A program made the translations under genes and the position numbers. 38,952 nt of DNA from an uncultured Pelagibacteraceae bacterium (GTDB lineage: Bacteria; Pseudomonadota; Alphaproteobacteria; Pelagibacterales; Pelagibacteraceae): positions 1-38,952 of the forward strand of contig CACGPY010000007.1 of the NCBI GenBank assembly GCA_902575095.1. The letters run 5' to 3'. The number at the start of each line of letters is the position of its first letter. The first letter of the stretch is position 1. The notes under the pieces were generated by a model. The model was not told the DNA's origin and made no database searches. It worked only from the letters and a program-made list of their open reading frames with translations. Positions 1-38,952 of this stretch are shown piece by piece.

Positions 1-504
1 CTTTTTATTAATTAAATCTCTAATAGCTTTCGTTTTTTCTAAAACTTCAGGCATAAATTTTTGACCACCGAAACCAGGTTCAACACTCATAATTAAAACA
101 AGATCAATCTCATATAAATAATCTTTAATTAAATCAATTTTTGATTTCGGTTTAAGAGAAATTCCTACTTTTTTATTAAGATCTTTAATTAATTTTATCG
201 TTTTAGGAACATCCAAGGTTGCTTCTGGATGAAAAGTAATGATATCTGCACCTGCATCAGCAAAGTTTTTTATGAAATTGTCTACAGGTGAAATCATCAA
301 ATGAACATCAAATGTTTTTTTTGTAAGAGGTCTTAGTTTTTTTATTACATCTGGCCCTATAGTAAGATTTGGAACAAAATGACCATCCATCACGTCTATG
401 TGTATATAATCTGCACCAGCTTTCTCTAATGAAATAACTTCATCACCTAATTTACTGAAATCAGCAGATAAAATTGAAGGAGATATTTTTATTATATCGC
501 TCAT
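1..504 (-). CDS. rpe: Ribulose-phosphate 3-epimerase, partial (3' end outside window)
   Basis: Interconverts D-ribulose 5-phosphate and D-xylulose 5-phosphate in the pentose phosphate pathway, in the cytoplasm. The first 168 codons are present and the gene runs off the left edge; the family is usually about 220 residues. The N-terminus reads MSDIIKISPSILSADF, the typical opening of this TIM-barrel enzyme. It is followed by the HIDVMDGHFVPN segment carrying metal-binding His and catalytic Asp, then a HLM segment and MSVEPGFGGQ near the edge. The start is the ATG read from 504 downwards. It lies 47 bp downstream of the small membrane-protein gene on the same strand, so the two may be cotranscribed. 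No frameshift is visible. Confidence 0.95.
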   Translation of the reverse strand, partial: MSDIIKISPSILSADFSKLGDEVISLEKAGADYIHIDVMDGHFVPNLTIGPDVIKKLRPLTKKTFDVHLMISPVDNFIKNFADAGADIITFHPEATLDVPKTIKLIKDLNKKVGISLKPKSKIDLIKDYLYEIDLVLIMSVEPGFGGQKFMPEVLEKTKAIRDLINKK

Positions 505-551
505 AATTTGTTTATATTTTAAACTAAAATTTTGTCAAAAAAATTAAGGTC

Positions 552-887
552 TTAATTGAATAACTGGTAAAGCTGTCTTGAAAAATCACTTTCAAGTGGA
601 AACGCCAGCATTCCCCATACATCGTAGCCTAAAATATATGGCATTGCGTAGAATCTAAATAAATAGAAAAACCATGCAACGTAGAGAGCTATAAATGGCC
701 CAAATAAAAAACTTGGTGTAATAAATTTAAATAAATTTATAATTGGATTTGTATATTTTACAAAGACTCTCATGAAAAAAAATGAAGAGTCTTCTCTTTG
801 AAAAATATTCATGAATGCTCGTCCAATCAAGGTCCACATAATTGTTCCTAATATATAATCTAAAACAATTGCCCAAGTAGGTATCAT
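552..887 (-). CDS. Small membrane protein, possibly YggT-like
   Basis: A 111-residue protein of unknown function. It has a hydrophobic N-terminal segment (about residues 5-25), a short amphipathic stretch containing NPIINLFKFITPSFL (about 47-61), and a second hydrophobic segment (about 62-85). That order resembles the YggT family, whose members have two membrane segments around a proline-containing amphipathic linker, but the similarity is topological and the assignment is tentative. It lies between the symporter terminator and rpe on the minus strand, so its promoter must lie within or very near the terminator region. No catalytic motif is visible. Confidence 0.7.
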   Translation of the reverse strand: MIPTWAIVLDYILGTIMWTLIGRAFMNIFQREDSSFFFMRVFVKYTNPIINLFKFITPSFLFGPFIALYVAWFFYLFRFYAMPYILGYDVWGMLAFPLESDFSRQLYQLFN

Positions 888-912
888 AATTTTAAAATAT
901 CATGATTTAGGT

Positions 913-940
913 AAAAAAAAAGGGGCGAAAAAATCGCCCC
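913..940 (-). terminator. Rho-independent terminator after the symporter genes
   Basis: A 7-bp GC-rich stem (922-928 pairs with 934-940) with a 5-nt loop. Read on the minus strand it is followed by nine consecutive T residues (921 down to 913). It starts 24 bp beyond the stop codon of the symporter large subunit, so it should end that transcript before the next gene. Confidence 0.9.
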
Positions 941-963
941 TTTATATTTTAAATTATTTATTT

Positions 964-2820
964 TTAGTGTTGCTTACCAAGAATAGCTTTACCTGTAGGT
1001 ATTCTTGTGTCGTCTACCATTTTTTGAACAGCTGGGCTTGGTTCTTTAGTCATTAAACTGACCACAACCATTACAACTAAACAAATTGGTGCACCGATTA
1101 ATCCGAATCTTAAGTGGTCGATACCTAAGAATGGAGTATTTACACCACCGAATATTGGCACAGAGAATTTAGGGAACACCCACAACAAGTATAATGTTCC
1201 TGAAGCAATTCCCGATACAATACCAGCGATTGCACCAGCTCTAGTAGCTCTTTTCCACCATACACCAAGTACAAGTGGGAAGAACAAGCCTGACATTGCA
1301 AAGTCAAATGCCCAAGCAACCGAACCTAAGATACTTGTTAGCCTGAAAGAGGCTATGTAAGCACCAGCAGCTCCGATTATTACTAGAAGTACACGAGCAA
1401 CTAAAAGTCTTTTAGCTGTATCAGCTTTTGGATCTATGATTTTGTAGTAAATATCATGAGATAAAGCATTTGATATCGCTAACACAAGACCGTCAGCAGT
1501 TGACATAGCAGCAGCCATACCACCAGCAAACACTAATCCAGAGATTACAAACGGTAGTCCTGCTACTTCTGGAGTAGCTAATACCACAACGTCACCTCTC
1601 ATAAACCATTCGTTCAACTGAAGTACACCGTCACCATTAAAGTCTGCGATAAATACTTGTTTAACTTCAGACCATCTTTGTACCCATTCTATCGACTGAA
1701 CTTCAGAAATAGATTTTCCGATAATTCCAGTTGGTAGATTCGGATCCATTAATGCCAACTTAGACAATGTCGCTAACATAGGCGCTGAAGAGTAAAGTAA
1801 GAAAATAAAGAATAGCGACCAAGCTACTGATTTTCTTGCTGCTCTTACAGAAGGAGTTGTAAAGTATCTCATTAAGATATGAGGTAACGATGCAGTTCCC
1901 ACCATCATACAAATCGCTAACGATAAGTATTTCCAGACAGCCATTCCACCTTCAGGTACTCCAGAGTGAGTTCCAGAGATGTATTTCAATCCTCCTGGTA
2001 CCCCAGCTGCTTTCATATCTGCGGCGCTGTTTTTAACTAGTCCAAATTGTTGTTCAAGTTCACCAAGTCTTGCAACTTCATCACCTAACATTAAGTGAGG
2101 GAAAATTCCTCCACCAACGTTTGAACTGATCCAGAATACTGGTATCAAGTAAGCGATGATTAATACAATGTACTGAGCAACCTGAGTCCAAGTTACGGCT
2201 CTCATTCCTCCAAGCATTGAACAGATAAGGATACTTATTAATCCTACCCATACACCTGCTTCAAACGGAATTCCAAGAGCTCTAGAAGCAATTGTACCCG
2301 TAGCGTTAATTTGTGCAGTTACATAAGTAAATGATGCTATGAAAAGCACGAATACTGCGCAAGCTCTTACAAGATTACCGCCGTATCGTGTTCCGATAAA
2401 ATCAGGAACTGTGTAACATCCAAATTTTCTTAGGTACGGAGCCATTAAAGTTGCAACAAGTACGTATCCACCTGTCCAACCTACTAAGAAGGCCATATAA
2501 GTATAACCACCAAAGTAAACTCCACCCGCTAAGGCTACGAATGAAGCACCTGACATCCAGTCAGCTGCTGTTGCCATCCCGTTAAATACGGTAGGCACTT
2601 GTCTTCCTGCAACATAGTAGGCATCTACTTGTATGGTTCGTGATAAATAACCGATTAAGGCATAAATCAAAACCGTGAAAGCCACAAACATCACTCCGAT
2701 GTTTTTAGCTGACACACCAGCTTGTTCCGCAATAGCCATCAAAATGATGAATACTATGAAACCACCTGTGTAGGTCCCGTATATCTTAGGAAGGTTTTTT
2801 ATAAAATCTCCTTTAAACAT
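964..2820 (-). CDS. Sodium:solute symporter large subunit (acetate/short carboxylate type)
   Basis: A 618-residue member of the SSS family in the inner membrane, related to ActP-type cation/acetate symporters and the two-component VC_2705-like group that pairs with DUF4212 proteins. More than a dozen hydrophobic segments are visible. The conserved stretch DAYYVAGRQVPTVFNGMATA (residues about 66-85) is the usual SSS region near the sodium site, followed by ADWMSGASF. An insert around residues 375-420 contains a loop DFNGDGVLQLNE (residues 393-404) matching the EF-hand calcium pattern. The gene begins directly after the small subunit, with its ATG next to the small-subunit stop. The exact substrate cannot be read from sequence; acetate, lactate or pyruvate are candidates, and nearby acs makes acetate plausible. 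Confidence 0.93.
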   Translation of the reverse strand: MFKGDFIKNLPKIYGTYTGGFIVFIILMAIAEQAGVSAKNIGVMFVAFTVLIYALIGYLSRTIQVDAYYVAGRQVPTVFNGMATAADWMSGASFVALAGGVYFGGYTYMAFLVGWTGGYVLVATLMAPYLRKFGCYTVPDFIGTRYGGNLVRACAVFVLFIASFTYVTAQINATGTIASRALGIPFEAGVWVGLISILICSMLGGMRAVTWTQVAQYIVLIIAYLIPVFWISSNVGGGIFPHLMLGDEVARLGELEQQFGLVKNSAADMKAAGVPGGLKYISGTHSGVPEGGMAVWKYLSLAICMMVGTASLPHILMRYFTTPSVRAARKSVAWSLFFIFLLYSSAPMLATLSKLALMDPNLPTGIIGKSISEVQSIEWVQRWSEVKQVFIADFNGDGVLQLNEWFMRGDVVVLATPEVAGLPFVISGLVFAGGMAAAMSTADGLVLAISNALSHDIYYKIIDPKADTAKRLLVARVLLVIIGAAGAYIASFRLTSILGSVAWAFDFAMSGLFFPLVLGVWWKRATRAGAIAGIVSGIASGTLYLLWVFPKFSVPIFGGVNTPFLGIDHLRFGLIGAPICLVVMVVVSLMTKEPSPAVQKMVDDTRIPTGKAILGKQH

Positions 2821-3077
2821 TAGTCATCCTCTCTTTCTGAGAAACCATGTTCTTCGTCGATTTTTTCTTGTTTATTTGCAGTCCAAAACAAAATTATCAC
2901 AAAGGCAAGAAGTGAACCTTGCGCAGTCATGTAATATGCTAGTGGATAGCCAAGAAAAGACATCGTGTTCAGTTCTGAACCAAACATGAAGATCACTAAT
3001 GAGAAGAAAGCCCAAAGAACCAATGTAACTATCATATGGTTTTTGGTCTTATTCCAATATGCGTCTTTATTTGACAT
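2820..3077 (-). CDS. DUF4212 symporter small subunit
   Basis: An 85-residue protein with two membrane segments (about residues 15-35 and 47-67), a basic N-terminus and an acidic, charged C-terminus. This is the layout of DUF4212 proteins, which accompany a subgroup of SSS symporters as a putative small subunit. The conserved opening AYWNKTKNHM matches the family. It is immediately upstream of the large subunit with a one-base overlap, so translation is probably coupled. A G-rich ribosome binding site lies just upstream (TCCCCCT at 3081-3087 on the plus strand). An 18-bp palindrome is centred about 30 bp upstream of the start. Confidence 0.88.
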   Translation of the reverse strand: MSNKDAYWNKTKNHMIVTLVLWAFFSLVIFMFGSELNTMSFLGYPLAYYMTAQGSLLAFVIILFWTANKQEKIDEEHGFSEREDD

Positions 3078-3098
3078 ATTTCCCCCTATTTATTTTTA

Positions 3099-3116
3099 AC
3101 TTTTTACGTAAAAAGT
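3099..3116. promoter_or_regulatory. 18-bp perfect palindrome upstream of the symporter operon
   Basis: The sequence is perfectly self-complementary over 18 bp around an ACGT core (3106-3109), flanked by T5 and A5 runs. It sits 22 bp upstream of the small-subunit start. It could be an operator for a dimeric regulator or fold as a hairpin in the mRNA leader. No partner regulator is identifiable. Confidence 0.4.
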
Positions 3117-3231
3117 ATTATTAGTTGTAGGAACCTTACCCATTATGAGTTTAATTTAAAGAGAAAAAAGGACCCTAAAACCAATTTGAAATGCTATAAG
3201 TTAAGTAAAATAAGGGTTTTTAAAATACAAC

Positions 3232-3861
3232 GTGAAATTGAATCTTGAAAAACTTAGAATTACTCTAAAAACAATGGGCGAATACTTATTTCCTGTTGAG
3301 AAAGTAACAAGCTATTTTAAAAGTATTAAATCAAAAGGCGATCTTCAAAAATTTATTCAGCAAAGATCAGCTCATGTTACTCAAACAACTTTGTACGGTT
3401 ACCTAAAAACTAGAATTGGCGTGAAGTATACAGCAATGGTTGATGACGAGGTTTTTTCCAAATCAATAAATATTGCAAAATGGAATATTTATATGATCGC
3501 AATTGCTGATTGCGCTTTTTATACTTTTTCATATTTAATAAGTAAAAAAAATCTTAAAGAGAACGATTGTAAAGAAATTTATTTAGATATAATAGAAAAA
3601 GAAAAAGTTAATGGTTTAAGTGACGAAGTGCATCTTAAAGCTAAGAGAGAATTTTTAAATCGATACGAAAAAATAGATTTTCATAAATATTATTTAGATA
3701 ATCCGTTTAAAGAAAGCTGTATGGCATTATATAATTGGGCACCAATAGCAGATGAATTAAAAATTTTAGATAAGGAAATAGTTTTAAATTCAATGAGATT
3801 AAAATGGAATTTAAAAATAGATGAATTTAAAAAGTTGACAAAAAATTTAAATTTTAATTAA
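3232..3861 (+). CDS. Conserved hypothetical protein
   Basis: A 209-residue soluble-looking protein with no signal peptide. It starts at a GTG; no ATG fits the N-terminus better. The most distinctive region is residues about 56-105, containing [13 protein letters not shown] and [15 protein letters not shown], followed by a charged helical second half. I have the impression that similar proteins occur across Alphaproteobacteria, but I cannot name a function. It stands alone on the plus strand between two minus-strand units. Its stop codon shares the bases TTAA at 3858-3861 with the stop codon of acs on the other strand, so no terminator can lie between them. Confidence 0.75.
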
Positions 3862-6014
3862 TCTCTATTTTGTCTATTTTCAACCAAGGAAGTGACAACG
3901 CTTGGGTCAGCTAAAGTTGTAGTGTCGCCGAGATTATCAGGTTCGTTCGCAGCAATTTTTCTTAAAATTCTTCTCATTATCTTTCCGGATCTAGTTTTAG
4001 GCAAACCTGGTGCAAATTGTATCACATCCGGGTAACAAATAGGACCAATCTGTTTTCGTACCCATTGTTTTAAATCTCTTTCTAAATCACCAGTAGGTTT
4101 CTCTTCAGCATTAAGTGTAACATAACAATACAAACCATTGCCTTTAATACTATGAGGAAAACCAACAACTGCAGCTTCAGCGACCTTAGGGTGAGCAACA
4201 AAAGCACTTTCGATTTCTGCTGTTCCTAAATTATGTCCTGAAACTATAATTACATCATCAACTCTGCCTGTAATCCAGTAGTAACCATCTTTGTCTCTTC
4301 GACAACCGTCACCTGTAAAATACTTTCCATCGAATTGCGAAAAGTAAGTATCAATAAATCTTTGATGATCACCATATACGGTTCTCATTTGACCCGGCCA
4401 AGAACTAGCCATACATAACCTTCCTTGTCCTTCGCCTTTAATAATTTTTCCATCTTTATCTACTAATACAGGTTTAATTCCGTAAAATGGTTTTGTTGCT
4501 GAACCAGGTTTTAAATCTATTGCGCCTGGTTGAGGTGCTATTAATATTCCTCCGGTTTCAGTTTGCCACCAGGTGTCAACTATTGGACATCTTGAGTCAC
4601 CAACTGTTTTGTAATACCACATCCATGCCTCTGGGTTTATCGGTTCACCAACAGTGCCTAATAGTTTTAAAGATTTTCTGCTCGTTTTTTTAACCGGACC
4701 GTCTCCCTCTCTCATTAAAGCACGAATAGCTGTAGGAGCAGTGTAAAAAGTGTTTACTTTATATTTATCTACTATTTGCCACCATCTTGAATTATCAGGA
4801 TAGTTTGGAACTCCTTCAAACATAATTGTAGTTGCGCCATTAGCTAGAGGACCATAAATAATATAACTATGACCAGTGACCCAACCAATGTCTGCAGTGC
4901 ACCAATAAACATCATTAGGTTTATAATCAAAAATATATTGATGAGTCATTGAGGCATAAACCATGTAACCACCTGTTGTATGCAAAACACCTTTTGGTTT
5001 ACCTGTTGAGCCAGATGTATAAAGAATGAATAATGGGTCTTCAGCACTCATTTCCTCTGGGTCGCATTTTGTTGGCGCAGAAGAAATTAATTTTTTATAC
5101 GAAACATCTCTTTCATTATTCCAATTAACTTGATTACCTGTCCTCTCAACAACAACACACTTTTTAACATTTGGACACTGATCTAGAGCCTCATCTGCTA
5201 TTTTTTTTAATGGAATTATTTTTCCCCCTCTAACTCCCTCATCTGCAGTAATTAAATATTCTGACTCGCAATCAGTAATCCTTGTAGCAATCGAGTCTGG
5301 AGAAAACCCTCCAAAAATAATTGAATGAACAGCACCGATCCTAGCACAAGCAAGCATAATGTATGCCAGCTCTGGGATCATAGTTAAGTAAATTGTAACT
5401 CTATCTCCTTTTTGAACACCTAAACTTTTTAAACCATTTGCAGCTTTACAAACATTTTGGTGTAACTCTTTATATGAAATTTTTTTGGAGTCAGCTGGAT
5501 CATCACCAACCCAAACAATAGCTGTTTTGCTTGGATTTTTTTTTAGGTGTCTATCAATACAATTAGCTGAAGCGTTTAATGTTCCATCATAAAACCACTT
5601 AATTTTTACCTCCTCTTTGCTGTATTTAACATCTTTAATCTTTGAATATTTTTTAATCCAAGTAATTCTTTTTCCTTCTTTAGCCCAGAATTTATCATTG
5701 TCTTTGATTGAGAGTTTATATTTCTTTTTGTATTTTGACTCATTAACATAAGCATGATTTGCCCAACTATCTGAAACTTTTATTAAAGATTTACCATCAC
5801 CATCTTCAAGCAGTTTTGGCGCTTTAAAATTAAACTTTCTAGGTTTTGCTTTCCTTGATTTAGATCTTGTTTTTTTTCTTTTTTTGGATTTCGATTTTTT
5901 TGTTTTTTTTACTTTTCTAGATTTCTTTTTAGATCTAATAATTTTTTTAGACTTTTTTCTTCTAGTCTTTTTAGTCTTTTTAGATTTTTTTTTCTTTTTT
6001 TTTCTTTTAGCCAC
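3858..6014 (-). CDS. acs: Acetyl-CoA synthetase with lysine-rich N-terminal extension
   Basis: Activates acetate to acetyl-CoA through acetyl-AMP, in the cytoplasm. Residues about 80 to 718 form a complete enzyme. The adenylate-forming P-loop [11 protein letters not shown] is at about 328-338, the TWWQTETGG motif follows, and the C-terminal [11 protein letters not shown] holds Lys678, equivalent to the lysine acetylated in other Acs proteins. Residues 1-60 are an added tail with 32 Lys and 9 Arg; without it the length matches the usual 650 or so. The start is GTG (6012-6014), four bases after an AGGAGA ribosome binding site that overlaps the EVE-gene stop. No alternative ATG exists before the enzyme domain. 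It is the last gene of tsaD-EVE-acs. Confidence 0.97.
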
Positions 6015-6018
6015 ATTT

Positions 6019-6024
6019 TCTCCT
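6019..6024 (-). promoter_or_regulatory. Ribosome binding site that fixes the acs start
   Basis: Minus-strand AGGAGA ends four bases before the GTG at 6014. It overlaps the TAG stop of the EVE gene (6025-6023), suggesting translational coupling. Its position supports translation of the whole lysine-rich tail. Confidence 0.75.
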
Positions 6025-6445
6025 AATTAGGTTTTATTTTACCCATCTTATAAATAATTTTCCAGCTTTTATAATCAATTGGCATTACTGATAATCTACT
6101 CTGTTTAATAAGTGGTAAATGAGAAATAGTCTTTGTTTTTTTAATCTTTTCAAGTGATATCGGGTATTTTATATACTCTTCGAACCTAACCTGGACGGCT
6201 ACAAATCTTTTTTTTTTATCAGTTTTGTCAATAAATGCTTCTTTAATTACTTTTACTATGCCAACAATTTCTTTTCCAATATTCGAATGATAAAAAAAGC
6301 ATAAATCACCTTCCTTCATTGCTTTTAAATTATTTGCTGCTTGATAGTTTCTAACACCATCCCAAGCTGCTCCTTTTTTTCCAGCTTTTTTTTGTTGATC
6401 AATTGACCAAACGTCAGGCTCAGATTTTACTAACCAATACTGCAT
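6023..6445 (-). CDS. EVE domain-containing protein
   Basis: A 140-residue single-domain protein of the EVE family (PUA-like fold, related to thymocyte nuclear protein 1). The N-terminal [16 protein letters not shown], then [13 protein letters not shown] and [10 protein letters not shown], are the hallmark segments; together they build the pocket that in related proteins reads modified bases. It is probably a cytoplasmic nucleic-acid-binding protein, but the ligand is unknown. It lies between tsaD (one-base overlap) and acs (8 bp gap). The tsaD link fits an RNA-related role, though this is inference. Length is normal for bacterial members. Confidence 0.9.
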
Positions 6446-7521
6446 TATAATTTTAATCCAGGTCCTTTCATGTAAGGAGCATTTTTATCTAAAGGCCATC
6501 TGGATTTAGCTGAAACATTAACATCGTCGATCATATTTCTTTTTAATCTTTGTATACCTGCCCAAGCAATCATAGCAGCGTTATCACCACAAAACTTAAG
6601 ATCTGGGTAAATAGTTTGAAAGCTCATTTCGTTGGATAAAAATGATAAATTTTTTCTTATTGTCTCGTTGGCTGCAACACCACCAGCTACTATAAATTGA
6701 AAACTTTTTTTATTTGTTTTTTTTCTAAACATTTCAACAGCAACTTTAGTTTTTTTGTAAAGAATTTTATTAATTGTATTTTGAAAAGAGGCTGCTAAAT
6801 TATATTTTAACTTATCTTTTCCGTTAATTTTTTTTGACTCTTTTAATACTGCGGTTTTAAGACCGGCAAAGGATAAGTTGCAACCTGCTTTATTTATTAT
6901 TGGCTCGGGAAGTTTAAAAAAATTTTTATCTCCTAACTTTGCAAATTTTTCGACATTTGGCCCACCGGGATAACCAAGATCAAGCATCTTAGCTGTTTTA
7001 TCAAACGCTTCACCCAAAGCATCGTCAATTGTTGTTCCCAGTTGCTCATATTTATTTACATCTTTTACTATTAAAAATTGGGTATGACCTCCCGAAATTA
7101 ATAATAACAAATAAGGAAATTCAATTTTTTTTTCTAAACCAGGACTTAGTGCATGTCCTTCTAGATGATTTACACCAACAAATGGTTTATTTGAAAACGC
7201 GGCGATTGATTTTCCAATATTTAAACCAACAGTTAAACAAACTATTAAACCAGGTCCAGCGGTTGCAGCAACACCATCCACTTCATCAATAGAAATTTTA
7301 CTCTCTTTTATAGCTGTATTAATTATATACTCAATATTTTCTAGATGAGCTCTAGCAGCTAATTCAGGGACAACACCACCAAATTTTTTGTGCTCCTCGA
7401 TCTGACTTGAAACCAAGTTTGACAGGATGTCCGCAGTGCCTTTATCGTTTTCTCGTATAACAGCTGCGGCTGTTTCATCACAACTCGTTTCAATTCCAAG
7501 AAAAGTTATTTTTTTAGCCAT
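6445..7521 (-). CDS. tsaD: tRNA N6-adenosine threonylcarbamoyltransferase TsaD
   Basis: Transfers the threonylcarbamoyl group to A37 of tRNAs that read ANN codons, working with TsaB, TsaC and TsaE. At 358 residues it has the usual length. Visible features are the opening LGIETSCDETAAAV (residues 8-21), the metal-binding His pair in NHLEGH (His119 and His123), the SGGHTQ nucleotide loop, and the C-terminal CGDNAAMIAWAG segment. The start ATG is read from 7521. It is the first gene of a minus-strand unit with the EVE gene and acs, and is divergent from hemC across 57 bp. Confidence 0.97.
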   Translation of the reverse strand: MAKKITFLGIETSCDETAAAVIRENDKGTADILSNLVSSQIEEHKKFGGVVPELAARAHLENIEYIINTAIKESKISIDEVDGVAATAGPGLIVCLTVGLNIGKSIAAFSNKPFVGVNHLEGHALSPGLEKKIEFPYLLLLISGGHTQFLIVKDVNKYEQLGTTIDDALGEAFDKTAKMLDLGYPGGPNVEKFAKLGDKNFFKLPEPIINKAGCNLSFAGLKTAVLKESKKINGKDKLKYNLAASFQNTINKILYKKTKVAVEMFRKKTNKKSFQFIVAGGVAANETIRKNLSFLSNEMSFQTIYPDLKFCGDNAAMIAWAGIQRLKRNMIDDVNVSAKSRWPLDKNAPYMKGPGLKL

Positions 7522-7550
7522 TGTTAGTTTTATGATTTAAATAGTATAAT
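7521..7550 (+). promoter_or_regulatory. Possible hemC promoter
   Basis: A TATAAT hexamer at 7545-7550 lies 18 bp after TTGTTA (7521-7526), placing transcription start near 7557, about 20 bp before the hemC ATG. The -10 is perfect, but the -35 is weak and the region is AT-rich. Confidence 0.4.
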
Positions 7551-7578
7551 TTAACTCTATCAAATATATAATCAACTA

Positions 7579-8499
7579 ATGACTAAAATTACAATCGGCG
7601 CTAGAGGTAGCAAGCTTTCAATCGCATATGTTGAAAAAGTAAAGGAGCTTTTAATTCAAAGAAATAAAGAATTGAATAGAGAAAACATATATTTCAAAGC
7701 AATAAAAACTTCCGGAGATATAAATCAAAATAAAAAATTGTCTGAAATAGGAGGAAAAAAACTATTTTGTAAAGAAATTGAGGAAAAGCTTTTAAAAAAA
7801 GAAATTGATATCGCTGTTCATTCATTAAAGGATATGGAGACAGTGGAAGATGATAAACTGACCATAGGTGCATTTATAAAGAGAAATGATTTTAGAGATG
7901 TAATTATAAGCAGCAAAATCAAAAGTTTAGAGGATCTTCAAAGAAAAATAGTTATTGGTTCAAGCTCTAGAAGAAGGGAGCTCCAACTAAAAAAAATTAA
8001 TAAAAATATTTCAGTAATAAACATGAGGGGAAATATAGACACTAGGATAAAAAAAATTGAGCAAGATAAACTAGATGGAATAATTTTAGCAGCAGCAGGA
8101 GTTAAAAGTTTAAATTTAGAAAATAAGATAGGCTTCTCGTTTAAAGTCCAGGAAGTTTTACCTGCAGCAGGACAAGGCATAATAGCTGTCCAATGTAATA
8201 AAAGTGACGACACAATAAAAAATTTATTGAGAAATATTAATGACCAAGAAACAGAAATATGTGCAAGATCTGAACGCGCTATGCTTGAGGCTATTGGTGG
8301 AGATTGTGAAACAGCAGTTGGTGGTTTAGCTGTAGTAGAAAATAATAATCTTAAATTGACAGCTCAATTATTTTCAGACTCAGGATTAAAAAGCTATGAG
8401 TATGAGATAACAGGAAAAATTAGTGAGGCAGTAAAAATCGGGAAATCAGTAGGGGAAGAATTATTAAAACTCGCAGGATCGGAATTTAAAAAAAAATGA
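7579..8499 (+). CDS. hemC: Hydroxymethylbilane synthase (porphobilinogen deaminase)
   Basis: Polymerises four porphobilinogen molecules into hydroxymethylbilane in tetrapyrrole synthesis, in the cytoplasm. It has 306 residues, the normal length. The start TKITIGARGSKLSIAY matches the family. The AVHSLKDM substrate loop lies near residue 80, and RGNIDTR binds the cofactor. The dipyrromethane-bearing Cys is Cys243 in GDCETAVGG. The ATG follows the TATAAT-like promoter in the short divergent gap. It overlaps hemD by four bases (ATGA), so the two are cotranscribed and probably translationally coupled. Confidence 0.97.
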   Translation: MTKITIGARGSKLSIAYVEKVKELLIQRNKELNRENIYFKAIKTSGDINQNKKLSEIGGKKLFCKEIEEKLLKKEIDIAVHSLKDMETVEDDKLTIGAFIKRNDFRDVIISSKIKSLEDLQRKIVIGSSSRRRELQLKKINKNISVINMRGNIDTRIKKIEQDKLDGIILAAAGVKSLNLENKIGFSFKVQEVLPAAGQGIIAVQCNKSDDTIKNLLRNINDQETEICARSERAMLEAIGGDCETAVGGLAVVENNNLKLTAQLFSDSGLKSYEYEITGKISEAVKIGKSVGEELLKLAGSEFKKK

Positions 8500-9194
8500 A
8501 TATTCTAATTACAAGACCATTAATAGACTCAGAAGATTTAATGGGAAAGCTTTTTTCTCTAGGACATAAGATAGTTCACATCCCAACTTTAAAGATTTCA
8601 GCAGTCGATGTTAGTCCAGTTGACGCAAAAAAATACGATGCATTTATTTTTACTAGCGCCAATGCTATTCGAAATTTAAAGTTGAACAAGCAAGATAATA
8701 GTAAGTTATGTTTTTGTGTGGGCTCCATTACAGAAAAAATTGCAAGGCAAAATGGATTTAATAATACAATTTCTGCAGGTGGAACTGTAAACGCTTTAAA
8801 AAATATTATTTTAAATTCAGATCAGATCGATAAAAAAAAATCTATTGCTTATTTTTGTGGGGATTACATTTCTTCCAATCTAGATGTCGAACTTAAAAAT
8901 GATGGATTTCAGATTGATAAGATTATCAATTACACCTCTGAAAAAATTACTGATCTTAATGAGGAAAATAACAAAATAATTAACAATCATCCTCCTGACA
9001 TAATTTTTATTTATTCAAAGAGGAGCGCAGAAAGCTTTATTGAAATAGTAAAAAAATATTCTCTTAATGGGCTGATGACAGAGTCTAGAGTATTATGTAT
9101 AAGTGAAAAAGTTTTAAGTGTATTTAAAGACACGGGGTGGAAAAAATTGGAAGTTTTCCAACCAGGAGAAGAGTTAGAAAAATTGAAAGTTTAA
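8496..9194 (+). CDS. hemD: Uroporphyrinogen-III synthase
   Basis: Cyclises hydroxymethylbilane to uroporphyrinogen III, the step after HemC. The family is poorly conserved, so the call rests on a few landmarks plus position: the N-terminal MNILITRPLIDSEDL, FTSANAIRNL near residue 52, a VGSITEKIA segment near 75, and IFIYSKRSAESF near 168 with the characteristic Ser/Ala-containing loop. Its 232 residues fit the family. It overlaps the hemC stop by four bases, and the next gene begins four bases after its stop. Confidence 0.9.
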   Translation: MNILITRPLIDSEDLMGKLFSLGHKIVHIPTLKISAVDVSPVDAKKYDAFIFTSANAIRNLKLNKQDNSKLCFCVGSITEKIARQNGFNNTISAGGTVNALKNIILNSDQIDKKKSIAYFCGDYISSNLDVELKNDGFQIDKIINYTSEKITDLNEENNKIINNHPPDIIFIYSKRSAESFIEIVKKYSLNGLMTESRVLCISEKVLSVFKDTGWKKLEVFQPGEELEKLKV

Positions 9195-9198
9195 ACAT

Positions 9199-10293
9199 AT
9201 GGAAGTGCTACAAAACTTTAAAAATTTATTTTTTGATGTGTGGAACAAAGGCATATCTGGAATTAATATTTCAGAGATTATAATTGCATTGCTAATTTTT
9301 TTATTTTTTTTATTTTTAAGGGGTGTTTTTTCTAAGTTTGTAGTCAAAAGACTAGAAAATTACGTATCAAGATCTACAAATAATTTTGATAACTCTCTTG
9401 TTTTTTCAATGGAAGGACCAGCAAAGTTCTTTCCAGTAGTATTAGGATTTTTTGTCTCTACAAGTTATTTAACTGTTGAAACACAAGCAGCTGAATTTTT
9501 AGAAACTGTTAATCGATCTTTAATAACTATTTTAATATTTTGGACATTTCATCAAGTCATTGGTCCTTTATCAGTGGTTATCAAATCAGTTGGAGGTCTA
9601 CTTTCAAAAGATTTAATTAATTGGATTATAAAAGCCATAAAAGTTTTAATTTTCATTTTGGGAGCTGCAGCTGTCCTCGAACTTTGGGGAATAAAAATTG
9701 GCCCCATCATTGCTGGTCTAGGTTTATTTGGTGTAGCGGTTGCACTTGGAGCTCAAGATTTATTCAAAAACTTAATCTCAGGCATATTAGTTTTAGTTGA
9801 GAGAAGATTTCAAGTAGGTGATTGGATTTACGTAGAGGGAGTAATCGAAGGAACTGTAGAGAGTATTGGCTTTAGATCAACTGTAGTAAGAAGATTTGAT
9901 AAATCTCTAGCAACGATTCCAAATTTTCAATTTGCTGAAAATGCAGTGATTAACAATACTCAAACAACAAACAGAAGAATTAATTGGATGATTGGTTTAG
10001 AATATCGAACTACTAGTGAACAATTAAAAAATATTAAAAAAGAAATTGAAGACTATATTAAAAATAATAATGATTTTGTTAAATCAGAGGACACTTTGTT
10101 ATCAGTTAAAATAGATCAATTTGCTGCAAGCTCTATAGATATTAGACTAATTTGTTTTACAAAAACAAGGCAATTCCAAGAGTGGCTTAATGTAAAAGAT
10201 ACTTTGGCTTTAGAGATTAAAAACATTGTAGAAAAAAATAAAGCTTCATTTGCATTCCCAAGTACATCGGTTTATGTGGAGAAAAATTCATGA
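9199..10293 (+). CDS. MscS-family mechanosensitive channel
   Basis: A 364-residue inner-membrane protein of the small-conductance mechanosensitive channel family, which releases solutes on hypo-osmotic shock. Hydrophobic segments lie at about 22-42, 70-90, 97-115 and 145-190. The pore-lining helix and following beta domain read AGLGLFGVAVALGAQDLFKN then RFQVGDWI and FRSTVVRRFD, closely matching MscS TM3 and its cytoplasmic domain. The C-terminal cytoplasmic vestibule is present. It is a short member without large periplasmic extensions. Its stop overlaps the next start by four bases (ATGA). Confidence 0.94.
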   Translation: MEVLQNFKNLFFDVWNKGISGINISEIIIALLIFLFFLFLRGVFSKFVVKRLENYVSRSTNNFDNSLVFSMEGPAKFFPVVLGFFVSTSYLTVETQAAEFLETVNRSLITILIFWTFHQVIGPLSVVIKSVGGLLSKDLINWIIKAIKVLIFILGAAAVLELWGIKIGPIIAGLGLFGVAVALGAQDLFKNLISGILVLVERRFQVGDWIYVEGVIEGTVESIGFRSTVVRRFDKSLATIPNFQFAENAVINNTQTTNRRINWMIGLEYRTTSEQLKNIKKEIEDYIKNNNDFVKSEDTLLSVKIDQFAASSIDIRLICFTKTRQFQEWLNVKDTLALEIKNIVEKNKASFAFPSTSVYVEKNS

Positions 10294-10580
10294 AATCAGC
10301 TTTAATTCTGTTTGATAACATAATTACTCTCTACATTTGGATATTAATCATCAACGCAGTTATAAGTTGGTTAGTTGCATTCAATATCTTAAACACTGGA
10401 AATAGGTTTGTTTATGCAGTTCTTGATTTTTCCTACAGATTAACTGCTCCACCTTTAAACTATATAAGACGATTTCTGCCTAACTTAGGTTCGATAGATA
10501 TTTCTCCTGTAATATTAATTTTAGCACTAATGTTTTTGAGAAATTTTATTTTTGAAATGTTTGCCCCAAGTTTATTTTAA
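10290..10580 (+). CDS. YggT family membrane protein
   Basis: A 96-residue inner-membrane protein with two hydrophobic segments (about 5-30 and 68-90). Between them is the signature linker YRLTAPPLNYIRRFLPNLGSIDISPV, shortened relative to some members but with the diagnostic proline pattern and the ID(I/L)SP motif. The molecular function is not settled; family members have been linked to osmotic tolerance and cell division. It sits between the MscS-type channel and folD with overlaps on both sides, consistent with one operon. Confidence 0.9.
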   Translation: MKSALILFDNIITLYIWILIINAVISWLVAFNILNTGNRFVYAVLDFSYRLTAPPLNYIRRFLPNLGSIDISPVILILALMFLRNFIFEMFAPSLF

Positions 10581-11419
10581 TGATGATTATTGACGGAAAA
10601 AAAGAAGCTGAAATTTTAAGACTAGAGATTAAAAAAGAAATTGAGTCATTAAAATCTAAAGATAACAAAGTTCCTGGATTAACCGTCATATTAATTGGTG
10701 ATTTTGCACCAAGCCACATTTACGTTAAGAACAAAGAAAAAATTGCCAAAGAGGTCGGAATTAAATCAAATGTTGTCAGGTACTCAAAAGCAGTTAAAGA
10801 AGAAGAAGTTTTAAAAAAGATTGAAGATCTTAATAATGATATCGATGTTTCTGGTATATTAGTTCAACTACCTTTGCCACCTCAAATTGATAAAGAAAAA
10901 ATTATAAATGCTGTAAGTCCTAAAAAAGATGTAGACGGATTTCATCCTATGAATGTTGGCAACCTTTCATCTGGACATCACTCTTTAGTACCTTGCACGC
11001 CTTTAGGATGCTTGTATTTGATAAAAAAAGTTGAAAAAAATTTATCAGGAAAACATGCAGTTATAATTGGTAGATCAAATTTAAATGGTAAACCTATGGC
11101 TCAATTACTTTTAAAAGAAAATTGTACAGTTACAATTGTTCATTCAAAAACAAAAGATTTAAAACAAGAATGTTTAAAAGCTGATATCCTAGTTGTTGCG
11201 GTTGGAGTAGCTAAATTAGTAAAAGAAGATTGGGTAAAAAAAAACTCAATAGTTATTGATGTAGGAATAAATAAAGTGGGAGATAAAATTGTAGGGGATG
11301 TTGATTTTGATGCTGTAAAAGAGAAATCTAAAGCTATAACTCCAGTACCTGGCGGGGTAGGACCAATGACTATAGCTTGTTTACTTAAAAATACTCTAGA
11401 TTGTTTTAAAGCTCGTTAG
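10580..11419 (+). CDS. folD: Bifunctional methylenetetrahydrofolate dehydrogenase/cyclohydrolase
   Basis: Interconverts 5,10-methylene-, methenyl- and 10-formyl-tetrahydrofolate, supplying one-carbon units. At 279 residues it has the standard length. The catalytic Tyr and Lys lie in SHIYVKNK (near residue 50). QLPLPPQID, PKKDVDGFHPMN, VIIGRSNLNGKPMA (NADP site) and the C-terminal PVPGGVGPMTIA are all present. The start overlaps the yggT-like stop as TAATG; a second ATG follows immediately and could also serve. Its 3' end overlaps the convergent PsiE-like gene by 14 bp. Confidence 0.97.
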   Translation: MMIIDGKKEAEILRLEIKKEIESLKSKDNKVPGLTVILIGDFAPSHIYVKNKEKIAKEVGIKSNVVRYSKAVKEEEVLKKIEDLNNDIDVSGILVQLPLPPQIDKEKIINAVSPKKDVDGFHPMNVGNLSSGHHSLVPCTPLGCLYLIKKVEKNLSGKHAVIIGRSNLNGKPMAQLLLKENCTVTIVHSKTKDLKQECLKADILVVAVGVAKLVKEDWVKKNSIVIDVGINKVGDKIVGDVDFDAVKEKSKAITPVPGGVGPMTIACLLKNTLDCFKAR

Positions 11420-11792
11420 ACTTTGATTTATCGATTTTTAAGAATTTACTATTTCTAAATCTAATTATTACAGTAGCTAAGGCCACAATTAAAATTGCAA
11501 GAGATATATAAATTAAGTTTGTCGGGTCGCTTTCTTTGTCTTGCAATATAATAAATCGGGCTAAGGCTGTTATTGCAATTACTAAAGGATAAGTAATTCT
11601 AACTGCTCTTGTTTCCCAATAAGATCTAACTAATCCGATAACTTCTATATAAATGAACATCAAAAGTAGATCTGCTAAAGTAATATCTCTGTTTTCATAC
11701 ATTTCTCTCATTTCCAAAAAGAAAGCAATGATCGTTGAGATAAGGACAACTACAACAGCGACTAGTTGAATATTTCGAATCGAATTGTTCAT
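11406..11792 (-). CDS. PsiE-like inner-membrane protein
   Basis: A 128-residue protein with four hydrophobic segments (about 8-27, 40-58, 68-85 and 93-112), matching the phosphate-starvation-inducible PsiE family. Family-like features include FLEMREMYENRDITLADLLLMF and IEVIGLVRSYWE. The function of the family is unknown. No Pho-box-like repeat is evident in the 22-bp gap upstream. It lies downstream of argG on the same strand and overlaps the end of folD by 14 bp on the opposite strand. Confidence 0.82.
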   Translation of the reverse strand: MNNSIRNIQLVAVVVVLISTIIAFFLEMREMYENRDITLADLLLMFIYIEVIGLVRSYWETRAVRITYPLVIAITALARFIILQDKESDPTNLIYISLAILIVALATVIIRFRNSKFLKIDKSKSNEL

Positions 11793-11814
11793 CTACTAGT
11801 ATTGTATCAAAAAT

Positions 11815-12999
11815 TTAAGCTTTATTTAACTGTTTAGAATGAAATTTTATAAAATTTTCAACTTTTTTCTTATTAAAGGTTTTATTTTCTTCAAAAGAAA
11901 CTTTTTTCATTGAATAGGCTTTGTTTTTTGTTTTCCTTGAAAGAATTGTAATATTTCCCTTGTATAGGCTCAAAACTATTTCGCCAGAAACTTGATTTCT
12001 TTTTTTATCAATTATTTTTTGAAGTTTGATTCTTTTTTTTGAAAACCAATATCCATTGTAAACTAATTCTGCATACTTAGGCATAACTTTCTCTTTATCG
12101 TGGGCTGTTTTTTTATCTAAAGTCACTGACTCCATCGCTCTATGTGCAGCATATAGTAAAGTTCCACCAGGCGTTTCGTAAACACCTCTTGATTTAATTC
12201 CAATAAATCTATTTTCAACAAGATCTACTCTTCCAACACCATTTTTCCCAGCAAGTAAATTCAATTTATCTAAAAGTTTATCAGGTCTAAATTTTTTTCC
12301 ATTTACAGCAATTGGATCACTATTTTTGAAAGTAATTTTTACTTTTGTTTTTTTATTTGGAGCTTTCTCAGGTGAAACAGTTCTTTGAAAAATAAACTCT
12401 GGCGCAGAATTTTTTGGATTTTCTAAAACCTTACCTTCAGTAGAAGTGTGAAAAATATTATCGTCGACAGAGAAAGGCGGAGCACCTTTTTTGTCTTTTG
12501 GGATTGGAATATTATTTTTTTTTGCATATTTAATTAAATCTGCTCTTGATTGCAATTTCCATTCTCTCCAAGGCGCGATAGTTTTAATTTTTTTTCCACC
12601 AAAAAAAGCATAACCAAGTTCAAATCTCACCTGATCATTACCTTTACCTGTAGCTCCGTGAGATACTGCGTAGGCCTTAAATTTTTTTGCAATGGCAATT
12701 TGCCTTTTAGCTATTAGAGGTCTAGCAATTGAAGTGCCAAGTAAATAAATACCTTCGTAAACAGCATGTGCTCTAATCATTGGAAACACATAATCTTTTA
12801 CAAATACATTTTTTAAATCTTCGATTATTATATTTTTAACCCCAAGACGTTTTGCGTTGGCTATAATTTTTTTTCTATTAATTTCTTGTCCAATGTCTGA
12901 CGTATAAGCAATTACTTCTGCGTTATAATTTTCTTGTAACCATCTTAAAATAATTGAAGTATCTAATCCACCAGAGTAGGCTAATACAATTTTCTTCAT
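11815..12999 (-). CDS. argG: Argininosuccinate synthase
   Basis: Condenses citrulline and aspartate with ATP to argininosuccinate in arginine synthesis. It has 394 residues, normal for the family. The N-terminal PP-loop reads LAYSGGLDTSIILRWL (residues 5-20). SHGATGKGNDQVRFELG and IAPWREW in the middle and ESVTLDKKTAHDKE later are all family landmarks. The ATG (12999-12997) directly abuts the stop codon of the upstream IalB-like gene with no gap, so its ribosome binding site must lie inside that gene. Confidence 0.97.
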   Translation of the reverse strand: MKKIVLAYSGGLDTSIILRWLQENYNAEVIAYTSDIGQEINRKKIIANAKRLGVKNIIIEDLKNVFVKDYVFPMIRAHAVYEGIYLLGTSIARPLIAKRQIAIAKKFKAYAVSHGATGKGNDQVRFELGYAFFGGKKIKTIAPWREWKLQSRADLIKYAKKNNIPIPKDKKGAPPFSVDDNIFHTSTEGKVLENPKNSAPEFIFQRTVSPEKAPNKKTKVKITFKNSDPIAVNGKKFRPDKLLDKLNLLAGKNGVGRVDLVENRFIGIKSRGVYETPGGTLLYAAHRAMESVTLDKKTAHDKEKVMPKYAELVYNGYWFSKKRIKLQKIIDKKRNQVSGEIVLSLYKGNITILSRKTKNKAYSMKKVSFEENKTFNKKKVENFIKFHSKQLNKA

Positions 13000-13500
13000 C
13001 TAGCCGCAGGTCTTTTTTGCGGTGTTATATGCTTTTGTAAATCCCATCATTGAATAATGATCAGTAGTTTCCGCACCTTTTATTGTTCTAGCTTTAACAA
13101 TTAGATTTGTTGCTCTTTTCATTAATTTTATAAAATTTCTTTCTTCTTGATCATCTAATAGCCAAGCGAAATTTTTTTGCGAGAAAAAGGAATACCTTTT
13201 TTTTCCCGAGCTGGCAGTAACAGTAGAGCTTTTATAATCGTGGCCACTTGTAACGCTAACTTCGTCTTTAATGTTCTCACCAGGTCTAAAAGTTACAAAC
13301 AACTTAGATTGTTCCCTCTGAATTGCCCCAGGAGCTCTCTTTGTAGGAACGGTTTGAGCAAAACAAATTTTACCTTTTTCGGTCTCAGCCACAAAACTTT
13401 CCCAATTTTTATATTTCCCAGTTGATCTTGGCGTATTAGCAAAGGCGTTAAAAGAAAAGATTACGAGAGTAATTAAAAGAAATAATTTTTTGATCACCAT
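13000..13500 (-). CDS. IalB-like exported protein
   Basis: A 166-residue protein with a clear Sec signal peptide (about residues 1-21, ending near AFA). The mature part matches the invasion-associated locus B family common in Alphaproteobacteria: GKYKNWESFVAETEKGKICFAQTVPTK at the start, FVTFRPGENIKDEVSVTSG in the middle, and the terminal TTDHYSMMGFTKAYNTAKKTCG. It is predicted periplasmic. Cys45 and the penultimate Cys165 could form a disulfide. The biochemical role is unknown, and in free-living bacteria the family name should not be read as virulence. Its stop directly abuts the argG start. Confidence 0.85.
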   Translation of the reverse strand: MVIKKLFLLITLVIFSFNAFANTPRSTGKYKNWESFVAETEKGKICFAQTVPTKRAPGAIQREQSKLFVTFRPGENIKDEVSVTSGHDYKSSTVTASSGKKRYSFFSQKNFAWLLDDQEERNFIKLMKRATNLIVKARTIKGAETTDHYSMMGFTKAYNTAKKTCG

Positions 13501-13541
13501 AATTCGTTTTTATACTAAATTAATTTGATTTCAACGCTCGA

Positions 13542-14579
13542 TTAAGGTGATGGATTTGGGTTGTTGTTGTGAATTTCATTCACTCTTTCCATCATTTCAT
13601 CCGTAAATTCTATGTTTATACTTTCAACGTTTTCTTTTAGTTGATCCATTGTGGTTGCTCCGATAATATTACTTGTCACGAATGGTCTAGAATTAACAAA
13701 AGATTGTGCTAGTTGAACCATTGTTAGGTTAAAATCTTTAGCAAGTTTAAAATATTTATCATAGGCCTCCATAGCTAAAGGATTTAGATGTCTCTCCCAA
13801 CCTTTGAAAAGTGCCATTCTTGAATCTTTAGGCATTTTACCATTCCTATATTTTCCAGACAATCCTCCTGCTGCAAGAGGATAATAGACTAGTAAGCCAC
13901 ATTTCTCCCTAATAGAAATTTCTGACATACCTATTTCGTAAGTTCGGTTCACTAAATTATATGGATTTTGTACTGACATCATTCTTGGAGCACCTTTATT
14001 TTTTGAGATTTCAAGATACCTAGATAATCCATATGGTGTTTCATTAGACATACCGATATGTCTAATCTTTCCACTCTTAATATACTTTTCTAAAGCTTCA
14101 AGTATACTTTCAAAACTATTCCAATTTCCCTCTTTATTATTAAATAGATAGTCTCTTCTCCCAAAGAAGTTTGTAGATCGTTCAGGCCAATGTAATTGAT
14201 ATAAGTCAATATAATCTGTTTTTAATCTTTTTAAGCTACCATTAATAGCTTCGCCAATTTTCTTTTCATCAAAATTATTACCTCCACCTCTTATCCAGTC
14301 ACATCCTGGCCCAGCAACTTTGGAAGCTAAAATAATTTTATCTCTATTTTTTCTTTTTTCGAACCAATTGCCAATCATTACCTCTGTTTTACCGTAAGAA
14401 TCAGAAGTTGGTGGCACAGAGTAAATTTCTGCAGTATCAAAAAAATTTACTCCTTGCGATACCGCGTAGTCCATCTGCGCAAAAGCTTCTTTTTCAGTAT
14501 TTTGAGTTCCCCATGTCATTGTACCTAGGCAAATTAAACTCACATTAATATCTGTGGTACCAAGTTTTCTAAATTTCAT
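13542..14579 (-). CDS. Aldo/keto reductase (Tas-like)
   Basis: A 345-residue NADPH-dependent oxidoreductase of the aldo/keto reductase superfamily with a TIM barrel, cytoplasmic. The opening MKFRKLGTTDINVSLICLGTMTWG, the FDTAEIYS segment holding catalytic Asp and Tyr, ILASKV with catalytic Lys, and LYQLHWPER with His define the active site. NIIGATTMDQLKENV near the C-terminus is the cofactor-binding end. The length and layout are closest to Tas-like proteins. The substrate is unknown. It is transcribed divergently from the Bax-inhibitor-like gene across 78 bp. Confidence 0.93.
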   Translation of the reverse strand: MKFRKLGTTDINVSLICLGTMTWGTQNTEKEAFAQMDYAVSQGVNFFDTAEIYSVPPTSDSYGKTEVMIGNWFEKRKNRDKIILASKVAGPGCDWIRGGGNNFDEKKIGEAINGSLKRLKTDYIDLYQLHWPERSTNFFGRRDYLFNNKEGNWNSFESILEALEKYIKSGKIRHIGMSNETPYGLSRYLEISKNKGAPRMMSVQNPYNLVNRTYEIGMSEISIREKCGLLVYYPLAAGGLSGKYRNGKMPKDSRMALFKGWERHLNPLAMEAYDKYFKLAKDFNLTMVQLAQSFVNSRPFVTSNIIGATTMDQLKENVESINIEFTDEMMERVNEIHNNNPNPSP

Positions 14580-14623
14580 ATAAGTTAATGTTTACAGCTC
14601 TTTTTTAGGTCAATTTTTGACTA

Positions 14624-14653
14624 TTGAAAAGTTTTTAAAAAAACATATATATA
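14624..14653 (+). promoter_or_regulatory. Possible promoter giving a leaderless transcript
   Basis: TTGAAA (14624-14629) is followed 16-18 bp later by TATATA (14646-14651 or 14648-14653). A start seven bases beyond would fall at or within a few bases of the ATG at 14658. There is no Shine-Dalgarno sequence before that ATG, which fits a leaderless mRNA. The region is AT-rich, so chance matches are possible. Confidence 0.4.
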
Positions 14654-14657
14654 AATT

Positions 14658-15410
14658 ATGGAATTAAACAAACAAACATCAAATGTAAGATCATCAGCCT
14701 CTGAAGCTATTATAGATCAGGGCTTACGATCTTATATGCTTAAAGTCTATAATTACATGGCTTCTGGTGTTTTATTGACAGGTTTTATAGCTCTAGCATT
14801 TTTTAAAATGGCTGTGGTAACCTCAAACGAAGGACAGATTATTGGTTTAACAAACTTTGGAAATACAATTTACGCTTCGGGACTTAAATGGGTTATCATG
14901 TTGGCTCCTTTAGCAGTAGTTTTTTATATGAGTTTTGGAATAGCAAAAATGTCCGCAGCAAAAGCTCAAACTACATTTTGGATATTCGCAGCATTAATGG
15001 GTGCATCGCTTTCATCAATATTTTTAATGTATACTGGAACAAGCATAACTAGAGTTTTTTTCATAACTGCTGGAACATTTGGTGCAATGAGTATCTACGG
15101 CTATACTACTAAGAGAGATTTAACAAAGTTAGGATCTTTTTTAATGATGGGTCTTTTCGGAATTATAATTGCGTCATTAGTAAATATTTTTATGAAATCA
15201 ACAATGATGTACTTTGTAATTTCTATAATCGGTGTTTTAGTTTTCGTAGGATTAACAGCTTATGACACTCAAAAAATAAAGAACATGTATTTAGTAAGCG
15301 ACAGCGGAGAAATTATGGGTAAAAAAGCTGTCATGGGTGCTCTAACATTATACTTAGACTTTATTAATCTTTTCATAATGCTTTTAAGACTTTTCGGTCA
15401 AAGAAGATAA
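14658..15410 (+). CDS. Bax inhibitor-1/YccA family membrane protein
   Basis: A 250-residue inner-membrane protein with seven hydrophobic segments, belonging to the BI-1/TMBIM family. The conserved C-terminal pieces are GLTAYDTQKIKNMY (with the Asp of the family pore motif) and LTLYLDFINLFIMLLRLFGQRR. Bacterial relatives include YccA, a modulator of the FtsH protease, and calcium-leak proteins; which applies here cannot be told. The ATG has no Shine-Dalgarno sequence. The stop codon directly abuts the stop codon of the convergent DUF2794 gene. Confidence 0.94.
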   Translation: MELNKQTSNVRSSASEAIIDQGLRSYMLKVYNYMASGVLLTGFIALAFFKMAVVTSNEGQIIGLTNFGNTIYASGLKWVIMLAPLAVVFYMSFGIAKMSAAKAQTTFWIFAALMGASLSSIFLMYTGTSITRVFFITAGTFGAMSIYGYTTKRDLTKLGSFLMMGLFGIIIASLVNIFMKSTMMYFVISIIGVLVFVGLTAYDTQKIKNMYLVSDSGEIMGKKAVMGALTLYLDFINLFIMLLRLFGQRR

Positions 15411-15758
15411 TTACTTAACTAATTTTAGTTTATTCCAACTAGTTTTACTTATCAGCTGATTTAAATTTTCAGATTTTTTTAGAATAGCTCCGTTTTTATC
15501 TTTGATAAGATATTTTTCATTAAAATATTTTGGTTTAAGATTTTTTAAAATTCTCAAGACAGGTTTTTCAGATGCTCTTTGATAAACATCGAATGAGACT
15601 TCTTTTATACCAGAGGTAAACGAATAATCTTTCCATGAACCGTTAGAAACCATTTTTGCATACAAATTTAAGATACTTTGTAATTCTTTTTTAATAAAAA
15701 ATTTTTCTTTTTCATTTCTTCTAGTTTCATTATTAACTACTAATCTTATTTTATTCAT
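15411..15758 (-). CDS. DUF2794 family protein
   Basis: A 115-residue protein matching DUF2794, a small alphaproteobacterial family of unknown function. Matching pieces are FIKKELQSILNLYAKMVSNGSWKDY and the VYQRASEKPVLRILK segment. It has no signal peptide or membrane segment, so it is likely cytoplasmic. Its start overlaps the end of the YciB-like gene by four bases, so the pair is one transcription unit. Confidence 0.83.
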   Translation of the reverse strand: MNKIRLVVNNETRRNEKEKFFIKKELQSILNLYAKMVSNGSWKDYSFTSGIKEVSFDVYQRASEKPVLRILKNLKPKYFNEKYLIKDKNGAILKKSENLNQLISKTSWNKLKLVK

Positions 15759-16300
15759 AACTTATATCTATTTATTAGTGGCAACTGCATCGCTGTAAAA
15801 ATTATTGTTATTGGTAACATTCCCCAAACTTTAAAGTTAACCCAAGTTGCTTCAGGCTGAGTTCGCCAGACAACCTCATTTAATAAAGCTAAAAATATAA
15901 AAAAATATGCCCATCTTGAATTAAGTTTTCCCCATCCTTCTTCATTTAATTGAAATGCAGTCTGCAAAAAAAGTTTTAAAAAATTTCTATTAAACAAAGA
16001 TTTGCTGACAAGAAGAATACCCGCAAATATTAAATTTACTATTGTTGGTTTCATATAAATAAAAATTGGATTATCAAAATATAATGTTAAACCACCGAAT
16101 AATGAAATCACTACTGCACCAATTAAAGGTACATAAGGAATTTTTTTTTCAACAAAATACATGATAGCCACTGCTATTAATGTTGAAATTATTAATGGAG
16201 GAATAGCTGCACTTAGGTTATTGCCGCTTTTATAGTAAATAGTAAAAAAAATTAATAATGGGCCAAAATCTGTAATAAATTTCAAAAACGACTTATTCAC
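15755..16300 (-). CDS. yciB: Inner-membrane-spanning protein YciB (septation protein A family)
   Basis: A 181-residue protein with five hydrophobic segments, matching the YciB/IspZ family implicated in cell-envelope and septum formation. The opening KFITDFGPLLIFFTIYY is typical, as are KPTIVNLIFAGILL (about 84-97), GWGKLNSRWAYFFIFLALLNEVVWR (about 122-146), and the terminal WVNFKVWGMLPITIIFTAMQLPLI. It is the first gene of a two-gene unit with DUF2794 and is divergent from hspQ. Confidence 0.93.
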   Translation of the reverse strand: MNKSFLKFITDFGPLLIFFTIYYKSGNNLSAAIPPLIISTLIAVAIMYFVEKKIPYVPLIGAVVISLFGGLTLYFDNPIFIYMKPTIVNLIFAGILLVSKSLFNRNFLKLFLQTAFQLNEEGWGKLNSRWAYFFIFLALLNEVVWRTQPEATWVNFKVWGMLPITIIFTAMQLPLINRYKL

Positions 16301-16376
16301 AAACAGTTATTAGCATATAATAAAATTTTATTAAATTAGATATTGATTTCTGAATAAAAATTATTAACTATTTGAT

Positions 16377-16700
16377 ATGGGCGCAAGTAATACAGCTAAA
16401 TTTTCAATCGGTGAAGTCGTTAAACACAGGCACTTCGATTTTAGAGGCGTAATTTATGATGTGGATTTTGAATTTAATAATTCAGAGGAATGGTATCAGT
16501 CAATCCCGAAGGAAGTAAGACCGAGAAAGGATCAACCATTTTATCATTTACTTGCTGAGAGCAATGATGTCACATATGAAGCTTATGTTTCTGAACAAAA
16601 CCTTCTTTTAGATCAATCAAAAGAACCTGTGAAGCACCCGCTAATAGAAGAAATCTTTGCAGGAAAAAAAGGCTCGAGTTACCACAAAATATCTAATTAA
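16377..16700 (+). CDS. hspQ: Heat shock protein HspQ (YccV family)
   Basis: A 107-residue protein of the YccV/HspQ family, first described as binding hemimethylated DNA and later as a DnaA-degradation factor and Lon specificity enhancer in enterics. Visible landmarks are KFSIGEVVKHRHFDFRGVIYDVD (residues 8-30), PFYHLLAE (about 54-61), and YVSEQNLL. No Shine-Dalgarno sequence precedes the ATG; a possible TTGATT at 16343-16348 lies upstream. It is a single-gene unit before the 177-bp spacer that precedes the ccm genes. Confidence 0.88.
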   Translation: MGASNTAKFSIGEVVKHRHFDFRGVIYDVDFEFNNSEEWYQSIPKEVRPRKDQPFYHLLAESNDVTYEAYVSEQNLLLDQSKEPVKHPLIEEIFAGKKGSSYHKISN

Positions 16701-16774
16701 AACTCACTGCCTAAAATTTAACATTTTTTATTCAAACCTCAGACACAGAGAACTTGTATGTTTTACATGTTTTA

Positions 16775-16829
16775 GCCCAATTGAGGATAAACTTCTTTAG
16801 TTATACTCCCTCCTAATTCTCAGTTGGGC
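16775..16829 (+). ncRNA. Candidate structured leader RNA before ccmC
   Basis: An 11-bp stem with one G-U pair joins 16775-16785 to 16819-16829 around a 33-nt loop. The loop holds a small hairpin (about 16787-16804) and an unpaired pyrimidine-rich CTCCCTCC (16806-16813). There is no T-run after the stem, so it is not a standard terminator. The rest of the 177-bp spacer (16701-16877) shows only AT-rich sequence and a short ATGT/ACAT hairpin. No tRNA and no ORF of useful length are seen. Confidence 0.35.
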
Positions 16830-16877
16830 CCATAATATAACTTCACATAAAAAAAATATTATAGTAGTTACAGTCTG

Positions 16878-17585
16878 ATGTTTAAAATTTTGAATCTAAG
16901 CAATATATTTTATTGGATTGAGAAATTAATTAGATTTATCAATTCGATCTTTTTTATTTTACTTTTGGTAGCACTTTCTTTTGCTTTAATTTTTTCACCA
17001 CCTGATTATTTGCAGGGAGATAGTGTGAGAATAATGTATGTTCATGTTCCTTCAGCATGGATTGGTTTAGCTTCTTTTTCTTCAATTGGGATATTATCTA
17101 TTGCACATTTTATTTTTAAAATTAAAAATATTAAGTTAATAACTAAAAGTATTGCTCCAATAGGTCTTATGTTTACGTGCTTGGCATTAGTAACTGGTTC
17201 TATTTGGGGTCAACCAACATGGGGAACATGGTGGGCTTGGGATGCTAGAATAACATCAATGTTGATCCTTGCTCTTTTTTATATTGGATTTATCTCAACT
17301 CACAAATTTATTTCGGATGAAAACAAAGCAAACAAAATTTCTAGTATTATTGCGATAATAGGTTTAATCAATATTCCTATAATTAAGTACTCTGTAGATT
17401 GGTGGAATACACTTCATCAACCGGCCAGTATCAAATTAACTGGAGAGAGCTCAATCCATTCTTCTATGTTAATGCCATTATTGTTAATGTTTTTAGTCTT
17501 AATACTGTATTGTGCGCTAATTTTTCTAATGAAATACAAGACAGAAATCATTAGAATAAAGAAAAAAAACTTAAAAAGACTATGA
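16878..17585 (+). CDS. ccmC: Heme exporter/handling protein CcmC
   Basis: An inner-membrane protein that loads heme onto CcmE for cytochrome c maturation (System I). It has 235 residues and six hydrophobic segments. The tryptophan-rich heme motif reads WGQPTWGTWWAWDARITSML (about residues 112-131), and the flanking conserved His in the MYVHVPSAWIG loop and WWNTLHQPAS are present. It is the first gene of the plus-strand ccm cluster and overlaps ccmD by four bases. ccmA and ccmB, which normally precede it, are absent from this window. Confidence 0.96.
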   Translation: MFKILNLSNIFYWIEKLIRFINSIFFILLLVALSFALIFSPPDYLQGDSVRIMYVHVPSAWIGLASFSSIGILSIAHFIFKIKNIKLITKSIAPIGLMFTCLALVTGSIWGQPTWGTWWAWDARITSMLILALFYIGFISTHKFISDENKANKISSIIAIIGLINIPIIKYSVDWWNTLHQPASIKLTGESSIHSSMLMPLLLMFLVLILYCALIFLMKYKTEIIRIKKKNLKRL

Positions 17586-17815
17586 TACAAAATTTTTTAT
17601 CAATGAACGGATATGGTTTATTTGTTTGGGGGTCTTTTGCAATTACTTTTATTGCGTGTGGATCGCTTTACTACAAAACATTCAAAACACTTAAAAAATA
17701 TGAAAGAGATTTTGCGAAAGAGATTAACGAGCTTTCATATGAAAGAAAGAAAATAGTCATCGAGAATTCAAAAATAGCTTCACAAGTTTTATCCTCATCT
17801 AGCAAAACTATTTAA
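17582..17815 (+). CDS. ccmD: CcmD heme exporter small subunit
   Basis: A 77-residue protein with one membrane segment (about residues 10-30) and a charged cytoplasmic tail. The FLSMNGYGLFVWGSFAIT opening is characteristic of CcmD, which helps release holo-CcmE from the CcmABC complex. The charged tail is slightly long for CcmD. The start overlaps ccmC in ATGA, and the stop lies eight bases before ccmE. Confidence 0.9.
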   Translation: MIQNFLSMNGYGLFVWGSFAITFIACGSLYYKTFKTLKKYERDFAKEINELSYERKKIVIENSKIASQVLSSSSKTI

Positions 17816-17823
17816 AGCATTTA

Positions 17824-18252
17824 ATGCTCCCAAAAAAAGTAAAAAAAAGAGCGTCACTCTTAGCCATAACGTTACTAATATCGGTAATAGGAATATTTTT
17901 TATACTTCAATCATTAAATAAAAATATTTTATATTTCAAATCCCCAACAGATATTAAAAAAAATCAAAATATTAATTTTGATAAAAAAATTAGAGTAGGA
18001 GGAATGGTTAAAAAAAATTCATTGATAATTAAAGAGGAAGAAATAAAGTTTATAATCACTGATTTTAATAATGAGTTAAATATAAGCTTCAGCGGTACAG
18101 TTCCTAATTTATTTTCAGAGGAAAAAGGTGTTGTTGCTGAAGGAAAATTACAAGACAAGACTTTTTTTATTGCCGATAGAATTTTAGCAAAACACGATGA
18201 AAATTACATGCCTCCAGAATTAAAAGATATGATGAAAAAAAATGCTAAGTAA
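17824..18252 (+). CDS. ccmE: Cytochrome c-type biogenesis heme chaperone CcmE
   Basis: A periplasmic heme chaperone anchored by one N-terminal membrane segment (about residues 11-30). Heme is bound covalently to the His in LAKHDENYMPPE (His124, with Tyr128 beside it), exactly as in System I CcmE. An OB-fold core of about 80 residues precedes it, with RVGGMVKKNSL and GTVPNLF as landmarks. Its 142 residues are normal. It overlaps the ccmF start by 11 bases. Confidence 0.96.
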   Translation: MLPKKVKKRASLLAITLLISVIGIFFILQSLNKNILYFKSPTDIKKNQNINFDKKIRVGGMVKKNSLIIKEEEIKFIITDFNNELNISFSGTVPNLFSEEKGVVAEGKLQDKTFFIADRILAKHDENYMPPELKDMMKKNAK

Positions 18253-20122
18253 TCTAGGAAATATATTATTATTTTTAAATGTAATCTTAAGTTTAAGTAT
18301 TATTTATGCTGCTAACAGAAATCTAAAAATATCTGGAGGAGTAAATAAAAATATTTTTCAACTAAGTTTAATCCAGAGCACCTCAATAATTATTTGCTTT
18401 TTTGTTTTGATAGCCGCTTTTATTGTATCAGATTTTTCTTTAATTACAGTTTATCAAAACTCGCATTCTTTGAAGCCTTTATTTTATAAGATCGCAGGAA
18501 CATGGGGAAATCATGAAGGTAGCTTGTTGCTTTGGGCAATCATTCTCTCAATATTTTCTTTTTTATTTTTAGTTTATAATAAAAATCACCCAAAAAATTA
18601 TAGGCTTTTAACTTTAATAGTTCAAAATATTTTAATACTTGGTTTTCTTTGTTTTATACTTTTTAACTCAAATCCTTTCAGTAAAATTTCTCCAATTCCA
18701 TCAGAAGGTTTAGGTTTAAATCCAATATTACAAGATCCTGCTTTAGCTATTCATCCGCCATTACTTTATGTAGGTTTTGTTGGTGCATCTATTTATTTTT
18801 CAGCAGCAATAGCATCGTTAATTACTAATTATTCAGAAAAATCATTTTCTCTTTCTATTAAAAATTGGGTTTTAATATCATGGTGTTTTCAAACACTTGG
18901 AATTCTTGTTGGTTCTATATGGGCTTATTACGAATTGGGCTGGGGAGGTTTTTGGTTTTGGGATCCAGTAGAGAATGCTTCTTTATTGCCTTGGTTTGCT
19001 ATGACTGCTTTATTTCATTCATTAATTGTTTTTGAAAAAAGAAACCTATTTTATTTTTGGGTAATAATACTCTGTTTAATCACATTTACTTTAAGTGTGA
19101 CAGGTACCTTTCTGGTAAGATCTGGAATTTTAAATTCTGTTCACACATTTGCGAGTGATCCAACGAGGGGGATCTATATATTAATATTTTTAAGTTTAAT
19201 GATATTTGGATCTATTTTTCTCCTCTTTCAAAAGTATAAAAAAGAAAATTATGATTTGAATCGCAATAGTAAAGAAACATTCATTTTAGTTAATAACTGG
19301 TTCATGATGTTTTACTTAATTACGGTTTTGCTTGGAACTATTTACCCAATTTTTACTGATGCTTTAACAGATAACAAAATTTCGGTAGGCCCACCTTTTT
19401 ACAATGCAATTATATTTCCAGTAGTTGTTGCATTTCTCTTACTTATGGCTCTAGGACCTAAAGCAAAATGGATTAAGAACAAATTTGAAAACATCAGAAT
19501 TTATTTTCTTATACTAACCGGCGCTATTGGTTTAAATTTAGCAATAATATTTTTCTTTAAAAGCTATTCCCTATTATCTAATTTTATTATTATCAGTGCT
19601 CTATTTTTGATCATTTCCTCCTTAATAGATATAGCAAAAGCTCTTAAAAAAAATAAATTAGATTTTGCTAGAATTATTTCACATACGTCTTTTGGTTTTT
19701 TAGTTTTATTCATTGGATTGAATGATATTTTTTCTGTGGAAAAAGATTATAATATTAAATTGGGAGAAACAAAAAACTTTGAGAATTACTCTATTAAGTT
19801 ACAGAATTTAGATTTAATAAATTATAAAAACTATCAAGCGGTTATAGGTAAATTAGAAATAAAAAATATAAATTCAAATCAAACTAATATTTTAAAACCG
19901 GAAATAAGAATTTATGAAAAGCCCAAAACCTTAACTTACGAAGCAGCTATTAAAACGAGTTTAATAAAAGATTATTATTTAACCATGAGCAATATTGATA
20001 GATCAGATTATTATAATATTAAATTTCAAAAAAAACCGTTAATGGCTTGGATTTGGATTTCAGTAATTATGATTGTTGTTGGTGGCTCTATAAGACTATT
20101 TAGTAATGCAAAAAATAATTAA
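18242..20122 (+). CDS. ccmF: Heme lyase CcmF
   Basis: A large inner-membrane protein of the heme-handling family that delivers heme from CcmE to apocytochrome c. It has 626 residues with about 14 hydrophobic segments. The WWD-type motif GWGGFWFWDPVENASLLPW lies near residues 237-255. TWGNHEGSLLLW (near 86) and the His-containing AIHPPLLYVG (near 175) are also present. A periplasmic region of about 120 residues precedes the last membrane segment. The start overlaps ccmE by 11 bases and the 3' end overlaps ccmG by 17. Confidence 0.96.
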   Translation: MLSNLGNILLFLNVILSLSIIYAANRNLKISGGVNKNIFQLSLIQSTSIIICFFVLIAAFIVSDFSLITVYQNSHSLKPLFYKIAGTWGNHEGSLLLWAIILSIFSFLFLVYNKNHPKNYRLLTLIVQNILILGFLCFILFNSNPFSKISPIPSEGLGLNPILQDPALAIHPPLLYVGFVGASIYFSAAIASLITNYSEKSFSLSIKNWVLISWCFQTLGILVGSIWAYYELGWGGFWFWDPVENASLLPWFAMTALFHSLIVFEKRNLFYFWVIILCLITFTLSVTGTFLVRSGILNSVHTFASDPTRGIYILIFLSLMIFGSIFLLFQKYKKENYDLNRNSKETFILVNNWFMMFYLITVLLGTIYPIFTDALTDNKISVGPPFYNAIIFPVVVAFLLLMALGPKAKWIKNKFENIRIYFLILTGAIGLNLAIIFFFKSYSLLSNFIIISALFLIISSLIDIAKALKKNKLDFARIISHTSFGFLVLFIGLNDIFSVEKDYNIKLGETKNFENYSIKLQNLDLINYKNYQAVIGKLEIKNINSNQTNILKPEIRIYEKPKTLTYEAAIKTSLIKDYYLTMSNIDRSDYYNIKFQKKPLMAWIWISVIMIVVGGSIRLFSNAKNN

Positions 20123-20621
20123 GATAATAATTTTATTCATTTTCATATTTGTAATAGGTATATTTTATGTAAGTTTAACAAGAGACACAAATTATAATAC
20201 TTCAAGTCTTATAAATAAGGAGACGCCAGAATTTAAAATTATTTCTTTTGATAATTCAAATTTCTATACAAGAGATGATATAAAAAAAAATAATTATACA
20301 CTTATTAATTTTTGGGCATCATGGTGTGCTCCTTGCAGAATTGAACATCCTATATTAATGAAATTATCCCAAAAAAAAAATTTAATTTTACTAGGTATCA
20401 ATTTTAAAGATAAAGAACCCCAAGCTAAAACTTTTTTAAGTGATTTAGGTAACCCTTATGATTTATTAGCGAAAGACAAAAATGGTAAACATTCAGTGAA
20501 ATTTGGTATTTATGGAATTCCAGAAAGTATATTAATAAATAAGGAATTAATGATTATACAAAAATTTGTAGGACCGCTATCAGTTGACGATTATAATAAT
20601 ATTATCGAAATTATAGAGTAA
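20106..20621 (+). CDS. ccmG: Thiol:disulfide interchange protein CcmG/DsbE
   Basis: A membrane-anchored periplasmic thioredoxin-like protein that reduces apocytochrome c cysteines before heme attachment. The N-terminal hydrophobic anchor spans about residues 5-23. The active site WCAPC is at residues 73-77 (Cys74 and Cys77). The family's GVYGVPE-like loop appears as GIYGIPESILI near residue 135. Its 171 residues are normal. The ATG lies inside the end of ccmF. Confidence 0.95.
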   Translation: MQKIIKIIILFIFIFVIGIFYVSLTRDTNYNTSSLINKETPEFKIISFDNSNFYTRDDIKKNNYTLINFWASWCAPCRIEHPILMKLSQKKNLILLGINFKDKEPQAKTFLSDLGNPYDLLAKDKNGKHSVKFGIYGIPESILINKELMIIQKFVGPLSVDDYNNIIEIIE

Positions 20622-20623
20622 TT

Positions 20624-20983
20624 ATGAAATTAAATTTAATCTTATTATTATTTATTTTATTTTCAAAATTTTCTTTTGCAGTAGAAAAGTCTGTTGATCC
20701 AAATTTAATTCATAAAAATTTACGCTGCCTAGTCTGCCAAGGACAATCAATTTCAGACTCAAATTCTGATTTTGCTCAAACAATAAAATTAGTTGTGAAA
20801 GATTTAATTGATGAGGGTAAAACAGAAGATGAAATTTATGAATTTATGTCTGATAAATATGGTGACTGGATTGTGTTTAAGCCTCAATTTAATACTCAAA
20901 ATTCCTTGTTGTGGATTTTGCCTTATATAGCACTAATTTTTGGAGGGTTTTTCATTTTCTCTTTTCTAAAAAAAAGACAATAA
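20624..20983 (+). CDS. ccmH: Cytochrome c-type biogenesis protein CcmH
   Basis: A 119-residue protein with a Sec-type signal sequence (about 1-19) and a C-terminal membrane anchor (about 97-115). The redox motif LRCLVCQGQSI (Cys35 and Cys38) identifies the CcmH/CcdB/CycL domain that works with CcmG on apocytochrome thiols. This is the short single-domain form; the TPR part fused in enteric CcmH, or separate as CcmI/CycH, is not encoded here. It starts two bases after the ccmG stop and is the last ccm gene in the window. Confidence 0.95.
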   Translation: MKLNLILLLFILFSKFSFAVEKSVDPNLIHKNLRCLVCQGQSISDSNSDFAQTIKLVVKDLIDEGKTEDEIYEFMSDKYGDWIVFKPQFNTQNSLLWILPYIALIFGGFFIFSFLKKRQ

Positions 20984-21032
20984 AGCACTAAAGGAAACTG
21001 TACATATTAAACATTTAGTTGTATTTTTTTAT

Positions 21033-21536
21033 ATGAAATTTAAACTGCTAATAAATTTATTATCTACTTTCATCATATTTGTTCATGCACAAGCAGAGCA
21101 GGGAGATGCAGATATCTCGTTTTACACTGGTACTTTTGATGTAATAGATAAAGAGGGGGATGACCAAACCACTCTATTTGGAATTGAACATAAAAATCCA
21201 AACTTATTTAGGGATACTCTTCTTGGAAAGTTCAAACCTGTTACTGGAGCTTTTATGACAGGAAATAGTTCAGTTTATCTTTACACAGGGATCGAAGGAC
21301 AGTATGGAATTGGTCCATTAAAAATTTTGCCGAGTTTTACTCCTGGTTATTATGAGAAAGGCGACGGAAAAGATTTAGGTAGTGTACTAGAATTCAAAAG
21401 TGAAGTTAAAGTAGGTTTGGATATTTTCGAAAATTCTAAATTAAGTTACAGTTACAGTCATATTTCAAATAATGACTGGGGCGATTCTAATCCAGGAACA
21501 GACAATCAACACATAACATTTTCAAAAAACTTTTAA
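21033..21536 (+). CDS. PagL-like lipid A 3-O-deacylase/acyloxyacyl hydrolase family protein
   Basis: A 167-residue protein with a signal peptide (about 1-21) and alternating beta-strand sequence ending in an aromatic residue (KNF), typical of an eight-strand outer-membrane barrel. The C-terminal SYSHISNNDWGDSNPG carries the PagL catalytic pair His143 and Ser145. In PagL the third catalytic residue is a Glu 14 positions after the His; here that position is Asp157. The likely role is removal of a 3-O-linked acyl chain from lipid A, but activity with the substitution is uncertain. It stands between the ccm cluster and the hydroxy-acid genes. Confidence 0.75.
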   Translation: MKFKLLINLLSTFIIFVHAQAEQGDADISFYTGTFDVIDKEGDDQTTLFGIEHKNPNLFRDTLLGKFKPVTGAFMTGNSSVYLYTGIEGQYGIGPLKILPSFTPGYYEKGDGKDLGSVLEFKSEVKVGLDIFENSKLSYSYSHISNNDWGDSNPGTDNQHITFSKNF

Positions 21537-21541
21537 TAATA

Positions 21542-22690
21542 ATGAATCTTGAAGATTGTTATAATTTTGAAGATTTTAGAAGATTAGCAAAAAAAAATTT
21601 ACCAGCTCCAATTTTTCATTACATAGATGGAGGTTCTGATGATGAGACTACTTTAAAAAGAAATACAGAGTCATTTTTAAAATGTGATTTGGTTCCTAAT
21701 ATACTGGCAAGTGTTGGAGAACCTGATCTCTCAACAACTGTTTTTGGTCAAAAAATTGATATGCCTTTATTTTTAGCACCAACTGCAATGCAAAGGTTAT
21801 ATCATCACGATGGAGACAAAGCATCCGCTAGAGCTGCAGAAAAATTTGGAACCTTTTACAGTATGTCAACTATGGCAACTTCTTCTATTGAGGAAATAGC
21901 CAATATTGCAAGCGGACCTAAAATGTTCCAACTTTATATTCATAAAGATCAAGGTTTAACAGATAATTTAATAGATAGATGTAAAACAGCAGGATTTAAA
22001 TCTTTGTGTTTAACTGTTGATACAGTTGTTGCAGGAAATAGAGAAAGAGATCATAAATGGGGTTTCACCACACCACCAAAATTAACTTTAAAAAGTATAA
22101 TGAGTTTTGCGATGCATCCTAAATGGGCATTTAATTATTTGACTAATAAAAAATTTGAGTTAGCAAATGTTTCTCATTGGACGAAAAAAGGATCTAGTAT
22201 CGCGAAAGGAGTAATGGATTATATTAACGAACAATATGATCCTGCGATGAGTTGGAAGGATGCTGAATATGTTGTGAAAAAATGGGGAGGACCATTTGCA
22301 TTAAAAGGTGTTATGTCGGTCGAAGATGCAAAAAGAGCAATTGATATTGGGGCTTCTGCAATTTTATTATCCAATCACGGCGGAAGACAATTAGATGGTT
22401 CACGATCACCCTTTGACCAACTGCCAGCAATAAAGGAAGCTGTAGGAGACAAGTTAGAAATTATTTTAGACGGAGGGATAAGAAGAGGCACTCATGTTTT
22501 AAAAGCTTTATCATTGGGTGCAACAGCTTGTAGTTTTGGAAAAGGCTTTTTATTTGCTTTAGGTGCTGGTGGTCAAGCTGGAGTAGAGCAAATTTTAAAA
22601 AGAATGAGAGAAGAAATAAGAAGAGATATGATTTTATTAGGCTGTAAAAGCATAAAAGAGCTAAATAGCTCCAAAATTGCTTACAGGTGA
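21542..22690 (+). CDS. FMN-dependent alpha-hydroxy-acid dehydrogenase (LldD-like)
   Basis: A 382-residue flavoenzyme of the FMN-dependent alpha-hydroxy-acid dehydrogenase family, which oxidises L-2-hydroxy acids such as L-lactate or glycolate. Visible are the N-terminal HYIDGGSDDETTLKRN, LAPTAMQRLYHHDGD, FQLYIHKD, LTVDT, and the active-site SNHGGRQLDG with catalytic His279. DGGIRRGTHVLKALSLGA binds the FMN phosphate. Its length is that of bacterial L-lactate dehydrogenase LldD. It lies upstream of the glcDEF cluster, so substrates may include glycolate as well as lactate. The start is only 5 bp after the previous stop. Confidence 0.9.
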   Translation: MNLEDCYNFEDFRRLAKKNLPAPIFHYIDGGSDDETTLKRNTESFLKCDLVPNILASVGEPDLSTTVFGQKIDMPLFLAPTAMQRLYHHDGDKASARAAEKFGTFYSMSTMATSSIEEIANIASGPKMFQLYIHKDQGLTDNLIDRCKTAGFKSLCLTVDTVVAGNRERDHKWGFTTPPKLTLKSIMSFAMHPKWAFNYLTNKKFELANVSHWTKKGSSIAKGVMDYINEQYDPAMSWKDAEYVVKKWGGPFALKGVMSVEDAKRAIDIGASAILLSNHGGRQLDGSRSPFDQLPAIKEAVGDKLEIILDGGIRRGTHVLKALSLGATACSFGKGFLFALGAGGQAGVEQILKRMREEIRRDMILLGCKSIKELNSSKIAYR

Positions 22691-22739
22691 TGCAAAAAAA
22701 CTAATATGCAAAAGCGACAATTTATTTTAGGTTAAAAAT

Positions 22740-23903
22740 ATGAAACTCGCGAAAAATTTGGAAAGATTGGGTACTGAAACTGCTTTCAGTGTATTAGCTG
22801 AAGCTAAAAAACTTGAGGCACAGGGAAAAGAAATGATCCACTTAGGTTTAGGGCAACCTGATTTTAAAACTCCCCAACACATAATGGATGCAGCAAAAAA
22901 AGCTATTGATGATGGACATCATGGATATGTTTTGGCGAACGGTATTACAGAATGCAGGCAAGCTGTTTCTAGAAAAATAAAAAGTTTATATAAAAAAGAT
23001 GTAGATCCTGAAAGAATTATGATTATGCCGGGAGGAAAACCTACAATGTATTATGCAATTCAAATGATTGGGGAACCTGGAGCAGAGATAGTTCATCCAA
23101 CTCCTGGGTTTCCAATCTATGAATCAATGATAAATTATACTGGAGCGAAAGCTGTTCCATATGACTTAACAAAGGAAAAAGATCTTAAGTTTGATCCAGA
23201 AAAAATTTTATCTTCAATCACTGACAAAACAAGATTAGTAATTTTAATTAACCCTAACAATCCAACTGGTAGTTTTGTTGAAAAACCTGCAATAGATTTT
23301 CTTGCCGAAGGATTAAAGAAACACCCACATGTCTACATATTAAGTGATGAAATTTACAGTAGACAAATTTTTGACGGAAAAGAGATGCCAACATTTTTTA
23401 ATTATCCTGACCTACAAGATAGATTAATAGTCTTAGATGGATGGAGTAAAGCTTACTCTATGACTGGTTGGAGAATGGGCTGGAGTGTATGGCCTGAGAG
23501 CTTAATCTCACACGTAACAAAATTAGCAATAAATAGCTTTTCTTGTGTAAATGCACCATCACAGTTTGCTGGGATAGCTGCATTAGATGGTCCTGACGAC
23601 TCTATTCACCACATGATGGAAAAATTTGATCAAAGAAGAAAATTAATTCATAAAGGTCTAAACGATTTGCCAGGGGTTACTTGCAGTATGCCTGGTGGTG
23701 CTTTTTATGCTTTTCCAAATGTTAGCGGAACAGGGATGAGCGGATCTGAATTTTCAAAAAAATGTATGCATGAGGCCGGTGTGGCAATTGTTCCAGGAAC
23801 GGCTTTTGGTAAGACATCTGTTGATTTTGTGCGTTTTAGCTTTGCAGCTTCTCAGGATAATATTCAAAAAGCACTAGATAAAATATCAAAAATGCTTAAG
23901 TAA
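22740..23903 (+). CDS. PLP-dependent class I/II aminotransferase
   Basis: A 387-residue fold-type I aminotransferase. Landmarks are LGLGQPDFKTPQHI (residues about 36-49), NPNNPTGS (about 176-183), SDEIYSRQIF, and DGWSKAYSMTGWRMGW containing the Schiff-base lysine near residue 238. RFSFAAS near the end holds the carboxylate-binding Arg. The specificity within the aspartate/alanine/aromatic group cannot be decided. Its position directly before glycolate oxidase genes suggests it may use glyoxylate as amino acceptor to make glycine, but this is inference. glcD follows after eight bases. Confidence 0.9.
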   Translation: MKLAKNLERLGTETAFSVLAEAKKLEAQGKEMIHLGLGQPDFKTPQHIMDAAKKAIDDGHHGYVLANGITECRQAVSRKIKSLYKKDVDPERIMIMPGGKPTMYYAIQMIGEPGAEIVHPTPGFPIYESMINYTGAKAVPYDLTKEKDLKFDPEKILSSITDKTRLVILINPNNPTGSFVEKPAIDFLAEGLKKHPHVYILSDEIYSRQIFDGKEMPTFFNYPDLQDRLIVLDGWSKAYSMTGWRMGWSVWPESLISHVTKLAINSFSCVNAPSQFAGIAALDGPDDSIHHMMEKFDQRRKLIHKGLNDLPGVTCSMPGGAFYAFPNVSGTGMSGSEFSKKCMHEAGVAIVPGTAFGKTSVDFVRFSFAASQDNIQKALDKISKMLK

Positions 23904-23911
23904 GGGAACTT

Positions 23912-25408
23912 ATGAGTAGTTTACAAATGCCAAAAGTTGATAGTTCAATTTTATCAAAAAAAGATAGGATTGTTTCTGATATAGGGAGAATAATAAATCC
24001 AAAAAATGTTCTTTCACATCCAGATGAATTAAGACCTTTCGAAACTGATGGTTTAACCGCGTATAGACAAATGCCTTTAGTCGTGGTTATGCCCGAGACT
24101 GTAGAGGAAGTAAGTAATATATTAAAATATTGTAATAATAATAAAGTTAAAGTAGTTCCAAGAGGAGCTGGAACAGGTTTATCGGGGGGATCATTGCCTT
24201 TAGAGGATTGTGTGCTGATGGCAATGGGAAAATTTAATAAAATTCTTGAAATTGATTACGAAAATAGATGTGTTGTAACTCAACCTTGCGTAACAAATTT
24301 GGCAATCACTCATGCTGTTCAAGATAAAGGATTTTACTATGCTCCAGATCCTTCAAGTCAAATTGCATGTTCTATAGGTGGAAATGTAGCTGAAAATTCT
24401 GGAGGCGTGCACTCTTTAAAATATGGAGCTACAACAAATAATCTTTTAGGAATTGAAGTTGTGCTTATGGATGGAACAATAACAAAATTTGGTGGTAAGG
24501 CAATGGACTCAGAAGGTTACGACTTTTTAGGTTTAATGACTGGATCAGAGGGTTTATTAGGAGTTATAACAGAAGTAACAGTAAAAATTCTTAAGTCACC
24601 AGAGATTGTTAAGGCTGCATTAATTGGCTTTCCAACCATTGAAGACGCAGGAAATTGTGTAGCAGAAATAATTGCAGAAGGATGTATACCTGCAGGAATG
24701 GAAATTATGGACAAAGCCCTTACAAAAGCGACAAACGATTATTCGAAGGCAGGATATCCAACAGACGCAGAAGCAATGATGATAGTTGAGTTTGATGGAA
24801 CTGAGCATGAAGTAGAGGCTTACATTGAAAAAGCAAAACAAATTGCTGAAAAAAATAATTCATCTAGTTTAAAAGTAAGCAAATCTAATGAAGAGAGATT
24901 AAAATTCTGGGCAGGTAGAAAAGCAGCTTTTCCAGCTTGTGGAGTTTTAGCACCAGATTACATGTGCATGGACGGTTCAATACCAAGAGGTAAACTTGCA
25001 GAAGTACTTAGGGAAATCACAAGACTATCAAAAAAATATGATTTACCAGTTGCTAATGCTTTCCACGCAGGTGATGGAAATCTTCATCCATTAATTATGT
25101 TTGATGCTAATGATAAGAACTCGCTTAAGAAGTGCGAAGACTTTGGAGCTGATATATTAAAATATTGCGTTAAAGTTGGTGGAGCTCTTACAGGTGAGCA
25201 CGGAGTAGGAATAGAGAAAAGAGAATTAATGTGCGAGGCTTTCAATGATAAAGACATTCAGCAACAGCTCACTATAAAAGTAGCTTTAGACCCTAATTCA
25301 TTATTAAATCCAGGAAAAGTTTATCCAATACTTAGAAAATGTGCTGAGGAAGGGAGAGTTCACGTCCATGGAGGAAAAACAAAATTTCCAGACATCCCTA
25401 GATTTTAA
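23912..25408 (+). CDS. glcD: Glycolate oxidase FAD subunit GlcD
   Basis: The catalytic flavoprotein subunit that oxidises glycolate (and D-lactate-like acids) to the 2-oxo acid. It has 498 residues. The N-terminal FAD-binding PCMH domain shows PRGAGTGLSGGSLP (about residues 86-99) and GGNVAENSGGVHSLKYG (about 157-173). The C-terminal FAD oxidase domain shows NAFHAGDGNLHPL and GEHGVGIEKR. The C-terminal tail HVHGGKTKFPDIPRF is typical of GlcD, so the 41-bp overlap with glcE is genuine. Confidence 0.96.
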   Translation: MSSLQMPKVDSSILSKKDRIVSDIGRIINPKNVLSHPDELRPFETDGLTAYRQMPLVVVMPETVEEVSNILKYCNNNKVKVVPRGAGTGLSGGSLPLEDCVLMAMGKFNKILEIDYENRCVVTQPCVTNLAITHAVQDKGFYYAPDPSSQIACSIGGNVAENSGGVHSLKYGATTNNLLGIEVVLMDGTITKFGGKAMDSEGYDFLGLMTGSEGLLGVITEVTVKILKSPEIVKAALIGFPTIEDAGNCVAEIIAEGCIPAGMEIMDKALTKATNDYSKAGYPTDAEAMMIVEFDGTEHEVEAYIEKAKQIAEKNNSSSLKVSKSNEERLKFWAGRKAAFPACGVLAPDYMCMDGSIPRGKLAEVLREITRLSKKYDLPVANAFHAGDGNLHPLIMFDANDKNSLKKCEDFGADILKYCVKVGGALTGEHGVGIEKRELMCEAFNDKDIQQQLTIKVALDPNSLLNPGKVYPILRKCAEEGRVHVHGGKTKFPDIPRF

Positions 25409-26621
25409 CAAAAATATTTTTAAACCATCTACAAGAGAAGAAATTGTAGAAATCGTAAAAAATTGTTACAAAAAAAGTATTCCCTTAGAAATAAGCGGTT
25501 TACAATCAAAAAATAAAATTGGTAGAAATTTTCAAGCTGAGAAAACTTTAGACCTTTCAAATTACAAAGGTATCATAGATTATAAACCTGAGGAGCTTTA
25601 TATTAAAGTTAAGGCAGGTACTCCTATAAGTGAAATTGAAGAAGCACTTAAAAAAAACAATCAGCAATTAGCTTTTGAGCCTAATGACTTTGGTTACTTA
25701 TTTTCAGGAGTGAGTAACAGCGGTTCGATCGGAGGGGTAGTTGCTTGTAACTTTGCAGGATCAAGAAGATTTAAAGTAGGAAGTGTTAGAGATCATCTTC
25801 TTGGTTTTCAAGGAATTAATGGAAAAGGTGAAACTATAAAGTCAGGTGGAACAGTTGTAAAAAACGTGACCGGCTACGACTTGTGCAAGATATTATCTGG
25901 ATCTTTTGGAACACTTACAGTCTTAACAGAAATATCAATTAAAGTTTTACCAAAACCAGAGACAAGTAAAACACTAATTATAAAAATTCCTCATGTTAAA
26001 AAAGCTCTTGATTATTTAGGACAATCTTTATCATCATCCACCGATCCCTCAGGAGGAGTTTTTTATCCGGATTATTTTGGAAAAAATTTCATTTTAAATG
26101 ATCTTACACATGATGGAGGCTTGACCGGTATAAGAGTAGAAGGTCCTATGAACTCAGTTGACCAGAGGATAAATAGACTTGCAAAAGAATTAGCTCTTAT
26201 TGATAACGAGTTTTCAGTTTTAGATAGCGTCCAAACAGAAATTTTTTGGAATAAAACAAAAAACTTAGAGGTTTTTAAAAATTCAAAAAGTAATTTAATA
26301 AGAGTAGTTGTGCCTATAAGTGAAACGTTACAAGTTATTCAAAAGCTTAAAAAAGATGATTTAAATTATTTTATTGACTGGGGTGGCAGTCTTATCTGGA
26401 TGGCGTTTGAACACTTAAATTCTAAAATCCTTTTAGAAATAAAGGAAATAACCAAGAACCACCAAGGATACTATACATTAATTAAAATAGAGGATGACTT
26501 TAAGGCCTCTGCGGACATTTTTACAATAGATCCAATTAAGTATAAAATCAGTGAAAAAATAAAAAAAAGTTTTGACCCGAAAAGAATTTTTAACCCAGGT
26601 AAGATGTATACAGGAATTTAA
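25368..26621 (+). CDS. glcE: Glycolate oxidase FAD-binding subunit GlcE
   Basis: The second FAD-binding subunit of glycolate oxidase, 417 residues from the chosen ATG. The FAD_binding_4 domain shows LYIKVKAGTPISEIEEAL and the SGSIGGVVACNFAGSRR stretch, then KNVTGYDLCKILSGSFGTL. The terminal DPKRIFNPGKMYTGI is the standard GlcE ending. A longer reading from a GTG at 25341 is open, but the ATG at 25368 sits 11 bases after an AGGGAG (25351-25356), so I prefer it. The start lies inside the end of glcD, and glcF starts immediately after the stop. Confidence 0.93.
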   Translation: MEEKQNFQTSLDFNKNIFKPSTREEIVEIVKNCYKKSIPLEISGLQSKNKIGRNFQAEKTLDLSNYKGIIDYKPEELYIKVKAGTPISEIEEALKKNNQQLAFEPNDFGYLFSGVSNSGSIGGVVACNFAGSRRFKVGSVRDHLLGFQGINGKGETIKSGGTVVKNVTGYDLCKILSGSFGTLTVLTEISIKVLPKPETSKTLIIKIPHVKKALDYLGQSLSSSTDPSGGVFYPDYFGKNFILNDLTHDGGLTGIRVEGPMNSVDQRINRLAKELALIDNEFSVLDSVQTEIFWNKTKNLEVFKNSKSNLIRVVVPISETLQVIQKLKKDDLNYFIDWGGSLIWMAFEHLNSKILLEIKEITKNHQGYYTLIKIEDDFKASADIFTIDPIKYKISEKIKKSFDPKRIFNPGKMYTGI

Positions 26622-27920
26622 ATGCAGACATCATTTACAGAGAACCAATTAAAAGACAAAGATAACAAAACTAGTGAAACAATTATAAGAAAATGTGTTC
26701 ACTGTGGAATGTGTAATGCAACTTGCCCAACTTACGGAATTAACGGAGAAGAATTAGAAGGTCCAAGAGGGAGAATATATCTAATAAAAGATATGTTAGA
26801 GAATAAAAAACCTGCTACTAAACAAATTGCAAAACATATTGATAGCTGCTTATCATGTTATTCTTGCATGACAACTTGTCCTTCAGGTGTGAATTATATG
26901 CATCTAATTGATCATGGAAGAAATTATGTTGAAGAAACTTATAAAAGACCTTTCTTTGATAGATTATTTAGAAATATTCTCTCGTTCGTATTACCAAGAC
27001 CAAAAGTATTTTTATTAATGGCTTTGTCTTCTAAAATTATTAAACCTTTTAGTTTTTTATTTCCAAAATTCCTCAAAAACGCATTAAGTTTAATGCCAGA
27101 CAAAATACCTTCTAAGAAATTAAAAGAAAAAAAAGTTTATGGAGTTACGAAAGGTAAAAAAATTTCAAGGGTAGCATTATTAACTGGATGTGTTCAAAGA
27201 GTCATCTCACCTGAAATAAATGAGTCGACAATTAGACTTTTAAATAGACATAATGTTGAAGTTGTTGTGATGCCAGATATCTATTGCTGTGGTTCTTTAA
27301 ATCATCATTTAGGTAAACAAAAATTAGCACACGAGTCTTTTAAAAATAATATAAATAGTTGGCATGATGAATATCTTAAAAATGGTTTGGATGCGATTAT
27401 TAGCAATACCTCAGGCTGTGGTACAACTTTAAAAGATTACGGGCATATTTTTAAAAATGATAAAGATTTAAAAAAAAAAGCAAAAAAAATTTCTGAGTTA
27501 ACAAAGGACATCACCGAGTATCTTGATGAGAATTTAAAGTTAAATATAAATATGAGCACTGAGAAAAAATATAAAATTGCTTATCATTCAGCTTGTTCGA
27601 TGCAGCATGGGCAAAAAGTTCATCAACAACCTAAAGATTTAATTTCAAAAACTGGTAACGAGGTTTTAGAAATACCGGAAGGACATCTATGTTGCGGATC
27701 TGCTGGGACTTACAATATTCTTCATCAAAAAATGGCAAAATCGTTATTAAAAAATAAAGTCAAAAATATTGAGAAAATTTCTCCTGACTTTATTTCAACA
27801 GGAAATATAGGATGTATGACACAAATTTCGTCTGGAACTAGAATCCCTATCATTCATACAGTTGAATTACTTGATTGGTTCACAGGTGGACCCAAACCAT
27901 ATAAATTAAATAATTTCTAA
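26622..27920 (+). CDS. glcF: Glycolate oxidase iron-sulfur subunit GlcF
   Basis: The electron-transfer subunit, 432 residues. Two 4Fe-4S clusters are indicated by CVHCGMCNATCPTYG (Cys25, 28, 31, 35) and CLSCYSCMTTCPSG (Cys76, 79, 82, 86). Two CCG domains follow: one with CCGSLNHHLG and one with CCGSAGTYNI, plus the CGTTLKDYG segment. It passes electrons from GlcD/E to the membrane quinone pool, and several hydrophobic stretches near residues 115-150 may help it associate with the membrane. It starts directly after glcE. Confidence 0.96.
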   Translation: MQTSFTENQLKDKDNKTSETIIRKCVHCGMCNATCPTYGINGEELEGPRGRIYLIKDMLENKKPATKQIAKHIDSCLSCYSCMTTCPSGVNYMHLIDHGRNYVEETYKRPFFDRLFRNILSFVLPRPKVFLLMALSSKIIKPFSFLFPKFLKNALSLMPDKIPSKKLKEKKVYGVTKGKKISRVALLTGCVQRVISPEINESTIRLLNRHNVEVVVMPDIYCCGSLNHHLGKQKLAHESFKNNINSWHDEYLKNGLDAIISNTSGCGTTLKDYGHIFKNDKDLKKKAKKISELTKDITEYLDENLKLNINMSTEKKYKIAYHSACSMQHGQKVHQQPKDLISKTGNEVLEIPEGHLCCGSAGTYNILHQKMAKSLLKNKVKNIEKISPDFISTGNIGCMTQISSGTRIPIIHTVELLDWFTGGPKPYKLNNF

Positions 27921-27921
27921 A

Positions 27922-28878
27922 ATGAAAAAAAAAATTTTTGTTACTAGAAGGCTCCTTAAAGAAAACGAGGAGAAGCTTCAAAACTTATTTGAAGTTAATT
28001 TAAATAAAGATGACAAAATTTATACGTCTCAAGAAATTATTGATGGATCTAAAAATTATGACGGAATCTTAAGTTCGGTTACTGATCCAATTAATGCTGA
28101 CACTATATCTAAGTTATCAAGCTCTATTAAAATTATCGCTAACGGCGCAGTTGGTTTTGGAAATATAGATATTCAAGCTGCTAAAGCAAAAGGAATTACA
28201 GTTACTAATACCCCAGATGTTTTGACTGACGCCACAGCTGACATCCAAATATTACTTTTATTAGGAGCGTCTAGGAGAGCTTATGAGGGTCGTATTGCAG
28301 CCGAAAGTCAAAACTGGAAATGGTCTTTTGATTTTTTATTAGGAAAACAAATGTCAAATAAGAGATTAGGAATTCTTGGAATGGGCAGGATAGGAAGAGC
28401 GGTAGCTAAAAGAGCGAAGGCATTCGGTATGGAAATTCATTATCATAATAGATCTAAACTTTCTTCTGATTTAGAAGATGGTGCAATTTATCATAAAGAT
28501 CTTAAAAGTTTGTTTGAACAAAGTGAATTTTTATCAATCAATTGTCCTGCTACTCCAGAAACAAAAAACTTAGTAAATAGAGAAACATTAAAGTATTTAA
28601 AAGAAAATACTGTTATAGGTAATGCTGCCAGGGGAGATATTGTGAATGATGACGCTATGATAGAAGCTTTAAAAAATGGAACAGTCTTTGCATATGGATT
28701 AGACGTTTATAATGGCGAACCAAAAATTCATCCAGAATATTTAAAATTAAAAAATATTTTTTTGTTACCCCATTTAGGCAGTGCGACTAAAAGAACAAGA
28801 TGGGATATGGTTTACAGAGCTACAAAAAATTTGGAAGATTTTTTTTCAGGAAAAAAACCACAAGATCAGGTAAACTAA
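27922..28878 (+). CDS. Glyoxylate/hydroxypyruvate reductase (D-2-hydroxyacid dehydrogenase)
   Basis: A 318-residue NAD(P)-dependent D-isomer 2-hydroxyacid dehydrogenase. The Rossmann motif GMGRIG is at 153-158 and the catalytic triad is Arg237 (AARGD), Glu266 (GEP) and His284 (LPHLGSA). After the second beta strand an Arg (Arg177 in HYHNR) replaces the acidic residue of NAD-specific enzymes, suggesting NADPH preference as in glyoxylate/hydroxypyruvate reductases. It starts one base after glcF stops, so the same transcript can encode oxidation of glycolate and reduction of glyoxylate or hydroxypyruvate. Confidence 0.92.
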   Translation: MKKKIFVTRRLLKENEEKLQNLFEVNLNKDDKIYTSQEIIDGSKNYDGILSSVTDPINADTISKLSSSIKIIANGAVGFGNIDIQAAKAKGITVTNTPDVLTDATADIQILLLLGASRRAYEGRIAAESQNWKWSFDFLLGKQMSNKRLGILGMGRIGRAVAKRAKAFGMEIHYHNRSKLSSDLEDGAIYHKDLKSLFEQSEFLSINCPATPETKNLVNRETLKYLKENTVIGNAARGDIVNDDAMIEALKNGTVFAYGLDVYNGEPKIHPEYLKLKNIFLLPHLGSATKRTRWDMVYRATKNLEDFFSGKKPQDQVN

Positions 28879-28890
28879 TACACCTTTAGA

Positions 28891-28917
28891 TTGAATCTTA
28901 TAAATTTACTTTAAAAT
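28891..28917 (+). promoter_or_regulatory. Possible dctP promoter
   Basis: TTGAAT (28891-28896) and TAAAAT (28912-28917) are 15 bp apart; AATAAT at 28915-28920 gives an 18-bp alternative. They lie in the 114-bp gap before dctP, just upstream of the hairpin-containing leader. The match is moderate and the context is AT-rich. Confidence 0.35.
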
Positions 28918-28942
28918 AATTCTAAAAATATATGGAGACTCT

Positions 28943-28964
28943 GATTTGAGTTTGTGCTTAAATC
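28943..28964 (+). promoter_or_regulatory. Hairpin in the dctP leader
   Basis: An 8-bp stem with one G-U pair joins 28943-28950 to 28957-28964 around a 6-nt loop. It ends 19 bases before the strong ribosome binding site of dctP and lacks a T-run. It could stabilise the mRNA 5' end or be a small regulatory fold. Confidence 0.35.
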
Positions 28965-28983
28965 TTGATGTTAATTAACTAAC

Positions 28984-28989
28984 GGAGGA
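28984..28989 (+). promoter_or_regulatory. Strong ribosome binding site for dctP
   Basis: GGAGGA, among the best Shine-Dalgarno matches noticed in this window, lies three bases before the dctP ATG. It fits the high expression expected of an abundant periplasmic binding protein. Confidence 0.75.
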
Positions 28990-28992
28990 CAT

Positions 28993-30141
28993 ATGTCAAA
29001 AAAAATAAAAGGAGTAAAAACTCCATCAAGACGTAAGTTCTTTAAAGCAGCAGCAGCTACGGGTGCTGCAGCGGCAGCAACTGTTGCAATGCCAAACATT
29101 GCATTAGGCGCTCCTCAGACTTTAAAGATGCAAGCGGCTTGGCCGTCAGGCGCTAACATTTTCTTTGAAATGGCTGGCGACTACGCAAAAATGGTAGGCG
29201 ACATGTCTGGAGGTGAATTAAAAATTGATCTTCAGCCAGTTGGAGCTGTAGTTAAGACTTCGGAGATTGGACAAGCAGTAAGTTCAGGTGTACTTGATAT
29301 GGGACACTGGGTAACAGCTTACTGGTATGGAAAAAATCCAGCAGCTTCTCTATTCGGTACTGGTCCGTCATACGGAATGTCATCTCAAGAAATTATGGGA
29401 TGGATTGAGTATGGTGGCGGTAGAAAACTTTATGATGAAACACTTGCAAAAGTTGGTTTCGATTATATTGGTTTCTTCCATATGCCTATGCCTGCACAGC
29501 CTTTTGGATGGTTCAAAAAGAACGTAACAAAAGTATCTGATGTAAAAGGTATGAAGTACAGAACAGTAGGATTAGCGACTAACGTATTAACAGCAATGGG
29601 AATGGTTGTAAGACAATTACCAGGAGGTGAAATTCAGCCTGCAATGAAGACAGGTTTGATTGAAGCTGCTGAGTTTAACAACCCAACTTCAGACTCTCAG
29701 TTTGGTATGCAAGACGTTTCTAAGCATTATCACTTAGGAAGCTTCCACCAATCACAAGAGATGTTTGAAATTCCAGTAAATAAGAAGACATTTAATGGAC
29801 TATCGCCTAAACATCAGGCTATTCTAAAAAATGCTGCTTATGCTGCGAACAGTGATAACTACTTTAAAGCATTAGTAAGATACTCTGCTGACTTATCTAA
29901 ATTGATGAACCAGCACAAAGTAAATGTGTATCAAACATCTGATGCGATCTTAGCCCAACAATTAAAAGGTTGGGATAAAGTAATCGGAGATTTCAATAAG
30001 AAAGATCCATTCTTTAAAAAGATTGTAGATTCACAGAAGAAATATGCTAAGAGAGTTATGAAGTACTTGCTCATGAACCAACCTAACTATAAGTTGGCTT
30101 ACGAGAATGAATTCGGCTCTATAGCTAAAGTTAAAATTTAA
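28993..30141 (+). CDS. dctP: TRAP transporter periplasmic substrate-binding protein (DctP family)
   Basis: A 382-residue periplasmic solute receptor of a tripartite ATP-independent transporter. A twin-arginine signal, SRRKFFK (residues 12-18), is followed by an alanine-rich hydrophobic stretch ending near PNIALGA (about 35-41). The mature part has the DctP fold landmarks: GGELKIDLQPVGAVVKTSEI and VSDVKGMKYRTVGLATNVLTAMG. It resembles the mannitol/chloroaromatic and 2-oxo-acid (TakP-like) or lactate group rather than the C4-dicarboxylate type. Next to hydroxy-acid oxidation genes, a lactate, glycolate or 2-oxo-acid ligand is likely. It has a strong ribosome binding site and a terminator directly after it. 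Confidence 0.93.
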   Translation: MSKKIKGVKTPSRRKFFKAAAATGAAAAATVAMPNIALGAPQTLKMQAAWPSGANIFFEMAGDYAKMVGDMSGGELKIDLQPVGAVVKTSEIGQAVSSGVLDMGHWVTAYWYGKNPAASLFGTGPSYGMSSQEIMGWIEYGGGRKLYDETLAKVGFDYIGFFHMPMPAQPFGWFKKNVTKVSDVKGMKYRTVGLATNVLTAMGMVVRQLPGGEIQPAMKTGLIEAAEFNNPTSDSQFGMQDVSKHYHLGSFHQSQEMFEIPVNKKTFNGLSPKHQAILKNAAYAANSDNYFKALVRYSADLSKLMNQHKVNVYQTSDAILAQQLKGWDKVIGDFNKKDPFFKKIVDSQKKYAKRVMKYLLMNQPNYKLAYENEFGSIAKVKI

Positions 30142-30156
30142 TTATATTTTAAACGT

Positions 30157-30188
30157 AAAAAGGGGGTGATTTATCACCCCCTTTTTTT
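30157..30188 (+). terminator. Terminator/attenuator between dctP and dctQ
   Basis: An 8-bp stem of mostly G-C pairs (30162-30169 with 30174-30181), a TTTA loop and then seven T residues (30182-30188), preceded by five A residues. It lies 20 bp after the dctP stop and before dctQM, so it should end most dctP transcripts and reduce expression of the membrane subunits. Confidence 0.9.
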
Positions 30189-30226
30189 ATGGAAATAATA
30201 AAAAAATTAGCATAGTTTAAAAATTC

Positions 30227-30811
30227 ATGAGGGGATTTATTCATTTTGCAGATACTTTAAGCACTTCCGTTGGAAAGGCGTTTTCTTGGTGTATCGTAAT
30301 TTTAATGGGCGGAACTTGCTACGAAGTAGTTATGGCATATGCCTTTAATGCTCCTACCTTATGGAATTTTGATTTCAGTTTACAAATGTACGGTGCGATT
30401 TTTATGATGGCAGGTGCTTATACTCTTTCTACCGAGGCTCATGTGAGAGGTGATGTAATTTACAGACTTTTTAAACCAAGAACTCAGGGTTACATCGATT
30501 TAGTTTTATATTTTATATTTTTCTTTCCAGGTGTGCTTGCTCTTGCATTTTATGGTTATGAGTACGCTTCGCTTGCATGGAAGATAAAAGAAACAAGTTG
30601 GAACAGCCCTGCTCAAATTCAAATTTATATGGCTAAATCTTTAATTCCTGCTGCAGGAATTTTATTAACGCTACAAGGTATCAGCGAAGTTTGTAGAGCA
30701 ATCATTTGCATTCAAACAGGACACTGGCCCGCAAGAATGGTTGTAGCAGAGGAAACAGAAAAAATGTTAATGAGAACTTCACAAGACGAGGATCAAAAAG
30801 ATGTTATTTAG
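30227..30811 (+). CDS. dctQ: TRAP transporter small permease DctQ
   Basis: A 194-residue inner-membrane protein with four hydrophobic segments (about 17-35, 50-68, 90-110 and 140-160). The TLSTEAHVRGDVIYRLF stretch carries the conserved charged pattern of the DctQ family. It forms the small membrane subunit of the TRAP transporter and holds the complex with DctM. No obvious Shine-Dalgarno sequence precedes the ATG. It is separated from dctP by a terminator and overlaps dctM by 11 bases. Confidence 0.93.
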   Translation: MRGFIHFADTLSTSVGKAFSWCIVILMGGTCYEVVMAYAFNAPTLWNFDFSLQMYGAIFMMAGAYTLSTEAHVRGDVIYRLFKPRTQGYIDLVLYFIFFFPGVLALAFYGYEYASLAWKIKETSWNSPAQIQIYMAKSLIPAAGILLTLQGISEVCRAIICIQTGHWPARMVVAEETEKMLMRTSQDEDQKDVI

Positions 30812-32162
30812 TTTAACTAATCCTGAAATCGCAATTTTAATGATGGGAATATTCCTATTTGCAGTGCTACTTGGATTTCCAATAGCATTTACATTAATGG
30901 CAATGGGAGTTGGTTTTGGTTATTACGCTTACTTTGATCCAACAAGAATGGAACATCTTTTTGATAACAGAATTTTCCAATTATTCGTTCAAAATACTTA
31001 CACCGTTATGGATAATACAGTTTTGACAGCGGTCCCACTCTTTTTATTTATGGGGTATTTAGTTGAAAGAGCTGGAATAGTTTCAAGATTATTTTTTGCG
31101 ATTAGACTAGCTTCTCATAGACTACCAGCTTCAATGGCAGTAGCTGCATTAGTTACTTGTGCTTTATTTTCTACAGCGACTGGAATTATCGGAGCCGTGG
31201 TAACTTTAATGGGGCTTCTTGCTTGGCCAGCGATGATCAGAGCTGGATATGATAAAAAGTTTGCTTCTGGAGTAATTTGTTCTGGAGGTTGTTTGGGTAT
31301 TTTAATTCCGCCTAGCATTATGTTAATCGTTTATTCTGTAATTGCTCAACTCTCTCCTTTAAGATTATTTGCTGCAGCAATTTTTCCAGGATTATTATTA
31401 GCAGGATTATATATAGGTTATGCGGTAACTTTAGCTTATTTTAATCCTTCGATCGCACCTAAACCACCTAAGGAAGATATTCCACCAAGATCAGTAATTC
31501 TAAAAGAGGTAATGGTTTCTTTCTTACCGCTTTTCTCTTTGATAATTTTAGTATTAGGAACTATTTTAGGAGGACTTGCAACTCCTGCAGAAGCGGCAGC
31601 GGTTGGAGCATTTGGGGCATTAGTACTTTCATATTTTTATAAAACGCTTAAGTGGAAAAATTTTAAAGAGTCGGTATTTTTAACTGCAAAAACGACTGCC
31701 ATGATTATGTGGTTGTTTATAGGATCATGGACCTTTGCTTCAGTTTTCTCTTATTTAGGTGGACACGAAGTATTTGAACATTTCTTTAAATCAATGAACC
31801 TACAACCTTGGCAGTTCTTGGTAATTACTCAAATTATAATTTTCTTACTGGGTTGGCCATTAGAGTGGACAGAGATATTAATCATTTTTGTACCGATATT
31901 TTTACCTTTAGTGGCATTTTTTGAAGTTAACCCTTACTTTTTTGCAATGTTAATTGCTTTAAATTTACAAACTTCATTTTTAACTCCACCCATGGCAATG
32001 TCCGCGTACTATTTAAAAGGTGTACAAAGTAAAAATGTAGAGTTAATGGAAATATTTAAAGGTATTATGCCTTTTCTAGGTATAGTTATATTAGCTATGT
32101 TTTTAATGTATCTCTTCCCGGGAATAGCTCTTTGGTTGCCAGATACATTATTTGCTAATTAA
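30801..32162 (+). CDS. dctM: TRAP transporter large permease DctM
   Basis: A 453-residue inner-membrane protein with about 12-14 hydrophobic segments, the sodium-driven channel subunit of the TRAP system. Landmarks are TAVPLFLFMGYLVERAG (about 72-88), ATGIIGAVVTLMGLLAWPAM (about 125-144), GGCLGILIPPSIMLIVYS, and TPAEAAAVGAFGAL (about 260-273). FLTPPMAMSAYYLKG near the C-terminus is also typical. The start overlaps the dctQ stop. The amidase gene follows after ten bases. Confidence 0.95.
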   Translation: MLFSLTNPEIAILMMGIFLFAVLLGFPIAFTLMAMGVGFGYYAYFDPTRMEHLFDNRIFQLFVQNTYTVMDNTVLTAVPLFLFMGYLVERAGIVSRLFFAIRLASHRLPASMAVAALVTCALFSTATGIIGAVVTLMGLLAWPAMIRAGYDKKFASGVICSGGCLGILIPPSIMLIVYSVIAQLSPLRLFAAAIFPGLLLAGLYIGYAVTLAYFNPSIAPKPPKEDIPPRSVILKEVMVSFLPLFSLIILVLGTILGGLATPAEAAAVGAFGALVLSYFYKTLKWKNFKESVFLTAKTTAMIMWLFIGSWTFASVFSYLGGHEVFEHFFKSMNLQPWQFLVITQIIIFLLGWPLEWTEILIIFVPIFLPLVAFFEVNPYFFAMLIALNLQTSFLTPPMAMSAYYLKGVQSKNVELMEIFKGIMPFLGIVILAMFLMYLFPGIALWLPDTLFAN

Positions 32163-32171
32163 CGAATTTAA

Positions 32172-33506
32172 ATGATAGACGTTACATCTTTAAGTGCTTA
32201 CGAATTATCTCAAAAACTTCATTTAGGTGAAATATCATCCGTCGATCTCTGCACAGCATATCTAGATAGAGTAAAAAAATTTGAAAAGGATGTTCAAGCT
32301 TGGCAATTTATAGATAAAAAACTTTTAATGGAAAAAGCTGAAGAAGCAGATACTTACAGAAAATCAGGAAAACCCCTAGGGCCACTACATGGGATGCCAG
32401 TCGCAATTAAAGATATTATTGGAACTTATGACATGCCAACTGAATGTGGGACAGTTTTTAGAAAAAAAATGTCCAACTCACAAGACTCTGAAATTGTAAA
32501 TTTACTAAAAAATTCGGGAGCAATTATAATGGGCAAGACTGTCACTTGCGAACTTGCATACATACATCCTTCTAAAACTAAAAATCCACACGATTACTCA
32601 AGAACACCCGGAGGATCATCAAGTGGATCAGCAGCAGCAGTTGCAGCTCATATGGCGCCTTTATCTGTTGGTTCTCAAACTGGAGGTTCAGTAATTAGGC
32701 CAGCATCATATTGTGGAGTTGTTGGTTATAAACCTTCTTATGGACTAATCTCAAGAAATGGAGTTCTAAAAGTTTCAGATAAATTGGATACAATGGGTGT
32801 ATTTGGTAAAACTGTTAAAGATGTTGCCTTGCTTGCTAAGTCATTAATTAGAAAAGATTTACATGATCCTTCAACTGTCTACTTTGCTGCAGAAAAGATG
32901 GTGGAGGAATGTGAGAAAGGCCCTGTTTTTGATCCTAAGTTTATTTTTTATAAAACAAAAAATTGGAAAAATATTAACAAAAAATCACAGCAGGCTTTTG
33001 AATTTTTAATAAAAAATTTTAAAAAGAATATAGAGGTCTTTGACACACCATCATATTTTAATGATATTCCAAAGTACCATCAAATAATTCATGAAGTTGA
33101 TATGGCAAATAATTTTCAAGTTTATTATAAAAAAGATAAAACAAAACTTTCCAAAGAAATGAGAGAAGCTATCGCCAGAGGATTAAAATATTCGGCAAAA
33201 GAATATGGAGACGCTGCAGATTTTATGAAGCAAAGTTATGAATCATACAAAGAAGTTTTTGAAGACTACCATGGAATTATAACTCCATCATCAAGCGGTG
33301 TTGCTGACAAAGGATTTAAATCTACTGGAAGTGCAGACTTTCAAAAGATTTGGACTTATCTTGGTTTACCTACAATTTCATTACCTTTACTTACAGGAGA
33401 AAATGACTTACCATTAGGTGTTCAATTAGTTGGCGATAAACTTGATGATTTAAGATTTTTAGGAACAGCTAACTGGCTTGAGAAAAACTGTAGAGATGAA
33501 GGATAA
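32172..33506 (+). CDS. Amidase (amidase-signature family)
   Basis: A 444-residue hydrolase of the amidase-signature family, which includes GatA and many carbon-nitrogen hydrolases. The Ser-cisSer-Lys triad is visible: Lys80 in PVAIKDIIG, Ser149 in GGSSSGSAA and Ser173 in QTGGSVIRPA, with the normal 24-residue spacing between the two serines. No signal peptide is seen. The substrate is unknown. The lack of gatB or gatC neighbours and its place after a TRAP transporter suggest a catabolic amidase rather than GatA, but this is inference. Confidence 0.9.
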   Translation: MIDVTSLSAYELSQKLHLGEISSVDLCTAYLDRVKKFEKDVQAWQFIDKKLLMEKAEEADTYRKSGKPLGPLHGMPVAIKDIIGTYDMPTECGTVFRKKMSNSQDSEIVNLLKNSGAIIMGKTVTCELAYIHPSKTKNPHDYSRTPGGSSSGSAAAVAAHMAPLSVGSQTGGSVIRPASYCGVVGYKPSYGLISRNGVLKVSDKLDTMGVFGKTVKDVALLAKSLIRKDLHDPSTVYFAAEKMVEECEKGPVFDPKFIFYKTKNWKNINKKSQQAFEFLIKNFKKNIEVFDTPSYFNDIPKYHQIIHEVDMANNFQVYYKKDKTKLSKEMREAIARGLKYSAKEYGDAADFMKQSYESYKEVFEDYHGIITPSSSGVADKGFKSTGSADFQKIWTYLGLPTISLPLLTGENDLPLGVQLVGDKLDDLRFLGTANWLEKNCRDEG

Positions 33507-33675
33507 AGTTACAATAATTATAGGAGTTGCACTCTGTACCTTTTTTTTAATTGGTTTAGCAACAACATTGACTAGATCAATGATGATAGGTTTATTTGAT
33601 GTGCTTCCTGTTTATATTTTAATGGGTATGGTAATTGTAATGATGTTCTATGAAGCCTTCATTGACAAAAAATAA
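33496..33675 (+). CDS. Small two-helix membrane protein
   Basis: A 59-residue protein of unknown function with two hydrophobic segments (about 5-24 and 31-52) and charged ends. I start it at the ATG at 33496, which overlaps the amidase end by 11 bases; a TTG at 33478 would add six residues without support. Its 3' end overlaps the DMT permease start by 26 bases. The nested position argues that it is translated as part of the operon. Confidence 0.65.
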   Translation: MKDKVTIIIGVALCTFFLIGLATTLTRSMMIGLFDVLPVYILMGMVIVMMFYEAFIDKK

Positions 33676-34552
33676 CTCTTACGCTCCTTATTTACTTTTG
33701 TTAATTCAGCCAATTTTTATGGCTACAAATACTATTGTCGCAAGAGGAGGCGTAGAGTCCGTGCCTCCTATTTCTTTAGCGTTTTGGCGATGGTTTACAG
33801 TATTCATTATATTGTTTCCTTTTTTTTTTAACGAAATTTTAAAATATAAAAAAGAATTTAATAAAGAGTTTTTTAAGCTGTTTTTTTTAGGCTCAATGGG
33901 CTGTGGTATATGTGGAGCTTTCCCAAATCTTGCAGGTATGACAACAACAATGGCTAATATTGGTATAATATATACATCTTCACCAGTAATAATAATTTTT
34001 TTATCAATTCTATTCTTTAAAGAAAAAATTAATTTTTTAAGGATATTAGGCTTATTAATTTGTATTACAGGTGTTTTTACAATTATATCTAAAGGTAATT
34101 TAGATTTTTTAATTAACCTAAATTTTACAACAGGCGATCTATGGGTTTTGGGAGCAGCTTTAGGTTGGGCTCTTTACTCAATTTATTTGTTAAATTGGAA
34201 ATCAAAATTTAGTTTGATGGCCCGATTTACTTTGATCGCAATGTTCGGATTTATGTCACTTTTCCCATTTTTTATTTTAGAAAATATTTACTTTGCAAAG
34301 ACAAACTATAATCAGACATTCTTGTTCTGGATTGTATTTGCTGCTATCTCACCTAGTATTATAGCTTTTTCCTTGTACACACGATTACAAAAATATGTGG
34401 GCGCTTCCTTTGCCGGGTTTACTTTATATTTATTCGCAGTCTACGGATCTATCTTTGGAATTATAATTTTTGAAGAACCCCTTCTCAGTTTTCATTATTT
34501 AGGTGGTTTACTGGTTTTTACTGGAGTTTACTTCGCTAGGAAAAAAGTATGA
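33650..34552 (+). CDS. EamA/DMT superfamily permease
   Basis: A 300-residue inner-membrane protein with about ten hydrophobic segments arranged as two EamA repeats. FMATNTIVARGGVESVPPISLAFWRW opens the first repeat, TMANIGIIYTSSPVIIIFLSILFFKE closes it, and LGAALGWALYSIYLLNWKSK opens the second. It probably exports or exchanges a small metabolite; the substrate cannot be told. It overlaps the small membrane protein upstream and shares four bases with the alpha/beta hydrolase gene downstream. Confidence 0.9.
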   Translation: MKPSLTKNNSYAPYLLLLIQPIFMATNTIVARGGVESVPPISLAFWRWFTVFIILFPFFFNEILKYKKEFNKEFFKLFFLGSMGCGICGAFPNLAGMTTTMANIGIIYTSSPVIIIFLSILFFKEKINFLRILGLLICITGVFTIISKGNLDFLINLNFTTGDLWVLGAALGWALYSIYLLNWKSKFSLMARFTLIAMFGFMSLFPFFILENIYFAKTNYNQTFLFWIVFAAISPSIIAFSLYTRLQKYVGASFAGFTLYLFAVYGSIFGIIIFEEPLLSFHYLGGLLVFTGVYFARKKV

Positions 34553-35352
34553 AGTATCTTTATTTAGCTTTATCGTCAATTATATTAGCCTACATTGTAA
34601 TTGTACTTTTCACTTATCTATACCAAAGAAAACTACTTTATCACCCAAGTGAAAATAACTACACGGGAGATGAAATTCAATTTGATTATAAAGAAGTTTT
34701 TATTGAGGTTGATAAAGATATAAAACTTAAATCATGGTTTTTGGAAAAAGATTTAAAAAAATATAAAACTATTTTATTCTTTCATGGAAATGCAGGCGAT
34801 TTAACTAATAGGGTTCATAAGCTTAATGAACTAAATAAACTAGATGTAAATATTCTTATTATTTCATGGAGAGGATTTAGTGGTAATCCAGGCAAGCCCA
34901 CAGAAAAAAATTTATATAATGATGCTAGAAAGTCAGTCGAATGGCTTAACAAGGCTGGAGTTATAAATAAAAACATAATTTTATATGGCGAGTCACTAGG
35001 CACAGGTGTAGCTACAGAATTGGGTCAGAATAATTCTTTTGGAGGAATTGTTTTAGAGTCACCTTTTACCTCGATTGCTGATGCGGCAAAAATTTATTAT
35101 CCTTATTTGCCAATCGATTTATTAATAAAAGACAGATACGACTCTTTAAAAAAAATCAAAAATATAAATGTTCCTGTTTTAGTGATGCACGGTAAGAAAG
35201 ATAATGTTGTCCCCTTTAAAATGGGGGTAAAATTATTTGACAATGCCAATCAGCCTAAGTTTAGCTATTTTTCTGATATTGATGATCATATGATGGAGTT
35301 TAATGATCAACTTATAAATTCTTTAAAAAAGTTTTTAGGTTTCAATACCTAA
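34549..35352 (+). CDS. Membrane-anchored alpha/beta hydrolase
   Basis: A 267-residue alpha/beta hydrolase of the BEM46/YfhR-like group. An N-terminal hydrophobic anchor covers about residues 5-25. The oxyanion region is FFHGNAGD (78-83), the nucleophile is Ser149 in YGESLGTG, and Asp218 (HGKKDNVVP) and His247 (DDHMME) complete the triad. The active domain is likely on one face of the inner membrane. The natural substrate is unknown. Its 3' end overlaps ftsY by 18 bp on the opposite strand. Confidence 0.9.
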   Translation: MKYLYLALSSIILAYIVIVLFTYLYQRKLLYHPSENNYTGDEIQFDYKEVFIEVDKDIKLKSWFLEKDLKKYKTILFFHGNAGDLTNRVHKLNELNKLDVNILIISWRGFSGNPGKPTEKNLYNDARKSVEWLNKAGVINKNIILYGESLGTGVATELGQNNSFGGIVLESPFTSIADAAKIYYPYLPIDLLIKDRYDSLKKIKNINVPVLVMHGKKDNVVPFKMGVKLFDNANQPKFSYFSDIDDHMMEFNDQLINSLKKFLGFNT

Positions 35353-36255
35353 AAGGGCTTTTGAATAATATTCAGCATTAAAGGGTTGTAAGTCATCTTC
35401 TTTTTCTCCCATCCCTACTGCAACTATAGGTAAATTATATTTTTTACAAATAGCTAAAACCACACCACCTTTTGCTGTACTATCAAGTTTAGTAATAATT
35501 AAACCTGTCAAATCATGTATCTTACTAAATTCTTCAACTTGATTAATTGCATTTTGTCCTGTAGTTGCATCTAAAACAAGAATTACTTCGTTAGGATAAG
35601 AAGGGTCGATTTTTTTAAGGACATTTATAATTTTTTTGTACTCTTCCATTAAATTTTTTTTGTTTTGAAGTCTTCCCGCTGTATCAATTAAAGCTACATC
35701 AATTTCATTTTTTTTTGCAAACTCTGCAGTCTTAAAAGCTACAGAAGCTGGATCACTATTGATTTCGGATTTAATAATATCAACTTTGACTTTCGCAGCC
35801 CAAACTTGCAATTGATCTATAGCTGCTGCTCTAAAAGTATCTGCAGCTCCAAAAACCACAGATCTATTATTGTTTTTAAAATACTTTCCAAGTTTTCCGA
35901 TACTAGTTGTTTTTCCAACCCCGTTTACTCCAGACACAACTATTACTGCAGATTTGGCATTTCCCATCAGGCTAAGATCTTTTTCGTACTTTTGAAGATT
36001 AATTGCTAATTTATCCGCTATCAGTTTTAAAATTTCTTTATGGTCTTCTAATTTTTTATCAACTTTGAAGTTCTCAAAATCTTTTCTTAATTCTTTCGCA
36101 ACTTCTACGCCTGCATCAGATGTAATAATTAATTCTTCAAATTCTGTTAGGACGTTTTCATCAATTTTTTTTTTGGAAAATATATTTTTAAAGCCGGTAG
36201 ATAGCCCATCCGAACTTTTACCTAATCCTATCTTAAATTTATCAAATAAACCCAT
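35335..36255 (-). CDS. ftsY: Signal recognition particle receptor FtsY
   Basis: The SRP receptor GTPase that docks ribosome-nascent chain complexes at the membrane. It has 306 residues: a short N-terminal region, the N domain (about 25-95) and the G domain with GVNGVGKT (109-116), DTFRAAAIDQL, DTAGRLQNK and TKLDSTAKGG. It lacks the long acidic A domain of E. coli FtsY, so membrane attachment probably relies on the N-terminal amphipathic stretch MGLFDKFKIGLGKSS. dapF lies directly upstream with no gap, and the convergent hydrolase gene overlaps its 3' end. Confidence 0.96.
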   Translation of the reverse strand: MGLFDKFKIGLGKSSDGLSTGFKNIFSKKKIDENVLTEFEELIITSDAGVEVAKELRKDFENFKVDKKLEDHKEILKLIADKLAINLQKYEKDLSLMGNAKSAVIVVSGVNGVGKTTSIGKLGKYFKNNNRSVVFGAADTFRAAAIDQLQVWAAKVKVDIIKSEINSDPASVAFKTAEFAKKNEIDVALIDTAGRLQNKKNLMEEYKKIINVLKKIDPSYPNEVILVLDATTGQNAINQVEEFSKIHDLTGLIITKLDSTAKGGVVLAICKKYNLPIVAVGMGEKEDDLQPFNAEYYSKALLGIET

Positions 36256-37086
36256 TTAGATTTCAAGGCTAGTATGTTTTATTTCTGAAACTGGACCTCT
36301 CATAAATATATTGAGATCTGAATCGATTTTAATATTTAAACTTCCTTCTGCAAATTTAATATTGATATCATTTTTTGTTAACTTCTTGATAAATGCTGCA
36401 ACAGCAGTAGCACAAGCAGCTGTTCCACACGCTTTTGTTAATCCTGCGCCTCGTTCCCAAACATTAACTGTAATATTATTTTCATCATCTATTTGAGCAA
36501 AAGTAACATTGGTTCTCTCAGGAAATAATTCGTGATTCTCTATTTTTTGTCCTAATACTTTTAGATCATACTTAAAACAATCTTTAACAAAAAAAACTAT
36601 ATGAGGGTTCCCCACGTTGAGGCTAAATCCATCAGTGAATTCTTTACCATCAATATCAAGAGTTATATTTTTGTGATCTAACTTTTCTTTTAATGGAATT
36701 TTATTCCAATCAAATACAGGTTTCCCCATTTCCAGCTCAACATCGGACTCCCCAACAATTTTTGCATTTAGCAATCTATTATTTGTTTTTAATTTTATTT
36801 CTTTATTTTTTAAATCTTTGCTTAACAAGTAAGCTACACATCTACTTCCATTTCCACACGCACTAACCTCGCCTCCATCTGAATTAAAAATGGTTATGGG
36901 AAAAGTATTATTAGTTTCTTTTTCAATAAATATAATTTGATCAAATTCAATATTACGATGAAAAGACTTTAAATTTCTCAAATGAATTATTTTTTCTTTA
37001 GGTATATTTATGGATTTCTCTCTTCTATCTATGATAATAAATCTATTACCTAAACCATCCATTCTAAAAGCTTTAATCAAAGGCAT
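36256..37086 (-). CDS. dapF: Diaminopimelate epimerase
   Basis: Interconverts LL- and meso-diaminopimelate for lysine and peptidoglycan synthesis. It has 276 residues. The two catalytic cysteines are Cys77 (SACGNGSRC) and Cys220 (KACGTAACA). The N-terminal FRMDGLGNRFIIID is typical, as is NVGNPHIVFF. The start at 37086 faces the ffh leader, so its promoter should lie in the 167-bp divergent region. A minus-strand TATACT (37098-37103) is a possible -10 but lies very close to the start. ftsY follows directly. Confidence 0.96.
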   Translation of the reverse strand: MPLIKAFRMDGLGNRFIIIDRREKSINIPKEKIIHLRNLKSFHRNIEFDQIIFIEKETNNTFPITIFNSDGGEVSACGNGSRCVAYLLSKDLKNKEIKLKTNNRLLNAKIVGESDVELEMGKPVFDWNKIPLKEKLDHKNITLDIDGKEFTDGFSLNVGNPHIVFFVKDCFKYDLKVLGQKIENHELFPERTNVTFAQIDDENNITVNVWERGAGLTKACGTAACATAVAAFIKKLTKNDINIKFAEGSLNIKIDSDLNIFMRGPVSEIKHTSLEI

Positions 37087-37111
37087 ATTAGTAGATTAGT
37101 ATAATTATTCA

Positions 37112-37140
37112 TTGACTTTTAAAACCCCAAATTGTAGTTT
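37112..37140 (+). promoter_or_regulatory. Possible ffh promoter
   Basis: TTGACT (37112-37117), a good -35, is followed 17 bp later by a weak -10 TAGTTT (37135-37140). Transcription would begin near 37147, a few bases before the first leader hairpin, which is why I favour it. Confidence 0.35.
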
Positions 37141-37151
37141 CCTCGAACTTT

Positions 37152-37232
37152 CCGCAAATACTTAAGTTTTTGCGGTGCTCTTGAAAACAAGAGTGTCGAC
37201 ACTAGTCAGCGAAGGTTCGCCCACTAGTGCGA
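37152..37232 (+). ncRNA. Three-hairpin structured leader upstream of ffh
   Basis: Three stem-loops lie in tandem in the dapF-ffh gap. Hairpin 1 pairs 37152-37158 with 37169-37175 (7 bp). Hairpin 2 pairs 37178-37183 with 37188-37193 (6 bp, extendable by two G-U pairs) around an AAAA loop. Hairpin 3 pairs 37200-37206 with 37223-37229 (7 bp), extends across a bulged A to 37196-37198/37230-37232, and has an inner 4-bp helix 37209-37212/37217-37220. No T-run follows. It has none of the conserved SRP RNA loop sequence. It may be a cis-regulatory leader of the ffh-rpsP operon or an independent small RNA; the strand is inferred. Confidence 0.55.
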
Positions 37233-37253
37233 TAGGTATTGGACGTTATTAAA

Positions 37254-38606
37254 ATGTTTGAAAACTTAACAAATAAATTAGAAAATATTTTTTCTAAACT
37301 AAAAAGTGCTCCTTCCTTAACGGAGGAACAAGTAGATTCTGGCTTAAAAGAAATACGCTTAGCTTTATTAGAGGCTGATGTAGCGCTGCCAGTTGTTAAA
37401 GATTTCGTTGAAAATGTAAAACCAAAAGCTATTGGCCAGGAGATCATTAGATCAACTTCACCTGGTCAAATGATAGTAAAAATTGTCTACAATGAATTAG
37501 TTAATTTACTTGGTTCAAAGAATGAGGAGATTAATCTTAAAGCAGTTCCACCAGTTTCTATATTATTGGTAGGTTTACAAGGTTCAGGAAAAACAACCTC
37601 AGCAGCTAAATTAGCAAAGTTAATTGAAAAAAATCATAAAAAAAAAGTTATGCTCGTAAGCTTAGACGTTTACAGACCTGCTGCTCAAGAACAATTAAAA
37701 TTATTAGCAGAAAAAAATAATATACAAAATTTACCTATCATAGAAAAACAACAACCTATTGATATTACTAAAAGAGCACTCAACGCTGCAAATCTAAGTG
37801 GTTCAGATGTAATAATTTTTGATACCGCTGGCCGAACACAAATAGATTTACCAATGATGTCTGAAATTAAACAAATTAAAGAATTAACAAAACCAGCCGA
37901 AACTATTCTTGTTGCTGATTCTTTAACCGGTCAAATAGCTGTAAACGTTGCAAAAGAATTTGATACCGCAGTTAATCTTTCATCAATAATTTTAACCAGA
38001 GTTGATGGTGATGCGCGAGGTGGAGCAGCGTTGAGCATGAAACACGTAACTGGCAAACCAATTAAATATATTGGAGTTGGAGAAAAAGTTTCTGACTTTG
38101 AAATGTTTCATCCTGACAGGCTTGCTAATAGAATTCTTGGAATGGGTGATGTGGTTACACTTGTTGAAAAAGCGGCACAAGATTTAAGTAAAGAAAAAAT
38201 TAAAGAAACTGAGGAAGAACTTAAACAAGGAATTTTTACGATGGACTCCTATCTATCGCAATTGAGGCAAATGAAAAAAATGGGAGGCATGGAGGGAGTT
38301 ATGTCCATGTTGCCTGGTGTAAATAAAATGAAAGCTAAAATGGATCAAGCTAACATAGATGAAAAAATGCTTATTGAAAACGAGGCTATCATTTTATCTA
38401 TGACAAAAAATGAAAAAGAAAATCCAAAAATCATTAGTGGTTCTCGCAGAAAAAGAATTTCACAAGGCGCTGGAGTAGATGTTTCCAAAATAAATAAGTT
38501 GCTTAAACAATTTAAAATGATGTCAGATATGATGAAAAAGATGTCACAAGGAAAAAAAATTCCATCTGGAATGATTCCAGATGAAATGCTCAATAAACTA
38601 AAATGA
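37254..38606 (+). CDS. ffh: Signal recognition particle protein Ffh
   Basis: The protein subunit of the signal recognition particle, which binds signal sequences on ribosomes and pairs with FtsY. It has 450 residues from the ATG at 37254 (MFENLTNKLENIF), the usual Ffh N-terminus; an upstream in-frame TTG at 37239 adds five residues with no support. N domain about 1-95; G domain with GLQGSGKT (107-114), DVYRPAAQEQL, DTAGR and RVDGDARGG; M domain after about residue 300, methionine-rich with SRRKRISQGAG binding 4.5S RNA. No clear Shine-Dalgarno sequence lies before the ATG. rpsP follows after ten bases. Confidence 0.96.
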   Translation: MFENLTNKLENIFSKLKSAPSLTEEQVDSGLKEIRLALLEADVALPVVKDFVENVKPKAIGQEIIRSTSPGQMIVKIVYNELVNLLGSKNEEINLKAVPPVSILLVGLQGSGKTTSAAKLAKLIEKNHKKKVMLVSLDVYRPAAQEQLKLLAEKNNIQNLPIIEKQQPIDITKRALNAANLSGSDVIIFDTAGRTQIDLPMMSEIKQIKELTKPAETILVADSLTGQIAVNVAKEFDTAVNLSSIILTRVDGDARGGAALSMKHVTGKPIKYIGVGEKVSDFEMFHPDRLANRILGMGDVVTLVEKAAQDLSKEKIKETEEELKQGIFTMDSYLSQLRQMKKMGGMEGVMSMLPGVNKMKAKMDQANIDEKMLIENEAIILSMTKNEKENPKIISGSRRKRISQGAGVDVSKINKLLKQFKMMSDMMKKMSQGKKIPSGMIPDEMLNKLK

Positions 38607-38616
38607 AAGGTAAAAC

Positions 38617-38952
38617 ATGTTAAGAATAAGGTTATCAATGGGAGGAGTAAGGAAAAGACCGATATATAAAATAGTTATCGCTGATGGAAGATATCCACGA
38701 GATGGTAAATTTATTGAAAAAATTGGTTCTTACAATCCATTACTTCCAAAAGATAAAAAGGAAAGAATAAAAATAGAAGCTGAGAGAGTAAAATATTGGA
38801 TGAGTAAAGGTGCACAACCAACTCTTAGAGTCTCTAGACTTTTAGGTGAACTCCAAATAATGCCAATGCCAAAGACGGGAAATAATCCTCAAAAAGCTAT
38901 TCCTAAAAAGGACAGAAAAAAAAGTGCTGAAGAAAGTAAAGAAGCACCTAAA
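38617..38952 (+). CDS. rpsP: 30S ribosomal protein S16, partial (3' end outside window)
   Basis: Ribosomal protein S16 of the small subunit. 112 codons are present and the gene runs off the right edge. The N-terminus reads LRIRLSMGGVRKRPIYKIVIADGRYPRDGKFIEKIG, the classic S16 start, followed by YWMSKGAQPTLRVSRLL. After about residue 90 comes a lysine-rich extension as in many Alphaproteobacteria. A GAAAGG ribosome binding site (38605-38610) precedes the ATG and overlaps the end of ffh. The order ffh-rpsP is common in Alphaproteobacteria, where rimM, trmD and rplS usually follow. Confidence 0.96.
   Translation, partial: MLRIRLSMGGVRKRPIYKIVIADGRYPRDGKFIEKIGSYNPLLPKDKKERIKIEAERVKYWMSKGAQPTLRVSRLLGELQIMPMPKTGNNPQKAIPKKDRKKSAEESKEAPK

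Follow-up and report, generated by a model that had tools for sequence, protein, structure and literature searches.

A charge-selected polybasic N-terminal tail on the acetyl-CoA synthetase of most sampled SAR11 lineages

The acetyl-CoA synthetase (Acs) encoded in the window, by which we mean the whole stretch of 38,952 nucleotides that was analyzed, begins with a polybasic N-terminal tail that is translated, is under selection, and is no annotation accident. SAR11 bacteria rank among the most abundant cells on Earth and carry streamlined genomes (942,715 bases in 34 contigs for the SAR11 genome that contains the window), and most of the sampled SAR11 lineages retain these almost purely positive extra residues on one central metabolic enzyme despite that reduction. 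The positive front end was kept while its sequence drifted, which suggests that Acs is held against something negatively charged, DNA or RNA most likely.

The window Acs scored 1009 bits against the NCBIfam family TIGR02188 (cut-off 725), placing it in the AcsA equivalog. Pfam identified ACAS_N from residue 95, followed by 2 AMP-binding domains (AMP-binding and AMP-binding_C), and the C-terminal lysine of AcsA enzymes was present as Lys678 within a PKTRSGK motif. The enzyme had been described beforehand as otherwise normal, and the other 658 residues, which open with a variable linker, are indeed an ordinary acetyl-CoA synthetase by Pfam, NCBIfam, and the match to PDB chains. The preliminary description had also named Lys678 as the position targeted by acetylation, in line with its invariance and its alignment to the corresponding residue of chain 2p2f (Table 1); in other Acs enzymes, this position is a regulatory acetylation target.

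Table 1. Position of acs, its parts, and its neighbors in the window
Feature	Position	Strand	Remarks
acs, acetyl-CoA synthetase, 718 aa, GTG start	3858..6014	(-)	NCBIfam TIGR02188; Pfam ACAS_N, AMP-binding, AMP-binding_C
Polybasic N-terminal tail, residues 1-60	5835..6014	(-)	32 Lys + 9 Arg, no Asp/Glu; unstructured in model
Linker from tail to ACAS_N, residues 61-95	5730..5834	(-)	Sequence variable in alignment; pLDDT <50 up to residue 90
Acs enzyme domains, residues 95-718	3861..5732	(-)	Strong conservation
Acs GTG start codon	6012..6014	(-)	GTG 102/112, ATG 5, TTG 5 in genus loci (script-chosen starts)
AGGAGA ribosome binding site	6019..6024	(-)	Four bases ahead of GTG
Lys678 codon	3981..3983	(-)	Same residue in all 45 proteins of the alignment; counterpart of 2p2f residue 609
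EVE-domain protein gene, immediately upstream of acs	6023..6445	(-)	Pfam EVE, 8.9e-43
tsaD (tRNA t6A synthesis), upstream of EVE gene	6445..7521	(-)	TIGR03723
Sodium/substrate symporter small subunit, downstream of acs	2820..3077	(-)	TIGR03647
VC_2705-family sodium/solute symporter, putative acetate importer	964..2820	(-)	TIGR03648

The tsaD gene, the EVE gene, and acs follow one another on the minus strand with gaps near zero, and only 8 bases separate the EVE stop from the Acs start. This order is widespread: of 245 loci with at least 900 upstream bases, 243 have the EVE gene ahead of acs in the same orientation, a count in which, as in the reading of loci for the tail, some genomes were entered twice (e.g., L122-L139 and part of L150-L229). 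Our recount agreed with the 41 basic residues reported among residues 1-60, and the AGGAGA motif was found at the reported distance from the GTG start. The further claim that no ATG lies between this start and the enzyme domain can be widened, the GTG being the only in-frame ATG, GTG, or TTG within the first 95 codons. In the window, this GTG shares bases with an ATG in another frame (AATGTGG). Unlike the window, the commonest contexts before the Acs start in the genus, TTAGGAGAAATT (21 of 112 loci) and TTAGGGGTATTT (19 of 112), show ATT or TTT before GTG, and GTG is therefore the conserved Acs start. AGG, GGA, or GGGG was identified no more than 14 bases ahead of the start in 105 of 112 genus loci, and a stricter list of ribosome-binding motifs matched in 68.

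Scanning the window for Rfam families and tRNAs yielded no match close to acs; elsewhere, the Rfam ffh sRNA (RF01793, 42.4 bits) was identified at 37185-37237 (+), just ahead of an ORF at 37239 that we take to be ffh. A gene for a 209-residue protein (3232-3861, +) faces acs and was found downstream in all 74 loci with enough flanking sequence; this protein had no Pfam or NCBIfam match.

From 151 genomes of the genus, we read 117 acs loci, while the remaining 34 genomes included some with partial genes at contig ends (e.g., G004, G062, G086, G093, G114, and G129), the rest being without a listed full orthologue. Frameshifted or unconserved relatives had been named in advance as the finding that would speak against the tail, and in 114 of the 117 loci we found a basic tail that reads in frame into the domain, with contigs stopping at the tail in the other 3 (L088-L090). 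By a strict criterion, 112 of the 117 were open from the start codon into the domain, in keeping with the expectation that the tail is translated, and these loci rule out a mis-called start or a frameshift artefact. The 5 loci outside this set are the 3 contig ends and 2 with frame breaks at A runs (L072 and L119). In L072 and L119, the basic tail is in frame with the domain and the frame is broken farther upstream at a long A run, reflecting either an assembly error or a slippage-prone site. Including G062, 4 contigs stop at the tail, for which low-complexity DNA would account.

In the 112 genus loci with a clear start, the tail was 19 to 88 codons long (median 55), with a net charge of 12 to 53 (median 35). 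Lysine made up 47% of tail residues, arginine 18%, and serine 12%; phenylalanine accounted for 2.3%, leucine for 1%, tyrosine for 0.2%, and tryptophan for about none. Across the 5,759 tail codons, acidic residues numbered 8, where the pooled base composition per codon position predicts about 204; asparagines numbered 132 against a predicted 514, and stops 0 against 409. The absence of stops is partly due to the way frames were chosen, the acidic count is unaffected by it, and the loci are related, so that the events are not independent.

Substitutions were counted in 29 independent, non-overlapping close pairs of equal tail length and at least 80% identity. At tail lysine codons, A/G changes comprised 1 Lys/Glu exchange (position 1), 61 Lys/Arg exchanges (position 2), and 51 silent changes (position 3), and thus the charge was kept and the sequence was not. 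The same pairs had 174 single-base amino-acid changes in 5,148 tail bases, whereas the domain had 156 in 43,500 bases, so the tail changes in sequence far faster than the domain. Together, these counts show that selection maintains the net positive charge and the lack of acidic residues and leaves the sequence and exact length free.

The same counts bear on whether the tail does anything as protein. A-rich DNA could slip and expand at a gene junction of an AT-rich genome and leave a tolerated, functionless tail, and the DNA has features consistent with such low-complexity drift: the wide range of lengths, A runs that reach 7-13 bases at their longest across the 112 tails, shortening in 4 named loci, and absence from other lineages. 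Further, tandem units with 97% matches, of 30 bases in L074 (KKSRKKTRRV-like) and 45 bases in L239 (KKKKVSKKKKSVKKA-like), show tail growth by in-frame duplication. However, the rarity of Lys/Glu exchange beside silent and Lys/Arg changes, together with the shortfall of acidic residues and asparagine, argues against this account, which was already disfavored and which we consider improbable. Alternatively, a slow, AAA/AAG-rich, positively charged start could act on translation, with the tail having no part in the protein's function; the lysine-rich start and the long A runs would suit such an effect, but lysine and arginine codons replace one another freely, and basic residues continue well past the first codons, making it scarcely credible.

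We searched the genome of the window for comparable tails. Profile searches with 2 tails matched acs alone, and the second of them missed the acs tails in 18 of its own 20 genomes; because such searches are weak evidence, a sample of the genome was scanned frame by frame, covering 309 stop-to-stop frames of at least 100 aa in 238,952 bases (the window together with 10 pieces of 20 kb each, or roughly one quarter of the genome). The Acs tail, with 36 basic residues in 50, is the most basic stretch in these 239 kb, followed by frames with 24 basic and 10 acidic residues and with 22 basic and 4 acidic residues. A 147-residue frame at L271:9102-9542(+) has a very basic part (22 in 50) and resembles ribosomal protein bL21 with an added lysine-rich tail. 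The 2 nearest paralogues of Acs, a PrpE-like (propionate-ligase-like) protein and acetoacetyl-CoA synthetase, have ordinary N-termini and no tail; a third match, L004, was weak.

These paralogues weigh on the idea that the tail electrostatically collects anionic substrates, polyphosphate, or a partner protein that is acidic, thereby raising local flux. ATP and CoA are anionic substrates of Acs, and conservation of charge rather than sequence is what such capture would leave behind, but the 2 nearest CoA ligases use the same kind of substrate without a tail, and we rate this explanation as rather unlikely.

Among the family loci read, the tail was identified in genera g1, g2, g3, g4, g6, g7, g9, and g14 and in 1 of 3 loci of g5, with a small sample per genus except for g1. 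It was absent from all 4 loci of g12 and from all 9 readable loci of family f2, in which 2 further loci were truncated. Of 80 named loci, 73 were tailed (some with short tails, e.g., L186), 4 had short basic stubs (L182, L183, L187, and L190), 1 was without a tail, and 2 were on contigs that stop at the tail. L221 is unique among the named loci in having a different gene upstream of Acs, and it has no polybasic tail. In G248, a 984-residue open frame (C7:5776-8625) has, ahead of its main Acs match, a second one that is partial (residues 421-715, 77%), possibly a partial tandem duplication.

Outside SAR11, the matches listed in class and phylum searches generally began at about residues 75-80, and the outgroup Acs proteins that were read have a short, ordinary leader at the N-terminus. 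A lysine-rich tail adjoining the domain was found in none of 33 outgroup loci (L283-L315), comprising those whose match reached deeper into the region of the tail (whether or not stops interrupted it, and in some cases with a long open frame) plus 6 others, nor in 4 further outgroup loci. The outgroup maximum was 17 basic residues in 40, in L295, inside a 566-codon open frame upstream of the likely ATG start. Among the loci read, the tail is confined to the SAR11 family. In a tree built from 59 Acs domains, of which 42 are tailed and 17 are not (L257 and L259 omitted beforehand as truncated, L261 and L264 dropped as unreadable), tail presence needed 3 changes, against a mean of 14.9 in shuffled data, and none of 500 shuffles was as low. 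One gain and two losses would be compatible with this tree, with three gains as an alternative. Since the EVE gene lies upstream of tailed and tail-less SAR11 acs alike, the tail was gained at, or lost from, the EVE/acs junction. Some lineages have the tail shortened or lost, and the stubs, L221, and the tail-less g5, g12, and f2 lineages indicate that it is dispensable in some backgrounds.

In a structure model of Acs (45 sequences, mean pLDDT 62), residues 1-90 had pLDDT below 50, and the first helix or strand did not appear before residue 68. The tail is probably disordered, although with this mean pLDDT from 45 sequences the predicted disorder partly reflects scant information. A chain that is disordered, bears dozens of positive charges, and has few large hydrophobic residues would be expected to bind polyanions, and such a tail could bind any of them.

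We see about an even chance that the tail ties an otherwise normal Acs electrostatically to a polyanion. The likeliest such partner is nucleic acid, either nucleoid DNA or RNA and ribosomes. The tail is a polycationic, probably disordered extension at the N-terminus of a normal acetyl-CoA synthetase and is specific to the lineage; it probably arose within the SAR11 family, where acs was lengthened from its old start toward the upstream EVE gene. Its 12 to 53 net positive charges would bind the polyanion, and acetate would be activated at nucleic acid while the catalytic domains work as usual. A composition rich in Lys, Arg, and Ser, low in Phe, Leu, and Tyr, and with almost no Trp favors nucleic acid over membrane insertion.

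The gene neighborhood has prompted another placement, in which the tail lies on the anionic inner membrane and holds Acs beside an acetate importer, so that incoming acetate is trapped as acetyl-CoA. The VC_2705-family symporter and its small subunit were indeed downstream in all 74 loci with at least 2,900 bases downstream, mostly named Pelagibacteraceae loci with some genomes entered twice. Yet tailed Acs genes occurred without a symporter match in about 1.5 kb downstream (L230, L231, L234, L235, L238, L239, L241, L242, and L243), tail-less Acs genes occurred with the symporter (L240 and L244-L247), and the near lack of Trp and Tyr and the scarcity of Phe and Leu in the tail do not favor a membrane partner; we hold this placement to be unlikely. 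Symporter linkage as the cause of the tail was rejected, as tail and symporter did not correspond in the flanks examined (about 1.5 kb downstream for most loci).

Acetylation offers a further reading, in which acetyl-AMP or acetyl-CoA made by Acs acetylates the tail lysines as a buffer or switch, altering charge and location. The preliminary description had noted that Acs is controlled by lysine acetylation in other bacteria. The usual Acs/CobB form of this control (Pat/CobB type) is weakened here because a sirtuin was found in none of 20 SAR11 genomes, by a search that was positive in 10 of 14 controls, while histone-deacetylase-family (zinc-type) proteins were identified in all 20 (control search positive in 9 of 14). 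In the genome of the window, one such gene adjoins and faces the acetoacetyl-CoA synthetase gene (L003:3449-4342(-) and 1414-3345(+), respectively). These proteins favor an acetylation switch, but they were also identified in the 4 tail-less genomes of the set (G154, G161, G187, and G274), no sirtuin was found in the 20 genomes, and Arg, which cannot be acetylated in that way, replaces Lys about as often as silent change occurs; the switch is therefore very unlikely. AcuC-type control would call for a protein of the histone-deacetylase family that acts on Acs; the 2 such family members examined received no NCBIfam name, and the deacetylase count was rejected as a correlate of the tail, since 1 or 2 per genome gave no discrimination.

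A combined scheme would make the tail both anchor and sensor of a nucleic-acid-bound Acs, whose own acetyl-AMP or acetyl-CoA would neutralize the tail lysines when acetate is plentiful and free Acs from the nucleoid or ribosomes, with a zinc-type deacetylase resetting it. We consider this scheme still less likely than a switch by itself; such an Acs would parallel, in bacteria, the ACSS2 that is bound to chromatin.

If the tail does keep Acs on DNA or RNA, SAR11 cells would make their acetyl-CoA at a particular place. Our literature search returned no report of localized acetyl-CoA production in SAR11 by way of Acs on DNA or RNA, nor of a basic tail on bacterial Acs as a charge-selected trait of most of a family. 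Basic low-complexity tails are already known as a protein part. Nature offers a set of relatives that share the upstream gene and differ in having a full tail, a shortened one, or none, which makes the question directly testable.

The tail had been likened to histone H1 and AlgP, and this likeness holds for composition but not for family or motif. Pfam searches matched no histone-like family (H1, Hc1, or Hc2) and returned solely Acs domains, with E up to 1 for the window and 10 for 4 relatives, where composition-biased tails may elude HMMER. KPAA repeats mark AlgP-type tails, and neither KPAA nor PAKKA occurs in residues 1-60 of the window Acs. PDB chains 1pg3 and 2p2f, presumably from Salmonella, share the enzyme domains with the window Acs, Lys678 corresponding to residue 609, but they lack the polybasic tail, the match beginning at window residue 85 and chain residue 14.

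As a biased, positive segment whose disorder is taken from a model of moderate quality, the tail fits the definition of a Lys/Arg-rich low-complexity region. In prokaryotes, such regions are enriched among DNA- and RNA-binding proteins, according to PMC6821194; they resemble the Acs tail in composition, positive charge, and conserved presence, but they are described there on proteins acting on nucleic acid, whereas the Acs tail sits on a central metabolic enzyme. The lysine repeats of Streptomyces topoisomerase I, the subject of a work cited in that paper, are reported as a basic tail that keeps an enzyme on DNA, although the substrate of topoisomerase I is DNA itself, unlike that of Acs. PhaM and PhaF attach storage granules to the nucleoid by histone-like C-terminal regions and thus join a metabolic structure to DNA through a lysine-rich, natively unfolded segment, according to PMC9049629. 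In that account, they are separate adaptors with the region at the C-terminus and PAKKA in PhaM, whereas the Acs tail is fused to the enzyme, is N-terminal, and lacks PAKKA. It is on the expected binding of polyanions, together with the enrichment in PMC6821194 and the PhaM/PhaF example in PMC9049629, that we judge a nucleic-acid tether the likeliest role of the Acs tail.
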